Below are positions 1 to 64,000 of a stretch of 64,000 bases of DNA, piece by piece. Source of the stretch: Brachyspira hyodysenteriae ATCC 27164. Its GTDB lineage: Bacteria > Spirochaetota > Brachyspiria > Brachyspirales > Brachyspiraceae. Made by a program: the position numbers and the translations under genes. Location of the stretch: the NCBI RefSeq assembly GCF_001676785.2, contig NZ_CP015910.2, positions 620,001 to 684,000 on the forward strand. The letters are read 5' to 3'. The notes under the pieces are model-generated. The model was given only the letters and a program-made list of their open reading frames with translations. It had not been told where the DNA came from and did not search any database. The number at the start of each line of letters is the position of its first letter. Position 1 is the stretch's first letter.

Positions 1-81
1 GGCAAAGAACTTGGATATCCTGCAAAAATTAATAAAGCCGGATTTGGCAGAATGAGTATAGGCGGAAGGTATTATTTTTAA
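1..81 (+). CDS. C-terminal end of an unidentified protein (partial)
   Basis: The first bases read in frame for 26 codons and stop with TAA at 79-81. The visible tail ends in GGRYYF. A terminal aromatic residue after an alternating pattern is common in outer-membrane beta-barrel proteins, so a barrel is possible, but far too little is visible to name the gene. A terminator follows within 25 bases, which supports this being the true gene end. Confidence 0.55.
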   Translation, partial: GKELGYPAKINKAGFGRMSIGGRYYF

Positions 82-101
82 ATTGCTTCTCCTAATTATT
101 A

Positions 102-165
102 TAATTGCCTAGTATAATTATATAATTAAATTTTTTATATAATATATACTAGGCAATTATTTTTT
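102..165. terminator. Bidirectional intrinsic terminator
   Basis: A long inverted repeat pairs TAATTGCCTAGTATA (about 102-116) with its complement ending near 159, followed by a T-run on the plus strand. It sits between the partial plus-strand gene and the convergent oxidoreductase gene, so it can end transcription in both directions. Confidence 0.75.
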
Positions 166-181
166 ATATGCGATAAAATTA

Positions 182-1144
182 TTACCAAGTTTTTTTAATT
201 TCTTTTAGAATAGATTCTGTTAATTTTATAGTATTTACATCATCTTCAATAGATACAAATCTTTTATCTTTTCCCAATATGCAGTTAGCGAAATGTTCAT
301 CTTCTAATTTAAGAGGATTATCTCTATGTATAAATACTCTTTCTATTATAGATTCCTGCTTATAATTAATACCAACTGAAGTTTTTATATTACTTTGACT
401 TGCTGCTTGTCTATGTATAGTGATATCCTGAGTAGCATAATCTAATATAAAATATGCTTCTTCTGTACTGATAGCTAAAGTTCTTATTTTTTCCTGAGTT
501 ACTCTGCTTGCACTTATTGTTGCTATAGTTGAATCTTCAAATTCTAATAATGCACTTGCTATATCTTCATTTTTTGTTCTGATTCTTTTTCCGCTTGCTG
601 AGAATCTCACTATTGGTTTTTTCACCAAAGAAGTAACTATATCCAAATCATGTATCATTATATCGAATACAACTCCTACATCAGTAATACGAGGAGTAAA
701 AGGAGCTAATCTTCTAGCTTCTATTAAATAAGGTTTTTCTATTATATGATGAAGTTCTTGTACAGCACCGTTAAATCTTTCAACGTGACCAACTTGAAGT
801 ATAACATTCTTTTGTTTTACTATTTCTTCTAATTCTAAAGCCTGAGCATAAGTTTCTGTCATTGGTTTTTCTACTAGTACATGCTTTCCTTTTTCTACAG
901 CTTTTTTGGCTATTTCAAAGTGATATATTGTAGGGCTTGCTATTATAACAGCATCGGCATTATCTATAGCTTCATCTACACTATTAAATTTTCTTATATT
1001 ATATTTTTGAGATATTTCATTAAGATGATTTTCATCAGCATCGTATATACCTGCTAAATTTATATGATTTATTTGACTTACAACATTTAAATGGAATTGA
1101 CCCATTCTTCCCACACCTATAAGACTTATATTTACTTTATCCAT
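182..1144 (-). CDS. Gfo/Idh/MocA family NAD(P)-dependent oxidoreductase
   Basis: A 320-residue protein with the N-terminal Rossmann nucleotide-binding motif GVGRMG (residues 11-16) and the family's EKP motif (VEKPMTE, near residue 92), followed by the typical alpha/beta substrate domain. The segment DVGVVFDIMIHDLDI is the catalytic-region motif of sugar dehydrogenases in this family. It resembles UDP-GlcNAc 3-dehydrogenase (GnnA-like) enzymes of lipid A amino-sugar synthesis, but no partner aminotransferase is visible nearby, so the substrate is unassigned. The ATG at 1144 is preceded by AAGGA with suitable spacing. It stands alone, with a terminator downstream and the divergent fhs gene upstream. 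Confidence 0.85.
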   Translation of the reverse strand: MDKVNISLIGVGRMGQFHLNVVSQINHINLAGIYDADENHLNEISQKYNIRKFNSVDEAIDNADAVIIASPTIYHFEIAKKAVEKGKHVLVEKPMTETYAQALELEEIVKQKNVILQVGHVERFNGAVQELHHIIEKPYLIEARRLAPFTPRITDVGVVFDIMIHDLDIVTSLVKKPIVRFSASGKRIRTKNEDIASALLEFEDSTIATISASRVTQEKIRTLAISTEEAYFILDYATQDITIHRQAASQSNIKTSVGINYKQESIIERVFIHRDNPLKLEDEHFANCILGKDKRFVSIEDDVNTIKLTESILKEIKKTW

Positions 1145-1351
1145 TAATAAAATCCTTTTCTATAAATTAAAAATTAAATGCTTAAATAAATTTTATTTAT
1201 AATAAATATTTAAAACTTTCTAAAGATTATAATAATAATTTTACAAAATTCAATAATATTTTTTTATTTTATAAAATTTTATATAGTATCAAATATTTTA
1301 AAAGTATAGTATATTTGAATTGTATATAAAAATTATTTGATTGGAGTATAT
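1145..1351. promoter_or_regulatory. AT-rich divergent promoter region upstream of fhs
   Basis: About 200 bases of extremely AT-rich sequence separate the divergent oxidoreductase and fhs genes. I looked for a folate (THF) riboswitch fold and saw no conserved G+C-containing core. Promoters must lie here but no pair of boxes stands out. The GGAG at 1343-1346 is the ribosome-binding site that fixes the fhs start. Confidence 0.4.
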
Positions 1352-3013
1352 ATGAAAACAGATATAGAAATAGCTCAAGAGTGCAAATTGGAAAGAATAG
1401 AAAAAATAGCAGAGAAATTGAATCTGACTGATGATGATTATGAGGTATACGGAAAATATAAGGCTAAGATAGAATTATCATTATTAAATAAATTAAAAGA
1501 TAAAAAAGATGGAAAATTAGTTTTAGTAACTGCTATAACTCCTACACCAGCCGGAGAAGGAAAATCTACTGTTACAATAGGACTTACTCAAGGATTAAAT
1601 AAAATAGGAAAGAATGCTGTTGCTGCTTTAAGAGAACCATCTCTTGGACCTGTATTCGGTATAAAAGGAGGTGCATGCGGAGGAGGTTATTCTCAAATTG
1701 TACCTATGGAAGATATTAACCTTCATTTTAATGGAGATTTCCATGCTATAAGCAGTGCCCATAATTTAATATCTGCTTGTATTGATAATCATATTAAACA
1801 GGGAAATGAATTAAAAATAGATATTAATAAAATAGTATTCAAAAGAGTTTTGGATATGAATGACAGAGCCTTAAGAGATATAGTTATAGGGCTTGGAGGA
1901 AGTGAGAATGGTGTTGTAAGGCAGTCATCATTTCAAATAACTGTATCATCTGAAATTATGGCTATACTTTGTTTATCAAATTCATTAATGGATTTGAAAG
2001 AGAAAATAGGAAATGTTACATTTGCCTATGATATTAATGATAATCCTTTAAGAGTAAAAGATTTGAAGATTGAAGGTGCTGCATGTACACTCCTTAAAGA
2101 TGCTATAAAACCTAATTTAGTTCAAACACTTGAAAATACTCCTGTTATAGTTCATGGAGGTCCTTTTGCTAATATTGCTCATGGATGTAATTCTATACTT
2201 GCTACAAAAATGGCTTTGAAATTATCTGACTATACTATTACAGAGGCAGGTTTCGCTGCTGATTTAGGAGCTGAAAAATTCTTAGATATCAAATGCCGTC
2301 TTGCTGGTTTAAAGCCTAATTGTATTGTATTGGTTGCTACTATAAGGGCATTAAAACATCATGGAGGAGCCTCTGATATCAATAAAGAAGATTTAGAAGC
2401 TTTAACTAAAGGTTTTGAAAATCTAGATAAACATATAGAGAATATGCAGAAATATAATGTACCTGTAGTAGTGGCAATTAATAAATTCGTTTCAGATACT
2501 GATAAAGAAATAGAATGCATAACAAAACATTGCGAGAGTAAAGGTATAGATATTTCATTATGCGAAGTTTGGGCTAAAGGCGGAGAAGGGGCAATAGAAT
2601 TATCTCATAAAGTTTTGAAAGCAGCTTCTGAAGAATCAAATTATAAGCCTTTATATGAGTTGGAAAAAAGTATAAAAGAAAAAATAGAAACTATATGTAA
2701 AGAAATATATTCAGCAGGGGAAGTTAAATTTTCTAATAAAGCATTAAAAATGATGAAGAAAATAGAAAATATGGGATTCGGTAATCTTCCTATATGTATA
2801 TCAAAAACTCAAAAATCAATATCTGATAATCCTGCTTTACTAAATGCTCCTAAAGGCTATACATTAAATATTGATGAAATAAAACTTGCATCAGGAGCCG
2901 GATTTATTATTGCTATGGCAGGCGGTATTATAGATATGCCGGGACTTCCTAAAATTCCTGTGGCTTGCAATATTGATATAGATGAAAACGGTAAGATAAA
3001 AGGTTTATTTTAA
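1352..3013 (+). CDS. fhs: Formate--tetrahydrofolate ligase
   Basis: Cytoplasmic enzyme that joins formate to tetrahydrofolate with ATP, giving 10-formyl-THF for purine and one-carbon metabolism. The P-loop TPAGEGKST, the family signature [13 protein letters not shown] and the second signature [12 protein letters not shown] are all present, and the length (about 553 residues) is normal. The frame is open back to a TTG at 1337, but the ATG at 1352 has GGAG five bases upstream and gives the usual N-terminus MKTDIEIAQ, so I use it. Monocistronic, with a strong terminator directly downstream. The protein is complete with no obvious missing residue. Confidence 0.96.
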
Positions 3014-3034
3014 AATAAAATAATTAGAGTATAA

Positions 3035-3063
3035 AAAAGAGCCATGATTTTCATGGCTCTTTT
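3035..3063. terminator. Bidirectional intrinsic terminator between fhs and the TPR/DG-repeat gene
   Basis: A perfect 13-bp stem (AAAAGAGCCATGA with its complement) closed by a three-base loop, flanked by A- and T-runs. It lies between two convergent genes and suits both. Confidence 0.85.
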
Positions 3064-3084
3064 ATTTTTATATTAATTTAATTG

Positions 3085-5919
3085 TTATTCTGTTGTTGCA
3101 TCTGGTAAGGCAGTGCCATCTGTAGTTGTATTTCCAGCAGCTGTATTATCTGTAACGGTGTCTCCTGTTGTATCGGCAGCTGTATCATCTGTAACAGTAT
3201 CACCTGCAGTTGTATCATCAGTTACTGCGGTATCATCAGCGGCAGTAGTATCTTCTGTAACTGTAGTATCATCTGTAGTAGTGTCATCAGTGATAGTAGT
3301 ATCTTCTACAGGTTCTGGTTCTGGAGGAGGCGGAGGTAATTTAAGATTATCAATATCCTCAACTCTTATATTTAAATCCATTCTTCTAATAACTGTTTTG
3401 GCAATCTCTGCTTCAACAGGCTCTCCTAAAGAATCAACTAAAGTTATTTCAGGATCTTCATTTCTGTATTGCTTCATTTCAAGTACATATCCTTCAGCAT
3501 CTCTTGCCACAGTAGTTTTATTTCTTCCGTCATTTTCTATATCTATAGAAACCCCGTCAGCTCTTACTTCATTAACAGTTGATCTTCCATCAGTGTAAGT
3601 TTTCGTAGTGGAAGTACTTCCATCTGCTTCTGTTGTTGTAGTTTCTGTGTTTCCTTGTATATCTTTTACTACTACTATACTTGATCCGTTAGGCTTTATA
3701 GTTGTTGTTATACTGCTGGAATCTGCTGCAACTACTTCTGTTACAGTACTTGAATCTCTGTTAAGAGTAGTAGTTTCTTTTGAGCCGTCCTGTCTTATTA
3801 CTCTTTTTATAGTAGTACCATCAGGCATTTTTATTTCGCTTATAGTATCTTCAGCAACTGTATCAGTTATTACTGTACCGTCTACCTTTTTAGTTACTAC
3901 TGTAAATGATCCGTCTTCATTATAAGTTTTTGTTATAATGCTTCCGTCATCGGATTTAACATTGTATGAGAATGTACCAGCACCTGCTCCTGTTGAATTT
4001 CTTTCCTCAACTCTTCCGTCAGGATAAACTATTTTTAAATTGCTTATTCCATTTGTATCTACTGTTGTAGTTCCTATACTTCCGTCTATGTAATTTGCTA
4101 CTACTACATAACTTCCGTCAGGATTTTCTGTTTTTACTATAACCGCTCCGTCAACTCTTCTTGTCTCAGTTGTAATATTTCCAGAATTATCCTCAGTTCT
4201 TTTTACTTCTGTACCGTCTAAGCTTCTTGTATAGAAGAATGCTCCATTATCATCCTTATAGTTTGTTGTAATAGAACCATCGGATCTTTCTACTACAAAT
4301 GCTTTGTTGCTGTCTAAAGTTTTTCTATTTATAAAAGAACCATCAGGATATAAAGTGTATTCAAAACTATCCCCAGAAGATGTTTTTGTATTGATAGTTT
4401 TTGAATTATCTATCATATATGTTTCTACTCTTTTATCTCCGTTTTCAAATAAAGTTTCTATTTCTCTTTTTCCATAAGGATATATAGTATCTGAAACTTC
4501 ATAATTGTTTGAATACATCTTTGTCTTTTCTATTTTTCCATTTTCATAAACTATTCTTACTCCGTTAGGATATATAGTTTCTCTTTCATAATCGAAATTA
4601 GGGAATATATTTTCTGTTGTTATGCTTCCGTCATTATTTGTATTTATCCTATAATTATTTGTAAAAGGCATAAATCTTATTGATGTATCATTACTTCTTA
4701 TAAGAGATATAACTCTTTCCAAAGATTCTTTCTGATAGTACTCTCCGCCTACATTAGTTAAAAATATTTCATAAGATATAGCGGCATTAGTTATTTCACC
4801 AAGTGCCAAGAAAGTATGTCCCATATTAAGATATGCACTGTAGTATAAAGCCCAAGTATTATATGCATCTACTGAAGCTATATTTGTTTTTATTTCTACC
4901 ATGTTTCCATTGGTATCCATAACATTAGTCATTATAACTATATTTGTTACAATGAATGGATTTTCCTCTGTTATTACATAAGTAGAACCTGTAACTGTAG
5001 AATTTGTATTCATAGTTACAGTATTTGAGTCTCCTACTGCTGCTTCATTAGTTACATTGTCTGGAGGGAGTGAGGTTTCTGAAACAGAAGGATCTACTAC
5101 CTCTAAATTAAAATTAGGATTTGATTCAAATATTACTGTTGTATTTGTAAATTCATAATTATTTGTATATGTATTTGTTATAACTACATTTGTAAATAGT
5201 GGAAGTTTTGTAAATGTGTTATCTAATGTATTTTTTATATTTTCATTTGCAATATTAAGATTATTTATTGCATCAGATATTGCATTAGTATCAGATGATA
5301 AATTTGTTGATACGGTATTTGTAGTTATGGCTGGAGTTGATATATTAGTTGATATAAATTCATTTGTTAATGTTTCATTTGATCCTATAGACATATTAGT
5401 CATAGATTCATTAGAAGCAGTATTGTCAACTTCAAATATAAATATTGTATTTGTTACTACATTTTGTGAAACCGTATAATTAGTTAATACTTCATGATTT
5501 AATTTAGTTGTATATGGTGAATGAAGTCTTTCTATGGATCTGTTATACCAAAGCAAAGCATCTTCATAATTTTTTAATTGATAGTATGAGTTTGCTATAT
5601 TATTACAATATGAATATGAATCATTGATATCAAATGCTAATTTATAATAATTTATAGCATTTTCATATTGTTTATCTTGGAAATAGCATGCTCCTATATA
5701 ATAATAAAGCATATCATTTGTTGATAATGGTCTTCTTTTCAAATATAAAAGAAATGCTTCTCTTGCAAAATTATATTTTTTTTGGAAGAAAAGTTTTTCT
5801 GCATTATAAAATTCTCTGTCAATATTTCTTTCATCATTTGGAGCAGCATTCTGTGCCAATAACATAGATGATAATGATATGAAAATAGATATTATAATTA
5901 TTGAAAGAATTTTTTTCAT
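3085..5919 (-). CDS. Large exported TPR and DG-repeat protein with acidic Thr/Asp tail
   Basis: A 944-residue protein. Residues 1-22 form a signal peptide (MKKILSIIIISIFISLSSML). Residues about 30-135 are TPR-like helices (AEKLFFQKKYNFAREAFLLY, YYIGACYFQDKQYENAINYY). Next comes an Asn/Thr/Val-rich linker, another TPR-like stretch near 355-405, then from about 430 to 830 many short repeats of the form PDGS/VDGT/ENGD every 15-20 residues, predicted to be beta-strand. The repeats recall the G-box (Tcp10_C) type of DG repeats or toxin-like beta-repeats. A proline patch (PPPPPEPEPVED) leads into a low-complexity tail of TDDTT-type repeats. Location is probably periplasm or outer surface; the function is unknown. 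It is monocistronic. Confidence 0.8.
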   Translation of the reverse strand: MKKILSIIIISIFISLSSMLLAQNAAPNDERNIDREFYNAEKLFFQKKYNFAREAFLLYLKRRPLSTNDMLYYYIGACYFQDKQYENAINYYKLAFDINDSYSYCNNIANSYYQLKNYEDALLWYNRSIERLHSPYTTKLNHEVLTNYTVSQNVVTNTIFIFEVDNTASNESMTNMSIGSNETLTNEFISTNISTPAITTNTVSTNLSSDTNAISDAINNLNIANENIKNTLDNTFTKLPLFTNVVITNTYTNNYEFTNTTVIFESNPNFNLEVVDPSVSETSLPPDNVTNEAAVGDSNTVTMNTNSTVTGSTYVITEENPFIVTNIVIMTNVMDTNGNMVEIKTNIASVDAYNTWALYYSAYLNMGHTFLALGEITNAAISYEIFLTNVGGEYYQKESLERVISLIRSNDTSIRFMPFTNNYRINTNNDGSITTENIFPNFDYERETIYPNGVRIVYENGKIEKTKMYSNNYEVSDTIYPYGKREIETLFENGDKRVETYMIDNSKTINTKTSSGDSFEYTLYPDGSFINRKTLDSNKAFVVERSDGSITTNYKDDNGAFFYTRSLDGTEVKRTEDNSGNITTETRRVDGAVIVKTENPDGSYVVVANYIDGSIGTTTVDTNGISNLKIVYPDGRVEERNSTGAGAGTFSYNVKSDDGSIITKTYNEDGSFTVVTKKVDGTVITDTVAEDTISEIKMPDGTTIKRVIRQDGSKETTTLNRDSSTVTEVVAADSSSITTTIKPNGSSIVVVKDIQGNTETTTTEADGSTSTTKTYTDGRSTVNEVRADGVSIDIENDGRNKTTVARDAEGYVLEMKQYRNEDPEITLVDSLGEPVEAEIAKTVIRRMDLNIRVEDIDNLKLPPPPPEPEPVEDTTITDDTTTDDTTVTEDTTAADDTAVTDDTTAGDTVTDDTAADTTGDTVTDNTAAGNTTTDGTALPDATTE

Positions 5920-5964
5920 AATGATATGATCCTCTTTATCTTTTAAGGATAATATTTAAAACTA

Positions 5965-6387
5965 TCAATTTTTTATATAGTCAAAATAATGATTAAATAG
6001 TGAATAAAGTATATATTCACTGTATCCTCTTACCTTTTTATCTTTATCTAAAACATCATTTAAAAATTCAAAAGTTTGTTCATTTGGATTTTCTACGTAA
6101 TAAATCCTCTCTTTAGATATGGAATTACTTTCATTTTTTATCATTTTTATGATTGAAAGTTCTTTTAATCTATCTTTTTTATCTTCTCTGCTTGCCTGAT
6201 ATGAGAATAGACGTTTTACTAAGTTTTCAAATACTATTTTATTATACATAACGGCTCTTCTTACATCTGTATCAACACTTCCGTCATAATTATTGATTTC
6301 ACTATCAAATATTGCTATAGATATTGCAGATTTAATATCAGCAAATACTGCTTTTTCTTCTTTTAATTTAAATTTTTTACTAGACAT
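5965..6387 (-). CDS. Hypothetical protein, 140 aa
   Basis: A soluble, highly charged, mostly helical protein (Lys/Glu/Asp-rich) with no signal peptide, membrane segment or motif that I recognise. It lies 45 bases upstream of the TPR/DG-repeat gene in the same direction, so the two may be co-transcribed. The size and helical nature made me think of NusB-like folds, but no characteristic NusB residues are seen. AAAGGTGA lies upstream of the start. Function unknown. Confidence 0.65.
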   Translation of the reverse strand: MSSKKFKLKEEKAVFADIKSAISIAIFDSEINNYDGSVDTDVRRAVMYNKIVFENLVKRLFSYQASREDKKDRLKELSIIKMIKNESNSISKERIYYVENPNEQTFEFLNDVLDKDKKVRGYSEYILYSLFNHYFDYIKN

Positions 6388-6509
6388 AATATTAGAAAAT
6401 ATTCACCTTTGTTTAAAATATGAGTCATATTGAATATCGACAAAGTTAAAAATTTAATTAGATTAAAAATTTAATTTAGATAATAGTTATAGTATCAAAA
6501 TATAGTAAA

Positions 6510-6547
6510 ATAAAAAACCCCTTCCATAAAATAATTATGGAAGGGGG
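6510..6547 (-). terminator. Intrinsic terminator downstream of cstA
   Basis: A 12-bp stem CCCCTTCCATAA (6519-6530) pairs with 6536-6547. On the minus strand it is followed by a T-run (6513-6518), so it ends cstA transcription. Confidence 0.85.
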
Positions 6548-6567
6548 AAATTCTATATTAAATAAAA

Positions 6568-8234
6568 TTATTTGTTTTTAATAGGATCATTAGGGTTGGA
6601 AGCAGTTTCTTTAGACAATCCGCGAGCCCATTGACCAGTGATGAATAATTCAACAACAGCCAATATGATCATAACAGCAGCTATAGCAGCTAATACATAA
6701 CCATCAAAAGTAGCTTTCATAATGTTAGTATAAACAACTAAAGCTAAAGCTGAAAGAGTAACTGCGAACATGAAAGTCAAAGGAATGATATTTTCCCAAG
6801 AAGTTCTTTTCTGACGATTTTTTATCCAAGCAGCAACTGCTAATAATGATAAACCAGCTAATAATTGGTTAGCACTTCCGAATATAGGCCAAATTCTAGC
6901 ATAACCGTAAAGAGTAAATCCTAAAGAGAATAGAACTGTAATACCAGTAGCTATATAAGGATTAGTTAAGAAAGTTTTATGTACTCTTCCGTCAGCACCA
7001 GTATATTCACCTAATTCCTGTATTAAGTATCTTCCTATACGAGTAGCACTGTCTAAAGAAGTTAAAGCAAAAGAAGCAAATGCTAAAGTAACGAAAGTTT
7101 TACCCATACTTAGAGGAACTCCGAAAGAAGTCATGAAAGTAGCAACACCAGTAGCGAATCTAGCAGCAGGAGTACCTTCACCGTTACCAGCAACAGCTGA
7201 AACACTCATTAAAGCTACTATAGCAACTATACCTTCAATAAGCATAGCGCCGTATCCTACTAATTTTGCATCTTTTTCACTGTTAAGCTGTTTAGCACTA
7301 GTACCAGAGCTAACAAGAGCATGGAAACCAGATATAGCACCGCAAGCAACAGTAATGAAAAGTATTGGGAATAAATAGTTACCTTCACTAGGCATAAAGC
7401 TAGTAAATGCAGGAGTTTGTACAGCAGGTCTCATTATAACCAAACCTACAACACCGCCTACAACCATAGCATAAAGCAAGAATGAAGACAAATAGTCTCT
7501 AGGCTGTAACAATATCCAAACAGGCATTAAAGAAGCTAATATTTGTAAATAACTAATATTATTTGCCAATGTACTTTTTCCAAAGTTAAGAATGGGAATT
7601 TATCAGAAATGAAAATAATAGCAGCTAATAATACTACTCCCACAATTGTAGAAACAGCAACGCTAGCACCTCTTCTATATACTAAAAATCCAAATAATAA
7701 AGCTAAAACGATAAATAACATACTAGCAGTACCTGCAGCAGCAGATTCTCTGTAGTTGTCAACGTTTACTGCAAAAGTACCAGCAGTAATATCTAGGAAT
7801 GCAGCTACTACTAAACAAATAGTAATAAATGCATAAAGAGTAAACATTATTTTACCTTTTTGGCTAACATTATGTCTTATAACTTCACCAATAGATTTAC
7901 CTTCATGTCTTAAAGAAGCAACTAATGAACCGTAATCATGTACTCCTCCAAAGAATACACATCCGAATATTATCCATAGATATACTGGGAGCCATCCGAA
8001 CATAGTAGCAATAATCGGACCAGTGATAGGACCGGCACCGGCTATTGAAGAGAAGTGGTGTCCCAATAGAACTTTGGCATCAGTAGGTACATAGTCTTTA
8101 CCGTCATTAAGAGTATGAGCAGGTGTTTTTTTGCCAGGGTCGATACCCCATTTCTTTGCTAAATATGAACCATAAGTAATATAGGCTACAAAAAATATGA
8201 TCATACCTAACAATAGAAGAATGAAAGCATTCAT
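6568..8234 (-). pseudogene. cstA: Carbon starvation protein CstA-type transporter, split by a one-base frameshift
   Basis: Polytopic inner-membrane transporter of the CstA family (peptide or pyruvate uptake). The N-terminal part (8234 down to 7536) carries LLGHHFSSIAGAGPITGP and GCVFFGGVHDYG; the C-terminal part (up to 7569, down to 6568) carries PVWILLQPRDYLSS and the remaining membrane helices. The first frame ends in VIYKY and a stop at 7536-7538; the second continues as QILASLMPVW. Adding one A to the AAA run (plus-strand TTT 7542-7544) gives VIYKILASLMPVW, matching the family motif seen in E. coli CstA (VIYGFIASVLPVW). So one base is missing, as a real mutation or an assembly error. The intact product would have about 555 residues. 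AAGGAGAT precedes the start. Downstream of an unknown gene by 35 bases. Confidence 0.85.
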
Positions 8235-8269
8235 TTTTTATCTCCTTTTTTTTTATTTTTTATAACTTC

Positions 8270-8794
8270 CTAAAAATCCGAAAGAAGAAGTTTTAATTCT
8301 TTCTTACGCATTTTAGGTAGATATACATTTTTATCTGTCATAGACACTATAGCATATTGTGTTTCTGACCATCCATGAAATAATAACTTGTAATTAACCT
8401 TATAAAAGAATTTTTTTGTTATTTTTTCCCATTCTTTATCTAAAGGGCTTTCTGTTACTAATATACCTGTTATTAAACTTCTTTTATGAAATTTATTAGG
8501 ATTTGATAGTATAGGTGTTAATCTAATAAGCATATCTTGGAAATTTTCTATATCTTCTTTCTTTAATTCTTTAATAAATCTCAAAAGCATATGCTCAAAT
8601 ACAGAATAACCTTCATAAACTGTAGATTTAGTTATAAACGACTTGAAAAAATCGTTTCTGTGAAAGGCATAAAGATCAAAATATTCATCTTCTTTTGTAA
8701 TTTCATACTCTAAATCAAAATGTCTCATGAGCTTTTCTGAAACATTGAATATGTATTTTTTTACATTCTCATTATCGATGTGAAGTTTAGCCAT
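8270..8794 (-). CDS. Hypothetical protein, 174 aa, upstream of cstA
   Basis: A soluble, charged protein with many aromatic residues and no signal peptide or membrane helix. I do not recognise a domain. It is 35 bases upstream of cstA in the same direction and has its own perfect consensus promoter, so the pair probably forms an operon; a regulatory or accessory role for the transporter is only a guess from position. AGAGGA precedes the ATG at 8794 with good spacing. Confidence 0.7.
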   Translation of the reverse strand: MAKLHIDNENVKKYIFNVSEKLMRHFDLEYEITKEDEYFDLYAFHRNDFFKSFITKSTVYEGYSVFEHMLLRFIKELKKEDIENFQDMLIRLTPILSNPNKFHKRSLITGILVTESPLDKEWEKITKKFFYKVNYKLLFHGWSETQYAIVSMTDKNVYLPKMRKKELKLLLSDF

Positions 8795-8814
8795 TTTTCC
8801 TCTCCATGCTATAT

Positions 8815-8842
8815 ATTATATAAAGTTTTTTTTCATTGTCAA
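8815..8842 (-). promoter_or_regulatory. Perfect sigma-70-type promoter for the hypothetical gene and cstA
   Basis: On the minus strand TTGACA (8842-8837) and TATAAT (8820-8815) are separated by 16 bases. Both boxes match consensus exactly. The predicted start of transcription, near 8808, leaves a leader of only about 14 bases before the gene start at 8794, just enough for the ribosome-binding site. Confidence 0.75.
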
Positions 8843-9013
8843 GTTACTATACATACTAAATAGTAATTGTTATTATTTAAAAATATTTTTATTGTTTATA
8901 TAAAACATATTAATCATATAATTATTATATATTGTTTGTCTTTATAATTTTAGTTATATAAGTATTATATTTACTAATATATATATAAAATTATATAATA
9001 TATTTCTCATTAA

Positions 9014-9607
9014 TTAATAATTTGAAATGCATGATAAAATATCTTTCATTTTATTCATAGCTAATGCTCTATGACTCATAGAATTTTTTTCTTCTAAACT
9101 CATTTCAGCATATGTAACATTATATCCGTCAGGCTGAAATATAGGGTCATACCCGAAACCATCAAAACCTCTTGGATTTTCTATTATTTTACCATTAACT
9201 CTTCCTTCAACTGCTATATAATAATTATCATCCAATACGCAAACAGCAGAAGTTATAAAATATGCAGTTCTATCTTTTTTATCCTTTAATTCATCTAAAA
9301 GCATCTGCATTTTTTCTTTATATCCCAAATTTTCTCCGCCGTATCTAGCTGAATATATTCCTGGTTTTCCTCCAAGAGCATTAACGCATAGTCCTGAATC
9401 ATCTGCCAAAGATGGTAATTTAGTATGATTATATACTGTTTTTGCTTTTATAAGAGAATTTTCTATGAATGTGCTGCCGTCTTCTATTATTTCACCTATA
9501 TCTGAAGGCATTGATAATATTTCTTTTATAACAGTTCCTTTAAATAGCGATTCTATTTCTTTTAATTTATGTTTATTTGCTGTTGCTATTACTAATTTTT
9601 CAAGCAT
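9014..9607 (-). CDS. rdgB: Non-canonical purine NTP pyrophosphatase (RdgB/HAM1 family)
   Basis: House-cleaning enzyme that hydrolyses dITP, XTP and ITP to monophosphates so that deaminated purines do not enter nucleic acids. Family motifs: ATANKHKLKEI at residues 8-18 for nucleotide binding, SLADDSGLCVNALGGKPG with the metal-binding acidic pair, the SARYGGE loop, GFGYDPIF, and the C-terminal SHRALA. Length of 197 is typical. The start lies one base after the stop of the upstream GyrI-like gene and uses AAAGGAAA as its ribosome site, so the two are co-transcribed. Confidence 0.95.
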   Translation of the reverse strand: MLEKLVIATANKHKLKEIESLFKGTVIKEILSMPSDIGEIIEDGSTFIENSLIKAKTVYNHTKLPSLADDSGLCVNALGGKPGIYSARYGGENLGYKEKMQMLLDELKDKKDRTAYFITSAVCVLDDNYYIAVEGRVNGKIIENPRGFDGFGYDPIFQPDGYNVTYAEMSLEEKNSMSHRALAMNKMKDILSCISNY

Positions 9608-9608
9608 A

Positions 9609-10082
9609 TTAATTTCCTTTTATATTAAAAAATAGATAAAAATCTTTGCTGTTAGGTATATAATATTCCATAACATTTCCTATTATTGTATAGCCATTTT
9701 TAGGAGCATAATTTTCAACTACATTTGTAAATACTTTGCTGTAATTTTCTATATTACATTTAACTTTTATAAATTTACCTCCTTTTATATTCCATTTTGT
9801 CCAACCTTCAGGGGCAGAAGAGTTTTCTTTCACTTCTACACCTGCCATATATTTACCTCTTTCTCCCCAAGGAGCAAATGTTTCATTTATATCATTCATA
9901 ATTCCCCATATACCTGACAAATTATTATTTTCATCAACCTTTACCAAATTTATAATTTCTTTAACATTTTTATTAAATTCCTGCCATAAAGGTAATACCC
10001 ATTTAGAATGTTTTTCGCTTTCTCCTTCAGCTACTTTTCCTATAACTTCAAAATCTTCTTTTTCTACTATTTCTATATCCAT
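9609..10082 (-). CDS. GyrI-like / AraC-type effector-binding domain protein
   Basis: A 157-residue stand-alone small-molecule-binding domain. It shows the usual order for this fold: N-terminal strand MDIEIVEKEDFEVIGK, WGIMND, a mid-protein YMAGVEV strand, the PEGWTKWNIKGGKFIKVKC stretch and the C-terminal YYIPNSKDFYLFFNIKG. Such proteins bind hydrophobic cationic compounds or act as gyrase-inhibitor relatives; there is no DNA-binding helix-turn-helix here. It is translated just ahead of rdgB with one base between the genes. The ligand cannot be told from the sequence. Confidence 0.75.
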   Translation of the reverse strand: MDIEIVEKEDFEVIGKVAEGESEKHSKWVLPLWQEFNKNVKEIINLVKVDENNNLSGIWGIMNDINETFAPWGERGKYMAGVEVKENSSAPEGWTKWNIKGGKFIKVKCNIENYSKVFTNVVENYAPKNGYTIIGNVMEYYIPNSKDFYLFFNIKGN

Positions 10083-10182
10083 AAAGTTATGTCTCCTAAT
10101 TAATTGAAAAATATAATAACATATTTTTACATAGTAGTAAATATTATATATATGAATAAGTTTATTAAATCAATATACAAAA

Positions 10183-10218
10183 ATGAGGAAGCCTTTATAA
10201 TATTAAAAGCTTCCTCAT
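10183..10218 (-). terminator. Intrinsic terminator downstream of the TRAP operon
   Basis: A 10-bp stem ATGAGGAAGC (10183-10192) pairs with 10209-10218, followed on the minus strand by T-rich sequence. It ends the minus-strand TRAP operon; the plus-strand side also has a T-run. Confidence 0.75.
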
Positions 10219-10237
10219 CATTATTTTTTTAATTATT

Positions 10238-12217
10238 TTAAGCAGCTGCAGTATTCATTTTATTTTTATTTCTTGTTGCTATTTGTACAATAACTAATAT
10301 TGCTATAATAGCTATTCCTATAATATCAGAATAAAATTCAGGATATATAGATAATAAACCTGCTACAATGAATAATATTCTTTCATAAGGTTTGCATTTT
10401 CTAAATACATATCCTTCTAGTCCTGCGGATACTCCAAACATACCTATAAGAGAAGTTATAAGTATAGGTATAACATCGGCAATGGTAGTATTTATCATCA
10501 ATATATCCGGATTGAATATAAACATATAAGGAATGATAAAAGCACCAATAGAAAGTTTTGTTGCCTCAATACCTGTTTTAAGAGGATCTGATTTAGCAAT
10601 AGCAGCACCAGCCATAGCAGCCAAAGCAACAGGAGGAGTAACGTCAGCTATAATTCCAAAGTAGAATACAAACATATGAGCAGCTAAAGGTTCATAACCT
10701 AAACCTATTATTGCACTTGCAGCTATTGTAGAAGTTATAAGATAATTTGCTGTAGTAGGAACTCCCATACCAAGTATGATAGAACTTATCATTGTTAAGA
10801 ACAATAATAATAGAGGTATTCCTCCTGATATAGATATTAAACCAGCACCTATTTTTAAACCTAAACCTGTTAAAGTTATAACACCTATAATAACTCCAGC
10901 CATAGCACAAGCAACAGCAACACTAATTATATTTCTAGCAGCATTAACGAATACATCTATTAAATCATTAAATCCGAAGCTTACTTTTCTTTTCATTATT
11001 ATGTCAACTATTGAGTTTACAATAGCAACTAAACCAGCAGCAATTATACCCATTAAACCGGCATAAATAGCAGTTTTTCCAAGTACAAAGAAATATATTA
11101 TTGTAGCAAGAGGTATAACTAAGTAACCTTTTTTCATCAAAAGTTCTCCTATTTTAGGAAGAGAATCTCTTGATAAACCTTTAAGACCTGTTTTTTTAGC
11201 TTCCAAATGCACCATTATGAATATACCTGTAAAGTAAAGTATAGCTGGAATAATAGCAGCTTTAGCAACTTCCATATAAGGAATTCCCAAACTTTCAGCC
11301 ATTAAGAATGAAGCAGCACCCATTATAGGAGGCATTAACTGTCCTCCTGTAGAAGCTGAAGCCTCAACAGCACCAGCAAATTCAGGTCTGTAACCTAAAG
11401 ATTTCATCATAGGTATTGTGAAGCTTCCTGTACCTACAGTATTTGAAACTGAACTTCCTGATACTGTACCAAACATAGCACTTGTAAGTACTGCTACTTT
11501 AGCAGGACCTCCGTCAAATCCTCCTGCTATAGCATTACATATATCTATAAAAAACTGACCTATTCCTGTTTTATCGAGCAATGCTCCAAAAAATATGAAT
11601 AAAAATATAAATGTAGCTGAAGCACCTATAGGAGTACCCATTATTCCTTCAGTATTATAAAATAAATGTGATACTAATCTTTGAAGTGAATAACCTCTAT
11701 GATTCAAAAAACCAGGTGCATAAGCTCCAAATAATGCATATATAATAAAAATTATTGATATTACAAGTATTGGAAGTCCTACTATTCTTCTGCAAGCTTC
11801 AAATACAAGGAGTATTCCTATTATTCCTATAATAATATCAGTTGTTGTATATATACCAGCTCTTCTTACTATTGTTTCAAAATTAATTGTAATATAACTC
11901 CAAGAACCAGCACCAATTATAGCAAATATTACATCATACCAAGGTAGTTTATCTTTAGGCATGTCTTTTTTCATAGGGAAAAGCAAGTAAGCAAGAAGTA
12001 TAACAAATGCTAAATGTGTAGCCCTTACAACCTGGGCTGTAATTTTTCCTGAAAGTATTGAATATAATTGAAATAAACAAAATACAACAGATATAACAAT
12101 TATTAAATATTTTTTCCAATCAGAATATTTTCTATATCTTGATTCACTATCATATTTGCTCATATAACTATCAATTTCTTCAACTGTTGGAATGTGAATA
12201 TCATTTCTATGTTTCAT
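10238..12217 (-). CDS. TAXI-type TRAP transporter fused permease (DctQM fusion)
   Basis: A 659-residue polytopic inner-membrane protein. Residues about 30-180 are the DctQ-like small-subunit part, and from about 185 the DctM-like large subunit, with the conserved blocks GTVSGSSVSNTVGTGSF, GGQLMPPIMGAASF and GMGVPTTANYLI, and PPVALAAMAGAAIAK. It uses an ion gradient to import a substrate captured by a periplasmic TAXI binding protein, encoded two genes upstream. Its start overlaps the DUF1850 gene by 11 bases. The substrate is unknown; TAXI systems have been linked to glutamate, C4-dicarboxylates and other organic acids. Length and motifs are complete. Confidence 0.95.
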   Translation of the reverse strand: MKHRNDIHIPTVEEIDSYMSKYDSESRYRKYSDWKKYLIIVISVVFCLFQLYSILSGKITAQVVRATHLAFVILLAYLLFPMKKDMPKDKLPWYDVIFAIIGAGSWSYITINFETIVRRAGIYTTTDIIIGIIGILLVFEACRRIVGLPILVISIIFIIYALFGAYAPGFLNHRGYSLQRLVSHLFYNTEGIMGTPIGASATFIFLFIFFGALLDKTGIGQFFIDICNAIAGGFDGGPAKVAVLTSAMFGTVSGSSVSNTVGTGSFTIPMMKSLGYRPEFAGAVEASASTGGQLMPPIMGAASFLMAESLGIPYMEVAKAAIIPAILYFTGIFIMVHLEAKKTGLKGLSRDSLPKIGELLMKKGYLVIPLATIIYFFVLGKTAIYAGLMGIIAAGLVAIVNSIVDIIMKRKVSFGFNDLIDVFVNAARNIISVAVACAMAGVIIGVITLTGLGLKIGAGLISISGGIPLLLLFLTMISSIILGMGVPTTANYLITSTIAASAIIGLGYEPLAAHMFVFYFGIIADVTPPVALAAMAGAAIAKSDPLKTGIEATKLSIGAFIIPYMFIFNPDILMINTTIADVIPILITSLIGMFGVSAGLEGYVFRKCKPYERILFIVAGLLSIYPEFYSDIIGIAIIAILVIVQIATRNKNKMNTAAA

Positions 12218-12737
12218 TGTTCCCCCTTAATATTTTATTATTTATTATATTTATTATAATTGTAAATAATGACACCCTTTTATATTGTATTTTTATATTT
12301 ACTTGAGGTTCGAATAGAGTATTTAATTTTATTTCTTTTCCGTTTCCGCCAAGTTCTATTCTATGGTCAGCTACAATTCCGACAAATAAATATAAATCTT
12401 TTATTTGTTTTTTAATATTATTTATTTCTATATAATCATCTGTAATAATTATGTTTTCATCATTTTGAGGATCCGACATACCTGCTCCATAAGATACAAA
12501 TCTTGTCTTATCCAATACAATATCATTATTAGTATTTATAATATAATAATCTCTAATTCTTCCCTTATTTACAGAATGGGTATATGAAATTAAAAATTCT
12601 TTTTTATTAATATTAAATATGAAATTAACTTTATTATTTTTAACACTATTTAATACAAGTCTTGGAAATAGAGGTATAAATAATAAAGCAATAATTACTA
12701 CAATGACAGATATACATATAATAACTTTTTTTAACAT
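12207..12737 (-). CDS. DUF1850 family membrane-anchored protein of a TAXI-TRAP operon
   Basis: A 176-residue protein with an N-terminal hydrophobic anchor (about residues 4-30). The core shows the family signature ISYTHSVNKGRIRDYY and FVSYGAGMS, matching the YTHSV and GAG blocks that define DUF1850. Genes of this family are usually next to TAXI-TRAP permeases, as here: it sits between the binding protein and the fused permease and overlaps the permease start. It probably helps assembly or function of the transporter; the mechanism is not known. Confidence 0.85.
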   Translation of the reverse strand: MLKKVIICISVIVVIIALLFIPLFPRLVLNSVKNNKVNFIFNINKKEFLISYTHSVNKGRIRDYYIINTNNDIVLDKTRFVSYGAGMSDPQNDENIIITDDYIEINNIKKQIKDLYLFVGIVADHRIELGGNGKEIKLNTLFEPQVNIKIQYKRVSLFTIIINIINNKILRGNNET

Positions 12738-12829
12738 ATATATTTTTTAGAATAATCAATTATTGACGTATTCATTATTATCTTTATACATCGATAATAA
12801 CGAATACATCTTAAAGTGTATATTTGTAA

Positions 12830-13786
12830 TTATTGTATATTATATCCTAATTCTTTATAATATTTTAAAGCACCTGGATGGAAAGGTACTGATATGCCTT
12901 TATAAGCATCATCAATATTTAATTCTTCACCTTTAGCATGAGCAGTTGCTAAATCAGTTTTTTTATCAAATAAAGTTTTTATTAGATTGTAAACAACATC
13001 TTCAGGTATATTGTTATTAACTGCGATAGTTGCTTTTACTGCTATTGCTGTAGTATCTGTAGTAACATTATTATATGTATTAGCAGGTATTGTAACTTCT
13101 GTATAATATTTATATTTATTTAAGATATCATCTACCTGAACTTTGTCTAAAGATACTAAAACGATATCGCTTGATAAAGATAATTCTTGTAAAGCTGCAT
13201 TAGGTATTCCTGCAACTATGAAACAAGCATCTAAAGTACCGTTTTGAAGTCCGTCGCTTGATTCTTTAAATGAAAGATTTGATTTGTTTATATCATTAAA
13301 AGTCAATCCATAAGCTTCTAATATTTGTTTAGCATTGAATTCTGTACCGCTTCCAGCATCTCCAACTGATACTCTTTTTCCTTTCATATCAGCAATTGTT
13401 GTGATGCCGCTTGCTTTTGTAGCTGCTATTTGCACTATTTCTGGATATAATGTAAGAATAGCAGAGAAGTTTGATAATACTTCACCGTCAAATATATCAG
13501 TACCGTTATAGGCATAGTCCATAACATCGTTTTGTACGAATGCTAAATCAGCTTCATGTCTGTTAAGAAGTCTTAAGTTTTCAGCAGAAGCTCCTGTTGA
13601 TTGAGCAGTAACATTCATTCCTTCTATATTAGCATTCCATATACTAGCTATACTTCCGCCGAATGAATAGTATGTACCGCTTGTTCCGCCTGTAGCAAAA
13701 ATGTAGTTGAGATTGTTGCTTTTTTGGCATCCAATCATTAATATTAATGATAGAATGGCACTAATAGTGATAAAAACATTTCTCAT
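12830..13786 (-). CDS. TAXI-family TRAP transporter substrate-binding lipoprotein
   Basis: Periplasmic binding protein for the TRAP permease downstream. The frame is open upstream to 13846, but the ATG at 13786 has AAGGAGT about ten bases before it and begins a clean lipoprotein signal peptide (MRNVFITISAILSLILMIGC), with lipobox Cys at residue 20, so I use that start. The N-terminal IFATGGTSGTYYSFGGSIASI and the block STGASAENLRLL are typical TAXI motifs, as is the GDAGSGTEFNAKQIL loop. First gene of the three-gene operon. Being lipid-anchored fits a spirochaete. The ligand is unknown. Confidence 0.93.
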   Translation of the reverse strand: MRNVFITISAILSLILMIGCQKSNNLNYIFATGGTSGTYYSFGGSIASIWNANIEGMNVTAQSTGASAENLRLLNRHEADLAFVQNDVMDYAYNGTDIFDGEVLSNFSAILTLYPEIVQIAATKASGITTIADMKGKRVSVGDAGSGTEFNAKQILEAYGLTFNDINKSNLSFKESSDGLQNGTLDACFIVAGIPNAALQELSLSSDIVLVSLDKVQVDDILNKYKYYTEVTIPANTYNNVTTDTTAIAVKATIAVNNNIPEDVVYNLIKTLFDKKTDLATAHAKGEELNIDDAYKGISVPFHPGALKYYKELGYNIQ

Positions 13787-14315
13787 AATAATAATACTCC
13801 TTGTAAAATTTACTAATATAATACACTTTATGATATTAAAAGTCAATATTTATTATTCATATCTTTTTCATATATTTGTTAATTATTATATTATAATATA
13901 TTCAATATTGAATTATCATTTATAACATATTTATAATATGTGTATCATTTTATTTTTTATATTAGTTAAAACTTTTTAGAATATTGTGAAGATTACATAT
14001 ATATGAAATATAATATTAAATCATATTTTATAATCAAAACTCTAATATCAAAACATCATATATAATTATGATTGTATGTTTATTTAAATATGCTTAGTAA
14101 TTACAAGAATATATTTTTTAATAAATGCAGCAAAAGAATAAAATATAACATGCTATATATTAATAAAAATACAAATCGTAAATCTAAACAATATTATGTT
14201 TATTTAATATTTATAAATATAATTTTTTTAATATTTAATTAATAATATTAGTTATTATAACTAAAAGCTTGACAAACAATACTTTTTTTATAGATTTATT
14301 AACGAGGTTTTATTT
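13787..14315. other. AT-rich intergenic region with divergent promoters
   Basis: About 530 bases of almost pure A/T sequence between the TAXI operon and the divergent barrel/LRR cassette. I find no gene, tRNA or structured RNA. TTGACA at 14269-14274 followed by TAGATT (14291-14296) at 16 bases is a possible promoter, but it lies very close to the barrel gene start at 14316 and would leave almost no room for the GAGG ribosome site at 14304-14307, so it is tentative. Confidence 0.45.
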
Positions 14316-15602
14316 ATGATTAATACTATTTTTTCTCGTAGGAATATTATACTAGTTGCAGTATTGTTGTATCTCTGTTTATATAAAAATTTATATTCTC
14401 AAAATAATCCTGCTAAACCGACATTTCAAGAATTTATGCAAAAATATTCTCAGTTTGATGAATATATAGAAAATGATATTGATTTTTTATCAAAACTTCC
14501 ATCAATACAAAGACTTTGGAATAATACATACAAGTATATAGAAAGTCTTGGTTCTAGTAATTGGCTTGCTATAATGAAGGATCCTTCTAAAATATACAGA
14601 TATACAGATAATAATGATGTTGCTTTTCTTTTGGGAGCTTCAAGTGGTTTGGCATATCTTTATGAAGGCAGTTTTGATAAGATGGATTCCATAATGTCTA
14701 AATTAAAAAGAAAAATAAATATAAATGTTACATCTGGAGACAATTATGGTATTATAATCCCTCTGCATTATCCTCTTGGAACTATAGGACTTAGTACATA
14801 TGTTAATTTTCAATTGCCTGATGAAAAAAATGATGGAATTGGGTATTGGCATGATATGCTTAATGCTATTGATCATATACCAATACCATACATACAATTA
14901 TCAACACAAATAAATTGCTGGACAGCTCCAATGTCAATAGGTCTTAGATTTGCATTTGCTCCTGGATTTAGAGAATTATACAGACCATTTATAGAGGATA
15001 TTGAAGTAGATTCAATTGCATACCATGCTGGGTTAGATTTGAAATTTTTTGTTTATAGGGATAAATACTTTTTTGTAGATACTCGTGCGGATTTTAATTT
15101 TGACATAGGTGAAATTAATTTAAATATAAAAAATAAAAAATTCTTTTTTGAAGTTCCTATAGAGAATGCAGTTAATAGTGGTGTTTTGTTTAATTCGAGT
15201 ACATACATGGGTGGTAAATGGACGTCTTTTTCATTAACTCCAAAAATAGTAGGCGGATTTAAATTTAAAGAAAAAGTACCTTATATAGATTATTTTGCTA
15301 TATATGGTATATTAGGTGTTGATTTAATATATGGTTTTTATCAGGGAGGATATAATATAAACGTAGGAGATATGTATTTAATATCACCAAATAATAAAAA
15401 TGATCCGAATTATGTTATTAAAACTTCTCATCAAGATCAGGATTCAAGCAGCGGACAATATTTTGCATATGATATAAGGTTGGGATTAAATATTGATATT
15501 TTTTATCAGTCATTATCTATTGAATATGCTTTTTTATCAAAAAGTTTTTCGATAATGTTTATGCCTTTTGTGTATAGATTTGCATCTGAGCCGAAAATAT
15601 AG
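14316..15602 (+). CDS. Predicted outer-membrane beta-barrel protein, cassette copy 1
   Basis: A 428-residue protein with a signal peptide (cleavage near LYSQ, residue 29). The mature part is rich in aromatic and alternating hydrophobic residues, with strand-like blocks such as GIIIPLHYPLGTIGLSTYV, CWTAPMSIGLRFAF, DLKFFVYRDKYFFVDTRAD and KVPYIDYFAIYGILGVDLIY, and it ends in SIMFMPFVYRFASEPKI. This indicates a surface or outer-membrane barrel. It is a clear paralogue of the minus-strand gene at 17407-18660, with those blocks nearly identical and variable stretches between. An LRR lipoprotein gene follows 12 bases downstream. No function is known. Confidence 0.8.
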   Translation: MINTIFSRRNIILVAVLLYLCLYKNLYSQNNPAKPTFQEFMQKYSQFDEYIENDIDFLSKLPSIQRLWNNTYKYIESLGSSNWLAIMKDPSKIYRYTDNNDVAFLLGASSGLAYLYEGSFDKMDSIMSKLKRKININVTSGDNYGIIIPLHYPLGTIGLSTYVNFQLPDEKNDGIGYWHDMLNAIDHIPIPYIQLSTQINCWTAPMSIGLRFAFAPGFRELYRPFIEDIEVDSIAYHAGLDLKFFVYRDKYFFVDTRADFNFDIGEINLNIKNKKFFFEVPIENAVNSGVLFNSSTYMGGKWTSFSLTPKIVGGFKFKEKVPYIDYFAIYGILGVDLIYGFYQGGYNINVGDMYLISPNNKNDPNYVIKTSHQDQDSSSGQYFAYDIRLGLNIDIFYQSLSIEYAFLSKSFSIMFMPFVYRFASEPKI

Positions 15603-15614
15603 GAGTATGATTAT

Positions 15615-16532
15615 ATGAATAGATATTTAGTAATATTATTGATTATTACATTAACTACCTCATGCAAGATTAAATTTTTGAAACCTGATTTAATAACTAG
15701 TGATCCAAATTCACACTATATTACAGGAGATTATATTAATTTATCTAAAGTGCAATTAACTGATCAAATGATGGATGAATATTTAAATAATGGAAATGGA
15801 TATATGTTATGTTTCAGTGGTACTTTAACAACTCAAAGTATGGATATTATAAAAGATTATATAAGAAAATCTAATAAATACATTTATCTAGATTTAAAAA
15901 ACTGTACAGGAATTACTTCAATGAGAGATGGTAATTTTGCTAATTTAGAGTATTTAGCAGGAATAAAGCTTCCTCATGATGTAAATAATATGGGAAAGAG
16001 AATTTTTGAAAATTGCAGAAATCTTACAAATGTAATGCTTCCTCTTTCTTTGGTTGGAATAGGAGACTATTCTTTTCAAAATACTGATAAATTGAAAGAA
16101 ATGCATATACCTGATACTATAGCATATATGTATCAATATGCATTTAAAAATTGCAGTTTAGAAATTTTTGTAATGCCTGATAATCTTAAGAGATTAGGAG
16201 TTGAAGGTTTGATGGGAGCTAAAGACTTAAAAATAATAGTTGTAAATCAAGTTTTTGAATGGTTTAGAGCTAGATCATTAGTAGATACTCCTAATTTAGA
16301 AACTATTATATATTATGGTACTAAACTTAGTACAGTTCAATTTGAGGGTAATTCTGTTTTTTCAGGAAAGCCACAAAAGGAAATAACATTATATTTGCCT
16401 AATGTAGAAAGAGGAGAGGAAGATTTTAGCAGATGGGGCGGATATGGTTGGAAAGATGTAAAGTATCAAGGTGAATTTAATATTAATGAATTATTAGGAG
16501 ATTATAATTTATCTGCTTATAAGTCATTATAA
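15615..16532 (+). CDS. BspA-like leucine-rich-repeat lipoprotein, cassette copy 1
   Basis: A 305-residue predicted lipoprotein: the signal MNRYLVILLIITLTTSC has its lipobox Cys at residue 17. Residues about 90-245 hold LRR_5 (Treponema/BspA type) repeats, for example FANLEYLAGIKLPHDV, IFENCRNLTNVMLP and SFQNTDKLKEMHIPDT. Such proteins often bind host or partner proteins. GGAGT lies before the ATG, and the gene follows its barrel partner with a 12-base gap. A shorter paralogue is encoded at 16644-17393. The C-terminal GWKDVKYQGEFNINELL is shared with it, so both end in a common motif. Confidence 0.85.
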   Translation: MNRYLVILLIITLTTSCKIKFLKPDLITSDPNSHYITGDYINLSKVQLTDQMMDEYLNNGNGYMLCFSGTLTTQSMDIIKDYIRKSNKYIYLDLKNCTGITSMRDGNFANLEYLAGIKLPHDVNNMGKRIFENCRNLTNVMLPLSLVGIGDYSFQNTDKLKEMHIPDTIAYMYQYAFKNCSLEIFVMPDNLKRLGVEGLMGAKDLKIIVVNQVFEWFRARSLVDTPNLETIIYYGTKLSTVQFEGNSVFSGKPQKEITLYLPNVERGEEDFSRWGGYGWKDVKYQGEFNINELLGDYNLSAYKSL

Positions 16533-16553
16533 AATACATATAATATAAATGAA

Positions 16554-16604
16554 TTTTAAACAAACAGTATATTTTTTATAAGTAAAATACCGTTTGTTTA
16601 AAAT
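16554..16604. terminator. Bidirectional terminator at the mirror point of the two cassettes
   Basis: A 17-base arm TTTTAAACAAACAGTAT (16554-16570) pairs with the arm ending at 16604, with one mismatch. A/T runs flank it on both sides. It lies between the convergent LRR genes and can serve both operons. Confidence 0.8.
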
Positions 16605-16643
16605 TTTATTAATTATATGATTATGATAAAGTAAATATATAAA

Positions 16644-17393
16644 TTATTCTAGAACTTCTATTATATCTTCAATACTGAATTGTCCTTTATAATAAACTTT
16701 TTTCCAAGTATATCTAGCCCAATTTGTAGTAGTATATTTTTTTCCTCCTGATATAATTTCTTTATATCCGTCAAAATTTCCCAAATATAATGTCATTTGT
16801 TTTTGATCTATTCCTTTCCAAGCATCTCCATTATTAGCACCTGTAAAATCTAATCTTGTACCATAATACACAACATGCTTAAGATTTTTTACACCAGCAA
16901 GCATACTAGGATACATAGTTTTAAAATTAGTACCTAAAACTATAGCTTCAAGAGATGTGCAATTATCAAAAGCATTATCTCCTATAGCCTCCATATCAGC
17001 TGGAAAATAAACACCTGTAAGATTTTTTACATTCATAAAACTTTCATTAGGCCATTTCTTTCCATTTCCTTCAAAAATAACATTTTCTGCATACAAAAAT
17101 ACATGCTTATCAGGCTGCTTTCTTAGGCATTCTGCTATACTCAATATTGTAGTTTTATCTATAATTCCTCTAATTCCTAATCTGCTTCCTCCGCTTCTAT
17201 CTATAGCATCGTATATTACAGGGCATTGAAAAGTTCCTCCTCCGCTAGTATATGGTAAATGAATTTGGTATACAAAAAAATTGATTTTATTTGCTTCTTC
17301 TAATGCATTATCAGGACTTAAATATTGAATATTACAAGATATAATAAAAATTAAAATAATAGTTATAAGAATAATAAAACTTTTTATTTTCAT
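16644..17393 (-). CDS. BspA-like leucine-rich-repeat lipoprotein, cassette copy 2
   Basis: A 249-residue predicted lipoprotein with the signal MKIKSFIILITIILIFIISC (Cys 20). It has LRR_5-type repeats (MNVKNLTGVYFPADME, AFDNCTSLEAIVLGTN, MLAGVKNLKHVVYYGTRLDF) but fewer than its paralogue on the other strand. It shares VYYGT/IYYGTKL and the C-terminal motif TWKKVYYKGQFSIEDI. It follows the paired barrel gene by 13 bases, mirroring the gap in copy 1. Probably surface-exposed or periplasmic and a partner of the barrel protein; that is an inference from the repeated pairing. Confidence 0.83.
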   Translation of the reverse strand: MKIKSFIILITIILIFIISCNIQYLSPDNALEEANKINFFVYQIHLPYTSGGGTFQCPVIYDAIDRSGGSRLGIRGIIDKTTILSIAECLRKQPDKHVFLYAENVIFEGNGKKWPNESFMNVKNLTGVYFPADMEAIGDNAFDNCTSLEAIVLGTNFKTMYPSMLAGVKNLKHVVYYGTRLDFTGANNGDAWKGIDQKQMTLYLGNFDGYKEIISGGKKYTTTNWARYTWKKVYYKGQFSIEDIIEVLE

Positions 17394-17406
17394 AAATTAG
17401 ACTCCT

Positions 17407-18660
17407 TTATAATTTTGGTTCTCCAGCAAATCTATACACAAATGGTACAAACATAACTGAAAAACTTTTTGAAAATATAGCATATTCAAATGATAAAGAT
17501 TGGTAAAATATATCAATAGTTGCACCAACTCTTATATCATAACTGAAATAATTATCTTTTATTGATATTTTAGGCATACTTGTATTAAATTCATAAGTTT
17601 GATTATTAATATTTTCTGTAACAGTATTTATACCAAATTCAGAATCAGAATCTACAAAACTATATACTAAATCAACTCCAATAAATCCGTATATTGCAAA
17701 ATAATCTATATATGGAACTTTATCTCTTAATTTTAATCCTCCAACTAATTTTGGAGTTAAAGCAAAACTTATCCATTTACTTTTTATGTCGGCTGATGTT
17801 CCAAAGTATGCTCCTGTATATGTGCTGTTTGCGGAATTATGCATCTGAAATACATACCTATCATTCATAAAAGCCATATTGAATTTTCCATAATCAAAAT
17901 TGAAATCTGCTCTGGCATCAACAAAAAAATATTTATCTCTATAAATATAGAATTTTAAGTCCATACCGCCATGTAATCCGAATGTTTCTATTTTTGTATC
18001 TTTAACAAAAAGATTATAAAATTCGCTGTAACCTGGCATAAATGCAAATCTTAATCCTATGGACATAGGAGCTGTCCAGCAATTAATAGAACCAAAAACT
18101 TCAATATATGGAAATGGCACTTTATCTATAGAATTTATTAGTCTTGCAAAATCATTATCATAACTTAATGAAGATTTTGTATCTTCAAGCTGAAAATTTA
18201 AGTATGCTCCAATACCTACAGTACCTAATGGAAAATGTAAAGGAATTATTAATCCATAATTATCTCCTGAAGCAGCATTAAACTGTATTTTTCTTTTAAT
18301 TTTCTGTTCTATTGCATATCCAACTGACATATTAAAATTATAAATATCATATAAAAATTCGATACTTGACATCAAAAGTATTGTATTAGGAGATTCAGGA
18401 TATTTTTCTATTAATTTTGGATTGTTAAGTACATCTTTCCAAAATTGCGGATTTATATCTTCTATAAAGTTTTTGGCATTATTAAAAAAATTTATTATAT
18501 ATTCGTTATTAGAAATATAATCGATATAGCCTTGATTATATTTATTATTCATTTGAAAATATTTGGTTATAAATTGATTATATTCACTATTTATATTTTG
18601 TGAAAATACATAAGCACAATGTAAACCAAACAATATACAGATACGTAAAAAATATTTCAT
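17407..18660 (-). CDS. Predicted outer-membrane beta-barrel protein, cassette copy 2
   Basis: A 417-residue paralogue of the plus-strand barrel gene. Signal peptide with cleavage near VFSQ (residue 21). Conserved blocks: SGDNYGLIIPLHFPLGTVG, INCWTAPMSIGLRFAFMPGY, LKFYIYRDKYFFVDARADF, KVPYIDYFAIYGFIGVDLVY and SFSVMFVPFVYRFAGEPKL. The first about 120 residues and the loop regions have diverged much more. This pattern fits barrel strands held constant while exposed loops vary. First gene of the mirrored cassette. Confidence 0.8.
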   Translation of the reverse strand: MKYFLRICILFGLHCAYVFSQNINSEYNQFITKYFQMNNKYNQGYIDYISNNEYIINFFNNAKNFIEDINPQFWKDVLNNPKLIEKYPESPNTILLMSSIEFLYDIYNFNMSVGYAIEQKIKRKIQFNAASGDNYGLIIPLHFPLGTVGIGAYLNFQLEDTKSSLSYDNDFARLINSIDKVPFPYIEVFGSINCWTAPMSIGLRFAFMPGYSEFYNLFVKDTKIETFGLHGGMDLKFYIYRDKYFFVDARADFNFDYGKFNMAFMNDRYVFQMHNSANSTYTGAYFGTSADIKSKWISFALTPKLVGGLKLRDKVPYIDYFAIYGFIGVDLVYSFVDSDSEFGINTVTENINNQTYEFNTSMPKISIKDNYFSYDIRVGATIDIFYQSLSFEYAIFSKSFSVMFVPFVYRFAGEPKL

Positions 18661-18824
18661 AAATAATCCTAATTGCTTTTATTATAGTAAAATTATTTTC
18701 TAAAATCAACATTAAAATAATAAAATGAGAATTTTATATAAAAGTATTCATTTTTATTAAAAATAAAAAATATTTTAACGATAAAAATAATAGTATATTA
18801 AAAAAAATTAATATTATTATATAT

Positions 18825-19286
18825 ATGAAAAAAATTATAATTTTTATATTTATTTTTTGCAGTATAGTAATGTCCTCTCCATTATTTATAGAAGAAACTC
18901 CTATAAAAAACTATATAAAAAAGAAAATTTTAGATGAGGCAGAAAAAAAAGGCGATATCAAAACTATAAGAGAATTAACAAATGAAAATACATTAATCAT
19001 AACAAATGATAAATCAATGACTACTAATAATAGTGTATTAATAATAACTAATGATATAGATTTCTCAAAGTATAGAGATAGAGGATATGATATAACAATG
19101 GATGTACTTCCTAGATATTATACTGTGCGGGCAGGGGATACATTATTAAAAATATCATCATATCCGTTTATATATGGCGAAAGAAATTTCTGGCGTATTA
19201 TATATATTCATAACAAAAATATAATAAATGATACTACTTCTCTTCCAATAGGGTTAAAGCTTTTTATACCAAGCATAAGAGGATAA
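18825..19286 (+). CDS. Exported LysM-domain protein, probably truncated by a stop codon
   Basis: A 153-residue protein with a signal peptide (MKKIIIFIFIFCSIVMSS) and a C-terminal LysM domain at about residues 98-150 (YYTVRAGDTLLKISSYPFIY ... LPIGLKLFIPS), which binds peptidoglycan. The segment 25-95 is charged and Thr/Asn-rich. The stop TAA at 19284-19286 comes right after the LysM domain, but the same frame stays open for 38 more codons that look coding, so the gene may have lost its tail by a nonsense mutation. It diverges from barrel copy 2. Confidence 0.75.
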   Translation: MKKIIIFIFIFCSIVMSSPLFIEETPIKNYIKKKILDEAEKKGDIKTIRELTNENTLIITNDKSMTTNNSVLIITNDIDFSKYRDRGYDITMDVLPRYYTVRAGDTLLKISSYPFIYGERNFWRIIYIHNKNIINDTTSLPIGLKLFIPSIRG

Positions 19287-19403
19287 ACAAGATATTGGAA
19301 TTATGAACCTAAGCTTGAATATGTACCGTTTAAAATAAAGATGGATTTGACTACCAATATGTATAATGACTATCCTTTTATTATTAGAACAAAAGATAAT
19401 TAA
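19287..19403 (+). pseudogene. In-frame tail of the LysM protein after a premature stop
   Basis: Directly after the TAA at 19284-19286 the same frame continues with TRYWNYEPKLEYVPF and ends at TAA 19401-19403. The composition is like the coding part, with no A/T-only codon bias of the kind seen in intergenic DNA. The R-x-x-x-Y-x-P pattern after LysM resembles tails I recall in spirochaete LysM proteins. If the stop is real the tail is not translated. Confidence 0.5.
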
Positions 19404-19425
19404 TTTATAATAAAAAATAAATAAT

Positions 19426-19455
19426 AAAGGCTTTCATATTTTTATGAAAGCCTTT
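19426..19455. terminator. Bidirectional terminator between the LysM gene and glgP
   Basis: A perfect 13-bp stem AAAGGCTTTCATA (19426-19438) with its complement 19443-19455 around a TTTT loop, with T-rich sequence on both outer sides. It sits between convergent genes. Confidence 0.85.
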
Positions 19456-19479
19456 TAATTTTTATATGTTATTTAGATA

Positions 19480-22041
19480 TTAGCTCCATATAATGAGTTT
19501 CATATCGAATTTATAACTTAAATCTTTATGATATGGATACATTCTTATAGCATAACCGCTTTGTCCGCTGTCAGTACATTCTAAAGTTCCTGAGAAAGAA
19601 TGTCTTCCATTTCCTAAATCAGCTGAATGTTTCATTTCAACTGTAATAGGATCTATGATTTCTTCTTTCATGCTTAACTTACCATGGTAAAGTTCTACTC
19701 TTACAGAATCAGGTGCTATATCTCCAAGATTAACTATAGTTTTAACTTCAAATTTACTTCCAACTTTTAAATTTCTTGAAGGCATTTCAGAAATTGTGTT
19801 TTCAATAAGAACTTTTGACCATTTAGAAGCTATATCTTGTTTCCAAGCTTTTAATTCTTTAGCTTTAGCAAATTCATTTTCAGTCATATTGAAATATCTT
19901 TTGCTTGCATTGTTATAGAATTTGTGGAAATAATCAGCAACCATTCTATTAGTTGAGAATACAGGACAAACAGTCTGCATACTCCATTTCATAGCAGCAA
20001 CCCATTGTCTAGGTATATTGTCTCTTCCTCTGTCATAGAATAGAGGTATTATTTCATTTTCTAATACATTATAAAGAGCTTTACTTTCAACTTCATCTTG
20101 ATATTCTAAATCAGTATACTCTTCTCTGTTACCGATAGGCCATCCATTCTGACCATCATAAGCTTCATCCCACCATCCGTCTAATACACTGAAGTTTAAA
20201 CCTCCGTTTGGTGGAACTTTCATGCCGCTTGTACCGCTTGCTTCTAAAGGTCTTCTAGGGTTATTAAGCCATACATCAACACCTTGAACCATATATCTAG
20301 CAACATTGATATCATAGTCTTCTATAAATACTATATGATCTCTAAAATCTTCTCTTCTGCAGATTTCAGCAATATTTCTAATTAATTCTTTACCACCATT
20401 ATCATGTGGGTGAGCTTTACCAGCAAATATTATTTGTACAGGTCTTTCAGAATTAGTAACGATTTTCTTTAATCTCTCTAAATCTCTGAAAAGCAATGTA
20501 CCTCTTTTATAAGTAGCAAATCTTCTAGCAAAACCTATTGTTAAAGCTTCAGGAGAAAGTATTTGATCAGCATGTTCTATTTCATTTTTTGTGAATCCTC
20601 TGTTTGTTATTTGAGTTTTTAATCTTTCTCTACAGAAGTCAATAAGTCTTTCTTTTCTTCTTTCATGAGTTCTCCAAAGTTCTGCATCAGGTATTTTTTG
20701 AACTCTTTCCCAAATATTATATTCTAAAGGCTTAGTTCTCCAACGAGGTCCTAAATATCTGTCTAATAAGTTCTGCATATCAAAAGATATCCAGCTTAAA
20801 GTGTGTATACCATTAGTAATAGAATCAATAGGAAGTTCATTAACAGGAACGCCTTTCCAAATATCCTTCCACATAGATCTTGATACATGTCCATGAAGTT
20901 CACTAACACCATTATTTTCAGCAGATAAGTTCAAAGCAAGTACTGTCATACAGAAACTTTCTTTTTGATCATCCGGATTAATTCTTCCAAGTCTTATGAA
21001 TTCATCCATGGTCATATCTATATGTTTAACATAATCAGTGAAATATTTTTGAACCATATCTATAGGGAATATATCATTACCAGCAGGTACAGGAGTGTGA
21101 GTTGTAAATATATTAGAGCTAAATACAACTTCTCTTGCAGTATTTTTATCTAAATGATTATTTTCCATTAATTGTCTTATTCTTTCTAGAGAAAGGAAAG
21201 CACTGTGTCCTTCATTCATATGATAAATAGTAGGTTTAATTCCTAATTTATCTAATGCTTTAACACCGCCTATACCAAGAAGTATTTCCTGCTGTATTCT
21301 AGTTTCTAAGTTACCGCCGTAAAGCTGAGCAGTAATGTCTCTGTCTGCCACACTATTTTCTTCTATATTAGCATCTAAGTAATAAAGTTCTATTCTTCCT
21401 ACATTAGCTTTCCAGATTTGAGCATAAACTTTTCTTCCAGGCAAATCAACATCAACTTTCATTGTTTCACCGTTTTTATCTAAAACTTTTTCTAAAGCTA
21501 AGTTAAAGAAATCATTTTCTATATCATATTCCTGCTGCCAACCATCAGCATTTAAATACTGTCTGAAATAACCTTTTCTATATAAAAGTCCTACAGCTAC
21601 TAAAGGCAAACCCAAATCGCTTGCAGATTTTAAATGGTCTCCAGATAATATACCAAGACCTCCAGAATAGTTAGGTAAAGATTCATGAAGTCCGTATTCA
21701 AAAGAGAAATAAGCTATTTTTTCATTATTAGTTTTTTGATTTTCATTTAAGCTATTATACCAAGTTTCTTGATTCATATAAGTTTTAAACTCATCATAAA
21801 CCTCAGCCAAATTCATCATAGCTGCATCATCTTGAAGCATAGCATCAAAACGTTCCTGAAGAGATTCTCCTAATACCCTTATAGGGTTATGATCTCTCTT
21901 ATCCCAATTATCAATATCTATTGTTCTTAATAAAGTTACTGCTTTCTGATTCCAACACCACCAAAAGTTTTTAGTAATTTCTATAAGTGGTTCTAATTCT
22001 TTTGGAACCGATGGTGAAACCATATACTTATTTAATTTCAT
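19480..22041 (-). CDS. glgP: Alpha-glucan phosphorylase (GT35, short form with DUF3417)
   Basis: PLP-dependent cytoplasmic enzyme that releases glucose-1-phosphate from glycogen or maltodextrin. Residues about 13-110 are the DUF3417 N-terminal domain (PLIEITKNFWWCWN). The phosphorylase part includes GLGILSGDHLKSASDLGLP, HMNEGHSAFL, FTTHTPVPAGND and the PLP-lysine segment SGTSGMKVPPNGGLN. At 853 residues it is the thermostable/archaeal-like form rather than the classical GlgP. AAGGCGG precedes the ATG. It diverges from the aromatic-synthesis gene upstream. Complete. Confidence 0.95.
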   Translation of the reverse strand: MKLNKYMVSPSVPKELEPLIEITKNFWWCWNQKAVTLLRTIDIDNWDKRDHNPIRVLGESLQERFDAMLQDDAAMMNLAEVYDEFKTYMNQETWYNSLNENQKTNNEKIAYFSFEYGLHESLPNYSGGLGILSGDHLKSASDLGLPLVAVGLLYRKGYFRQYLNADGWQQEYDIENDFFNLALEKVLDKNGETMKVDVDLPGRKVYAQIWKANVGRIELYYLDANIEENSVADRDITAQLYGGNLETRIQQEILLGIGGVKALDKLGIKPTIYHMNEGHSAFLSLERIRQLMENNHLDKNTAREVVFSSNIFTTHTPVPAGNDIFPIDMVQKYFTDYVKHIDMTMDEFIRLGRINPDDQKESFCMTVLALNLSAENNGVSELHGHVSRSMWKDIWKGVPVNELPIDSITNGIHTLSWISFDMQNLLDRYLGPRWRTKPLEYNIWERVQKIPDAELWRTHERRKERLIDFCRERLKTQITNRGFTKNEIEHADQILSPEALTIGFARRFATYKRGTLLFRDLERLKKIVTNSERPVQIIFAGKAHPHDNGGKELIRNIAEICRREDFRDHIVFIEDYDINVARYMVQGVDVWLNNPRRPLEASGTSGMKVPPNGGLNFSVLDGWWDEAYDGQNGWPIGNREEYTDLEYQDEVESKALYNVLENEIIPLFYDRGRDNIPRQWVAAMKWSMQTVCPVFSTNRMVADYFHKFYNNASKRYFNMTENEFAKAKELKAWKQDIASKWSKVLIENTISEMPSRNLKVGSKFEVKTIVNLGDIAPDSVRVELYHGKLSMKEEIIDPITVEMKHSADLGNGRHSFSGTLECTDSGQSGYAIRMYPYHKDLSYKFDMKLIIWS

Positions 22042-22083
22042 AAAATTACCGCCTTAAAAATTATTTTAGATATACCTCTGCTT

Positions 22084-22111
22084 ATTCTATAATATTTTAT
22101 AATAAAATCAA
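22084..22111 (-). promoter_or_regulatory. Likely glgP promoter
   Basis: On the minus strand TTGATT (22111-22106) and TAGAAT (22089-22084) lie 16 bases apart, giving a start of transcription roughly 35 bases before the glgP ATG. Confidence 0.45.
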
Positions 22112-22161
22112 TGAATTTATTTAATAATTCTTATTATATAGTTAATTATATATATTTTTTA

Positions 22162-22189
22162 TTGACATTTATTGTTTTTTGTGTATAAT
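22162..22189 (+). promoter_or_regulatory. Consensus promoter for the Phe leader and DAHP synthase
   Basis: TTGACA (22162-22167) and TATAAT (22184-22189) are separated by 16 bases, both boxes perfect. Transcription should start near 22196, about 210 bases before the DAHP synthase gene, so a long leader is made. Confidence 0.8.
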
Positions 22190-22197
22190 GTATTACT

Positions 22198-22272
22198 ATG
22201 AAAGGTAAGATTATTATTAATTCTATCAGCAATAATTCTTTTTGCTTCTTCTTTAGCTTTTTTGGCGTTTAA
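22198..22272 (+). CDS. Candidate phenylalanine-rich leader peptide
   Basis: A 24-codon frame begins with ATG at 22198 and ends with TAA at 22270-22272. Its C-terminal part reads SFCFFFSFFGV, with six Phe in eight codons, very like the PheL leader of enterobacteria. It lies between a perfect promoter and the DAHP synthase gene, and its stop codon falls in the loop of a G+C-rich hairpin. All this fits attenuation by charged tRNA-Phe. Caveats: the ATG would be only about two bases from the predicted transcript start, so translation would be nearly leaderless, or would use another start codon after AAAGG at 22201-22205; and T-rich runs are common in this genome. Confidence 0.55.
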   Translation: MKGKIIINSISNNSFCFFFSFFGV

Positions 22273-22297
22273 GGCGCCAGTATATTCTATTTTTTTC
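22262..22297 (+). terminator. Candidate attenuator hairpin overlapping the end of the Phe leader
   Basis: TGGCG (22263-22267) pairs with CGCCA (22275-22279), the loop holding the leader stop codon, and a U-rich stretch ends in seven T (22291-22297). It is short but stands out as a G+C cluster in AT-only DNA. The exact alternative pairing is not obvious, because the 5' arm is made of the last two leader codons. Confidence 0.5.
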
Positions 22298-22408
22298 ACA
22301 ACAATAAAAACAAATACATAATAAATTAATTTTTTAATTATTAAGAAAACATAAAAAAGAAAACAACTTAATTAACATAATATTTTAAATTTTAAGGAGA
22401 TAATTACT

Positions 22409-23455
22409 ATGATTATTGTAATGAAACCAAATGCTAAAGAAGAATATATAAATAATATAACTGAAAGACTTATTAATGCAGGACTCGGTACTAATAAAAT
22501 AGTAGGTGTTGACTGTACTGTTATAGGTATAGTAGGGGATACTTCAAAAGTTGATAGAGAATTAATGGCTACTTTACCTGGTGTTGCTAGAGTTTTAAAA
22601 GTTCAGGAACCTTTCAAAAGAGCAAACAGAGCTTTCAAAAAAGAAGATACTGTTGTTGATGTAAGCGGTGTAAAAATAGGAGCTGGAAAGCCTGTAATAA
22701 TAGCCGGTCCTTGTTCGGTTGAAAGTGAGGAGCAGGTTATTAATATTGCTAAAAGTGTAAAAGCAGCAGGAGCCTCAATACTTAGAGGAGGAGCTTTCAA
22801 GCCTAGAACTTCTCCCTATGCTTTCCAAGGACTTGCTCTTGACGGACTTAAAATATTAAAACTTGCAAAAGAAGAAGTTGGAATTCCTATAGTAAGTGAG
22901 ATTGTTTCTATAAGACATTTAGAAGATTTTGAAAATACTGTTGATATGATTCAGATTGGTGCAAGAAACATGCAGAACTTCGAGCTTTTAAAAGAAGTAG
23001 GAAAATTAAAAAAACCTATACTTTTAAAAAGAGGTTTAGCAAATACTATTGAAGAATGGCTAATGAGTGCTGAATATATTTTGGATAAAGGAAACAGCAA
23101 TGTAGTATTATGCGAAAGAGGTATAAGAACTTTCGAAACTTATACTAGAAATACTTTCGATGTTTCAGCTATACCTATGATAAAAAGAATGAGTCACTTA
23201 CCTGTAATAGGAGACCCTTCACATGCAAGCGGTAAATCTTGGATGGCTCTTCCTCTTACTTTAGCTGCTCTTGCTGCTGGTGCTGATGGTATGATTATAG
23301 AAGTACATAATGATCCTGAACATGCATTATGCGATGGTGCTCAGTCTATAAAACCAGACACATTTGAAGAGATTATGGGTTCTGTTAATATGATGGCTGA
23401 AACTGTAAGCAAAATAAAAGAAAGACATGGCGGTAAGATTTATACCAAAAATTAA
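22409..23455 (+). CDS. aroF: 3-deoxy-7-phosphoheptulonate (DAHP) synthase, type I-beta with N-terminal regulatory domain
   Basis: First enzyme of the shikimate pathway: joins PEP and erythrose-4-phosphate. Residues 1-70 are a ferredoxin-like (ACT-like) domain beginning MIIVMKPNA, as in Thermotoga-type enzymes where it gives feedback control by Tyr/Phe. The catalytic barrel has IAGPCSVES, RGGAFKPRTSPYAFQG, LKRGLANTIEEW, CERGIRTFE and GDPSHASGK. Length 348 is typical. AAGGAG lies ten bases before the ATG. The upstream leader with Phe codons suggests control by phenylalanine supply. aroK and pheA of the same route are at 44-46 kb. Confidence 0.95.
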   Translation: MIIVMKPNAKEEYINNITERLINAGLGTNKIVGVDCTVIGIVGDTSKVDRELMATLPGVARVLKVQEPFKRANRAFKKEDTVVDVSGVKIGAGKPVIIAGPCSVESEEQVINIAKSVKAAGASILRGGAFKPRTSPYAFQGLALDGLKILKLAKEEVGIPIVSEIVSIRHLEDFENTVDMIQIGARNMQNFELLKEVGKLKKPILLKRGLANTIEEWLMSAEYILDKGNSNVVLCERGIRTFETYTRNTFDVSAIPMIKRMSHLPVIGDPSHASGKSWMALPLTLAALAAGADGMIIEVHNDPEHALCDGAQSIKPDTFEEIMGSVNMMAETVSKIKERHGGKIYTKN

Positions 23456-23477
23456 TTTCATTTAAAATGAATTTTTT

Positions 23478-23529
23478 AAACTATGTATTTGTTTATAATA
23501 TTTTTATATAACAAACAAATACATAGTTT
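23478..23529. terminator. Bidirectional terminator between DAHP synthase and carB
   Basis: A perfect 17-bp stem AAACTATGTATTTGTTT (23478-23494) pairs with 23513-23529, with T-runs outside. It serves the two convergent genes. Confidence 0.85.
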
Positions 23530-23536
23530 TTATTTT

Positions 23537-26500
23537 TTAAATATTAGATAAATCAATTATAGTGAAATTCATAGATTCTATAACTTTAAGTAAAGCATAA
23601 GCTGTATCTAATGAAGTAATACAAGATATATTATTTTCAGCAGAAGCCCTTCTCAATTCTAAACTATCTGAATGGGTTTGGCTATTGCTTTCTATTGTAT
23701 TTATCACATAATCAACTTTACCTAATCTTATTGTATCTATTATATTCTCTAAGCCTTCTTCATAAATTTTTGATACTTCTTTAACATAAAGTCCTTTTGC
23801 TTTTAAAAAATTAGCAGTTCCTTTTGTAGCATATATTCCATATCCTATATTAGAGAATCTTTTTGCCAAATCAAGTATTTCATTTTTATGATTATCCGAA
23901 ATAGTGAGAAGTATATTTCCTTGTAAAGGTATTCTTAATCCGCTCGCTATTAATGCTTTGTATAATGCCTTTTCAAAATTAATATCAAAACCTAATGCCT
24001 CGCCTGTACTTTTCATTTCAGGACCAAGTATTGTATCAACTTTTCTTAATTTAGAGAAAGAAAATACAGGAGCTTTAACAAATACTTTATCAGATTCTTC
24101 TTTATATAAATTATTGTATCCCTGTTCTTTTAATGATTTTCCAAGTATGCACATAGTGGCCACATTAGCCATAGGTACATTAGTTATTTTACTTAAAAAA
24201 GGTACTGTTCTGCTGCTTCTAGGATTAACCTCAAGTACATAAACGTTATTCTCTTTATCAACTATAAATTGTATATTGTAAAGCCCTATGAAATTAAATC
24301 CTATTCCTATTCTTTTAGCATAATCAATTATAGTTTCTTTTACTTTATTTGATATTGTTTGAGTAGGGTAGACACTTATAGAATCTCCTGAGTGAATTCC
24401 TGCTCTTTCTATATGCTCCATAATACCCGGAATAAATACATTATTTTCACTGTCGGCAATAGCATCAATTTCTATTTCCTTACCTATAACATATTTATCA
24501 ATTAATATAGGAGCTTTATTGCTTACTTCTTTTACAGCAGTTTCCATATAAACTTTCAAAGATGCATCATTATCTACTATCTCCATAGCTCTTCCTCCAA
24601 GTACATAACTAGGACGAACTAATACAGGATAACCAATATCATTTGCTATTATTAAAGCCTCATCAACAGTTATAGCAGTTTCACCTTTAGGCTGAGGTAT
24701 ATTAAGAGTTTTTAACATCTCTTCAAATTCATGTCTGTCTTCTGCCTTATTAATATTTTCTAAAGAAGTGCCAAGTATATTTACTCCATGCATAACAAGT
24801 TTGTCAGCCAAATTTATAGCAGTTTGTCCTCCGAATTGTACTATAACTCCTTTAGGCTTTTCAAGTTCTATTATATGCATAACATCTTCTATAGTTAATG
24901 GTTCAAAATAAAGTTTATCTGATATAGAAAAATCTGTTGATACAGTTTCAGGATTATTATTTATTACTATAGCTTCATATCCGGCTTCTCTTATAGTCAT
25001 TACTGAATGAACTGTGGAATAATCAAACTCTACTCCTTGTCCTATTCTTATAGGGCCTGAGCCTAATACTATTATGCTTTCTTTTCCGCTTTTAAAAGAT
25101 TCATTTTCTTCTTCATAAGTAGAGTAGAAATAAGGAGTTTCACTTTCAAACTCTCCTGCACAAGTATCAACCATTTTATATACAGGAATTATATTGTTTT
25201 CATGTCTTAATTTATATATGTCAATCTCTTCAGTTTCCCAAACTTTAGATATATAACTATCTGAAAATCCTTTTTCTTTGCATTCTCTTAAAATATCTAT
25301 ATCCATTTTATTTTTGGATAATTTTTCTTCTAATGAAATTATATTTTTTATTTTATCTAAGAAGAATTTATCTATATGAGTAATATCTATTATATCATTT
25401 ATATCTTCTTTACGTCTTATAAGTTCTGCTATAATAAATATTCTCAAATCATCTCTTAATTCTATACGCTCCCATAATTTTTTAGTGGTATACTCTGAAA
25501 CATCATTATGAATTATATGATCGCATTTTATTTCAAGAGAACGAACAGCTTTTAAAAATGATTCTTCAAAATTTCTTCCTATACTCATAACTTCGCCTGT
25601 GGCTTTCATCTGTGTTCCTAATTGTCTATCGGCATTAGGGAATTTATCGAATGGAAGTCTTGGGAATTTTGTAACTATATAATCTATAGAAGGCTCAAAA
25701 CATGCAAAACTTTTTTTAGTTATAGGATTAAGTATTTCATCTAAAGTCATACCAACTGCTATTTTAGCACTAATTTTTGCAATAGGGTATCCTGTAGCCT
25801 TACTTGCCAAAGCACTGGAACGAGATACTCTAGGATTAACTTCTATTATGTAATACTTAAAACTTTTGGGATCCAATGCTAACTGCACATTACAGCCGCC
25901 GCATATTTTTAAAGCTCTTATTATTTTAAGACTCACATTTCTAAGCATTTGATTTTCTCTGTCGCTTAAAGTTTGACAAGGAGCAACTACTATACTGTCT
26001 CCTGTATGTATTCCAACAGGATCAACATTTTCCATATTACATACAACTATAGCATTGTCATTATTATCACGCATTACTTCATATTCTATTTCTTTATAAC
26101 CTGCAATACTTTTTTCAACTAAGCATTCATGTACGGGACTTATTTTTAAACCTGTTTCGCATATTTCAATCAATTCTTTTTCATTGCGTGCAAATCCTCC
26201 GCCGGTACCTCCAAGAGTATATGCAGGACGAACAACCAAGTGATAACCTATTTTGTTTGCAAACTCAATTGCCTCTTCAACACTATGTACAATAACGCTT
26301 TCAGGTACAGGTTCATTTATATCATTCATTAACTTTTTAAAAAGCTCTCTGTCTTCAGCACAATTAATGGCATTCAAATCTGTTCCCAATACTTCAACAT
26401 TATATTCATCTAGTATTCCGCTTTCAGCAAGCTCAACAACAAGATTTAATCCTGTCTGTCCTCCAAGAGAACCTAATATTGCATCAGGTCTTTCTTTATA

Positions 26501-26734
26501 TATTATTCTTTTAGCAAAATTTAAATTTATAGGTTCTATATATACTTTATCAGCAACAGCAGCATCAGTCATTATTGTGGCAGGATTAGAATTTATAAGT
26601 ATAACTTCGTATCCTTCTTCTTTTAAAGACTGACAAGCTTGAGTACCTGCATAATCAAATTCAGCAGCTTGTCCTATAATTATAGGCCCTGAACCTATTA
26701 CTAATATTTTTTTTATATCTGTTCTTTTAGGCAT
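23537..26734 (-). CDS. carB: Carbamoyl-phosphate synthase large subunit
   Basis: Makes carbamoyl phosphate from bicarbonate, ammonia (delivered by CarA) and two ATP, for pyrimidine and arginine synthesis. Two homologous halves are visible, each with an ATP-grasp domain: the first starts [24 protein letters not shown], the second [21 protein letters not shown]. Motifs [13 protein letters not shown] and [12 protein letters not shown] are present, and a C-terminal MGS-like regulatory domain follows. The frame opens at 26746, but the ATG at 26734 gives the usual MPKRTDIKK start and has GGAGAG just upstream, so I use it; it overlaps the end of carA by 8 bases. Confidence 0.96.
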
Positions 26735-27812
26735 TTTTCTCTCCATAATTGTTATTCATCATATCAGTAAACTTATCAAATAAATACTTGCTGTCCTCTG
26801 GTCCAGGATTAGATTCTGGGTGATACTGAACAGAGAATACAGGATATTTTTTATGCTTCACTCCCTCACAGCTTCCATCATTCAAAGATATATGAGTTAA
26901 AATTAAATCTGTATTTGCTAAACTTTCTTTTTCAACTGCATAACTGTGATTTTGACTTGTGATGCTTACTTTATTAGTTTCCAAATCTTTAACAGGATGA
27001 TTTCCGCCTCTATGTCCGAATTTTAATTTAATTGTATCAGCACCGCATGCTAAACTTATAAGCTGATGTCCTAAACATATACCGAACATTGGAACCTTTC
27101 CTATTAGCTCTTTTATTGTGTTAATAGATTCTTTAACGTCTTTTGGATTACCAGGACCATTAGAAAGCATTATGCCATCCGGATTCAAACTCATTATAGT
27201 TTTAAAATCTGTATCATAAGGAACAACTATTAAATCACAGTTTCTTTTACTTAATTCTCTTATTATTCCTAGTTTCGCCCCAAAGTCTATTAATACAACT
27301 TTTTTACCTCTATTTGGTATAGGAAAAGCATTTTTTGTAGAAACTCTTTTAACATGATCATTCATATATGGAGTTTCTTTAAGCATTTTTACTATATCAT
27401 CTTTATTTTCTATTGTGTCGCTCATTACAGCTTTTAAAGTTCCTACTTCTCTGATTTTTTTGGTTATTGCTCTGGTATCAATATTTTCTATAGCTGGAAT
27501 ATTTTTTAATTTTAAAAATTCATCTATTGTTTCTGCATTCCTAAAGTTATTAGGCTGTTTACATGCCTCTTTTACTATAAGTCCGAATATTGCAGGATCT
27601 AAACTTTCAAAATCATCTCTATTTATCCCATAATTTCCTATAAGCGGATAAGTCATAACAGTAATTTGTCCGCAGTAAGATAAATCAGATAAAACTTCTT
27701 GATAACCTGTCATAGATGTATTAAATACTAATTCACCTATTTTAAAATTATCTGCACCAAAACCTATGCCTTCATAATGACTGCCGTCTTCAAGTATTAA
27801 GTATCGTTTCAA
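26727..27812 (-). CDS. carA: Carbamoyl-phosphate synthase small subunit (glutaminase)
   Basis: Supplies ammonia from glutamine to CarB. N-terminal CPSase domain ([36 protein letters not shown]) and a C-terminal class I glutaminase with the nucleophile Cys in FGICLGHQL and the catalytic His/Glu in [10 protein letters not shown]. 361 residues, normal. The start codon is TTG at 27812, with AGGAAGG upstream. carA and carB form an operon behind a leader that contains a terminator-like hairpin. Confidence 0.95.
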
Positions 27813-27831
27813 ATTTTACCTTCCTATTGCT

Positions 27832-27969
27832 CTAAATTTTTTTTAGATTTTTATTTAAAATAAAAAAAAGATTGGAAATCAACCGAAAGTCAATTTCCAA
27901 TCTTTTTAAGATTATCAAAAACTGCATTTTTAGCAGCGTTTTCTTTAATTTAAACTTTTTCCAAATCAT
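27832..27969 (-). promoter_or_regulatory. carAB leader with a perfect terminator hairpin and a small open frame
   Basis: On the minus strand a perfect 14-bp stem (arms 27906-27893 and 27879-27866) is followed by an eight-base T-run, 54 bases upstream of carA. It may simply end the upstream SurA-like gene, whose stop lies 140 bases earlier, or it may be a pyrimidine- or arginine-responsive attenuator. A 45-codon frame (ATG at 27969 to TAG at 27832) runs right through the hairpin; it has no enrichment for one amino acid and may be chance. Confidence 0.5.
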
Positions 27970-28048
27970 AATACTATTTCTTCATTTTTGTTTTTAATAA
28001 TAACATATAATGATTTATTTTACAATTATTTTTTATAAAGTATATCAA

Positions 28049-29002
28049 TTATTTATAAATTTGCACAGATACTCTTTTAGTTTCCTCATCAAGCCATTTT
28101 ATAAATGATTCTCTCATTTTTGCTTCACTCAAATAATTTTTTACTCTTGTTCTTATGCTTTCCATATCTTTTTCTATTTCCATTATTTTTACTATATAGA
28201 ATCCTTTTCCTACCAATTCTCTTACACTGCTTACAGTACCTACTTTATATCCTCTTTTTGCCAAATTAAGTCCTGCATTTATCTGAGCCGGTAAAGATCT
28301 TTTTCCAGCATCATAAAGTAAATTGTATCCTAAATCTCCTCCGTTTTTTCTTGTAGCTTCATCTTCACTGTACTGTTTAGCTAATTCTGCAAAATCCTGT
28401 CCTCTTGCTGCCATACCTCTTACTTTACTTGCTAATTCCTGTTTTTCTCCTTTTTCTGTAAATGTAGCAGCTTTGAAAAATATCCAAGAAAGTTTTACTA
28501 GAGTATCAGCTTCAAATGCGGATTTATCTTTGGTATTATTGTAAAATTCATCTGCTTCTTTATCACTAATCTCTGTATTATTGACTACAAGTCCGTATAA
28601 ATTTTCCATAGCTATCTGCTTTTTTATAGAATTCTTATATTCTTCATAAGATATACCTTCAGCCATCAATTGTTTAGCAAACTGATCAGCATTCATATTA
28701 TATTGTTTGGCAATGCTTTCTAATCTTCTCTTTACATCATTTTCTTCTATAACAAAATTATTTTCTTTAAGTTTTAAATACATTACTCTTTCTTCAACTA
28801 AATCTTTATAAACCATGTCATCAGTAACTTTCTGTCCTATAGATCTAGCTTGTAATGTTAAAAAAGTTTTTCTGCTTAAAAAATCTTCATAAGTTATAGG
28901 CATAGAACCTACTATACCTACTATGCTGTTTACAACATCATTAAATAAAAGATTACTTTGTATAAAAATAAAAGATAATATAAAAACTATTATTTTTTTC
29001 AT
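28049..29002 (-). CDS. SurA-like periplasmic peptidyl-prolyl isomerase/chaperone
   Basis: A 317-residue exported protein: signal peptide MKKIIVFILSFIFIQSN, then a SurA N-terminal-like helical domain (VGIVGSMPITYEDFLSR, LVEERVMYLKLKENNF), and a parvulin (rotamase) domain at about residues 165-280 with FAELAKQYSEDEATRKNGGDLG. It should help fold outer-membrane barrel proteins in the periplasm, such as the barrel proteins in this window. It lies downstream of the radical-SAM-like gene in the same direction, with an 87-base gap. Confidence 0.88.
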   Translation of the reverse strand: MKKIIVFILSFIFIQSNLLFNDVVNSIVGIVGSMPITYEDFLSRKTFLTLQARSIGQKVTDDMVYKDLVEERVMYLKLKENNFVIEENDVKRRLESIAKQYNMNADQFAKQLMAEGISYEEYKNSIKKQIAMENLYGLVVNNTEISDKEADEFYNNTKDKSAFEADTLVKLSWIFFKAATFTEKGEKQELASKVRGMAARGQDFAELAKQYSEDEATRKNGGDLGYNLLYDAGKRSLPAQINAGLNLAKRGYKVGTVSSVRELVGKGFYIVKIMEIEKDMESIRTRVKNYLSEAKMRESFIKWLDEETKRVSVQIYK

Positions 29003-29089
29003 ATAAATTCTAATCCTTAATAATTATTGCATGTATATAAACCGTTTAAAAAGGATATCATTAAAATACCTTATATGCAAGTATATTTT

Positions 29090-30553
29090 TTAATCATTTA
29101 AATAGAATGAAAGTATATTTTTAAATGATTTTATATTGTATTTTATATCGTAAATATCTCTTATACTTTTTATTTTTTGTAAAACGTATCTTGGAGTAAA
29201 TGATAGATTATAAAAGTATTCAATGTATTTAAATATTTGCTCATCATCCATATCTAATTGCATGACACTTTTTCTCATATCATAATCAAACCAATTTTTA
29301 GTTTTAATAAGATTATTTTCGTCACAATATTTGAATAATCTAGTTCCTGGATATGGTATAAATAGAGAGATATTCATAGAATTAATATATCCGTTAAGCA
29401 TTAAATCTTTTACAATATTGAATGTATTTATTATATCTTCTTCTGTTTCCCAAGGATATCCTATTTTTACCATTATATCTATGAATAATCCAGCTTTTTT
29501 AGCCAATTTTATAGATTCTATGACATTTTCTATTGTATTGTTAGTAATTCCTAATTTTTCTATTGTTTTAGTATTTCCTGAAGGTAAATTGAAAATAACT
29601 GTTTTAAATCCGGATTTTTTCATCATATTATAATCTTGATATTCCAATATTCCAAGATAAATATAACAATCTATATAAACTTTTTTATTAAGTTTTCTCT
29701 CTTTCATAGTTTCACAGAATAATGCAAGCCATTCTCCCGTAGGAAAATAAACACTTGTATCTATTATTTCTTTTATACCATATCTTTTATTAAGGTATTC
29801 TATTTCATCTATGACATTAATGGGATTTCTAACTCTTATATTATCAAAAAGAACATTAGAAGAATTACTGTTATAATTATTGTATGAAGATCCCCTTGCT
29901 GACATTATAAATGTACCAGGTGTTTTTTTGAAATATTCATTTGTTTTGGAATATAGCTTCCAATTAGTGAGATTTCTATCTATAAACGGAAGTCTGTCTA
30001 AAGATTCTTCAAGTTCAAATTTTCCTGTATTTTTTATATTTCCATTTGATGTTCTGTAGTATATTCCTTTACTTAATTTATCTCCGTTATTTATGTGATT
30101 AACCAAATTTAAAAGCAGAAAGTCATAATCTCCGCCTGTTAATATAAAATCAGTTTTTGATTTTTGCATACTCTCTTCAGGCAAGGCAGTAACATGATCT
30201 CCTGCTAAAACTATATATATATTTTCATTTTTTTCTTTTATTGATTCTATAGTATCCCAAATATAATTAATTATAGGAGTTTTTACTTCAAAGAATATTA
30301 AATCAGGAGCTATATTATCTATGTCATTAAACCAATCTATAGTTGTAATATTAGATGCTATAGTGTCCAAAAATATAACATTAATACCGTTGTTTTTTAA
30401 TAAAGTAGCAGCATAAGCAGGCAGTATAGGGTATGAATAAGATGGATTTTTTAACCATTGAAATTGTCTATTTAAAGATATTAATGGATATCCATTATTA
30501 TATTCAAACGGAGGATATGTTATACAAACTTTTTTTATTTCTTTTTTTTTCAT
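29090..30553 (-). CDS. B12-binding/radical-SAM-type protein lacking the Fe-S cluster cysteines
   Basis: A 487-residue protein with a B12-binding-like N-terminal domain (residues 10-155, TYPPFEYNNGYPL, VLAGDHVTALPE, ILTGGDYD) and a radical SAM barrel with the usual downstream motifs (GFKTVIFNLPSGNTKTIEKLG, VKIGYPWETEEDI, FIPYPGTRLFKYC). At the position of the C-x3-C-x2-C cluster motif (normally RGCPYxCxFC) it reads ARGSSYNNYNS, with Ser222, Asn226 and Ser229 in place of the three Cys. So it cannot bind the [4Fe-4S] cluster in the normal way and is likely a pseudoenzyme, unless cysteines elsewhere replace them. The frame is intact over its whole length, which argues against decay. Confidence 0.8.
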   Translation of the reverse strand: MKKKEIKKVCITYPPFEYNNGYPLISLNRQFQWLKNPSYSYPILPAYAATLLKNNGINVIFLDTIASNITTIDWFNDIDNIAPDLIFFEVKTPIINYIWDTIESIKEKNENIYIVLAGDHVTALPEESMQKSKTDFILTGGDYDFLLLNLVNHINNGDKLSKGIYYRTSNGNIKNTGKFELEESLDRLPFIDRNLTNWKLYSKTNEYFKKTPGTFIMSARGSSYNNYNSNSSNVLFDNIRVRNPINVIDEIEYLNKRYGIKEIIDTSVYFPTGEWLALFCETMKERKLNKKVYIDCYIYLGILEYQDYNMMKKSGFKTVIFNLPSGNTKTIEKLGITNNTIENVIESIKLAKKAGLFIDIMVKIGYPWETEEDIINTFNIVKDLMLNGYINSMNISLFIPYPGTRLFKYCDENNLIKTKNWFDYDMRKSVMQLDMDDEQIFKYIEYFYNLSFTPRYVLQKIKSIRDIYDIKYNIKSFKNILSFYLND

Positions 30554-30573
30554 CTTTTCATTATTAAAATATA

Positions 30574-31014
30574 TTATTTAGTTTTTTTAGCTGCTTTTTT
30601 CTTTGTAGCTGAAGATTTTTTCTTAATTATTTTATTTTCATATACATATTTTTCTAATTCATACTGATCATCAAATATTACATCATACCATTCTTCATAT
30701 CTTTCACATTTAGGAGGACTATGTTTTGAACAGATTTCATTTCTATTTTCATAATTTTTACAAAGATAAGTTTTTTTATCCAAATATCTGCATTCGCTTC
30801 TTATCATATGATACCAAGTATTTTCATATATAAATATAAATGAATGTCTGAAATGCAAATACCATTTTAATGTATTTAGTTCGCTTTCATTTTTAGGCGG
30901 AGCTATCTCCATAACCAAGTCATGACAGCATAATGAATTACAGTCAGCACATAATTTTTCACTTACTTTTTCTTTTCTATTTTTTAATAAACTATCTGAA
31001 GGTATAACTTTCAA
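30574..31014 (-). CDS. YkgJ-like cysteine-cluster protein with Lys-rich tail
   Basis: A 146-residue cytoplasmic protein with cysteines in the pattern of the YkgJ (CxxCxxxCC) family: KLCADCNSLCCHD at residues 20-32, then ECRYLDKKTYLCKNYENRNEIC and PPKC. Such clusters bind zinc or an Fe-S cluster. The last 18 residues are Lys/Ala-rich (KKKSSATKKKAAKKTK), like a nucleic-acid-binding or histone-like tail. It is 20 bases upstream of the radical-SAM-like gene, so the two are likely one operon. AAAGGCGG precedes the ATG. Function unknown. Confidence 0.7.
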   Translation of the reverse strand: MKVIPSDSLLKNRKEKVSEKLCADCNSLCCHDLVMEIAPPKNESELNTLKWYLHFRHSFIFIYENTWYHMIRSECRYLDKKTYLCKNYENRNEICSKHSPPKCERYEEWYDVIFDDQYELEKYVYENKIIKKKSSATKKKAAKKTK

Positions 31015-31075
31015 AATAAAACCGCCTTTTTAGAATATATTTAATTATAATAATAATTAAATTAAATTCAATATT

Positions 31076-31516
31076 TTAATTATTAAAATAATTTTCCATA
31101 AATGTCATAAGTTTTTTCTGAGGCTCCACATAATTTTTTATTTCATCTTCTGTGAGGCATTTAAGCATTTCCATATCTAATTTTTCTAATTCTTTTAATA
31201 TAGGCTCTGCAAATGTAATACCTTTTTTTGTTAAACTTATTAATCTGTTTCTTTTATCTTTTGGATTAATCTTTTTTTTGATATAACCTTTCTTTTCAAA
31301 ATTTTCTAATATAGAACATACTGTTTGTTTAGGAACAGATAATTTTTCAGTTATTGTATTTTGAACGCATTCTTTACTATTGTATATTATAAATAAACTG
31401 AATAAAGCCAAATCTGTAATGCCGTACTGTTTAGCCCACAAATAATAAAATCTATTAGAAGTATACCAAAAATCATATATGACTTCCATATATTTTTTTA
31501 TATCTTCATTTTTCAT
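31076..31516 (-). CDS. MarR-family transcriptional regulator
   Basis: Winged-helix repressor of about 146 residues. The DNA-binding part reads NTITEKLSVPKQTVCSILENF followed by the wing KKKINPKDKRNRLISLTKKG, typical of MarR. The frame extends to an ATG at 31558, but that has no ribosome site; the ATG at 31516 (MKNEDIKKYMEV) has GGGA at good spacing, so I choose it. It lies 61 bases upstream of the cysteine-cluster gene in the same direction and may control that operon and itself. Confidence 0.9.
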   Translation of the reverse strand: MKNEDIKKYMEVIYDFWYTSNRFYYLWAKQYGITDLALFSLFIIYNSKECVQNTITEKLSVPKQTVCSILENFEKKGYIKKKINPKDKRNRLISLTKKGITFAEPILKELEKLDMEMLKCLTEDEIKNYVEPQKKLMTFMENYFNN

Positions 31517-31593
31517 AATTTTATCCCATTCTTTAATATTTCTATTAATATTAAACATAAATTAAAAATAAAACAAGATAGATTTTTATAAAA

Positions 31594-31625
31594 AAAGAGT
31601 TTGAAATTTACATCTCAAACTCTTT
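31594..31625 (-). terminator. Intrinsic terminator of the GH2 gene
   Basis: An 11-bp perfect stem (31594-31604 with 31615-31625); on the minus strand it is followed by a seven-base T-run. It ends a roughly 200-base 3' untranslated region that contains three repeat hairpins. Confidence 0.8.
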
Positions 31626-31630
31626 CATTA

Positions 31631-31808
31631 TTAATAAAAATTGTTCGCTGATAGTGTCTGCCAAGTAAACTTAGCAGACGCTCACAATTTTTATTTTATT
31701 ATTAATAAAAATTGTTCGCTGATGGTGTCTGCCAGACGCTATCAATTTTTATTTTTTTATTATCAATAAAAATTGTTTACTGATAGTGTCTGCCAATTTT
31801 ATATTGAT
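31631..31808. repeat. Three tandem copies of a palindromic hairpin element
   Basis: A 33-base unit begins at 31631, 31702 and 31763 (core GTTCGCTGATAGTGTCTGCC). Copy 2 differs from copy 1 at one base, copy 3 at three. Each copy is followed by a complementary arm ending in CAATTTTTATT or similar, so each forms its own hairpin. The right arm of copy 3 overlaps the last codons and stop of the GH2 gene. The unit spacing is 71 and 61 bases. It looks like a REP- or MITE-like element array placed in a 3' untranslated region. Confidence 0.8.
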
Positions 31809-34024
31809 TTTATTTCTATTGTTGCTTCTTTTACTCTTTTATTTTTTACTGTAACTTTTATACTTCCTTTGGATTTATTTGATTTAACCCAGAAAGAATA
31901 ATAACCGCCTTCAAGTACAGGATTATCATTTCCTATCAATTCTCCAGCTCCCTTTACCTCTATAGTTATAGCCTCATTAATATATGGCAGTCTGTTTCCT
32001 ATAGCATCTACCGCTTTTACTGTTATTCTTGTTGAATCCCAAGCAGAACCGCCGCTTACAGCATTGATTTCATCATCATCTGCTTTAACTTCCAAACCTT
32101 TGAAAGTAGGGTTGTTCAAATAATTTTTTTCTATAGCAGGCTTACCATCTATATATCCTATTAATTTCATATCACCCCAGCCCATATCGCTTACTCCTGG
32201 AATATTTACTTCCATTTTTATTATAACAGGAGCATGCTTTAATCCCTGATATTTACCTGTTGCTGGGTATTCTTTTGCCATTAATTCATCTCTATAATAA
32301 AGTTCTACATAATCACAATTTGTAGCAACCATTAAAGGAGATATTCCTCCTATAGCTCTTTCTCCTCTGGCATATATAGTTATAGGCTCTAATATTATTT
32401 CATTTCTTGTGCTCATTTGAGATGAATATGCAGAAGCTGCTAATTTAGGATTTCTAAACATATCATAGACACCATGATAGCATATTCTGTCACCTGAACC
32501 AAAATTATAATGAGTATGATAATCGAAAGCACACCAGCCTGTAGAACCGGAAATATGTTTATCTATAGCAACAGCATTAATTATTTCAAAATGTCTTTTT
32601 GTATGTTCCATTAATCTTTCTTCACAGTCCTGCATTTTTGTAGGGAACATATGTCCATTGTATTCTGTTATCATATATGGAACATTTTTATCTAATTTAG
32701 TTACGAATTTCTGTGCTCTTAAAGGATCAGCAACACCATCATAATTAAAATCATTCATAGTATATACATCTTCTAAAAGCTCACTTCCCACTAAATATCT
32801 TACTCCGCCTGTTTGTCTTGTTTTATCAAGTTCATGGGCTTTTTTATTAGTTTCTTTATAGAAGCTATGATTATCCTGACTTTCATTGATTCTTACACCC
32901 CATATTATAATGGAAGCATGATGAAAATCTCTTTCTATCATATCTTTTACATTTTCTATAGAAACACTCTGCCATTTTTTATCGCCTATATGCTGCCATC
33001 CTGGAATTTCTTCAAATACCATTAATCCTATTTCATCGCATCTGTCTAAAAAATGTCTTGAAGCAGGGTAGTGTGAAGAACGAACTATATTAAGCCCTAA
33101 ATCAAATTTTAATATATCAGCATCTTTCTTTTGTATTCTTTCAGGCATAGCATAGCCTACATAAGGGAAGCTTTGATGTCTGTTTAATCCTCTTAATTTT
33201 ACTCTTTTGTCATTTAAGAAAAATCCGTTTTCTGTGAATTTAGCATCTCTAAATCCTATTTTTATAGAAACACTATCTTCATTAGGTAAAGATACCTCTA
33301 GTCTATAAAGTCTTGGATTATCTATATCCCATAATTCTATTCTATCAGAATCTATATGTTCATCTATTTTTATATCAGTAAATAATTCGCCTTTTTTTAA
33401 TGTTATTTCTTTTTTTATTTCGCATATATGATATTCTCTATTGTACAAGTTAATAGCAATTGTTTCTTTAACACTTTCTTTTTTAGTATTTCTTATTCTT
33501 ATTTTTCCTGTTATATTTTGATTAGCAAGTCCTGTAAGCATAACATTTTCTATTGATACATCATTAACTATTATAATTTGAACTTCTCTGTATATTCCGC
33601 CATAGCATAAATAATCTATTTCATTTCCGAAAGGCGGTATATCTTCTCTTTCAGTGCTATCTAGTTTTACAGCTATAATATTTTCTCCGTCTTTTAATTC
33701 ATCTGTTATATCATATACAAAAGGTAAATATCCGCCTTTATGCTCTCCAAAACTTTTTTCATTAACAAATACCTCACAAGCGGCCATAGCAGCTTCAAAA
33801 TTGATTAATACTCTTTTACCTTGTAATTTTGATTTATCATATTTAAAAGTGTTTTGATATCCTGAAACTAGCCAAGTGTCTGATTCACTAAAATAATGAA
33901 GAGGTATTTCAGCAACTGTATGAGGCAATGTGATATTTTCCCCATTTAGTTTTTCAATTTTTATATTATCATTCCATTCTTTTGTAAATTTCCAATTTGT
34001 ATTAAAATTGATTATTTCTCTCAT
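31799..34024 (-). CDS. Glycoside hydrolase family 2 enzyme (beta-galactosidase/glucuronidase type)
   Basis: A 741-residue cytoplasmic enzyme (no signal peptide). Order: sugar-binding jelly-roll domain (residues 1-155), immunoglobulin-like domain (to about 260), TIM barrel (RGLNRHQSFP, RSSHYPASRHFLDRCDEIGL), and C-terminal beta domains. The acid/base Glu is E381 in WGVRINES (family usually N-E) and the nucleophile is E454 in ITEYNGH. It should remove beta-linked galactose or a similar sugar from oligosaccharides taken up from the gut. No sugar transporter is adjacent. GGAG precedes the start. Confidence 0.9.
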   Translation of the reverse strand: MREIINFNTNWKFTKEWNDNIKIEKLNGENITLPHTVAEIPLHYFSESDTWLVSGYQNTFKYDKSKLQGKRVLINFEAAMAACEVFVNEKSFGEHKGGYLPFVYDITDELKDGENIIAVKLDSTEREDIPPFGNEIDYLCYGGIYREVQIIIVNDVSIENVMLTGLANQNITGKIRIRNTKKESVKETIAINLYNREYHICEIKKEITLKKGELFTDIKIDEHIDSDRIELWDIDNPRLYRLEVSLPNEDSVSIKIGFRDAKFTENGFFLNDKRVKLRGLNRHQSFPYVGYAMPERIQKKDADILKFDLGLNIVRSSHYPASRHFLDRCDEIGLMVFEEIPGWQHIGDKKWQSVSIENVKDMIERDFHHASIIIWGVRINESQDNHSFYKETNKKAHELDKTRQTGGVRYLVGSELLEDVYTMNDFNYDGVADPLRAQKFVTKLDKNVPYMITEYNGHMFPTKMQDCEERLMEHTKRHFEIINAVAIDKHISGSTGWCAFDYHTHYNFGSGDRICYHGVYDMFRNPKLAASAYSSQMSTRNEIILEPITIYARGERAIGGISPLMVATNCDYVELYYRDELMAKEYPATGKYQGLKHAPVIIKMEVNIPGVSDMGWGDMKLIGYIDGKPAIEKNYLNNPTFKGLEVKADDDEINAVSGGSAWDSTRITVKAVDAIGNRLPYINEAITIEVKGAGELIGNDNPVLEGGYYSFWVKSNKSKGSIKVTVKNKRVKEATIEIKSI

Positions 34025-34325
34025 TTTGGTATATACTCCAATGTTTTTTGATATGCAATTTTATATTTAAAAAAATAAAAATCAATGAAAGTTTTTACAA
34101 AAATTATTATTTATTGTTTTATATTACTTAATCAAATATTACTATATGAAGTCTTAAATATATTGAAAAAATGAACTCTTATAATGTATTTTTACATATA
34201 ATTCTTAAAAAAATATATAATATTATTTTAAATAAATAGAGTATTAGTAGAAAAAGAATTCTATATTAGAGATACAATAATATTATAGTATTAGTGTATT
34301 TAATAATTGAATATAATTTTGCTAT
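34025..34325. other. AT-rich intergenic region upstream of the GH2 gene
   Basis: Three hundred bases of A/T-rich DNA. A weak minus-strand promoter is possible (TTGATT near 34086-34081 and TAAAAT 16 bases on, near 34064). No gene, RNA structure or repeat seen. Confidence 0.35.
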
Positions 34326-34757
34326 TTATGCATAAGTATCTACATTATTGCCCTTACTTGAAGGACTGGCTATTGCAGCTTTTGTAACACCGCCTGAAAC
34401 ATAAACTCTTTTACATTCAGGGCATATATTAGTAGTTAATGTTACATTTTGGAAAATTACTTCTCCGCCGCTTTTTTCTGCAGATCTCTGATTATTGGCA
34501 ACATGTTCTTGTTCATGTGATGCCACCATAGAAGGAGCACTTGAAGGATCTATTTTAGTAGGAGTTTTGAAAGATACGCCTATATCATTAGAGCCGTCTT
34601 GATATGTTCTTGATGCACAAGTTTTGCATACTCCAACTTCGCTTATAGGAGTTTTCTGGCTTGCTTCCTGAACAATATTATTGATATTATTGTTGTTATT
34701 TCTTATATTATTGCTGTTTCTTATATAAGGAGCATTATTACGAATACTTATTTCCAT
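34326..34757 (-). CDS. SprA-related putative metalloprotease with HExxH and two CxxC pairs
   Basis: A 143-residue protein. After an Asn-rich N-terminus (residues 6-27), it has CKTCASRTYQDGSNDIGVSF (C44, C47), then the zinc-protease-like ASHEQEHV (H81-E82-x-x-H85) and CPECKRVYVSGG (C112, C115). This order matches the SprA-related family (Pfam SprA-related), whose role is unknown. The two CxxC pairs likely hold a structural zinc. There is no signal peptide. Isolated gene, with no operon partner. Whether it cleaves peptides is untested. Confidence 0.75.
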   Translation of the reverse strand: MEISIRNNAPYIRNSNNIRNNNNNINNIVQEASQKTPISEVGVCKTCASRTYQDGSNDIGVSFKTPTKIDPSSAPSMVASHEQEHVANNQRSAEKSGGEVIFQNVTLTTNICPECKRVYVSGGVTKAAIASPSSKGNNVDTYA

Positions 34758-34966
34758 AAATTACACCTCTTAAATATTTAATTCTACCCCTATATGTAAA
34801 TTATAAACCTATAAAAATAAATATCAATATGTATTATATTTATAATTATTGTTATGTTTACTATTTATGCAAATTTATTTATAATTTAAGTAAATTTTTT
34901 ATTTTATAAGTATAGTTTTATTATTTCCGATAATAGAAACGGTATTTTATAACTTGGATTTTTATA

Positions 34967-36040
34967 ATGAAAAAAATAATTGCATTATTATTTATAATAT
35001 TTAATACATCTTTAGTATTTGCACAGAATGATGAATTAATGGAATCTATAAAAAATAATGATATAGATAAAGTTAAAGTATTATTAAGAGACGGCATTAA
35101 CTTAGATTTATACAATATTAATTATGGTATGAGTCCTTTAATGTATGCGGCTCAGCTTGGCAATGAAGAAATAGTTCAGGAATTATTAGATTTCGGTGCT
35201 AAAGATTTTGATTTTGCTTTTTATGTAGCATGTGCTGAAGGTTATTGGAATATAGCAGAAGATATAATGAAGTCCGGAGCTAGTAATTATAATATTGCAT
35301 TATCTTATGCTGCTATAGGCGGAAAATTAGATATAGTAGAGAAACTTATTGATTTAGGTGCTAAAGATCTTAATCCTGCATTAGTATCTGCATGCGAGGG
35401 CAATCATTTAGAGGTTGTAAAATATTTAATAGAGAAAGGTGCTAATGTTAATACTAGAGCATATATAGAAGTATATAGAAATTATAAAGGTGCTGAAAGA
35501 AAATCACCATTAACAGCATCAACTAATATTGATATAATAAAAGAATTAGTAAATGCAGGCGCAACAAACTTAAATGAAGCTATACTATATAATGCTGAAA
35601 CTATATCTACAAATTTTGACGGTTCATATTCTACAGATATATTAAATGAGTATATCAATTTAGGTGCTGATATAAATTCTGTAAGTACAAATGACGGAAA
35701 AACACTTCTTATGTATTTGATAGAAAAAAGGCAATTAGATTTTGAATTAATAAAAAAAGTTATAGAGCTTGGTGCTGATGTTAATGCCCGCGACAGAAAT
35801 GGAAATACTGTTTTAATAAGGGCTGTAATGTATGAATATGAAGCTCCTATTGAAGATAATAATTTAAATAAAAAAGTATACAGAACTATTGGTACTCCTA
35901 TAAATGTAATAGAAGAACTTTTGAAAGCAGGGGCAAATCCTACAGACAGAAACAGTTATGGAAATACCGCATACAGATTGGCTGCAAGAAAGAAAAGAGA
36001 TGATATAATAAAACTTTTTGATGAGTATTTAAAAAGATAA
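34967..36040 (+). CDS. Exported ankyrin-repeat protein
   Basis: A 357-residue protein with a signal peptide (MKKIIALLFIIFNTSLVFAQ) and ankyrin repeats through most of its length, for example GMSPLMYAAQLGNEEIVQEL, DIVEKLIDLGAKDLNPALVS, HLEVVKYLIEKGANVNTRA and LIKKVIELGADVNARDRNGN. Ankyrin repeats bind other proteins; export points to the periplasm or surface. Monocistronic. No cognate partner visible. Confidence 0.88.
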   Translation: MKKIIALLFIIFNTSLVFAQNDELMESIKNNDIDKVKVLLRDGINLDLYNINYGMSPLMYAAQLGNEEIVQELLDFGAKDFDFAFYVACAEGYWNIAEDIMKSGASNYNIALSYAAIGGKLDIVEKLIDLGAKDLNPALVSACEGNHLEVVKYLIEKGANVNTRAYIEVYRNYKGAERKSPLTASTNIDIIKELVNAGATNLNEAILYNAETISTNFDGSYSTDILNEYINLGADINSVSTNDGKTLLMYLIEKRQLDFELIKKVIELGADVNARDRNGNTVLIRAVMYEYEAPIEDNNLNKKVYRTIGTPINVIEELLKAGANPTDRNSYGNTAYRLAARKKRDDIIKLFDEYLKR

Positions 36041-36330
36041 TTATTTATATAATCTGAAATCCAATATTATAAGAGTTAATAAAGTATAAATAAATTTTTA
36101 TAATAAGTATTTGATTTATATACTTTAAAAATCTTTTATTTATATTTAATTGAAATAGTACTTAATATCTGTTATTAAATTTGTATCAATATCACCTAAG
36201 TAAATATTTTCATCTTTTACTAATTTATGCGATTCTTATTTTATATGAGGTTTATGTTTATATTTATGTATATTGTATTCCTAATTATTAGTCTTATTTT
36301 TTATAATATATAAACCTACAATTTTCAATA
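36041..36330. other. AT-rich intergenic region with a possible gene remnant
   Basis: Between the ankyrin gene and the ATPase/nuclease pair. It holds a minus-strand open stretch with coding-like composition (see next entry) and otherwise only A/T-rich sequence. Confidence 0.4.
36146..36235 (-). pseudogene. Possible remnant of a gene C-terminus
   Basis: Twenty-nine codons on the minus strand read ESHKLVKDENIYLGDIDTNL and on to a TAA at 36146-36148, directly preceded by a stop. The composition (Asp, Gly, Val, Leu) is unlike translated intergenic DNA around it. It vaguely recalls a block in TnpB/OrfB-type transposases, but it is too short to identify and may be chance. Confidence 0.25.
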
Positions 36331-36359
36331 TAGACAATTTTTTACATTTTAAGTATAAT
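36331..36359 (+). promoter_or_regulatory. Promoter of the ATPase/nuclease pair
   Basis: TAGACA (36331-36336) and a perfect TATAAT (36354-36359) are 17 bases apart. The predicted transcript starts near 36366, which leaves room for the GGAGA at 36378-36382 before the ATG at 36387. Confidence 0.65.
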
Positions 36360-36386
36360 ATTTTTTATATGATTAATGGAGATAAT

Positions 36387-37676
36387 ATGCAGAAAATAAC
36401 TATTAAAAATTTACATGTTGTGAAAGATTTTGAAATGGAAATTAACAAATTCAATTTGATTATAGGAGAACAATCTTCAGGTAAAAGCACAATAAGTAAA
36501 GCCATATTTTTCTTCAAAGAAATAAATACTCATATTAAATTTTACATATTCGCTTATAAAAATAATATACAATCTACTATGAAAGAAATATATAATTATA
36601 TAATAAAAGATGTTTTTATAACTATCTTTGGAAAATTAGAGAATATAGATGATAATTTATATTTGAAATATATATACAAATCTAATAATTATATAGAAAT
36701 AACAAAAAAAAATAATAATTTAGATATTAATTACAGTGAAAATATAATAACATTTTTTAATAAATTAGAAATTGATATAAAAAAACTTTTTGAAGAATAT
36801 TTAAATTTTAATAGTCCGATAAGATTTGAAGATATTTTTGAAAGAGGAATAGGTAGAGAAATAGACTATTTTTTTGAAAATGAGTCAATGACCTATTACA
36901 TACCTGCTTCAAGAAGTTCTATAGCATTATTAAACAACCAAAGAACCAGACTTGATTATGATACAATAGATTTTATATTTTATCCTTTTATTACACTCGT
37001 TGAAAAAATTGAGTTTTTATTTAAAGATGGAGTTCAAAATTTTATAAAGAATATCAATGATGATTATAAAAAAACAATTCTCAATAAAATGAATAAAAAA
37101 ATAGAAAAATATATTGGCGGAGAATATTTTTACGATGATAAATTTGGGTATATAAAATTAGAAAATAATAAAAAAATACCTGTAGATAAAATATCATCTG
37201 GACAGCAAGAAATATTATGGCTTTTAAATGTTTTGCTAGGTATAACATGGCTAAATAAAAAAAATCAATTTGTTATAATAGAAGAACCTGAAGCTCATTT
37301 ATATCCAAAAATGCAAAAAGAAATTATAGACTTCATTGTTAATTTTATGAATATGACTAATAGCAGTATTTTAATAACAACTCATAGTCCTTATATATTA
37401 ACAAGTACAAATAATTTGCTTTATGCTGGAAAATTAAAAGAAAACTATAAAAACAATAAAGAGAAAATAGAAAAAATTAATAATATTGTAGGTGAATATG
37501 GTGCTATCAATCCTAGTGAAATAAATGCTTTTAAATTATACTTAAATGATTTTAGATATACAAATCTTATTAATGAGGAAAATGAAATTAACTGTGAAGA
37601 AATAGACGATGTATCTAATACTATTAATGAAACATATACAAAACTGTTTGATATGGAATTAAATAATGAACAATAA
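36387..37676 (+). CDS. AAA/ABC-type ATPase, first gene of a candidate defence pair
   Basis: A 429-residue ATPase of the SMC/RecF/OLD-like group. Walker A is GEQSSGKST (about residues 27-35), the ABC signature is SSGQQE, Walker B with catalytic Glu is FVIIEEPEAHLYP, and the H-loop is ITTHSPYIL. The middle is a long Lys/Asn/Ile-rich helical insert. There is no TOPRIM domain after the ATPase, unlike OLD nucleases or GajA. The frame opens at ATG 36369, but the ATG at 36387 has GGAGA upstream and a promoter just before, so I choose it. It overlaps the nuclease-like gene by 11 bases. The pair resembles ATPase/effector anti-phage modules (PARIS, Septu) but the effector differs. Confidence 0.85.
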   Translation: MQKITIKNLHVVKDFEMEINKFNLIIGEQSSGKSTISKAIFFFKEINTHIKFYIFAYKNNIQSTMKEIYNYIIKDVFITIFGKLENIDDNLYLKYIYKSNNYIEITKKNNNLDINYSENIITFFNKLEIDIKKLFEEYLNFNSPIRFEDIFERGIGREIDYFFENESMTYYIPASRSSIALLNNQRTRLDYDTIDFIFYPFITLVEKIEFLFKDGVQNFIKNINDDYKKTILNKMNKKIEKYIGGEYFYDDKFGYIKLENNKKIPVDKISSGQQEILWLLNVLLGITWLNKKNQFVIIEEPEAHLYPKMQKEIIDFIVNFMNMTNSSILITTHSPYILTSTNNLLYAGKLKENYKNNKEKIEKINNIVGEYGAINPSEINAFKLYLNDFRYTNLINEENEINCEEIDDVSNTINETYTKLFDMELNNEQ

Positions 37677-38175
37677 TTATGAACTATTAAAAAGAGATGA
37701 TAGAAAAACTTTATCAGATGCACAAACAAAACTTTATATAAAAGCAGAAAATGATATTTTTATTATAAAAGTTGATAATGGTATATTTAATGACGATGTA
37801 AAAAAATGTGATTACTTAGCATATAGAGAAAAAGAAGTTTCTAATTTTATAGAATTAAAAGGTTCAAAAATAGATAAAGCATATATTCAAATTATAGAAA
37901 CAATCAAAAATATTTCAAACAACGATAAATTAAAACATTTAATAGATATAAAAGAATTAAAAGCTTATATAGTTAGTAAAGAAAAAAATAAAATTCCTAA
38001 TGGTATAGAAAATAAATCAAAAGAATTGGCAAAAATTTTATATGCTAAATCTAAAATAAGACCAAATAATATGATTGATTTAGTAAAATATGTTCTTGTG
38101 GTTTCTGATAATGATAAAAGAAAATCTAGCGGAAATAGAATAATATGTTCATCTAAACATCCTCTAATATTATAA
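37666..38175 (+). CDS. Small PD-(D/E)XK-like putative nuclease, partner of the ATPase
   Basis: A 169-residue protein whose start lies inside the end of the ATPase gene. The region KKCDYLAYREKEVSNFIELKG gives Asp49 and Glu63-x-Lys65, the arrangement of a PD-(D/E)XK nuclease core, followed by AYIQIIETI (Gln75), as in the QxxxY-type extension of such enzymes. The rest is Lys-rich. I see no named domain. Tight translational coupling with an ABC-type ATPase suggests a sensor/effector defence module. Nuclease activity is inferred from motif spacing only. Confidence 0.6.
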   Translation: MNNNYELLKRDDRKTLSDAQTKLYIKAENDIFIIKVDNGIFNDDVKKCDYLAYREKEVSNFIELKGSKIDKAYIQIIETIKNISNNDKLKHLIDIKELKAYIVSKEKNKIPNGIENKSKELAKILYAKSKIRPNNMIDLVKYVLVVSDNDKRKSSGNRIICSSKHPLIL

Positions 38176-38198
38176 TATAACTATTATTTATATAATTT

Positions 38199-39266
38199 TT
38201 ATACTCTTATATTTGGTATATCAAATACTTTTCCATTTTCAAAGTTTTTTACTTTTTCTTTTTCTGTAACAGTAATAAAAACTTGTCCTAATGTTTTTAT
38301 GTATTCAAGTATATTATCTCTTCTTGTATTATCAAGTTCAAGCATAGCATCGTCAATTAATAGAATAGGGGACTTTTTTCTGTATTCTGATAATATTTTT
38401 TCGCTTGCCAATTTCATTATAAGCGTAAACATTCTCTTTTCGCCTTGAGATGAGAATTTTTTCGACAATGAATTTTTATAAAAGAATTGATATTCCGCTC
38501 TATGTATTCCGAAATATGTTGTATGCATTCTGATTTGTTCCTGCAATGTAGTTTCAAGTTTTTTAATGTATTCATTTTCATTTAAAATATCTTCTATAGT
38601 GGACTGATATTTTATAGCATAAGGGTTTTCATCATTAAAAATATTTTTATAAATTTCATTCATCTTTTCTTCTAAAAAAGCAGAATATTTTTTATTTTCA
38701 TTAGCTATATAAAGAGAAAGTTTTGCTATGTCGCTATTATAAATATATGCTTCATTAGGTTTTGTATTAAGACAAATATTTCTCATTTTAAGAAGCTTAT
38801 TGTATTTTATCAATGCAATCAAATATTCTGATGATATTGTTGATATTAGCATGTTAAAATAATCGCGTCTTAATTTAGGCTCTGCTATAACCAAATCAGT
38901 ATCATTAGGAAGAAATATAACATAAAGTATTCTTCCTATTAAATCTTTTCTTGAAGATACTTCTTTTTTATCAATGAATACTTTTTTTATTTTTTTTTGA
39001 TAGGCTATTTCTATATTAGTATCATAATTAAGTTCATCTTCCCTGAAAACACCTCTCAAAAAATAATTATCATTTCCATTTTTTACAAGCTCTCTGTCTA
39101 GTCTAGTTCTAAATGATACGCCGTTTCCAAGCATATATATTGCTTCTAGTATATTAGTTTTACCGCATCCGTTATGTCCGTAGAGAACATTTATTTTATC
39201 AGAGAATTCAAATATATTTTCATTATAATTTCTAAAAGAACGTAATGTAAGTTCTTTAAGTATCAT
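38199..39266 (-). CDS. recF: DNA replication/repair protein RecF
   Basis: Loads RecA at gaps with RecO and RecR; an SMC-like ATPase in the cytoplasm. Walker A GHNGCGKTN at residues 30-38 after the N-terminal LKELTLRSFRNY, the RecF block FLPNDTDLVIAEPKLRRDYFN, signature SSQGEKR and Walker B ILLIDDAMLELD. Length 355 is typical. It is convergent with the defence-like pair, and only 23 bases separate them. It is not next to dnaA/dnaN/gyrB here, so the classical recF neighbourhood is not kept. Confidence 0.94.
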   Translation of the reverse strand: MILKELTLRSFRNYNENIFEFSDKINVLYGHNGCGKTNILEAIYMLGNGVSFRTRLDRELVKNGNDNYFLRGVFREDELNYDTNIEIAYQKKIKKVFIDKKEVSSRKDLIGRILYVIFLPNDTDLVIAEPKLRRDYFNMLISTISSEYLIALIKYNKLLKMRNICLNTKPNEAYIYNSDIAKLSLYIANENKKYSAFLEEKMNEIYKNIFNDENPYAIKYQSTIEDILNENEYIKKLETTLQEQIRMHTTYFGIHRAEYQFFYKNSLSKKFSSQGEKRMFTLIMKLASEKILSEYRKKSPILLIDDAMLELDNTRRDNILEYIKTLGQVFITVTEKEKVKNFENGKVFDIPNIRV

Positions 39267-39354
39267 TTTATAAGCCTTTAATATTATAGTGAAAAGTATT
39301 ATATATTAAAATATTAAAAATAGTAGTGCTTTATATTGTTAGTTTTTTAAAAAT

Positions 39355-39387
39355 AAGGCTTGCTAATAATAAATATTAACAAGCCTT
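39355..39387 (-). terminator. Intrinsic terminator downstream of metK
   Basis: AAGGCTTG (39355-39362) pairs with 39380-39387; the inner bases extend the stem in part. On the minus strand a T-run follows. It separates metK from recF. Confidence 0.75.
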
Positions 39388-39417
39388 GAATGTTTAAAAC
39401 TTTTTTATTGAAATCAA

Positions 39418-40602
39418 TTATTTAGCATTAGCAAACAAATCTTTTATATCTGTTTTTTCCCAAGTAAACTCTGGAAGCTCTCTTCCGAAGTGACCATAAG
39501 CTGTAGTCTTTTCGTAAATAGGTCTTCTTAAATCTAATCTTTTGATTATACCTGCAGGAGTTAAATCAAGCTCTTTAGAAACTATATTAGCTAATACTTC
39601 ATCATGTACTTTTGCTGTACCGAAAGTATTAACATATACAGATAAAGGCTCAGGAACACCAATTGCATAAGCAAACTGTACTAATGCTCTGTCAGCTATA
39701 CCAGAAGCAACAATGTTTTTAGCAACGTATCTAGCCATATAACAAGCACTTCTGTCTACTTTTGTAGGATCTTTACCAGAGAAAGCTCCGCCGCCATGTG
39801 CACCATGTCCGCCGTAACTGTCTACAATGATTTTTCTTCCTGTTAATCCGCAGTCTCCCATAGGTCCGCCAACTACGAATGAACCTGTTGGGTTAATATA
39901 ATATTTTGTGTTTGAATCAAGCATATTAGCCGGGCATATTTCGTTAATAACATATTTTTTAATGTCAGCTTCTATCTGCTTATGATCAACACCTGCAGCA
40001 TGCTGAGTAGAAATAACAACAGCTTCTATTCTTGCAGCTTTACCGTCTTTATATTCAACAGTAACCTGACTTTTTCCGTCTGGTCTTAAATAGTCAACTA
40101 CTTTGTCTTTTCTTACTTTAGTTAAACGTTCTGCTAATCTATGAGCTAAATGTATAGTTAAAGGCATAAATGTTTCAGTTTCATTTATAGCATAACCGAA
40201 CATTATACCCTGGTCGCCTGCACCTTCAGAAACATTTGATGATTCAGAATTAAATAATCCTTTTCCCGCACTAACTCCCATATCTATATCTGGAGACTGT
40301 TCTGCAATAGACTCCATAACTGCACAAGTATCAGCGTCAAAACCCATATCGCTGCTTGTGTATCCTATTCGCCTTACGGTATCTCTAGCGATTTTTTGAT
40401 AATCCAATTTAGCTTTTGTAGTGATTTCTCCGGCAATCATGATCATTCCAGTTTTTGCCAAAGTTTCACATGCAACTCTAGAATTAGGATCTTGTTTTAA
40501 ACATTCGTCTAAGACTGCATCGCTTACAGCATCGCAGATCTTATCAGGATGGCCTTCTGTTACCGACTCAGAAGAGAAATAATAATTCTTTATCTCTGCC
40601 AT
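39418..40602 (-). CDS. metK: S-adenosylmethionine synthetase
   Basis: Makes SAM from methionine and ATP. Motifs: [20 protein letters not shown] at the N-terminus, [12 protein letters not shown], and [20 protein letters not shown]. Length 394 is normal. GAGG precedes the ATG. The 5' region is only about 30 bases from the promoter, so there is no room for a SAM riboswitch. Monocistronic. Confidence 0.97.
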
Positions 40603-40634
40603 AGTTTTACCTCTTTTTTAAATATAATCGTGTT

Positions 40635-40663
40635 ATTGTATATCTGTTAACATAAATAGTCAA
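40635..40663 (-). promoter_or_regulatory. metK promoter
   Basis: On the minus strand TTGACT (40663-40658) and TACAAT (40640-40635) are 17 bases apart, placing the transcript start about 27 bases before metK. Confidence 0.7.
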
Positions 40664-40779
40664 GGAAATATTTGATAATTATTATAATTTAGTATAAATA
40701 ACTATTAAGATTGCAGTAAATTATTATTGTATATAGAATTATTTTTCGTATTATAATACATATCAAACTATAGTATAGA

Positions 40780-41766
40780 CTATGGTATTATTAAAAACCT
40801 TGTTGTAGAAAGTATAATACTCAGACATAAACAAAGAAAAGCTACTATAATAAACGGCTTGTATAATTCATCATATTGTATAAGATCATCATCTAGTATA
40901 GGCTTTTTTTCTAATCTGTCTATTGTATTATAAACATTATCCAAAGCAGATGCGTTTTTGGCATTAAAATATTTACCGCCTGTAGTTGCTGCTATATCAA
41001 TTAAAGATTCTTCATTTAAGGTAAAATCTGCTCTTATTCTTCTCTTACCATAGTTGGGATCATCATAAGTAACCCAAGCATGACTTCCATTAGCATCGCC
41101 TATACCTATTGTATATATTTTTATATTGAAATTTGATGCTATTTCGGAAGCTAATTTAGGATCTATTTCTCCTGAATTATTTTCTCCGTCTGTGAGAAGT
41201 ATTATGATTTTTTCATTATCCTCTTTTACACTTCTAAGCATATCAACAGCTGTTGCAATTCCAAGTCCTATTGATGTAGAGCCTTCTTCATCTATTTCTA
41301 TTTTTTTTATTTCTTCTTCTAATGAAGTATAGTCAAAAGTGGCAGGAGATAGTACAGAAGCCCTTAATGCAAATGATACTAAACTTATTTTATCAAAATT
41401 TCTTTTTTTGATAAAGTCAATCATAGTTTTTTTTGAAGCTTCAAGTCTTGTAGGTATCATGTCTTCAGCCATCATAGAAGGAGAAACATCAACAACAAGA
41501 GAAATATAAACACCTTCTCCATTAATATCTGATAAATGTGAAACTTTTGCAGGACGCGATAAGCCTATTATAGAAAAAGCAAGAGCAAAGATAATAAGCA
41601 TAAATGGTATATCTTTAACATAGTATCTTGATTTCAATACTTTAGACATACTTACCCTTGGGTGCTTTACAGAATAAGAATGATTTTTTCTTGTTTGTAT
41701 ATATAAAAATATTATAATAGGTAAAGTTAACAGCAAGAATAAAAATTTTGGCGATACAAAAGTCAT
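40780..41766 (-). CDS. BatA-like von Willebrand factor A membrane protein
   Basis: A 328-residue inner-membrane protein: two N-terminal membrane segments (residues 7-23 and 53-70), a VWA domain from about residue 86 with the metal-site motif DVSPS (D93, S95, S97) and TDGENNSG, and a C-terminal membrane helix (about 303-325). This is the layout of BatA/BatB aerotolerance proteins. The usual neighbours (MoxR ATPase, DUF58, BatD) are not beside it, so it is an orphan here. Its partner and cargo are unknown. Confidence 0.85.
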   Translation of the reverse strand: MTFVSPKFLFLLLTLPIIIFLYIQTRKNHSYSVKHPRVSMSKVLKSRYYVKDIPFMLIIFALAFSIIGLSRPAKVSHLSDINGEGVYISLVVDVSPSMMAEDMIPTRLEASKKTMIDFIKKRNFDKISLVSFALRASVLSPATFDYTSLEEEIKKIEIDEEGSTSIGLGIATAVDMLRSVKEDNEKIIILLTDGENNSGEIDPKLASEIASNFNIKIYTIGIGDANGSHAWVTYDDPNYGKRRIRADFTLNEESLIDIAATTGGKYFNAKNASALDNVYNTIDRLEKKPILDDDLIQYDELYKPFIIVAFLCLCLSIILSTTRFLIIP

Positions 41767-41944
41767 TTACACATTTTCCTAATCATAATTTTAATATTAA
41801 AACATAATAAATAAAGCAAAGTAATATTTGCTAAATTATTATACTAAAATACGGATAAAAGTAAAGTAGTATATAACCCCATATAAGTATATTCAATAAT
41901 AAAAAACTGATAAATACATAATGAGTCAAAATTTACTATAAATA

Positions 41945-42955
41945 TTATTTGTTTTCTAATAATTTATCTATTATAGAAACAGCCTTTTTGAATCTTGACT
42001 GATAATCTCCATTTATGGAATGATATTTGATATTTAGATTATGAAGTATATCTTTTATTTTGTTACTGTATTTTATTCTATCATTTTTTATAACTTCGCT
42101 TCTGTCACCGTCCTGAACAAAATCAACATCAGGCTCTAAAAATAGTATGGCATCATATTTGTTTATATTTATAATAGCCTTTGCTAATCTTTCATTATCT
42201 ATAATATTTTCATCTTCTAAGAAATGCATATAAAAGTTTGTAATTATAGCATCAGTATCAATAAATAATATCTTGTTGCTTCTTTCTATTGCTTTTATTT
42301 CATTTAATTTATGGGTAAGAAGTATTTCTGTAAAATCTTCTGAAAGCATAAGCAAATCAGTTCCAGACTTTTCGGATAATTCTCTGCCTGCTTCTTCTAT
42401 ATAGTTTGTATTATAATAATTTGCTAAATTAATTGTGAGAGTAGATTTTCCTGTGCTTTCGCTTCCTAATAATAAAACTTTTTTTGTATAATAAGGCTTT
42501 ACTATATTAGGCAGATAATCCCAATATTTATAAACATTTTCTCTTATTTTTGAAGAGCTTATTTCATTTCTTTCTATAAATATTAATTCTGATTCTTTAT
42601 AATATCTTGTGTAAAAAGAATCTTTATCTTTATAATCATCTCCGCAAAATACTGCATCGATTTTCTCGCCTATAGCATTTTTTATTTTTATAGAATCTTC
42701 TTCCCATAAATCTTCTGTATATTCTTCTTTTGTTTTCGCATTATCTTCTATAAATATAATTTTTACATTTCCAATATGCTTTGTTAATTGATAAAGCCAT
42801 CGGTATCTTATTTTTTTATCAATTTCATTTCTATTATTACCTATAGCTAAGACAATATAAAGTTTTTTGCATTGATTGGCTGCTTCTATTATGCATCTTA
42901 CATGCCCAAGATGAAGAGGATTAAAAGAACCTCCGTACATTCCTACATTATACAT
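41945..42955 (-). CDS. nadR: NadR-like bifunctional NMN adenylyltransferase/ribosylnicotinamide kinase
   Basis: Converts nicotinamide riboside to NMN (kinase) and then to NAD (adenylyltransferase). The N-terminal nucleotidyltransferase has GMYGGSFNPLHLGHV, the C-terminal kinase has the P-loop GSESTGKST (residues 164-172) and EEAGRELSEKSG. The helix-turn-helix repressor domain of enterobacterial NadR is absent. It overlaps the end of the pnuC gene upstream by 8 bases, forming an uptake-plus-conversion operon. Confidence 0.92.
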   Translation of the reverse strand: MYNVGMYGGSFNPLHLGHVRCIIEAANQCKKLYIVLAIGNNRNEIDKKIRYRWLYQLTKHIGNVKIIFIEDNAKTKEEYTEDLWEEDSIKIKNAIGEKIDAVFCGDDYKDKDSFYTRYYKESELIFIERNEISSSKIRENVYKYWDYLPNIVKPYYTKKVLLLGSESTGKSTLTINLANYYNTNYIEEAGRELSEKSGTDLLMLSEDFTEILLTHKLNEIKAIERSNKILFIDTDAIITNFYMHFLEDENIIDNERLAKAIININKYDAILFLEPDVDFVQDGDRSEVIKNDRIKYSNKIKDILHNLNIKYHSINGDYQSRFKKAVSIIDKLLENK

Positions 42956-43655
42956 AAAAACTCCGAATTATTTTTTTATTAGATTCTCTATACCATTTTA
43001 TAAACATAAACAAGGCATTAACCAAATAAACGCTCCACATAAGAAGAGTTGCTATATTATCTCCTCCGCTTGAGAAATTAATATACCATATAGAAATATT
43101 TAGAATGTTTACAAGTATCCACATTATCCATTGTTCAGTACATCTTTTTACACATAGAATCTGAGCAGTTACAGCAAATACTGTACTTGCACTATCAACA
43201 AAAGGAAGAGATCCTCCTAATTTTTTTAATATTAGTCCGTAAATAAATATTGATACAAAAGACAAAGCAAATATTATAATTTTATATTTATTATCCAATT
43301 TTGTTTTTATAACTTCTTTGCTTTCATTATTTATATTTCTGCTCCATAATACAAAGCCAACTATATTCATAGGTATATAATAGAAGATATTAAGCATAAA
43401 CTCGCCGTAATATTTAGCATTAAAAGCAATATATGAATAAAGAATAGTATTAATCATTCCAAATATATATGAAGATAATTTTCCTTTACCTGTGAGAATT
43501 ACACATAATATACCGCTTATTGAAGATATTATACCGATAATATTTTCTTTCCAATATATAGAAAGTGATAATATTATACTGCTTGCAATTATAATCCATA
43601 CAATTTCTATAGCTTTCCAATTTTGAAGTTCATTTTTTATAAAGTTTTTTATCAT
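42948..43655 (-). CDS. pnuC: Nicotinamide riboside transporter PnuC
   Basis: A 235-residue polytopic inner-membrane protein of the PnuC family, with about seven membrane segments. Typical features are WKENIIGIISSISGILCVIL near the N-terminus, a YYIPMNIVGFVLWSRN block, and the conserved EQWIMWILVNILNISIWYI in the second half. It lets nicotinamide riboside in by facilitated diffusion, and phosphorylation by the NadR kinase encoded next traps it. The two genes overlap. Confidence 0.92.
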   Translation of the reverse strand: MIKNFIKNELQNWKAIEIVWIIIASSIILSLSIYWKENIIGIISSISGILCVILTGKGKLSSYIFGMINTILYSYIAFNAKYYGEFMLNIFYYIPMNIVGFVLWSRNINNESKEVIKTKLDNKYKIIIFALSFVSIFIYGLILKKLGGSLPFVDSASTVFAVTAQILCVKRCTEQWIMWILVNILNISIWYINFSSGGDNIATLLMWSVYLVNALFMFIKWYRESNKKIIRSFYV

Positions 43656-43688
43656 AATTATTTTTTATTTAAATAAATTTTTTTATTT

Positions 43689-43716
43689 ATTTTATACTTA
43701 TAGTATATAAAGTCAA
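43689..43716 (-). promoter_or_regulatory. pnuC-nadR promoter
   Basis: On the minus strand TTGACT (43716-43711) and TAAAAT (43694-43689) are 16 bases apart. The transcript would start about 30 bases before pnuC. Confidence 0.55.
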
Positions 43717-43789
43717 TTATTTACACACATATTTAGTAGTAAGCATGAAATTTTAAATGGTTATGTATGTGAATTTTCTTTTTAATTTT

Positions 43790-44155
43790 CTCTAATTCCC
43801 CGCCCATTATATTTGTTAATCTATTTTGTAATTATAACTTTTATTTTCTTTTTTATTTTATATAGATATTACAGCACCCGCCCTAGCTTTTATTAAATTT
43901 ACGGCTTTACAATTTTATATCTATTTAGTAGATACTAAAAATTTTGAGTTTGACAACAGAGGCACTTTATATATATGTTATCTACTTTTTTGTCGTATAC
44001 CTCACAGCTGGACTTTGTCAAATGCAGTTCTTTTGGTTCTTTTATACCAATAAAATAACTGGGGGTGTGGCACGTCTGTGTGCTTCGCAGGGCAAAGCCA
44101 CATATATAAAAATATAACTTTATTTTTTGACAAAGTATATTTGTTTAGGTATAAT
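43790..44155 (+). repeat. Interspersed repeat element, copy 1, with an outward promoter at its end
   Basis: This gene-free stretch stands out by several G+C-rich blocks (CCCCGCCC near 43798, CACCCGCCCT near 43875, and 44061-44100) in AT-rich DNA. Two blocks recur in inverted orientation at 53.1-53.2 kb: the 25-base block at 44069-44093 (23 of 25 matches) and a 30-base block at 44124-44153 (28 of 30) that contains a promoter. The spacing between the blocks is similar (30 and 33 bases). No coding frame is visible. It is therefore a mobile or amplified non-coding element. Confidence 0.7.
44127..44155 (+). promoter_or_regulatory. Perfect consensus promoter of pheA-aroK, lying in the repeat
   Basis: TTGACA (44127-44132) and TATAAT (44150-44155) are exactly 17 bases apart. 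It is the ideal promoter and lies 34 bases before the pheA start. The same sequence occurs in the inverted repeat copy at 53109-53137, so the promoter is part of the element. Confidence 0.8.
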
Positions 44156-44188
44156 CTTAAATATTAAAAACTATAAAAGGACATGACT

Positions 44189-45310
44189 ATGCTTAATGAT
44201 GAATTACAGGAATTAAGAAAAGATATTGATAGAATAGATAAGCAGATAGTAAATTTGATAGATGAAAGAATGAAAGTAAGTTTGAAAGTAGGGGAGACAA
44301 AAAAGAAATATAATGCTCCTATATTCGATCCAAAAAGGGAAAAAGAAGTTATAGCAAAAAAAATAGAATTGCTTGAAAATAAAGAATTATCAGGATTAAT
44401 TACTACTATTTATAATGATATAATGTATACATCAAAACAGCTTCAGAAACATTTGATTGATGAATATAATATTAAAGAAGATAAAAAAGATGATAATGAT
44501 AATATAAAATATGATGAAAAGATAGTGTATCAGGGCAGAGAGGGCGGAAACGGACATGAAGCTGCTTTAAAATTCTTCGGTGAGAATGCTAAACTTGTAA
44601 AGAAAGAACATTTTGATGATGTGCTTGAGAGTATAAGAAGCAGAGAATGTTATTACGGAGTTTTGCCTTTGGAAAATTCTTCTACAGGAATGGTTAATGA
44701 AGTTTTGGATATACTTGCAGATTATAACTGTAAAATAGTAGGAGAGGTTTATCTTCCTATAGAATACGGACTTATGTTAAAAAAAGGTACTAGTATAAAA
44801 GATATTAAAAAAGTTATATCTCATCATCAGGCTTTGAAGCAATGTTCTAATTTTATAAAAGAAAATAATTTTGAAGAGATAACAGCATCAAATACAGCAG
44901 AAGCAGCATTCATAGTTTCTAATGGAAATGATAAAGAATTAGCTTCAATTTCTAATAAGCATGCTTGTAAAATTTATGATTTGGAGATGCTTGAAGAAAA
45001 TATTGAGAATATTAAAGGAAATACAACTCGTTTTATTATAGTTGCTAATTATGACAATGCTTTAAAAAGCGGTAATAAGATGACTATAAGATTTTTGCTT
45101 CCTCATGAAAATGGAAGTTTGGCAGATTCTTTGAATAAATTAAAAAGTTTTAATTTAACTTCTATAGTAAGCCGTCCGCATGTTGAGAGAAAATGGCAGT
45201 ATTATTTTTATATTGATATGACAGGTGATTTTGAAAAAAGTAAAGAAGAATTTGAAGAGTTCAAAAACAGTGTTGAAAATTTAATTGTTTTAGGTGTGTA
45301 TAATGAATAA
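44189..45310 (+). CDS. pheA: Bifunctional chorismate mutase/prephenate dehydratase (P-protein)
   Basis: Turns chorismate into prephenate and then phenylpyruvate, the Phe branch. Residues 1-85 are an AroQ-type chorismate mutase (LRKDIDRIDKQIVNLIDERM), then the dehydratase (VYQGREGGNGHEAALKFFG, PLENSSTGMVNEVLD, GNTTRF) and a C-terminal ACT domain (VSRPHVERKWQYYFYID) for Phe feedback. An ATG at 44183 is too close to the AAAGG at 44176-44180; the ATG at 44189 has proper spacing and is chosen. aroK overlaps its end by 8 bases. Transcription comes from a repeat-borne promoter. Confidence 0.94.
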   Translation: MLNDELQELRKDIDRIDKQIVNLIDERMKVSLKVGETKKKYNAPIFDPKREKEVIAKKIELLENKELSGLITTIYNDIMYTSKQLQKHLIDEYNIKEDKKDDNDNIKYDEKIVYQGREGGNGHEAALKFFGENAKLVKKEHFDDVLESIRSRECYYGVLPLENSSTGMVNEVLDILADYNCKIVGEVYLPIEYGLMLKKGTSIKDIKKVISHHQALKQCSNFIKENNFEEITASNTAEAAFIVSNGNDKELASISNKHACKIYDLEMLEENIENIKGNTTRFIIVANYDNALKSGNKMTIRFLLPHENGSLADSLNKLKSFNLTSIVSRPHVERKWQYYFYIDMTGDFEKSKEEFEEFKNSVENLIVLGVYNE

Positions 45311-45830
45311 TATAAAAAATAATAAGATTATATTTATTGTAGGTTTACCAGGATGCGGAAAAAGTGCATTATCAAAAATGCTTGCCAAAAAATTAAATTA
45401 TGATTTGTACGATATGGATTCTTTTATAGAAAAAAAAGAGGGTAGGACTATAACAAATATTTTTGCTGATAATGGAGAGGCTTATTTTAGAAATATTGAA
45501 AGCGAAGTGCTTGAAGAATTAAGCAATTTAAATAATGCCGTTATATCTACAGGAGGCGGTATAGTTCTTGCTGAAAAAAACAGAAATATTATGAAAGATA
45601 AAGGATTAACTATTTTTATAGATAGAAGTCCTGATATTATACTTCAAAATATAGACCCTACAGAAAGACCGCTTCTTGCTAAGGATAAAAATAAATTATT
45701 AGAATTATCTAAACAGAGAGATAGTTTATACAGGGAATCAGCACATATTATATTCACTCATAATACTTGGGAAGATAATATTGATAATACTTTTCAAAAA
45801 TTTTATGAAAGTATTAAGAATTATATTTAA
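45303..45830 (+). CDS. aroK: Shikimate kinase
   Basis: Phosphorylates shikimate with ATP, fifth step of the aromatic pathway. P-loop GLPGCGKSALSK, the DMDSFIEKKEGRTI shikimate-binding segment with the Asp pair, the FRNIESEVLEEL block and STGGGIVL, and the lid with DPTERPLL. About 175 residues, typical. The frame starts at a GTG (45294), but the ATG at 45303 has AGG eight bases upstream and gives a normal N-terminus. It is translationally coupled to pheA. Confidence 0.94.
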   Translation: MNNIKNNKIIFIVGLPGCGKSALSKMLAKKLNYDLYDMDSFIEKKEGRTITNIFADNGEAYFRNIESEVLEELSNLNNAVISTGGGIVLAEKNRNIMKDKGLTIFIDRSPDIILQNIDPTERPLLAKDKNKLLELSKQRDSLYRESAHIIFTHNTWEDNIDNTFQKFYESIKNYI

Positions 45831-45918
45831 AAATTACTATTGATAAAAACAAAAAGAAGTATTATATTATTTTATTTATATAGCAAATTATATATTATAA
45901 TAATGTTAGGATTAAAAT

Positions 45919-46617
45919 ATGATAGCTGTTTTCGTTAATATGATAGCTGTACTTGTGGGTTCTATTATAGGTTTTGCATTCAAAAATAAATTATCAAAAA
46001 GGTATGAAGAGCCTGTTTTTATTGCTGCCGGTATAATATCCCTTACTATTGGTATTACTATGGCTATAACTACAAAGCATATATTAATATTTGCAGTGTC
46101 TATTATGCTTGGCGGTGTTACTGGAACATTCTTTAGAGTAGAGGAAAAAATAGAATTATTCGGTGAGTTTTTAAAAAGTAAATTTGCTTTCAAAGAGAAT
46201 TCTGGTAATTTTGCATTAGGTTTTCTCACTTCTTCAATACTTTTCTGTTCAGGATCAATGTCCATAGTTGGTTCATTTCAGGCAGGTACTCAGGGAATAT
46301 ATGATTTAATATTTACAAAAAGCGTAATAGACGGATTTGTTGCCGTATTTATGTCTACAGTTTATGGTATAGGGGTAGCTTTTTCTATAATAAGTATATT
46401 TGTTTATCAAGGAGCTTTGACTATACTTTCATCTTTTTTAGAGCCTTATGTTTCTGAAACTATGCTTAATGAGGTTTCTGCTGTTGGCGGAGCTACTGTT
46501 ATGATGATAGGGATAAATTTATTGAAATTGGCCAAAATAAAGACAGGAGATTTTCTTCCAGCTTTAATTTATTCTATTTTACTTGTTTTGCTTATACCTT
46601 ATATTCAATTTTTATGA
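45919..46617 (+). CDS. DUF554 family membrane protein
   Basis: A 232-residue polytopic membrane protein with about six or seven segments. It fits DUF554: N-terminal NMIAVLVGSIIGFAFKNKLS, the conserved GFLTSSILFCSGSMSIVGS and the later GATVMMIGINLLKLAKIK. The family is a putative transporter or channel of unknown substrate. TTAGGA lies upstream. It follows aroK by 88 bases and precedes an unknown gene by 44 bases. Confidence 0.85.
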   Translation: MIAVFVNMIAVLVGSIIGFAFKNKLSKRYEEPVFIAAGIISLTIGITMAITTKHILIFAVSIMLGGVTGTFFRVEEKIELFGEFLKSKFAFKENSGNFALGFLTSSILFCSGSMSIVGSFQAGTQGIYDLIFTKSVIDGFVAVFMSTVYGIGVAFSIISIFVYQGALTILSSFLEPYVSETMLNEVSAVGGATVMMIGINLLKLAKIKTGDFLPALIYSILLVLLIPYIQFL

Positions 46618-46661
46618 TATAATATATCAATATAATATATAAATGTTAGGAGATATTATCA

Positions 46662-47786
46662 ATGGAAGACATAGTAAAAGAGTATATTGATTATGCTAAG
46701 CAAAAATCAAATATTGAAGAGGTAGCAAATAAAAAACTTGTATCTCAAAATGAGAAATTTTTAAAATTAAAAGAGTATGTAAAAGAAAATCATGATAAAG
46801 AATTGGATATATGCAGACAAATAGCATCAGAATTTGAAAATATGGATATATTAAAATCATATTATGCTGCAAATTTTGTAGGACATTCACTTCATCATGA
46901 GGATATAATAGATGATGAAATAGGCAAAAATATTATTAATTTATTTTTTAGAAATATAGATAATGCCTGCCGTTTCATAGAAAATGCTGCTCAGCTTTAT
47001 AATGTAGATGAAGATGATCTTACCGATGATGATATAGCCCGCATTAATATAGATATTATGTACAGATTGGATTATAAACCTTTAGAGGCATTTATTGGAA
47101 TTGATATGATGATACCTCCTGTTATGACAGTTATATGTTCTAATCAGGATTTGAGGAAGTATTTTATTAATTTAGGACTTGAAGATCATATAGAATATTT
47201 AGAAACTTATGTTCATGCATTATCTTATGTGCATATTGGTATAGAGGCATGCTATAAAACAAAAATTCTCGTTCTTTCTCCTAAAGTACAGAGAGGTTTT
47301 TATATAGAGGCTTCAGATATGAGTAATGGATACTATCTCATAACTTTATTAGAAGCAGAATTATATAAAAAAGGATTATTAAAAAGATACGGCATAGATA
47401 ATTATGAGTTTAATGAAACTATTTATAATATAGCCGCTGGAAATGAGCATCCTCAGGAATTGATGGAAGCGGAGGCACATCAGCAATACTACACTATGTA
47501 CGCTCTTCAAAAAGACGGTACTTATAATGTTGAAGATGAGAACGGAGAATTGGATTGCTACAAAATATTATACAGCGATATGTCTCCAGAAGAAATTCCT
47601 GACTTGGACGGTACTCATATATTGATTATGGATAGTGAAGGGATGTGGGCAAAACCTGTAAAATGGGATATAAGCTACTTTACAAAGCCTCATCAGAAAT
47701 TGAAACCTTATGTAAAAATATTAGATGAAATATCAGATGAAGAATATAATACTTGGATAGAAAAAATAAAGAATTCTAATTCATAA
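46662..47786 (+). CDS. Hypothetical protein, 374 aa
   Basis: A soluble, acidic protein without signal peptide or membrane helix. The N-terminal half is helical (KEYVKENHDKELDICRQIAS), then a region of EFENMDILKSYYAANFVGHSLH; the middle has two His/Tyr-rich stretches (YVHALSYVHIG, EAEAHQQYYTMYALQ). The last third has strand-like acidic sequence (YKILYSDMSPEEIPDLDGTH). I recognise no family. AGGAG precedes the ATG, and a strong terminator follows. It may be co-transcribed with the DUF554 gene. Confidence 0.7.
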   Translation: MEDIVKEYIDYAKQKSNIEEVANKKLVSQNEKFLKLKEYVKENHDKELDICRQIASEFENMDILKSYYAANFVGHSLHHEDIIDDEIGKNIINLFFRNIDNACRFIENAAQLYNVDEDDLTDDDIARINIDIMYRLDYKPLEAFIGIDMMIPPVMTVICSNQDLRKYFINLGLEDHIEYLETYVHALSYVHIGIEACYKTKILVLSPKVQRGFYIEASDMSNGYYLITLLEAELYKKGLLKRYGIDNYEFNETIYNIAAGNEHPQELMEAEAHQQYYTMYALQKDGTYNVEDENGELDCYKILYSDMSPEEIPDLDGTHILIMDSEGMWAKPVKWDISYFTKPHQKLKPYVKILDEISDEEYNTWIEKIKNSNS

Positions 47787-47824
47787 AAAATATAGTTATA
47801 TTATAACTTTTAAAGCTATAAACG

Positions 47825-47860
47825 ATCAGCTGATAATTTAGTTGTCAGCTGATTTTTTAT
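47825..47860 (+). terminator. Intrinsic terminator
   Basis: ATCAGCTGA (47825-47833) pairs with TCAGCTGAT (47845-47853), followed by a T-run. It ends the aroK/DUF554/hypothetical stretch. Confidence 0.85.
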
Positions 47861-47898
47861 TGTATAAATAAAAATTTATCGTTAGTAATTTTTATTAG

Positions 47899-47929
47899 CA
47901 ATAATAAAAAATAAGTATTTTTATTATTG
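47899..47929 (-). terminator. Intrinsic terminator of the FlgD-like lipoprotein gene (AT-rich)
   Basis: CAATAATAAAAA (47899-47910) pairs with TTTTTATTATTG (47918-47929). The stem is nearly all A-T, so it is weaker than the others, but it is placed just after the minus-strand gene that ends at 47950. Confidence 0.45.
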
Positions 47930-47949
47930 TTGTTTAATGTTTTTATATT

Positions 47950-48360
47950 TTATCTTATAGAAGTTTTAAATTCAGCTATAAATGTGGAATCTTGATCATC
48001 TTTAACTGTTGCTTTAGCATCATAAACACCAGATGGAAGATATTTCCCATTCTTATCAAGTCCTGACCATATACAAGTAGCTGTTTTCTTTGAAGCATCA
48101 ATAGTTAAATCTTTTGAATCCATTAAATCTCCATTTTGAGAGTATATTTCAACTTTGGCACTTATAATTTCTCCGCTTGCAATAGAAACTTTATAAGTAG
48201 TATTCTCCTTAGAAGGACTAAATGGATTTGGAAAATTATAAAACTCAGAAATGTTTGAGCTAGGTTTATTTGGTGAGCATGAAATATAAAGGAAAGCTAA
48301 AAGAAGTATTATTAAAACATTTCTTTTAGCTGTCCATATTTTTAATAAATTATTTATCAT
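47950..48360 (-). CDS. Lipoprotein with FlgD-like immunoglobulin domain
   Basis: A 136-residue lipoprotein: signal with lipobox LLAFLYISC (Cys 28), then FYNFPNPFSPSKENTTYKVS, a typical start of FlgD-Ig domains, and IWSGLDKNGKYLPSGVYDA near the C-terminus, the family signature (GxDxxGxxLPSGxY). It is anchored in the periplasm. Such domains occur at the C-terminus of many secreted proteins; here it stands alone. Eight bases downstream of the EIIA gene in the same direction, so probably one transcript. Confidence 0.82.
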   Translation of the reverse strand: MINNLLKIWTAKRNVLIILLLAFLYISCSPNKPSSNISEFYNFPNPFSPSKENTTYKVSIASGEIISAKVEIYSQNGDLMDSKDLTIDASKKTATCIWSGLDKNGKYLPSGVYDAKATVKDDQDSTFIAEFKTSIR

Positions 48361-48368
48361 TAATGTTA

Positions 48369-49187
48369 TCAGTCAGTAGTGAATAATATTCTTCCGCAAT
48401 GGAAACACATAATAATTTGATTTTGTCTTCTAACTTCATTAACAGTCATTTTAGGTATAGCTACATTACAAGCACTGCATTTGTAATTTTCTATTTTAGC
48501 TAGAGCTTCACCTTTATTTTCTTTAATTCTTTTGTAATTTTCTAACACTGCAACATCAATTTTGCTTAGTATAGTATCTTTATATTTTTTGTACTCTTCT
48601 AAAACAACATCAGATTTTTGCTGAGAGTGAGTAGAACTATAAAGTTCATAAGCTTTAATTTGTATTTCAGCTCTTTCAAGTTCGATTAAGAATTTGATTT
48701 GTTTTTCAGCTTCAAATTTTTCATCTAATTTTTTGAATGATTCTAAAACAGAAGCAAGTTCATCATAGCTTTTAGTAGCCATTACTTTATCAAGTATTTC
48801 TTTTTGATTCACTAAGAAGAAAATTTGAGAAAGATTTAAAAGATAATCCTGAGGGTTATCAAGATCGGAAAGTATAGCAAATATTAATTTAACAGGACTT
48901 TTTTCATCAGAGTCTGAGTCATAGTTAATTTCATTTTTCAAGAAACCAACAAATATATCTGTTTTTCCATAACCTTGTATTCTTCCATGTGGAACAGCAA
49001 CTCCGTTTCCAATATTAGTAGTGTATTCATCTTCACGTTTTTTGAATGCATCGAATATAGCATCTGCAGATGCTGAAGCAACCGGTGCAATTTTTTCACT
49101 TAAAACTTTGAAAAGCGATTCTTTGTCTTTTGATTCCAAATCTTCAAATACATGTTCTTTTGTGATTTTGTCAATTATTTTGAGCAT
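48369..49187 (-). CDS. PTS EIIA(Ntr)-type domain fused to coiled coil and C4 zinc ribbon
   Basis: A 272-residue cytoplasmic protein. Residues 1-150 are an EIIA of the Fru/Ntr type with the phospho-acceptor His67 in GVAVPHGR. Residues about 155-232 are a long charged helix, likely coiled coil. The C-terminal end has C237SAC240 and C261FHC264, a four-Cys zinc ribbon of the C4-type seen in FlgZ/CT398-like proteins. The joined architecture is unusual: PtsN itself has only the EIIA. It may transmit PTS phosphorylation state to a nucleic acid or protein partner. Start at 49187 with AGGAGA upstream. Confidence 0.85.
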   Translation of the reverse strand: MLKIIDKITKEHVFEDLESKDKESLFKVLSEKIAPVASASADAIFDAFKKREDEYTTNIGNGVAVPHGRIQGYGKTDIFVGFLKNEINYDSDSDEKSPVKLIFAILSDLDNPQDYLLNLSQIFFLVNQKEILDKVMATKSYDELASVLESFKKLDEKFEAEKQIKFLIELERAEIQIKAYELYSSTHSQQKSDVVLEEYKKYKDTILSKIDVAVLENYKRIKENKGEALAKIENYKCSACNVAIPKMTVNEVRRQNQIIMCFHCGRILFTTD

Positions 49188-49274
49188 ACAATCTCCTAGT
49201 TTTATACATATTCTAATATTATATGATAGTATATAAAAAATATCAACTTTATTTTTATATACTAAGCCCTAATT

Positions 49275-51365
49275 TTATTCTACGCTGCCAAGCAATGCTT
49301 TTCTTTCCTCTATAACCTTATCGGCTAAAGGACCTGTAAGCTCTTGATAGTGAGAATGTTCCATTTCAAAAGTACCTCTTCCTGAAGTTGAAGCTTTCAT
49401 CTCTATAGAGTATGTAAGCATTTCAGATAGCGGCACTTCAGCTTTAATCATTTGTATTGTATTAGATGCTGCCTCCATACCTAAAATTTTTCCTCTTTTA
49501 CCTGTGAGTTCATTCATTATAGAACCAGTAAACTCTTCAGGTACATAAACTGTAACTTTCATAACAGGCTCTAATAATACAGGACTTGCATTTTTGAAAG
49601 CTTCTTTTGCAGCCATAGAACCTGCTATTCTAAATGATAATTCATTGGAGTCTACATCATGGTATTTACCGTCAAAGAGTCTAACTTTAATATCAACCAT
49701 AGGATATTTGCCCAAAGGGCCTTGTGCTAAAGCATCTTGTATACCTTTTTCTACTCCCGGTATATACTGTTTAGGTATAGCACCTCCAAATATATCGTTT
49801 ATAAATTCAAAACCGCCGTCACGCGGAAGAGGTGAAACTTCTAAATGAACTTCTCCAAACTGTCCGCTTCCTCCTGATTGTTTTTTATGTCTATATTGAG
49901 CCTGAGCCTGTTTTCTTATTGTTTCTCTATAAGCTACTCTAGGAACACTTTGTTCTATTTCTGCTTTAGTGAGAGATACTACTCTTTCTAATGCTAATTT
50001 TACCTGTAAAGCACCCATAGCTTTTATAATAGTTTCTTTAGTTTCAGTATCATACTCTATATTGAATGTTAAATCTTCCTGAGCTATAGTATCAAGCACT
50101 TCAAGAGCTTTTATATCATTTTTCAATATTTTAATAGCTGTAAAGTATATAGGCTGAGGTACTTTAAGAGGTAAGAATTGGAATGGAGCAGACGGAACAC
50201 TTATAGTATCGCCTGTTCTACAATCTGAAAGTTTTGCTAATACTCCTATATCTCCTGCTGTAATAGTATCGCTTTCTATTTGTTTTTTTCCTCTAGCCAT
50301 ATATATATGAGAAACTTTTTCTTTTTTTCCTGTTCTGGAATTGTATATTTCATCTCCGCTTTTTATGCTTCCTGAACGAACTTTAAAGAATGATATTCTT
50401 CCAGCATATTGGTCTATAGTAGTTTTAAATACAAATGCTGCAAAAGGATTATTATCACCTAATATAGTTCTTGTTGCAGGTTCATTAGTTAAAAGATCAG
50501 TACCGTCTGTAACAGGTACATAAGAAGGAGAAGGCATATATCTGATAATAGTATCAAGTAAAGCTCCCATACCTATATCTCTTATAGATGTACCGAAAAG
50601 TATAGGTACTACTTTATATTGAAGTATAGATTTTGTTAAAGCTTCAATATATTCTTCATCTGTAAATTTACCGCCGTCTAAATACCTTTCCATAAGACTA
50701 TCATCAACTTCGCATACTAATTCTTTTAATCTGTCGCGTGTTGCTCTGTACTCTTCATAATATTCTTCAGGTATTTCTGCCTCTACAATTTTTCCATGCT
50801 CATCTCTAAAAAATGCTTTATGATAAATAACATCTATTATACCTTTAAAATCTTTACCATTACCCATAGGTATTTGTATAGGAACTACAGGAGGCTCTTT
50901 AAAGTTATTTTCGATTTTCTCTAATAAAGCTTTATGATCAACCATTTCTTTATCTATTTTATTGATAAATACTATTCTAGGTCTTCTAAAATTATTAGCC
51001 ATCTGCCAATGTTTTTCAGTTTCTATTTGTATACCGAATTCTGCATCTATAACAACGATACAAGATTCAGCTACTCTTAGTGCAGGGTTAATTTCACCGC
51101 TGAAATCACCAGACCCAGGAATGTCCAGCAAATTAATTTTATGATCATTCCATTCTATAAAACTTAAAGAAGTTCTTATGGACATTTTTTGCTTGATTTC
51201 TTCGTCTGTATAATCACTGACTGTAGTTCCTCTTTCGATTTCACCTTTTTTATCTATAGATTTAGCTCTATAGAGTAAGGCTTCATTCAAACTAGTTTTA
51301 CCGCTTCCTACATGCCCTAGAAGTGCAACATTACGAATACTTTCTGGGTTATAAATTTTTCCCAT
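49275..51365 (-). CDS. Elongation factor G-like GTPase (EF-G2 type)
   Basis: A translation-factor GTPase of 696 residues. G1 LGHVGSGKTSL, G2 region GTTVSDYTDEE, G3 LDIPGSGDF and G4 NKID are visible, then EF-G domains II-V (ITKAEIEQSVPRVAYRETI, HKKQSGGSGQFGEV). The G3 box with PGSGDF instead of PGHVDF and the G1 with GSGKT mark the divergent EF-G2/EF-G-like group, not the main FusA. The ATG at 51365 has AAAGGAGGAA at ideal spacing; the earlier ATG at 51371 would overlap that site. Role: unclear, possibly ribosome recycling or stress. The true FusA is presumably elsewhere. Confidence 0.88.
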   Translation of the reverse strand: MGKIYNPESIRNVALLGHVGSGKTSLNEALLYRAKSIDKKGEIERGTTVSDYTDEEIKQKMSIRTSLSFIEWNDHKINLLDIPGSGDFSGEINPALRVAESCIVVIDAEFGIQIETEKHWQMANNFRRPRIVFINKIDKEMVDHKALLEKIENNFKEPPVVPIQIPMGNGKDFKGIIDVIYHKAFFRDEHGKIVEAEIPEEYYEEYRATRDRLKELVCEVDDSLMERYLDGGKFTDEEYIEALTKSILQYKVVPILFGTSIRDIGMGALLDTIIRYMPSPSYVPVTDGTDLLTNEPATRTILGDNNPFAAFVFKTTIDQYAGRISFFKVRSGSIKSGDEIYNSRTGKKEKVSHIYMARGKKQIESDTITAGDIGVLAKLSDCRTGDTISVPSAPFQFLPLKVPQPIYFTAIKILKNDIKALEVLDTIAQEDLTFNIEYDTETKETIIKAMGALQVKLALERVVSLTKAEIEQSVPRVAYRETIRKQAQAQYRHKKQSGGSGQFGEVHLEVSPLPRDGGFEFINDIFGGAIPKQYIPGVEKGIQDALAQGPLGKYPMVDIKVRLFDGKYHDVDSNELSFRIAGSMAAKEAFKNASPVLLEPVMKVTVYVPEEFTGSIMNELTGKRGKILGMEAASNTIQMIKAEVPLSEMLTYSIEMKASTSGRGTFEMEHSHYQELTGPLADKVIEERKALLGSVE

Positions 51366-51694
51366 AAACATTCCTCCTTTGGTAACAGAAATTGTTTTGA
51401 TATAATAGATTATTTATTATATTATTTGATTTGTTTCTAAAGAAGCTTAAAGAATAAGCTGATTCATAGAAAACTAAGTAATGCATGATAATTCAAGTAT
51501 AGTAAAAAAAATATCAAAAATCAAATTTTATATACTATTTTTACTATTAACAATAATGAATAAAATTATTATAAATATTAGTTTATTATGATTTATATAT
51601 TGAAGATCTATTTATAAAATATTGATATAAATATATTGTTAATATATTATAGCTTGAAATTTATAAATCAAATAAATTTATCAGGAATTAAATT
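51366..51694. other. AT-rich divergent region between the EF-G-like and MATE genes
   Basis: About 330 bases, with the AAAGGAGG ribosome site of the EF-G-like gene at one end and AGGAA before the exporter at the other. No gene, hairpin or clear promoter boxes were seen. Confidence 0.35.
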
Positions 51695-53017
51695 ATGGGT
51701 ACAAATTTGTTAAAGCAAATTAATTTCAGACTTTTTATTGTTCTTATGATACAAGCTTTGATGCCTTCTATCTATTCTACATTTAGAATATATTTACTTG
51801 ACAGCTATCCGAGTGCAAGCGGTATAAATATTGCATCTCAGCAAATGTGGCTTGGAATTATATACGAAGTATTTGAAGAAGCTATAATAGCACCGCTTTT
51901 TTTCTTTTTTGGAAAAATAAAAGATAAAAATTCGGATGAAGAAAAATATATTTTTATTAATAAAGTAAGAAGTTCTATATTAATAATAACTTTTATATAT
52001 ATAGTAATGGCTTTTATTATAAATGTATTTGCCGGTAATTTAGTTACTGTAATGAAGCAGCAGACGGAACTATATTTGCAAACTACTACATATATAAGAT
52101 TAGAGTCTTTAGCTAATATTGCTGTAGTATTGTTTCATTTGGTGATAATAGTTCATACGGCTTTAGAAAATTATAAATCTATTTTTGTAATAACTACAAT
52201 AAAAATGTTTTTAACTATTATTTTAGATATACTTTTTGTTTCTCAGTATTCTATATCTTTGAATTTGGGAGTTAATGGTATAGCTTATAATAATATAATA
52301 TCGAATTTGATTTCTGTAATAATAGCTTTAATACTATTAAATAAAAGCGGATATAATATTTTTGATAAAATAAAACTTCAATTTTTATGGAATAAAAAAG
52401 TAAGTTCATTAAATGTAATATCAGGTCTTGAATCATTTTATAGAAATTTGATTTACAGCATAGTACTTGTAAGAATGATTAATATTGTAGGAGAGCAGGG
52501 TAATTATTGGGTGGCAAATTCATTCTATTGGGCTTGGCTTTTGATACCTATAAATCAAATAGGAACATTAGTAAGAACAGATTTATCTAAGGATCATAAC
52601 AGAAGTTTAAAGCCTTATGTGCTTCTTACAACTATATGCGTTCTTATATGGATAGCATTAATACCTACATATAAATATTTTATGAAGTATATAATGAATG
52701 CACAGAATCTTGAATCTGTTATGTCATTGATTATGATACTATTTCCTTTTTATATATTCTATGCATATTATAATATCATATCAAATTTATTGTACGCTAT
52801 AGGACAGATTAAATATATGCTTCTTCAGTCTTTTATAGTTAATACATTTTTCAATATACCATATTTTATTTTGTATTTAAAAGGTGCTTATGAGATTACT
52901 CTTTTGAATATAACTTTAAGATTCGGACTTGCTATTTTAATATCTACAGTGATTATATATATAATTTATTTTGCTAAAATAAGAAAGATTCTAAAATTAG
53001 AAAAACATAATATTTGA
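51695..53017 (+). CDS. MATE-family efflux transporter
   Basis: A 440-residue polytopic membrane protein with about 12 hydrophobic segments. The family layout is visible (LEYLAN-like block as YIRLESLANIAVVL, the internal repeat with GVNGIAYNNIISNLISVIIA, and AIGQIKYMLLQSF in the second half). It would exchange Na+ or H+ for drugs or metabolites. The sequence is more Ile/Asn-rich and divergent than usual, so the substrate is open. Terminator follows directly. Confidence 0.85.
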   Translation: MGTNLLKQINFRLFIVLMIQALMPSIYSTFRIYLLDSYPSASGINIASQQMWLGIIYEVFEEAIIAPLFFFFGKIKDKNSDEEKYIFINKVRSSILIITFIYIVMAFIINVFAGNLVTVMKQQTELYLQTTTYIRLESLANIAVVLFHLVIIVHTALENYKSIFVITTIKMFLTIILDILFVSQYSISLNLGVNGIAYNNIISNLISVIIALILLNKSGYNIFDKIKLQFLWNKKVSSLNVISGLESFYRNLIYSIVLVRMINIVGEQGNYWVANSFYWAWLLIPINQIGTLVRTDLSKDHNRSLKPYVLLTTICVLIWIALIPTYKYFMKYIMNAQNLESVMSLIMILFPFYIFYAYYNIISNLLYAIGQIKYMLLQSFIVNTFFNIPYFILYLKGAYEITLLNITLRFGLAILISTVIIYIIYFAKIRKILKLEKHNI

Positions 53018-53025
53018 ATATAAAA

Positions 53026-53076
53026 AAATTATTGCATTTACTATTATAAAAATAATAAATGCAGTAATTTGTTATT
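53026..53076 (+). terminator. Terminator of the MATE gene
   Basis: AAATTATTGCATTTA (53026-53040) pairs with 53056-53070 with one G-T wobble, then T-rich sequence. Its right arm has the same core as the hairpin at 53453-53493. Confidence 0.7.
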
Positions 53077-53108
53077 TTTATTTAGTTTAATTAATTATAA
53101 AACTTTTG

Positions 53109-53300
53109 TATATACCTAAACAATTATATTTTGTCAAAAATTATTTTCTTATTTTTATTATTAGTGGGGACTAGCCCTGCAAAGCACACAGTCGTGCCGC
53201 TCTGCGTACTTCGTACCCCCCAAGTTCTTTTGCGACTGAAGGAAGTGCCTGTGGTATTGCCGCATACGAAGTACGCCTGCGGCGAGAAGCAAAAGGGCTA
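53109..53300 (-). repeat. Interspersed repeat element, copy 2 (inverted), with promoter and G+C-rich hairpin
   Basis: In minus orientation this copy shares the 25-base block (53174-53198) and the 30-base promoter block (53111-53140) with copy 1 at 44 kb. On the minus strand TTGACA (53137-53132) and TATATA (53114-53109) are 17 bases apart, pointing toward the MATE gene end, so it would give antisense RNA. Upstream of this lies a G+C-rich region with GCGTACTTCGTAC (53204-53216) complementary to the arm near 53263-53275. No open frame. The gap 53018-53515 holds only this element and two terminators. Confidence 0.7.
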
Positions 53301-53452
53301 TATTTGAGCTTAAATTTAATAAATTATTTTACATGTAATACGATTTTAGTATGATTTAATATTAATTTTATACTTGCTCTTTTTGCAACTTTTTGCGGCG
53401 GGAAAAAGTTGAATAAAAAAATTAACAAACTTAAAAAAATTCAGTATATAAA

Positions 53453-53493
53453 AAATTACTGCATTTATATAGCTTTATAATATGCAGTAATTT
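53453..53493 (-). terminator. Terminator of the amidohydrolase gene
   Basis: AAATTACTGCAT (53453-53464) pairs with ATGCAGTAATTT (53482-53493). The sequence matches the arm of the MATE terminator at 53056-53070, so the two flanking hairpins are related. Confidence 0.7.
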
Positions 53494-53515
53494 ATTATTT
53501 AATTAATAAATAAAA

Positions 53516-55216
53516 TTAAATAGATGAGTCTTGATTTTTATTGTATAATGTTTTTCCTTCTTTAATAGTTTCAAGTACTTCTATATCTTTTATCTTCATA
53601 GGTTCGCAGTTAAGAGGATTATCGCTTAATATTACTAAATCAGCCAATTTACCTTCTTCTATAGTTCCTTTTAAATCTTCTTCTTTATTTTGATAGGCTG
53701 CATTAATAGTGATAGCTTTTAATGCCTCATAAGGAGTGACTTTCTGATTATCTCCTAACAATATACCATTTTTTGTTATTCTATTAACGGCACACCAAAT
53801 AGTTTCAAGCATATCCGGTTTTATTACGGGTGTGTCCTGATGATAAGTAAAAGCTAGATTATTATTCAATGCTGTTTTTGATGCACTTATCTGTGAAGCT
53901 CTTTCCATACCTAAATTTTCTATATGTACATCTCCCCAATGATAAACATGTGCTACAAATATTGAAGGTATGATATTTAGATTTGACATTGATGTATATT
54001 GTTCATCTCTTATTATTTGGCTATGAACTAAAACTGCTCTGTAATTATTAGTGGTATTTCTTTTATTCATAACATTACTGAAAGCATTTATATACTGATC
54101 TGCTGCTGCATCTCCATTACAATGAGCCTGAAGCTGCATTTCATCATCTAATGCTTTTTCTACATATTTTTCTACATCTGCATTACTATATATTCCGTAT
54201 CCTCTATATCTGGCTGGTCCGCTTACATAAGGCTGTTCCAACCATGCAGTTTTTGCCTGAGGAGATCCGTCTAAAAATATTTTATAGCCGCCTATTTTAA
54301 ATCTATTGCTGTATTTGCCAACCATGTCTTTATTAGTTTCTACTATAGAATCAGAATTTTTTAAATCTATAAATCCTATAATATCTATTCTGAATCTATT
54401 ATTCTTTATCATATTATTTACAAGAGGAAATTCTGCAGTTGATAGTAAAGCATCCTGTGCTGTTGTAATGCCGTATCCTAAATAAACATCTTCAGCTTGA
54501 TTTACGAATCTCATTAAATCTTCATCTGTTAATTCAAAATTAATAGTATTGGCATAATGTAAAAAAGCAGTTTCTTCCATATATCCTGTAGGCTTTCTGC
54601 TGTCTGGATATCTCTCTATTACTCCGCCTTCTATATCTGGAGTATTCTCATCGACTCCGAACTCTTCCAATGCTTTTGAATTCATAGCTCCCACATGTCC
54701 TGAAGCATGTGTTATAAATATTGGATGAGTGGTAGAAATTTTATCTAAATCATCTCTGTTAGGATTTTTTTTATCGGGAAGTAAGTTATTATCATATCCG
54801 AATCCTACAACCCAAGCATCTGGTTTTAATTGATTTACTTCTATATAATTAGTAATTCTTTGAGCCATCTCAAGCAAATTAGTAGAGCCTGTTAAATCTA
54901 CTGTTGTAAGAGCCTGAGCAAATCTAACCAAATGGCTATGAGAATCTATAAATCCAGGCATTAAAGTTTTTCCTTCTAAATCTACAACTTCAGCATATAC
55001 ATTGTTTAAAATACTTTTTTCATCTTCTTCAGTATAGGCTACTTTCATTATTGTGTTATCTCTTATTTCTATAGCCCTTGCATAAACAGGCTCATCTCCT
55101 TTCATAGTAAGTATATTTCCATTATGATAAACTTTTATTTTATGAGTTATTTTGTCATAGCATGAAATTGATAATATAGATAAAATCATTAATAGTATAA
55201 AATATAATTTTTTCAT
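53516..55216 (-). CDS. Amidohydrolase family lipoprotein (YtcJ-like)
   Basis: A 566-residue metal-dependent amidohydrolase of the YtcJ/NfdA-type (Amidohydro_3). It has a lipoprotein signal (MKKLYFILLMILSILSISC, Cys 19), so it is likely periplasmic. Metal-site motif PGFIDSHSH near residue 92, then THASGHVGAMNSKAL, QAHCNGDAAADQY and HQDTPV later, as in this family. The substrate may be an N-substituted amide, which cannot be determined here. Being lipid-anchored is less usual for the family. Monocistronic, with a terminator downstream. Confidence 0.87.
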   Translation of the reverse strand: MKKLYFILLMILSILSISCYDKITHKIKVYHNGNILTMKGDEPVYARAIEIRDNTIMKVAYTEEDEKSILNNVYAEVVDLEGKTLMPGFIDSHSHLVRFAQALTTVDLTGSTNLLEMAQRITNYIEVNQLKPDAWVVGFGYDNNLLPDKKNPNRDDLDKISTTHPIFITHASGHVGAMNSKALEEFGVDENTPDIEGGVIERYPDSRKPTGYMEETAFLHYANTINFELTDEDLMRFVNQAEDVYLGYGITTAQDALLSTAEFPLVNNMIKNNRFRIDIIGFIDLKNSDSIVETNKDMVGKYSNRFKIGGYKIFLDGSPQAKTAWLEQPYVSGPARYRGYGIYSNADVEKYVEKALDDEMQLQAHCNGDAAADQYINAFSNVMNKRNTTNNYRAVLVHSQIIRDEQYTSMSNLNIIPSIFVAHVYHWGDVHIENLGMERASQISASKTALNNNLAFTYHQDTPVIKPDMLETIWCAVNRITKNGILLGDNQKVTPYEALKAITINAAYQNKEEDLKGTIEEGKLADLVILSDNPLNCEPMKIKDIEVLETIKEGKTLYNKNQDSSI

Positions 55217-55382
55217 TTTAAAGCCTTAAATAAGTTGTGATTAATATTATAACATTAATATAAAAATTAAAAACACTTAATTACCTTATATAATGGAAAT
55301 TAATTAAAAAATTATGAACTATTTATTATTTAAGTTTTTATTTTTATATTAAAATATTATATTATTAAGAGGAGTTTATAAT

Positions 55383-55988
55383 ATGAAAGCATTAATAACA
55401 GGTTTTGAGCCTTTTGATAAAGAAGAAATTAATCCTTCTTGGGAGGCAGTTAGTAGTTTACATAACAATATAGATGATATAGAAATAATTAAATTAAAAC
55501 TTCCTACGGTATTTAAAAAATCTTATGAAAAACTTTTTGATAGTTTAGAAAATATTAAACCTGATATAGTTATATGTGTAGGGCAGGCTGGCGGAAGATA
55601 CGAAATATCATTGGAAAGAGTGGCTGTCAATATAGATGATGCTGGAATAAAAGATAATGAAGGAAATCAGCCCATTGATGAAATTATATTTAATGACGGA
55701 GAGAATGCTTATTTTTCTAGGCTTCCTATAAAAAGAATAAAAGAAGAATTAAATAAAATTTCTATACCTTCAGCTGTTTCAAATACTGCAGGAACTTTTG
55801 TATGCAATCATATAATGTATTCTTTGCTATACTACATAAAAAAGAATAATTTAAATATTAAAGGCGGATTTATACATGTGCCTTATATAACAGAACAAAT
55901 ACTTGATAAGCCAAACACTCCATATATGACTAAAGATATGATAGTAAAAGCTCTTGAGGTAATTATTAAAACTAGTTTATATAATTAA
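55383..55988 (+). CDS. pcp: Pyrrolidone-carboxylate (pyroglutamyl) peptidase
   Basis: Cytoplasmic cysteine peptidase (C15) that removes N-terminal pyroglutamate from peptides. Start ALITGFEPFD, the catalytic Glu in SLERVAVN (E78), Cys141 in SNTAGTFVCNH and His165 in GGFIHVPY. 201 residues, the usual size. GAGG precedes the start. Monocistronic or first of a loose group with purL, 104 bases downstream. Confidence 0.94.
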   Translation: MKALITGFEPFDKEEINPSWEAVSSLHNNIDDIEIIKLKLPTVFKKSYEKLFDSLENIKPDIVICVGQAGGRYEISLERVAVNIDDAGIKDNEGNQPIDEIIFNDGENAYFSRLPIKRIKEELNKISIPSAVSNTAGTFVCNHIMYSLLYYIKKNNLNIKGGFIHVPYITEQILDKPNTPYMTKDMIVKALEVIIKTSLYN

Positions 55989-56092
55989 TATAATAATATT
56001 TTCTATATATTTTATAATATTAAAACTATTGATATAATAATCATTATATATATAATCATTATATTAAAAATTTAAATTAGGAAATAATATCA

Positions 56093-59000
56093 ATGAACTA
56101 TCGTATCTTTATAGAAAAAAAAGAAGGTTTTAATTTAGAGGCTAAAAGATTAGAAAATCAATTAAAAGAAAATTTCAAAATAAAATGTTCTGTAAGACTT
56201 TTGAATGTTTATGACATATTTAATATAGAAGAAAGTCAGTTAAATAATTCTATTAAAGTAATATTTTCAGAACCTCCAACTGATAAAATAGTTGAAAAAA
56301 AAGATTTTGAAAGTTTAAAACATTTTGCAGTAGAATATTTACCAGGACAATTCGATCAAAGAGCAGATTCAGCATTACAATGTTTGAAGCTTATTTATAA
56401 TGATATAAAAGATGTAACTATAGTAAGCGGAAAAGTTGTAGTTTTTGACGGTAATATAGATGATGATACTATAGAAAAAATAAAAAAATTCTATATTAAC
56501 CCTGTAGAAAGCAGAGAAAAAGATTTAAAAAAGCTAGAAATAGAACCTTATCAAAAAGCTGATGATATTAAAGATGTAGATAATTTTATTAACTTAAATA
56601 TAGATGAACTTCATAAATATAGAGATGCTCTTGATTTGGCAATGACTTATAAAGATATAGAGTTCGTACAAAATTATTTTAAAAATGAAGAGAAAAGAAA
56701 CCCAACAGAAACAGAAATAAAAGTACTTGATACATATTGGTCAGACCACTGCCGTCATACAACATTCATGACAAAAATCAATGATGTAAAATTAGAAAAT
56801 GATAAAAGTAATTTTTCAGAAGTGATACTCAATGCTATTAATAGATATTATAGTATGAGAAAAGAGCTTTACGGTGAAGATGTTGATAGTAAAAGAGATA
56901 TTAATTTAATGGATATGGCAACAGTATCCGCTAAATACATAAAGAAAAAAGGAAAACTTGAAGATTTAGAAATTTCAGATGAGATAAATGCATGTTCTAT
57001 TTATATAGATGTTGATGCTGTTGATGAAAATGGAAAAAATAAAACAGAAAAATATTTATTGATGTTTAAAAATGAAACTCATAATCACCCTACAGAGATT
57101 GAACCTTTCGGAGGTGCTTCTACTTGTTTGGGCGGAGCTATAAGAGACCCTCTTTCTGGAAGAAGCTATGTATATCAGGCAATAAGAGTTACAGGAAGTG
57201 CTAATCCATTAGAAAAGCTAGAGGATACTTTGCCAGGTAAACTTCCTCAAAAGAAAATTACTACTACTGCAGCAGCAGGATATTCTTCTTACGGTAACCA
57301 AATAGGGCTTACAACTTGTTTAGTTAATGAAGTATATGATGAAGGATATAAGGCAAAAAGACTTGAAGTAGGTGCAGTTGTTGGAGCTGTTCCTGTAAAT
57401 TATGTACGCAGAGAAAAGCCTAAAGCAGGCGATATAGTTATAGTGCTTGGAGGAAGAACAGGAAGAGACGGATGCGGCGGTGCTACTGGTTCATCAAAAA
57501 GCCATACTGATACATCTTTAAGACTTTGCGGTGCTGAAGTACAGAAAGGTAATGCCCCAGAAGAGAGAAAAATTCAAAGATTATTCAGAAATAAAGAAGT
57601 TACTAAATTAATAAAAAAATGTAATGACTTCGGTGCAGGCGGTGTTTCTGTTGCTATAGGTGAATTATCTGATGGAATTGACATTAATCTTGATGTGTTG
57701 CCTGTTAAATATTTAGGTTTGAATGGTACCGAATTAGCAATATCAGAATCTCAGGAAAGAATGGCTGTTGTTGTTGAAAGTAAGGATGCAGATAATTTTA
57801 TAAAACTTGCTAATGAAGAGAATATTGAAGCTACAAAAGTTGCAACTATAACAGATACTAACAGACTTGTAATGTATTTGAAAGGCAAAAAGATTGTAGA
57901 TATAAGCCGTAAGTTTTTAGATACTAACGGAGCTAAACAAGAAACTAATGCCGTTCTTAAAGATATTAATTTTGAAAATAATCCTTTCAGCACAAAAAAT
58001 GCATGTTCTCTAACTTCTCATTGGTTTAATATGATAGAAGATTTGAATGTAGCTTCTCAAAAGGGACTTATTGAAATGTTCGACTCATCAATAGGAGCAA
58101 CAACTATATTAATGCCTTTCGGCGGAAAATACCAAATGACTCCAAGCGATGTAAGCATTCAAAAGATACCTATATTCGATAATAATGCCAAAGAAATAAA
58201 TACTGCTTCTGCTATATCTTGGGGTTATAATCCTTCTATAATGAAATGGTCAGAGTTCCATGGCGGTATATATTCCGTAATAGAATCAATGTCAAAACTT
58301 GTTTCTATAGGTGTTGATTACAAAAATATAAGATTATCATTCCAAGAATATTTCGAGAAATTAGGAAATGATGCTAAAAAATGGGGTAAAGTTTATTCTG
58401 CATTGCTTGGTACAATATATGCACAAACTGAATTTGATATACCAGCTATAGGCGGTAAAGACTCTATGAGCGGTACTTTCAATAATATATCAGTTCCTTC
58501 AACTTTAATATCATTTGCTGTATCAACTGTAAACTCTAAAGATGTAATTTCTCCGGAGTTCAAATCAGCTAATAATTATGTTTACTTAATAAAACATAAT
58601 ATGCTAGAAAATTATATGCCTAATGTTTCTGAAATAAAAGAGAATTTTGACTTTATATATAAAAACATAAAAGACAAAAAAATATTATCAGCATACACTA
58701 TCAAATTCGGAGGTATTGCTGAAGCTTTAACTAAAATGTCTTTCGGTAACAGAATAGGTGTTGATATAAAAGATGAGCTTTATTTCTTTAATTTGATGCC
58801 TGCTTCATTTATAGTAGAAACTAAAGAAGAATTAAATTATAAAAATGCTGTACTCATAGGAAAAACTATTAATGAATACAAAATAAAAGTATGCGGAGAA
58901 ACTGTAGATTTAGAAGAAGCAGAAAAATCATGGCTTGAAAAATTATCTCCGGTATTCCCTTATAAAACTTATGAGGATATTGAAACTTACCAGCTAGCTG

Positions 59001-59839
59001 AATATAAAAGAGAGGCACTATTTATATGCAAAAATAAAACAGCTAAACCTAATGTTTTAATAGCTGCATTTTTAGGTACTAACTGTGAATATGATACTCA
59101 AAAAGCATTCTCTGATGCAGGAGCTGATACTGATATTTTTGTATTTAGAAATATTAAACCAGAATACATAAAAGAATCTATTGAAGAGATGTCTAAAAAA
59201 ATAGATAATTCTCAAATATTTATGATTCCAGGAGGATTCAGTGCGGCAGATGAGCCTGACGGTTCTGGAAAGTTTATTTCTGCAATACTTACAAATGAAA
59301 AAATAAAAAATTCTATACATAAATTATTAGAACGAGACGGACTTGTTTTGGGTATATGTAATGGATTCCAAGCATTAATAAAATCAGGTTTACTTCCTTA
59401 TGGAAAAATAGGAAATATTACAGAAAAATCTCCTACTCTTACATTCAATAAAATAGGAAGACATATTTCCCAAATGGTAACAACAAAGGTAGTATCAAAT
59501 AATTCTCCTTGGCTTTATAATATACCTGTAGGAAGCGAATTAGTTGTACCTGTTTCTCATGGTGAGGGAAGATTCTTTGCTGATGAAGATATAATAAAAG
59601 AATTAATCAAAAAAGGACAGATTGCTACTCAGTATGTTAACTTTGAATCAAAACCTACTAATGAGTTCAGATTCAATCCTAATGGTTCTGCTTATGCTAT
59701 TGAAGGTATAATTTCAGAGGACGGAAAAGTATTAGGTAAGATGGGACATAGCGAAAGATACTCAAATAATTTATACAAAAATATTATAACAAAAGATATT
59801 TACAACATTTTTGAAAATGGAGTAAATTATTTCAAATAA
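56093..59839 (+). CDS. purL: Phosphoribosylformylglycinamidine synthase, single-chain (large) form
   Basis: Fourth step of purine synthesis: FGAR to FGAM with glutamine and ATP. One 1248-residue chain holds the N-terminal PurS-like part, the two synthase halves (HTTFMTKI, ETHNHPTEIEPFGGASTCLGG, TGRDGCGGATGSSK) and a C-terminal glutaminase with nucleophile Cys in LGICNGFQAL and HGEGRF. In many bacteria this is split into PurS, PurQ and PurL; here it is the large single form, as in E. coli and clostridia. AGGAAA precedes the start. No purine riboswitch seen in the 100 bases before it. Confidence 0.95.
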   Translation: MNYRIFIEKKEGFNLEAKRLENQLKENFKIKCSVRLLNVYDIFNIEESQLNNSIKVIFSEPPTDKIVEKKDFESLKHFAVEYLPGQFDQRADSALQCLKLIYNDIKDVTIVSGKVVVFDGNIDDDTIEKIKKFYINPVESREKDLKKLEIEPYQKADDIKDVDNFINLNIDELHKYRDALDLAMTYKDIEFVQNYFKNEEKRNPTETEIKVLDTYWSDHCRHTTFMTKINDVKLENDKSNFSEVILNAINRYYSMRKELYGEDVDSKRDINLMDMATVSAKYIKKKGKLEDLEISDEINACSIYIDVDAVDENGKNKTEKYLLMFKNETHNHPTEIEPFGGASTCLGGAIRDPLSGRSYVYQAIRVTGSANPLEKLEDTLPGKLPQKKITTTAAAGYSSYGNQIGLTTCLVNEVYDEGYKAKRLEVGAVVGAVPVNYVRREKPKAGDIVIVLGGRTGRDGCGGATGSSKSHTDTSLRLCGAEVQKGNAPEERKIQRLFRNKEVTKLIKKCNDFGAGGVSVAIGELSDGIDINLDVLPVKYLGLNGTELAISESQERMAVVVESKDADNFIKLANEENIEATKVATITDTNRLVMYLKGKKIVDISRKFLDTNGAKQETNAVLKDINFENNPFSTKNACSLTSHWFNMIEDLNVASQKGLIEMFDSSIGATTILMPFGGKYQMTPSDVSIQKIPIFDNNAKEINTASAISWGYNPSIMKWSEFHGGIYSVIESMSKLVSIGVDYKNIRLSFQEYFEKLGNDAKKWGKVYSALLGTIYAQTEFDIPAIGGKDSMSGTFNNISVPSTLISFAVSTVNSKDVISPEFKSANNYVYLIKHNMLENYMPNVSEIKENFDFIYKNIKDKKILSAYTIKFGGIAEALTKMSFGNRIGVDIKDELYFFNLMPASFIVETKEELNYKNAVLIGKTINEYKIKVCGETVDLEEAEKSWLEKLSPVFPYKTYEDIETYQLAEYKREALFICKNKTAKPNVLIAAFLGTNCEYDTQKAFSDAGADTDIFVFRNIKPEYIKESIEEMSKKIDNSQIFMIPGGFSAADEPDGSGKFISAILTNEKIKNSIHKLLERDGLVLGICNGFQALIKSGLLPYGKIGNITEKSPTLTFNKIGRHISQMVTTKVVSNNSPWLYNIPVGSELVVPVSHGEGRFFADEDIIKELIKKGQIATQYVNFESKPTNEFRFNPNGSAYAIEGIISEDGKVLGKMGHSERYSNNLYKNIITKDIYNIFENGVNYFK

Positions 59840-59862
59840 AAATATATAAATTTATAAAAAAT

Positions 59863-59898
59863 AAAGCCATAGTCTTAAATAAAAGATTATGGCTTTTA
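59863..59898 (+). terminator. Terminator downstream of purL
   Basis: AAAGCCATAGTCTT (59863-59876) pairs with 59883-59896 with one wobble, followed by T-rich sequence. Confidence 0.8.
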
Positions 59899-60036
59899 TT
59901 ATTAGTAGTTAAAAGCTGCATGATTTATGGTATTCAATATAAATCAATAAAAAATCAATATATTGAGAATATTAATATTTTTTATTATAATATATAAAGA
60001 GAGTAAAAGTTATAAACAATATTCAAGGATAATATA

Positions 60037-60849
60037 ATGAATATTTCAGACATTTCAAAAGATAAAATAAAATTAATAGCTACAGATTTAGACGGTACTT
60101 TACTTAATGATAAAAAAGAAATAGGAAGTTATACTATAGAAATACTAAATAAACTTATGAATGATTATAAAATAGAACTTGTATTATCTAGCGGACGGCC
60201 TTATGAAGGAGTAAAAAATTATAATAAACTTCTTAAAAATAATAATTATTCAATCATTTTTAATGGAGCTTGTATTGCTGATAGAGAAGGAAAAATTATA
60301 TATAGAAAAACTATAGAGGAAAATATATCAGAATCTATAATAAAATTATCAGAAAAATATGATGTATGCATACATATTTATGATAATGGTAAATATATAG
60401 TATCAAAAGAAGATTTTCCTATAAAATCTTATGTACAAAAAGAGCAGTCTCTTCCTGCTGTTTACGGATTAAATAATATAAAGACTTATATAATTGATAA
60501 AATGCTTATTTTAGGACAAAGAGATATTTTAAATAAACTTCAAGCGGAAATAGATTCACAGTTTAATGTTCATTCTTGTTTTTCCGGACCTCTTTCTTTA
60601 GAGATAACTGCTAATGGTGCTAATAAGGGAAATGCATTAAAATGGATTTGCAATAATAAGGGGGGAGATATAAAAGATGTTATTGCATTTGGCGATAATT
60701 TTAATGATATTGAAATGATTGAATATGCTGGTATTGGCGTTGCCATGGCAAATGCTGAAGAAGAATTAAAGCAAAAAGCTGATTATACTGCTCTTTCAAA
60801 TGAAGAAGACGGAGTAGGTAAGTTTTTAAGTAATATTTTTTCAATATAA
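60037..60849 (+). CDS. Cof-type HAD hydrolase (sugar or nucleotide phosphatase)
   Basis: A 270-residue haloacid-dehalogenase phosphatase of the Cof/IIB group. Motif I is IATDLDGTLL, motif II SSGRPYEG, then the cap domain, and the last motif GDNFNDIEMIEYAGIGVAMANA. It dephosphorylates sugar phosphates, flavin or thiamine intermediates; the true substrate is not visible. AAGGA precedes the start. The M20 gene follows in 21 bases and is probably co-transcribed. Confidence 0.9.
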   Translation: MNISDISKDKIKLIATDLDGTLLNDKKEIGSYTIEILNKLMNDYKIELVLSSGRPYEGVKNYNKLLKNNNYSIIFNGACIADREGKIIYRKTIEENISESIIKLSEKYDVCIHIYDNGKYIVSKEDFPIKSYVQKEQSLPAVYGLNNIKTYIIDKMLILGQRDILNKLQAEIDSQFNVHSCFSGPLSLEITANGANKGNALKWICNNKGGDIKDVIAFGDNFNDIEMIEYAGIGVAMANAEEELKQKADYTALSNEEDGVGKFLSNIFSI

Positions 60850-60870
60850 TAATATGGTTATTTATATATT

Positions 60871-62097
60871 ATGGAAGAATTAGATTTTATAAAAAAGAAA
60901 ATAAAAAGTATAAAAGAAGAATTAATAAATATAAGGAGAGATATACATTCTCATCCTGAATTATCAAATGAAGAGTTTAGAACTATGGATATAGTATCTA
61001 AATATTTAACATTTCATAATATAAAGCATAGAACAAAAGTTGCAGGTACAGGTATTATAGCAGATATTGAAGGCATTGATAAAAGTTTTACAGTTGCTTT
61101 TAGGGCAGATATTGATGCACTTCCTATAGAGGATTTAAAATATTGTGACTATGCTTCTAAAAATAAAGGCATTTGTCATGCATGCGGACATGATGTGCAT
61201 ACTGCTGTTAATATGGGGATAGCAAATATATTTTCAAATAATAATGACAATAAAGAAAAAATTATTCCTCCATGCAATGTACGATTGATATTTCAGCCTG
61301 CAGAAGAAACTACAGGCGGTGCTTTGCGTATGATAAAAGATAATGCCTTGGAAAATGTTAATGTTATATACGGTCTTCATGTTGCATCTAATGCTGATAT
61401 CGGATATATACAGATAAATGATAATATAGTTAATGCAAGCTGCTTAGATTTTATAATAAAAGTTTATGGAAAAAGCAGTCATGGAGCTAATCCTTCAGGC
61501 GGAGTGGACGCTATAGTTATTGCTTCAAAAATAATAAATGATTTACAAACTGTAATAAGCAGAAATATAGCTGCAGAGGATAGTGCGGTTATTACTATAG
61601 GTACTATTAACGGAGGAACTGCTACAAATATAATATGTGATTATGTTGAAATTACAGGAACCATAAGGGCTTTAAAAGAAAGTATTATGGAGAAAGTAAA
61701 ATCAAGAATAAAAAAGATTATAAAGTTTGTATCTAATTCTTTTGACGGAGATGCTGAGTTTATAGAAACTGTTTATTTTGCATCTCTTGTAAATTGGAAA
61801 GATGCATCAAATATTGTAAGAGAGAATGCTTTAGATTTATTGGGAGAAAATAAAGTATTAGAATTAAATCCTTCTTTGGGTGCTGAAGATTTTTCTTTTT
61901 TTATTCAGAATAAACCAGGAGCATTTTTTTATATAGGTGCCAAAAATGAAAAGAAAGGAATAACACATAAAGCACATAATGGATTATTTGATGTAGATGA
62001 AAACTGTATAGAAATAGCATTGACTCTTCAGATAATGAATCTATATAAAAGTTATTCAAAAAAAGATTCATTCTATATTGGAAAAGAAAGAAATTAA
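60871..62097 (+). CDS. M20-family amidohydrolase (N-acyl amino acid deacylase/hippurate hydrolase type)
   Basis: A 408-residue metallo-amidase that cuts acyl groups from amino acids or peptides. Signature HSHPELSNEEF, AFRADIDALPIED, HACGHDVHTA, QPAEETTGGA and SSHGANPSGGVDAI, and the late His-containing KAHNGLF. Length as expected for the family. No clear ribosome site before the ATG at 60871; the spacing after the HAD gene (21 bases) points to coupling. Cytoplasmic. Confidence 0.9.
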   Translation: MEELDFIKKKIKSIKEELINIRRDIHSHPELSNEEFRTMDIVSKYLTFHNIKHRTKVAGTGIIADIEGIDKSFTVAFRADIDALPIEDLKYCDYASKNKGICHACGHDVHTAVNMGIANIFSNNNDNKEKIIPPCNVRLIFQPAEETTGGALRMIKDNALENVNVIYGLHVASNADIGYIQINDNIVNASCLDFIIKVYGKSSHGANPSGGVDAIVIASKIINDLQTVISRNIAAEDSAVITIGTINGGTATNIICDYVEITGTIRALKESIMEKVKSRIKKIIKFVSNSFDGDAEFIETVYFASLVNWKDASNIVRENALDLLGENKVLELNPSLGAEDFSFFIQNKPGAFFYIGAKNEKKGITHKAHNGLFDVDENCIEIALTLQIMNLYKSYSKKDSFYIGKERN

Positions 62098-62221
62098 TTA
62101 GTATACGTTTTTATAACTGATAGTATTCATATTATATCTTTTATTAAATAAAAAATAATTGTATAAAAAAATATATATTATATAATAATTAGTTAATATT
62201 TTAGTTTTTATGGAATTATAT

Positions 62222-63964
62222 ATGAAAAATATAAAATTAAAAAATAATAGTTTTTATTTGATTTCTTTATTATTAATAACTTTATTGTATTGTATTATAA
62301 CTCAATTTTTATTTCCGATGTTTTCAGTAATGAAAATGAATTTCAGCATTATTGATATATTGTATATTTATTTATTTTCAATAATATCGTATATACTATC
62401 TGACAAAAATAAATATATTTCTTACTTTTTTATAATAGTTGCTGTATTCTCTTTTTTTGCTATAGAGCCGTTGGGAATTACTATAGAAGCCAAGCCATTA
62501 TTTTTTACTGATATGCCGGATTTATATCCTTCTCTTATAGAAGTACTTCCGCTATATATGAAAATCATAACAATATCTGCTACGACTTTGTATTTTGGGC
62601 TTTTATTTGCTTATGCTTTGTACTTTATATATAGATTGATAAAAATGTATAAAATAAATATTAAAAAAGCTGTTATAATGACTTTGATAGTAGCTGCAGT
62701 AACTTATATATCTTTTTTTAGAAATATAAAAATGGATTCTATATATGTTGATTATATTAGTATAGCTAATAAATATGGTATTATTAATACTATAAGCTAC
62801 AGAATATCTTATGATAAGTTTATGAAGGTAAATGCTGATATAGAAAGTGTTAAAGAGGCTATTAATATACTAAAAGAGGCAGAAAGTAAAAGAGATATAT
62901 CACATTTAATACTTTCTTATGATACTGATAAAAAAAGAGATGTGTTTTTAATATTTTTAGAATCTTTTTATGATTATGAACATTTTCTGCCTTTATTGGA
63001 TAAAGATCCTTTTCCTAAAGAATATAGAGAATGGGCAAGTAATTCTTCTAAAGTAGGTCCTAATGACGGATATGGAAGTTTATTTGCTAGAACTTCAGGA
63101 CTTACAGGAACTTCGCCTATATTTCCTAAAAAGCAAAAAACACCTATATATACAACTTTACCTTATTTGATGAAAGAAAATGGTTATCATACTATAGCTT
63201 TAGAGGAATCAGATGTAACATATTACCTTGATGCTTTATTTCCTAATATAGGTATAGATGAAGTTATATTTAATTTGGGACTTACAAATATAAAGAATTA
63301 TATAAAGACTAATGATTTTGATGAGCCTGTATTTGTAACGGGATTTACATTTATGGGACATGCTGGAAGTCATGTGGAAAATGATTTGGAGGTTTATGAA
63401 AATAATAAAAGGTTTATGGAAAAAATAGATAAAAGAGATATACCTGTATTAGTTGAAACTATGGAAAATTCAGCATTATCTGCAAAAGATATAATAGATA
63501 CAAAAAATGTTATTTTGGAAAAATATCCTGATGCACTTATAATATTTAAACATGATCACTTGTATCCTTATTTAAAAACAATAATACATAATTCAAATAT
63601 AGATGATTCAATAAAAGAAGATTTCTTTTATTCTTATGATATTTCACCTATATTGATATGGAATGGCACTAATGGATATTATAAATTTGAAGAGAATGGA
63701 TTTCCTCCTGAAAATATACCTATGTTTATTGCTGCAAATACAAAAGCTAATTATACAAATTCTGTAATATCTTTAATGTATAAGGATAATACAGATGGCA
63801 TTATAAGATTTTATAATTCTTTTTATACAAATGATAATGGTAAAATAGTTAGAGTAGAAATAGATAGAAATAGTTTATCATATAAGCTTAATAATGCTCA
63901 AAGAATATTATCTGAAGATTTATTCAGAGGAAAGAAATATTTTTATAAATGTATAGATAATTAA
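62222..63964 (+). CDS. Membrane sulfatase-fold protein (LTA synthase/phosphoglycerol transferase type)
   Basis: About 580 residues. Five membrane segments occupy residues 10-170 and a large periplasmic domain follows. The domain starts RDVFLIFLESFYD, which corresponds to the metal-binding start of LTA-synthase-like sulfatase folds; SLFARTSGLTGTSPIF covers the nucleophile region and FTFMGHAGSHVEND and IIFKHDHLYP the second metal cluster. It may transfer phosphoglycerol or a similar group to a membrane or outer glycolipid. The frame opens at 62210, but GGAA at 62211-62214 favours the ATG at 62222. The cap-like residues differ somewhat from the norm. Confidence 0.82.
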   Translation: MKNIKLKNNSFYLISLLLITLLYCIITQFLFPMFSVMKMNFSIIDILYIYLFSIISYILSDKNKYISYFFIIVAVFSFFAIEPLGITIEAKPLFFTDMPDLYPSLIEVLPLYMKIITISATTLYFGLLFAYALYFIYRLIKMYKINIKKAVIMTLIVAAVTYISFFRNIKMDSIYVDYISIANKYGIINTISYRISYDKFMKVNADIESVKEAINILKEAESKRDISHLILSYDTDKKRDVFLIFLESFYDYEHFLPLLDKDPFPKEYREWASNSSKVGPNDGYGSLFARTSGLTGTSPIFPKKQKTPIYTTLPYLMKENGYHTIALEESDVTYYLDALFPNIGIDEVIFNLGLTNIKNYIKTNDFDEPVFVTGFTFMGHAGSHVENDLEVYENNKRFMEKIDKRDIPVLVETMENSALSAKDIIDTKNVILEKYPDALIIFKHDHLYPYLKTIIHNSNIDDSIKEDFFYSYDISPILIWNGTNGYYKFEENGFPPENIPMFIAANTKANYTNSVISLMYKDNTDGIIRFYNSFYTNDNGKIVRVEIDRNSLSYKLNNAQRILSEDLFRGKKYFYKCIDN

Positions 63965-64000
63965 ATTTATTATAAAATAAGGGCTGACAAATAATTGCCA

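Follow-up and report, generated by a model that had tools for sequence, protein, structure and literature searches.

A cysteine-free B12-binding/radical-SAM-like protein of Brachyspira as a pseudoenzyme paired with a CxxCxxCC gene

What use does a bacterium make of a radical-SAM fold whose cluster cysteines have all been replaced? The question is raised by a gene on the minus strand of the window, the whole stretch of 64,000 nucleotides of Brachyspira hyodysenteriae ATCC 27164 analyzed here (the plus strand over the gene is full of stops). We named its product, a cysteine-free B12-binding/radical-SAM-like protein, RSL (Table 1). The original prediction held that all three cluster cysteines were replaced, that the B12 and radical-SAM folds and their downstream motifs were kept, that the intact frame spoke for a retained, noncatalytic role (scaffold, regulator, or ligand sensor), and that RSL pairs with a cysteine-cluster protein encoded 20 bases upstream. 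Pseudoenzymes are well studied in kinases and other families. CxxCxxCC proteins, to which this neighbor belongs, are widespread and little characterized.

Table 1 Features of the RSL locus (window coordinates)
Feature	Coordinates	Strand	Basis or remark
RSL, cysteine-free B12-binding/radical-SAM-like protein	29090..30553	-	ORF of 487 aa, ATG start; orthologs; fold model
RSL residues 1-190, Rossmann-like B12-binding-type domain	29984..30553	-	PF02310 at residues 46-137; family alignment
RSL residues 214-400, radical-SAM-type barrel	29354..29914	-	PF04055 at residues 237-377; family alignment
Former [4Fe-4S] loop, residues 220-232 (columns S222, Y227, N230)	29858..29896	-	Family alignment
CxxCxxCC protein, 146 aa, TTG start	30574..31014	-	PF03692; neighbor in all 25 genus loci
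MarR-type regulator, upstream	31076..31558	-	Beside the pair in many, not all, Brachyspira

Domains and fold of RSL

The PF04055 match of RSL scored 35.8 bits (cutoff, 29.5) and covered only profile positions 23 to 162, the cysteine end being missing, while the PF02310 match barely passed (32.5 bits versus a cutoff of 32.1; the intact Brachyspira paralog scores 37.3). Cobalamin binding by RSL is assumed from this marginal PF02310 match. In the NCBIfam search, no model reached its cutoff for RSL or for three intact relatives, RSL falling below the curated cutoffs for HpnJ (104.5 of 577.6) and BchE (82.5 of 481.35).

The AlphaFold2 model of RSL had a pLDDT of 88.0 and a pTM of 0.90, and that of the intact B. 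hampsonii paralog had values of 91.5 and 0.91. The former cluster loop was poorly modeled in RSL (pLDDT of 62 and 69 for the blocks spanning residues 221 to 240, versus 79 to 89 in the paralog). The best fold match of both proteins was AprD4 (6fd2), with Z scores of 31.4 for RSL and 33.0 for the paralog; RSL superimposed on it with an rmsd of 3.2 over 425 residues at 15% identity. OxsB, MgmA (9ccb), TsrM, and CysS followed, with Z scores of 25 to 27 against RSL (best chains). Since the alignment behind the RSL model was rich in intact relatives, the barrel shape is partly imposed, and RSL appears compatible with a radical-SAM fold, short of proof. MgmA, OxsB, TsrM, and CysS are cobalamin-dependent radical-SAM enzymes that have the two-domain fold in common with RSL, but several of their entry titles name a catalytic cluster together with SAM or cobalamin, whereas RSL has no cysteine ligands. 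Likewise, the radical-SAM diol dehydratase AprD4 keeps its CETR arginine and GVES glutamate, both of which are missing from RSL.

Loss of the cluster ligands and of much of the SAM site

The intact B12-domain radical-SAM family from which RSL derives is found in many bacterial phyla and in archaea and has the motif RDCWxxxCTFCSW, with Cx4CxxC spacing. The matching stretch of RSL reads R220 G S S Y N N Y N S N S. Given the spacing of the parent family, the true cysteine columns in the alignment with relatives (RDCWHHRCTFCSW) are S222, Y227, and N230. The original prediction was therefore correct in that all three cysteines are replaced and in naming Ser222, but it had assumed Cx3CxxC spacing, and its Asn226 and Ser229 are not the cysteine positions.

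This absence is not a chance feature of one sequence, as aligning the orthologs showed that 25/25 in the genus lack all three cysteines, with S, A, or G in the first column, Y, F, or H in the second, and N, A, S, or V in the third. The B. pilosicoli group has one loop cysteine, at column 229, which is the phenylalanine column of the family. Cysteine triplets, with one spacing or another, occur in 20 of the 21 PF04055 loci of the genome, RSL being the exception. A search across the whole RSL protein for a cysteine followed, after 2 to 14 residues, by CxxC gave no hit, and no new cysteine set that could supply replacement cluster ligands was found elsewhere in RSL. The only cysteines common to the RSL clade are C10, C280 (24/25), C296, and C410, the last three being family-wide rather than specific to RSL.

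To evaluate losses beyond the cysteines, we used 57 intact relatives plus one Brachyspira paralog, from a set of 113 sequences, and obtained 124 columns in which a single residue accounts for 95% or more of the sequences. Six of the 113 had been set aside before the count, three of them distant (L090_8, L174_1, and L091_3) and three closer but divergent (L051_0, L204_0, and L205_2). The intact relatives were drawn from the best 80 of 498, and so the figure of 57/57 with an intact motif holds for close relatives only. In the 25 RSL sequences, 62 of these near-invariant columns were kept by all, 27 were missing in all, and 35 were mixed; the control, 25 intact Brachyspira paralogs, kept 117 of the 124 in all and had one missing in all. 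RSL thus resembles the intact family in length, in domain order, and in half of the near-invariant columns, but differs from it in the three cysteines and in 24 other such columns. The losses concentrate in the barrel (22/52 versus 5/72 elsewhere; Fisher P of 4e-6, with columns that come from one lineage and hence are not independent events), where only 17/52 family-invariant columns are kept in all 25 orthologs. The B12-type domain keeps 29/50 and misses three.

Among the columns lost besides the cysteines are D221, W223, F229, W232, D266, G268, N297, R299, R317, G322, E324, K336, H359, and M363. In 25/25 sequences the GxE glutamate has been replaced (E324 to P or H), as have the CNMR asparagine (N297 to Y or H) and arginine (R299 to Y or N). 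MgmA and AprD4, whose solved structures were aligned, likewise hold E and R in the E324 and R299 columns, which correspond to SAM-binding residues. By the alignment, then, RSL has lost its cluster ligands together with much of its SAM site; of the prediction that folds and downstream motifs were kept, the part on the folds stands and the part on the motifs does not hold throughout, since several SAM-pocket residues are lost.

Distribution, intact paralog, and ancestry

Among 61 genomes searched, 26 of them from Brachyspira (the window genome included), an RSL ortholog was found in 25 of the 26, at 54 to 100% identity and with an open frame of at least 487 codons in every carrier. Carriers include B. 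hampsonii, B. innocens, B. alvinipulli, and B. pilosicoli. In the remaining Brachyspira genome (G006), an assembly of 990 contigs and 88% completeness, neither an RSL nor a CxxCxxCC ortholog was found. A paralog about 48% identical to RSL is present in 26/26 Brachyspira genomes, with intact cysteines seen in 25; the other copy (G013) is a contig-end fragment from which the motif stretch is missing. In the window genome it lies at C1:1902223-1903665, far from RSL on the chromosome. This genome consists of two contigs, and 6 kb of the second one (32.6 kb) match a B. hyodysenteriae plasmid at 99.9% identity, in line with an origin of the window in that species or a very close one.

In a 50-row tree, RSL and the intact Brachyspira paralogs each formed a clade with support of 100/100. 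RSL grouped with the single copies from three genomes that represent sister genera within its taxonomic family (support of 99/95, and of 100/95 once distant outgroups were removed). One of these copies (G028) has a fully intact motif and directly adjoins a CxxCxxCC gene. A second (G027) keeps the cysteines and adjoins a CxxCxxCC gene, with 37/124 near-invariant columns missing. The third (G026; RYYKCNKSTNSS; L051/L073:6482-7936) sits on a long branch and has lost the cysteines, with 51/124 columns missing in total; its genome contains no other close member of the family. Together with Brachyspira, the sister genera show a natural series, intact in G028 and half-eroded in G027, with the motif stripped in Brachyspira. 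G026 joined Brachyspira with support of 96/56 and 94/76, and G027 as the closest sister was not rejected (AU p of 0.41). Given the long branches of G027 and G026, the trees are compatible with one or two cysteine losses, Brachyspira and G026 either having one in common or having one each.

A different pattern was seen in L204 (G030), which keeps three cysteines (RDCSFHACTFC) and has lost the N297, R299, G322, and E324 columns. This sequence is probably the same as L120, from the metagenome-assembled genome Spirochaetes bacterium NC_groundwater_1980, and possibly represents another route of SAM-site erosion.

The presence of an intact paralog (both genes occur in 25 genomes, and the paralog, counting one contig-edge fragment, in 26/26) brings up the idea that RSL might bind that paralog and switch, stabilize, or feed it. 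A dead paralog that activates its twin has a precedent in trypanosomes, where prozyme is the catalytically dead paralog beside a live AdoMet decarboxylase (PMC5201418). As with RSL, a dead copy is kept beside a live one, but the enzyme family is another and the partnership of prozyme has been shown (PMC5201418). Against such an activator, the RSL and paralog genes lie far apart on the chromosome and the cysteine-free copy of G026 has no close family member beside it in its genome, and we regard this explanation as rather unlikely.

Selection on RSL

Both genes had a usable dS in 95 of 210 species pairs. Across these, RSL gave a dN/dS of 0.123 (maximum, 0.261) and the intact paralog one of 0.043, with RSL higher in 95/95 pairs, which are not independent of one another. 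By region, RSL surpassed the paralog by a factor of 5.7 in the barrel and of 1.8 in the B12-type domain, and dN/dS of the RSL barrel nevertheless stayed low (median, 0.124). The RSL gene is under purifying selection, and a protein that had lost catalysis but stayed in use would show such a pattern.

A dying pseudogene or a sequencing artifact would explain the missing catalytic residues and a dN/dS roughly threefold higher than in the paralog. However, cysteines retained in close strains together with decay elsewhere, the signature of such a gene, were looked for and not seen (0/25 orthologs with cysteines, all frames open); frames of at least 487 codons persist in 25/25 genomes down to 54% identity, and dN/dS nowhere exceeds 0.26. 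With frames and dN/dS ruling out decay, this explanation is scarcely credible, and the intact frame and likely noncatalytic role put forward originally stand.

At several lost columns a single new residue has become fixed, or nearly so, among the orthologs (G221, S232, and K317 in 25/25; D359 and K363 in 24/25), as might be expected if RSL were a retooled enzyme with other catalysis in the old barrel, possibly using cobalamin or the metal of the CxxCxxCC protein. The low dN/dS of the barrel would fit this too. Nevertheless, the idea that the former active site has become a specially conserved new site was not supported, as lost barrel columns were no more conserved than other barrel columns (P of 0.68 over nine RSL representatives). 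Conservation at this background level does not point to a new pocket under special constraint, and the lack of a new cysteine set likewise counts against retooling, which we judge unlikely.

The better conservation of the B12-type domain, compared with that of the barrel, suggests another explanation, in which RSL would be a sensor or carrier of cobalamin or another ligand with the barrel as a passive body; PF02310 loci in the genome number only three. Yet the barrel itself is still under purifying selection, and AprD4, which comes closest in fold among the solved structures, is a dehydratase not known to use cobalamin. We consider such a role very unlikely.

With its catalytic residues lost, its fold kept, a homolog with an intact motif, and its sequence kept by selection, the assignment of RSL as a pseudoenzyme is well supported. 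As cysteines and SAM-site residues are both missing, we class it as a pseudoenzyme derived from radical-SAM enzymes and not as a functional member of that group.

The CxxCxxCC partner and the gene neighborhood

The CxxCxxCC gene lies upstream of RSL with 20 bases between them (30574 versus 30553), as originally described, and adjoins it in 25/25 genus loci, even where other neighbors have changed. In the B. pilosicoli group, for example, surA, the MarR gene, and a beta-galactosidase-like gene are no longer beside the pair and the CxxCxxCC gene still is. Its product matched PF03692 with 28.2 bits (cutoff, 23), its cysteines are invariant in 25/25 sequences of the family, and its dN/dS is 0.042 (57/171 pairs). 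Two further PF03692 loci occur in the window genome. The MarR-type regulator probably lies outside the module, since it adjoins the pair in many Brachyspira but not in others. With 25 found against 27.6 expected, a promoter scan around the pair did not rise above chance. Farther along the window, at 34326-34757, we found a gene whose synteny is kept in several Brachyspira; its 143-aa product contains CxxC pairs and begins with an asparagine-rich stretch.

The sister-genus pairs of G027 and G028 still have the cysteines, which makes it most likely that the pairing is older than the loss; from these loci, the association with the CxxCxxCC gene probably predates it. The pairing of RSL-type genes with CxxCxxCC genes is not universal, given that in G026 (98% complete) no CxxCxxCC ortholog was found genome-wide and none was recognized in the 238 bases upstream of the cysteine-free copy. 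This genome counts against schemes that need both a CxxCxxCC partner and an intact paralog.

For the intact parent family, 54 loci (L120 to L175) were compared, with a glycosyltransferase-2-type cluster in 49 and a polysaccharide-flippase-like cluster in 26 (flanks cut at 3 kb, single-linkage clusters typed by representatives only). These neighbors make it probable that the parent family has its role in pathways of glycans or lipid-linked sugars. The intact Brachyspira copy has no glycosyltransferase-2 or flippase-like genes among its immediate neighbors, and for that reason we do not transfer this role to it. Directly downstream of the intact Brachyspira paralog there is a gene for a 185-aa protein (L052:8751-9308) with no Pfam match, conserved where seen (L059, L060, and L064). 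A gene for a 199-aa protein, single beside the intact paralog in the window genome, is present in three adjoining copies at L059:3-1380 (G008).

A possible noncatalytic role

There is about an even chance, in our estimation, that RSL is an ancient pseudo-radical-SAM paralog serving as a noncatalytic partner or scaffold of the CxxCxxCC protein. In such a scheme, an old Cx4CxxC radical-SAM protein with a cobalamin domain, already paired with the CxxCxxCC gene, would have lost its cysteines and SAM pocket, while a paralog with an intact motif, as observed, was kept at another locus of the same Brachyspira genomes. Without cluster cysteines, GxE glutamate, and CNMR residues, RSL would be incapable of forming the 5'-deoxyadenosyl radical. 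It might then act as a scaffold or as a docking or stability subunit for the strictly conserved CxxCxxCC protein and may still use its old substrate- or cofactor-binding surfaces, those of the B12-type domain above all. On this view, the module's metal or thiol chemistry would fall to the CxxCxxCC protein. We infer this partnership solely from gene adjacency. A more specific version, for which the chances are somewhat below even, is a two-gene module whose radical-SAM subunit was stripped stepwise into a dedicated nonradical subunit, with the intermediates seen in the sister genera and a CxxCxxCC protein that is probably metal binding.

Some known systems resemble RSL in part. GenD1 and GenK are radical-SAM C-methyltransferases with the Cx4Cx2C spacing also seen in the parent family of RSL (PMC4340712), and both are catalytic. 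Dph1-Dph2 is a radical-SAM system of two related subunits, but each subunit has a cluster (PMC11048331), whereas RSL has no ligands at all. Searches of the literature on radical-SAM pseudoenzymes, Brachyspira radical-SAM or cobalamin proteins, cysteine-free or variant motifs, AprD4, and CxxCxxCC/YkgJ proteins returned no pseudoenzyme of the cobalamin-domain radical-SAM class, a weak negative because some of the searches were very narrow and subscription journals were mostly outside their reach.

RSL also carries a warning for annotation, as it passes the Pfam Radical_SAM cutoff although it has no cluster ligands. The series of intact, half-eroded, and stripped genes lies within one bacterial family, with an intact-motif paralog in the same cell as a control. 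If the stepwise scheme is true, these genes would document how a radical-SAM enzyme was turned in nature, step by step, into a protein with a structural or regulatory role. RSL thus lets one ask what a radical-SAM fold can be used for without radicals and what roles CxxCxxCC proteins may play.

Follow-up and report, generated by a model that had tools for sequence, protein, structure and literature searches.

The window analyzed here is a 64,000-nucleotide stretch of the genome of Brachyspira hyodysenteriae ATCC 27164 (contig NZ_CP015910.2, positions 620,001 to 684,000). It contains, on its forward strand, pheA (44183–45310), which encodes a 375-aa protein combining a type II chorismate mutase domain (PF01817) with a prephenate dehydratase domain (PF00800), and the overlapping aroK (45294–45830), which encodes a 178-aa shikimate kinase (PF01202). 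Upstream of pheA, in the same orientation, lies a 219-bp element, TACTAAAA...TTTAGGTA, whose limits (43933–44151) are defined by its two terminal repeats, by an orphaned half of the native pheA promoter at its left, and by comparison of filled and empty sites with six relatives; the original prediction had drawn the element too widely, at 43790–44155. The hexamer TTGACA (44127–44132, forward strand), which is part of the right terminal repeat of the element, is separated by 17 bp from a TATAAT hexamer (44150–44155, forward strand), exactly as predicted, and the start codon of pheA follows 27 bp past this −10 hexamer. A second copy of the element, 334 bp long and likewise bounded by both terminal repeats, occupies a convergent intergenic region on the reverse strand (53113–53446).

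Two sequence blocks had originally drawn attention to this pair of copies, namely a 30-base block (44124–44153), which matches an inverted counterpart at 53111–53140 in 28 of 30 positions, and a G+C-rich 25-base block (44069–44093), which matches 53174–53198 in 23 of 25. Both similarities are far beyond chance: pattern searches of the 3,074,045-bp genome, from which all our genomic copy counts derive, yielded 51 matches to the 30-base block at up to 3 mismatches and 6 matches to the 25-mer, with none for the control in either case (a reversed control for the 30-base block). The opposite, left end of the element is matched 73 times at up to 3 mismatches, again with a reversed control of zero, and merging of left and right ends gives approximately 80 places in the genome. 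A search of 26 Brachyspira genomes for the right end (27-mer, at most 2 mismatches) gave between 0 and 279 copies per genome. The location of the two window copies, 9 kb apart and in inverted orientation, is what a local duplication within the window might produce; given tens of copies in the genome and in the genus against reversed controls of zero, we consider chance or local duplication refuted and its probability negligible.

Alignment of the 51 places shows the 30-mer to be the right-hand end, conserved among copies, of a dispersed miniature element that is non-coding and strictly intergenic; this end is the element's right terminal inverted repeat. Complete copies, usually of about 140–390 bp, span TACTRAAAATTTTTAASTTTGTCAA to TTGACAAARTATADTTGTTTAGGTA, starting with TACTRAAAA and ending with TTTAGGTA. 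Read outward, either end consists of TTGACAAA, a divergent stretch, and TA; the terminal repeats are approximately 25 bp long, imperfect in the middle, and identical to each other only at TTGACAAA and the terminal GTA. At both ends TTGACA is placed 17 bp from the terminal TA, giving an outward TTGACA-17-TATA; the duplicated TA and the two target bases that follow it supply the remainder of the −10 hexamer. Therefore, insertion beside suitable bases would complete a sigma-70-type promoter. The right ends form TATATA in 57 of 72 cases and TATAAT in only two. The target duplication is TA, which is present on both flanks of 46 of the 52 complete copies, tandem copies have one target in common, and left-left as well as right-right variants exist. 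The family thus displays the features expected of a MITE, being short (complete copies mostly 140–390 bp), non-coding and dispersed over some 80 intergenic places, with terminal inverted repeats, a target duplication and empty sites at pheA and at other copies.

The G+C-rich block (44069–44093, forward strand) is an optional palindromic module that recurs in 6 places in the genome, and in the alignment of the 51 places it is one of several alternative palindromic modules occupying the same interior position. Because of this optional character, the 30-base and 25-base blocks are not generally linked, a correction to the original prediction. As an observation on its own, the interiors of the elements have a mosaic structure built of G+C-rich micro-palindromes, among them TACGAAGTA, GCGTAAGCACGC and CCTTCGG, in a genome of 27% G+C, and these micro-palindromes are swapped at the same hairpin-loop positions in 43933–44151, 53113–53446 and other copies. 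Both window copies fold better than shuffled sequences (z-scores of −2.7 and −2.6), and such hairpins with exchangeable loops might suggest that the repeats are small RNA genes or structured regulatory RNAs and not a mobile element. However, the promoter-like block is located at the end of the element and points out, so that it would not transcribe the element; moreover, there is no Rfam match, and the TA duplications, the empty sites and the ends held in common with a transposon all show mobility. As the sole explanation, the RNA reading is contradicted by these observations, and we regard it as highly improbable.

The nature of the parent element of this MITE is indicated by transposase remnants in two relatives. 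A search of the 26 genomes for the DDE_3 domain of the IS630 family gave a single match, in Brachyspira sp. G79 (G015, locus L198), where a degenerate stretch of about 1.05 kb lies between a left end (1 mismatch) and a right end (3 mismatches) of the repeat family; its C-terminal piece matches DDE_3 (E-value 1.3e-10) and its N-terminal piece weakly matches helix-turn-helix families. In G023 (locus L230), the N-terminal start of a related transposase is found beside a perfect left end and is cut by the contig edge; a multi-copy and possibly active IS630 element would be expected to interrupt an assembly in this way. No DDE_3 transposase was detected in the ATCC 27164 genome, and no intact transposase was seen in the DDE_3 search of the 26 genomes. 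The ends common to the MITE, the IS630-family relic and the L230 start lead us to view the repeat as an IS630-derived MITE; as judged from their sequences, these pieces fix the kind of parent element, not its present activity.

The history of the pheA site can be read from the relatives. In six element-free genomes (G023, G024, G004, G005, G006 and G021), the native pheA promoter has the form TTTACA-N17-TATAAT, which is also conserved in more distant genomes and is intact in genomes where other element copies lie further upstream of pheA. The filled site in the window reads TTTACA-N17-TA-GA, then the element, then TA-ATCTT, and comparison with the empty relatives indicates insertion inside the native −10 box accompanied by TA duplication. 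The right copy of the duplicated target is at 44152–44153, and the left copy (43931–43932), to judge from the empty sites and the rule prevailing in the family, is now GA through one substitution. The present −10 hexamer is accordingly a composite, to which the element contributes the first TA, the target duplication the second TA and the native promoter the final AT, and the native −35 hexamer TTTACA (43906–43911, forward strand) is orphaned approximately 240 bp upstream of the −10, as opposed to the 17 bp separating it from TATAAT in the element-free relatives. The same right junction is present in G025, G008 and G022, and the orphaned −35 still stands to the left of the element in G000, G025 and G008, the distance from the orphaned block to the −10 being 397 bases in G025 and 564 in G008, with substitutions in common. 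In G022, the right end is shared, whereas the left flank is not. Together, the common right junction and orphaned −35 suggest an insertion old enough to be shared, with the interior changed since; the variation of the interior at this site among relatives requires that internal turnover or nested insertion be assumed.

Thus, it appears very probable that the repeat is a non-autonomous MITE of a Brachyspira IS630-family transposon and that its insertion into the native −10 box created a predicted fusion promoter for pheA-aroK. Taken from genome comparison, the mobility, the target, the architecture of the junction and the replacement of the native −35 are all documented. The element landed in the TATAAT of the native pheA-aroK promoter, shifting TTTACA about 240 bp away and letting its own TTGACA take over at the same 17-bp spacing, while the last bases of the native −10 and everything downstream of them stayed in place. 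Under the proposed mechanism, transcription of pheA-aroK would then start at the same point as before, now from the fusion promoter, which is probably at least as strong as the former native one, and upstream control exerted via the old −35 region may have been lost. Hence the notion that the element donated its promoter to pheA-aroK holds in that an outward-facing promoter-like end lies exactly upstream of these genes, but only the −35 half was replaced and the existing −10 was re-used.

For 20 copies, the two flanks were joined and looked for in G025, G022 and G008. Clean empty sites for further copies support the TA duplication: one 309-bp copy is precisely absent from three genomes, and another from one. 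The clean empty sites include one seen in three genomes with little else changed and one whose target differs from TATATA. The copy at the latter target, located before a gene for an ankyrin-repeat-like lipoprotein, is the second promoter case. In relatives this gene has the promoter TTGACA-17-TATACT (TTGATA in one of them), and at the filled junction TTGACA-17-TATAAT is found seven bases further upstream; a −35 within the element with a −10 completed by the target was seen at this gene and at the pheA junction. Across the genome, however, right ends face the 3′ ends of genes (40 of 72) more often than gene starts (31). By type of intergenic region, 65 copies divide into 22 convergent, 7 divergent and 36 codirectional, compared to roughly 11, 23 and 31 expected from intergenic lengths (p ~5e-6, a rough value because the expectation comes from the 64-kb window only), and codirectional pairs reveal no clear orientation bias (right end toward the start in 21, away in 15). 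A bias of the copies toward facing genes was therefore rejected. The copies being depleted in divergent and enriched in convergent regions, promoter rebuilding is not a habit of this repeat family. Nevertheless, an ORF begins no more than 150 bp downstream of 21 right ends, and effects on other genes are therefore possible. Hexamers resembling a −35 occur at the right distance in the target flanks of 8 of 48 copies, compared to about 1.7% in controls; in nearly all of them, the copy had inserted at the promoter-like end of another copy, and general promoter targeting was rejected on this ground.

The original prediction took conservation of the promoter to imply selection. In the right end, conservation is 0.92 for the −35 hexamer and 0.90 for the spacer, and in the left end 0.94 and 0.93, respectively; because spacer and hexamer are equally conserved, the conservation of the promoter-like end is best attributed to its being a terminal inverted repeat, that is, to transposition, and selection on promoter function as read from conservation was rejected. 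The equal conservation in both terminal repeats, the avoidance of divergent regions and the majority of right ends that face gene 3′ ends would also be compatible with a wholly incidental likeness, in which TTGACAAA and the TA tip of the terminal repeat would serve to bind the transposase and the pheA junction would resemble a promoter by chance. At pheA, however, the new hexamers are perfect consensus at ideal spacing, the start codon lies 27 bp past the new −10, the native promoter is otherwise split, and a scan showed no further site near the gene with a strong likeness to a promoter; moreover, such an origin would not keep the promoter from working. We therefore hold the incidental reading to be quite improbable. 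Given that both ends set TTGACA exactly 17 bp from a TA that supplies the first two bases of a new −10, whereas their spacers have diverged, one could speculate that the terminal repeats are shaped such that an element disrupting a −10 box restores the promoter at the same time, a 'self-mending' insertion that would lower the element's own cost in promoter regions; we offer this as a tentative and rather unlikely idea.

The fusion promoter favored here for pheA-aroK has precedents. In the Correia elements, the so-called Black promoter consists of a −35 and a partial −10 in the element end, with insertion completing the −10 (PMC2649163), and the targets of these elements are reported to resemble TATAAT (PMC9330008). 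Like the CREE/NEMIS of Neisseria, the Brachyspira repeat is short, non-coding and intergenic; it has terminal inverted repeats and a base-paired interior, duplicates TA, occurs in tens to hundreds of copies and carries a −35 in its end that insertion supplements with a −10. In contrast, the genus and the sequence are unrelated, the size is about 140–390 bp as against 69–157 bp, the Brachyspira ends have only TTGACAAA and the tip in common, and a transposon relic with the same ends was found. The 26-bp repeat that defines the Neisseria elements was not recognized when the Brachyspira end was compared, by eye only, with the CREE motifs quoted in PMC2649163. By analogy, then, the Brachyspira element would work like the CREE Black promoter and is not a member of the CREE. 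The RUP of Streptococcus pneumoniae is likewise a MITE attributed to an IS630-family element via common ends and TA targets (PMC2229807), but it is 107 bp long and of different sequence, and promoter formation does not figure in the part of that description drawn on here. Fusion (hybrid) promoters with the −35 from an inserted element and the −10 from the target are also generated by insertion sequences (PMC9330008); in most of those cases a full insertion sequence activates a silent gene, whereas the non-autonomous Brachyspira element replaced half of an existing promoter. The first genome report in the genus listed no insertion sequences except a plasmid integrase (PMC2650404), and we found no description of the repeat in open-licence papers on Brachyspira. 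The MITE family is new, and the fusion-promoter mechanism is already known from the Correia elements. With some 80 places in this genome and up to 279 right ends elsewhere in the genus, the family is a sizeable source of genome change that has been overlooked. The pheA-aroK site, with a native promoter, empty and filled relatives, and one event that swaps the −35 only, is an unusually clear natural experiment and allows a direct test of the effect of a mobile element on the control of an amino-acid pathway.

The second window copy presents a different picture. It is situated between the 3′ ends of two genes and has nothing obvious to drive: its outward promoter-like end (53109–53137, reverse strand) faces the 3′ end of a MurJ-like gene and reads TTGACA-17-TATATA, so that of the two window copies only the one at pheA forms the TTGACA-17-TATAAT originally ascribed to both. 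This copy is missing at the same site in G025, G022, G004, G005 and G006. Similar terminator-like hairpins flank it on both sides (53020–53075 and 53450–53500; ttactgcattt...aaatgcagtaatt), and relatives without the element have one such hairpin only. Because the empty relatives also lack a flanking hairpin, the site does not offer a clean comparison of filled and empty states; either a duplication accompanied the arrival of the element, or recombination between the hairpins deleted the element.

Two further repeats in the window deserve mention. Long inverted arms of 113–194 nt with 72–80% complementarity connect 14700–15601 and 17408–18303 and probably represent related genes in opposite orientation. 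At 31617–31795, a 47-base unit occurs three times in direct orientation, with copies 85–100% alike and spaced by 61–71 bases.
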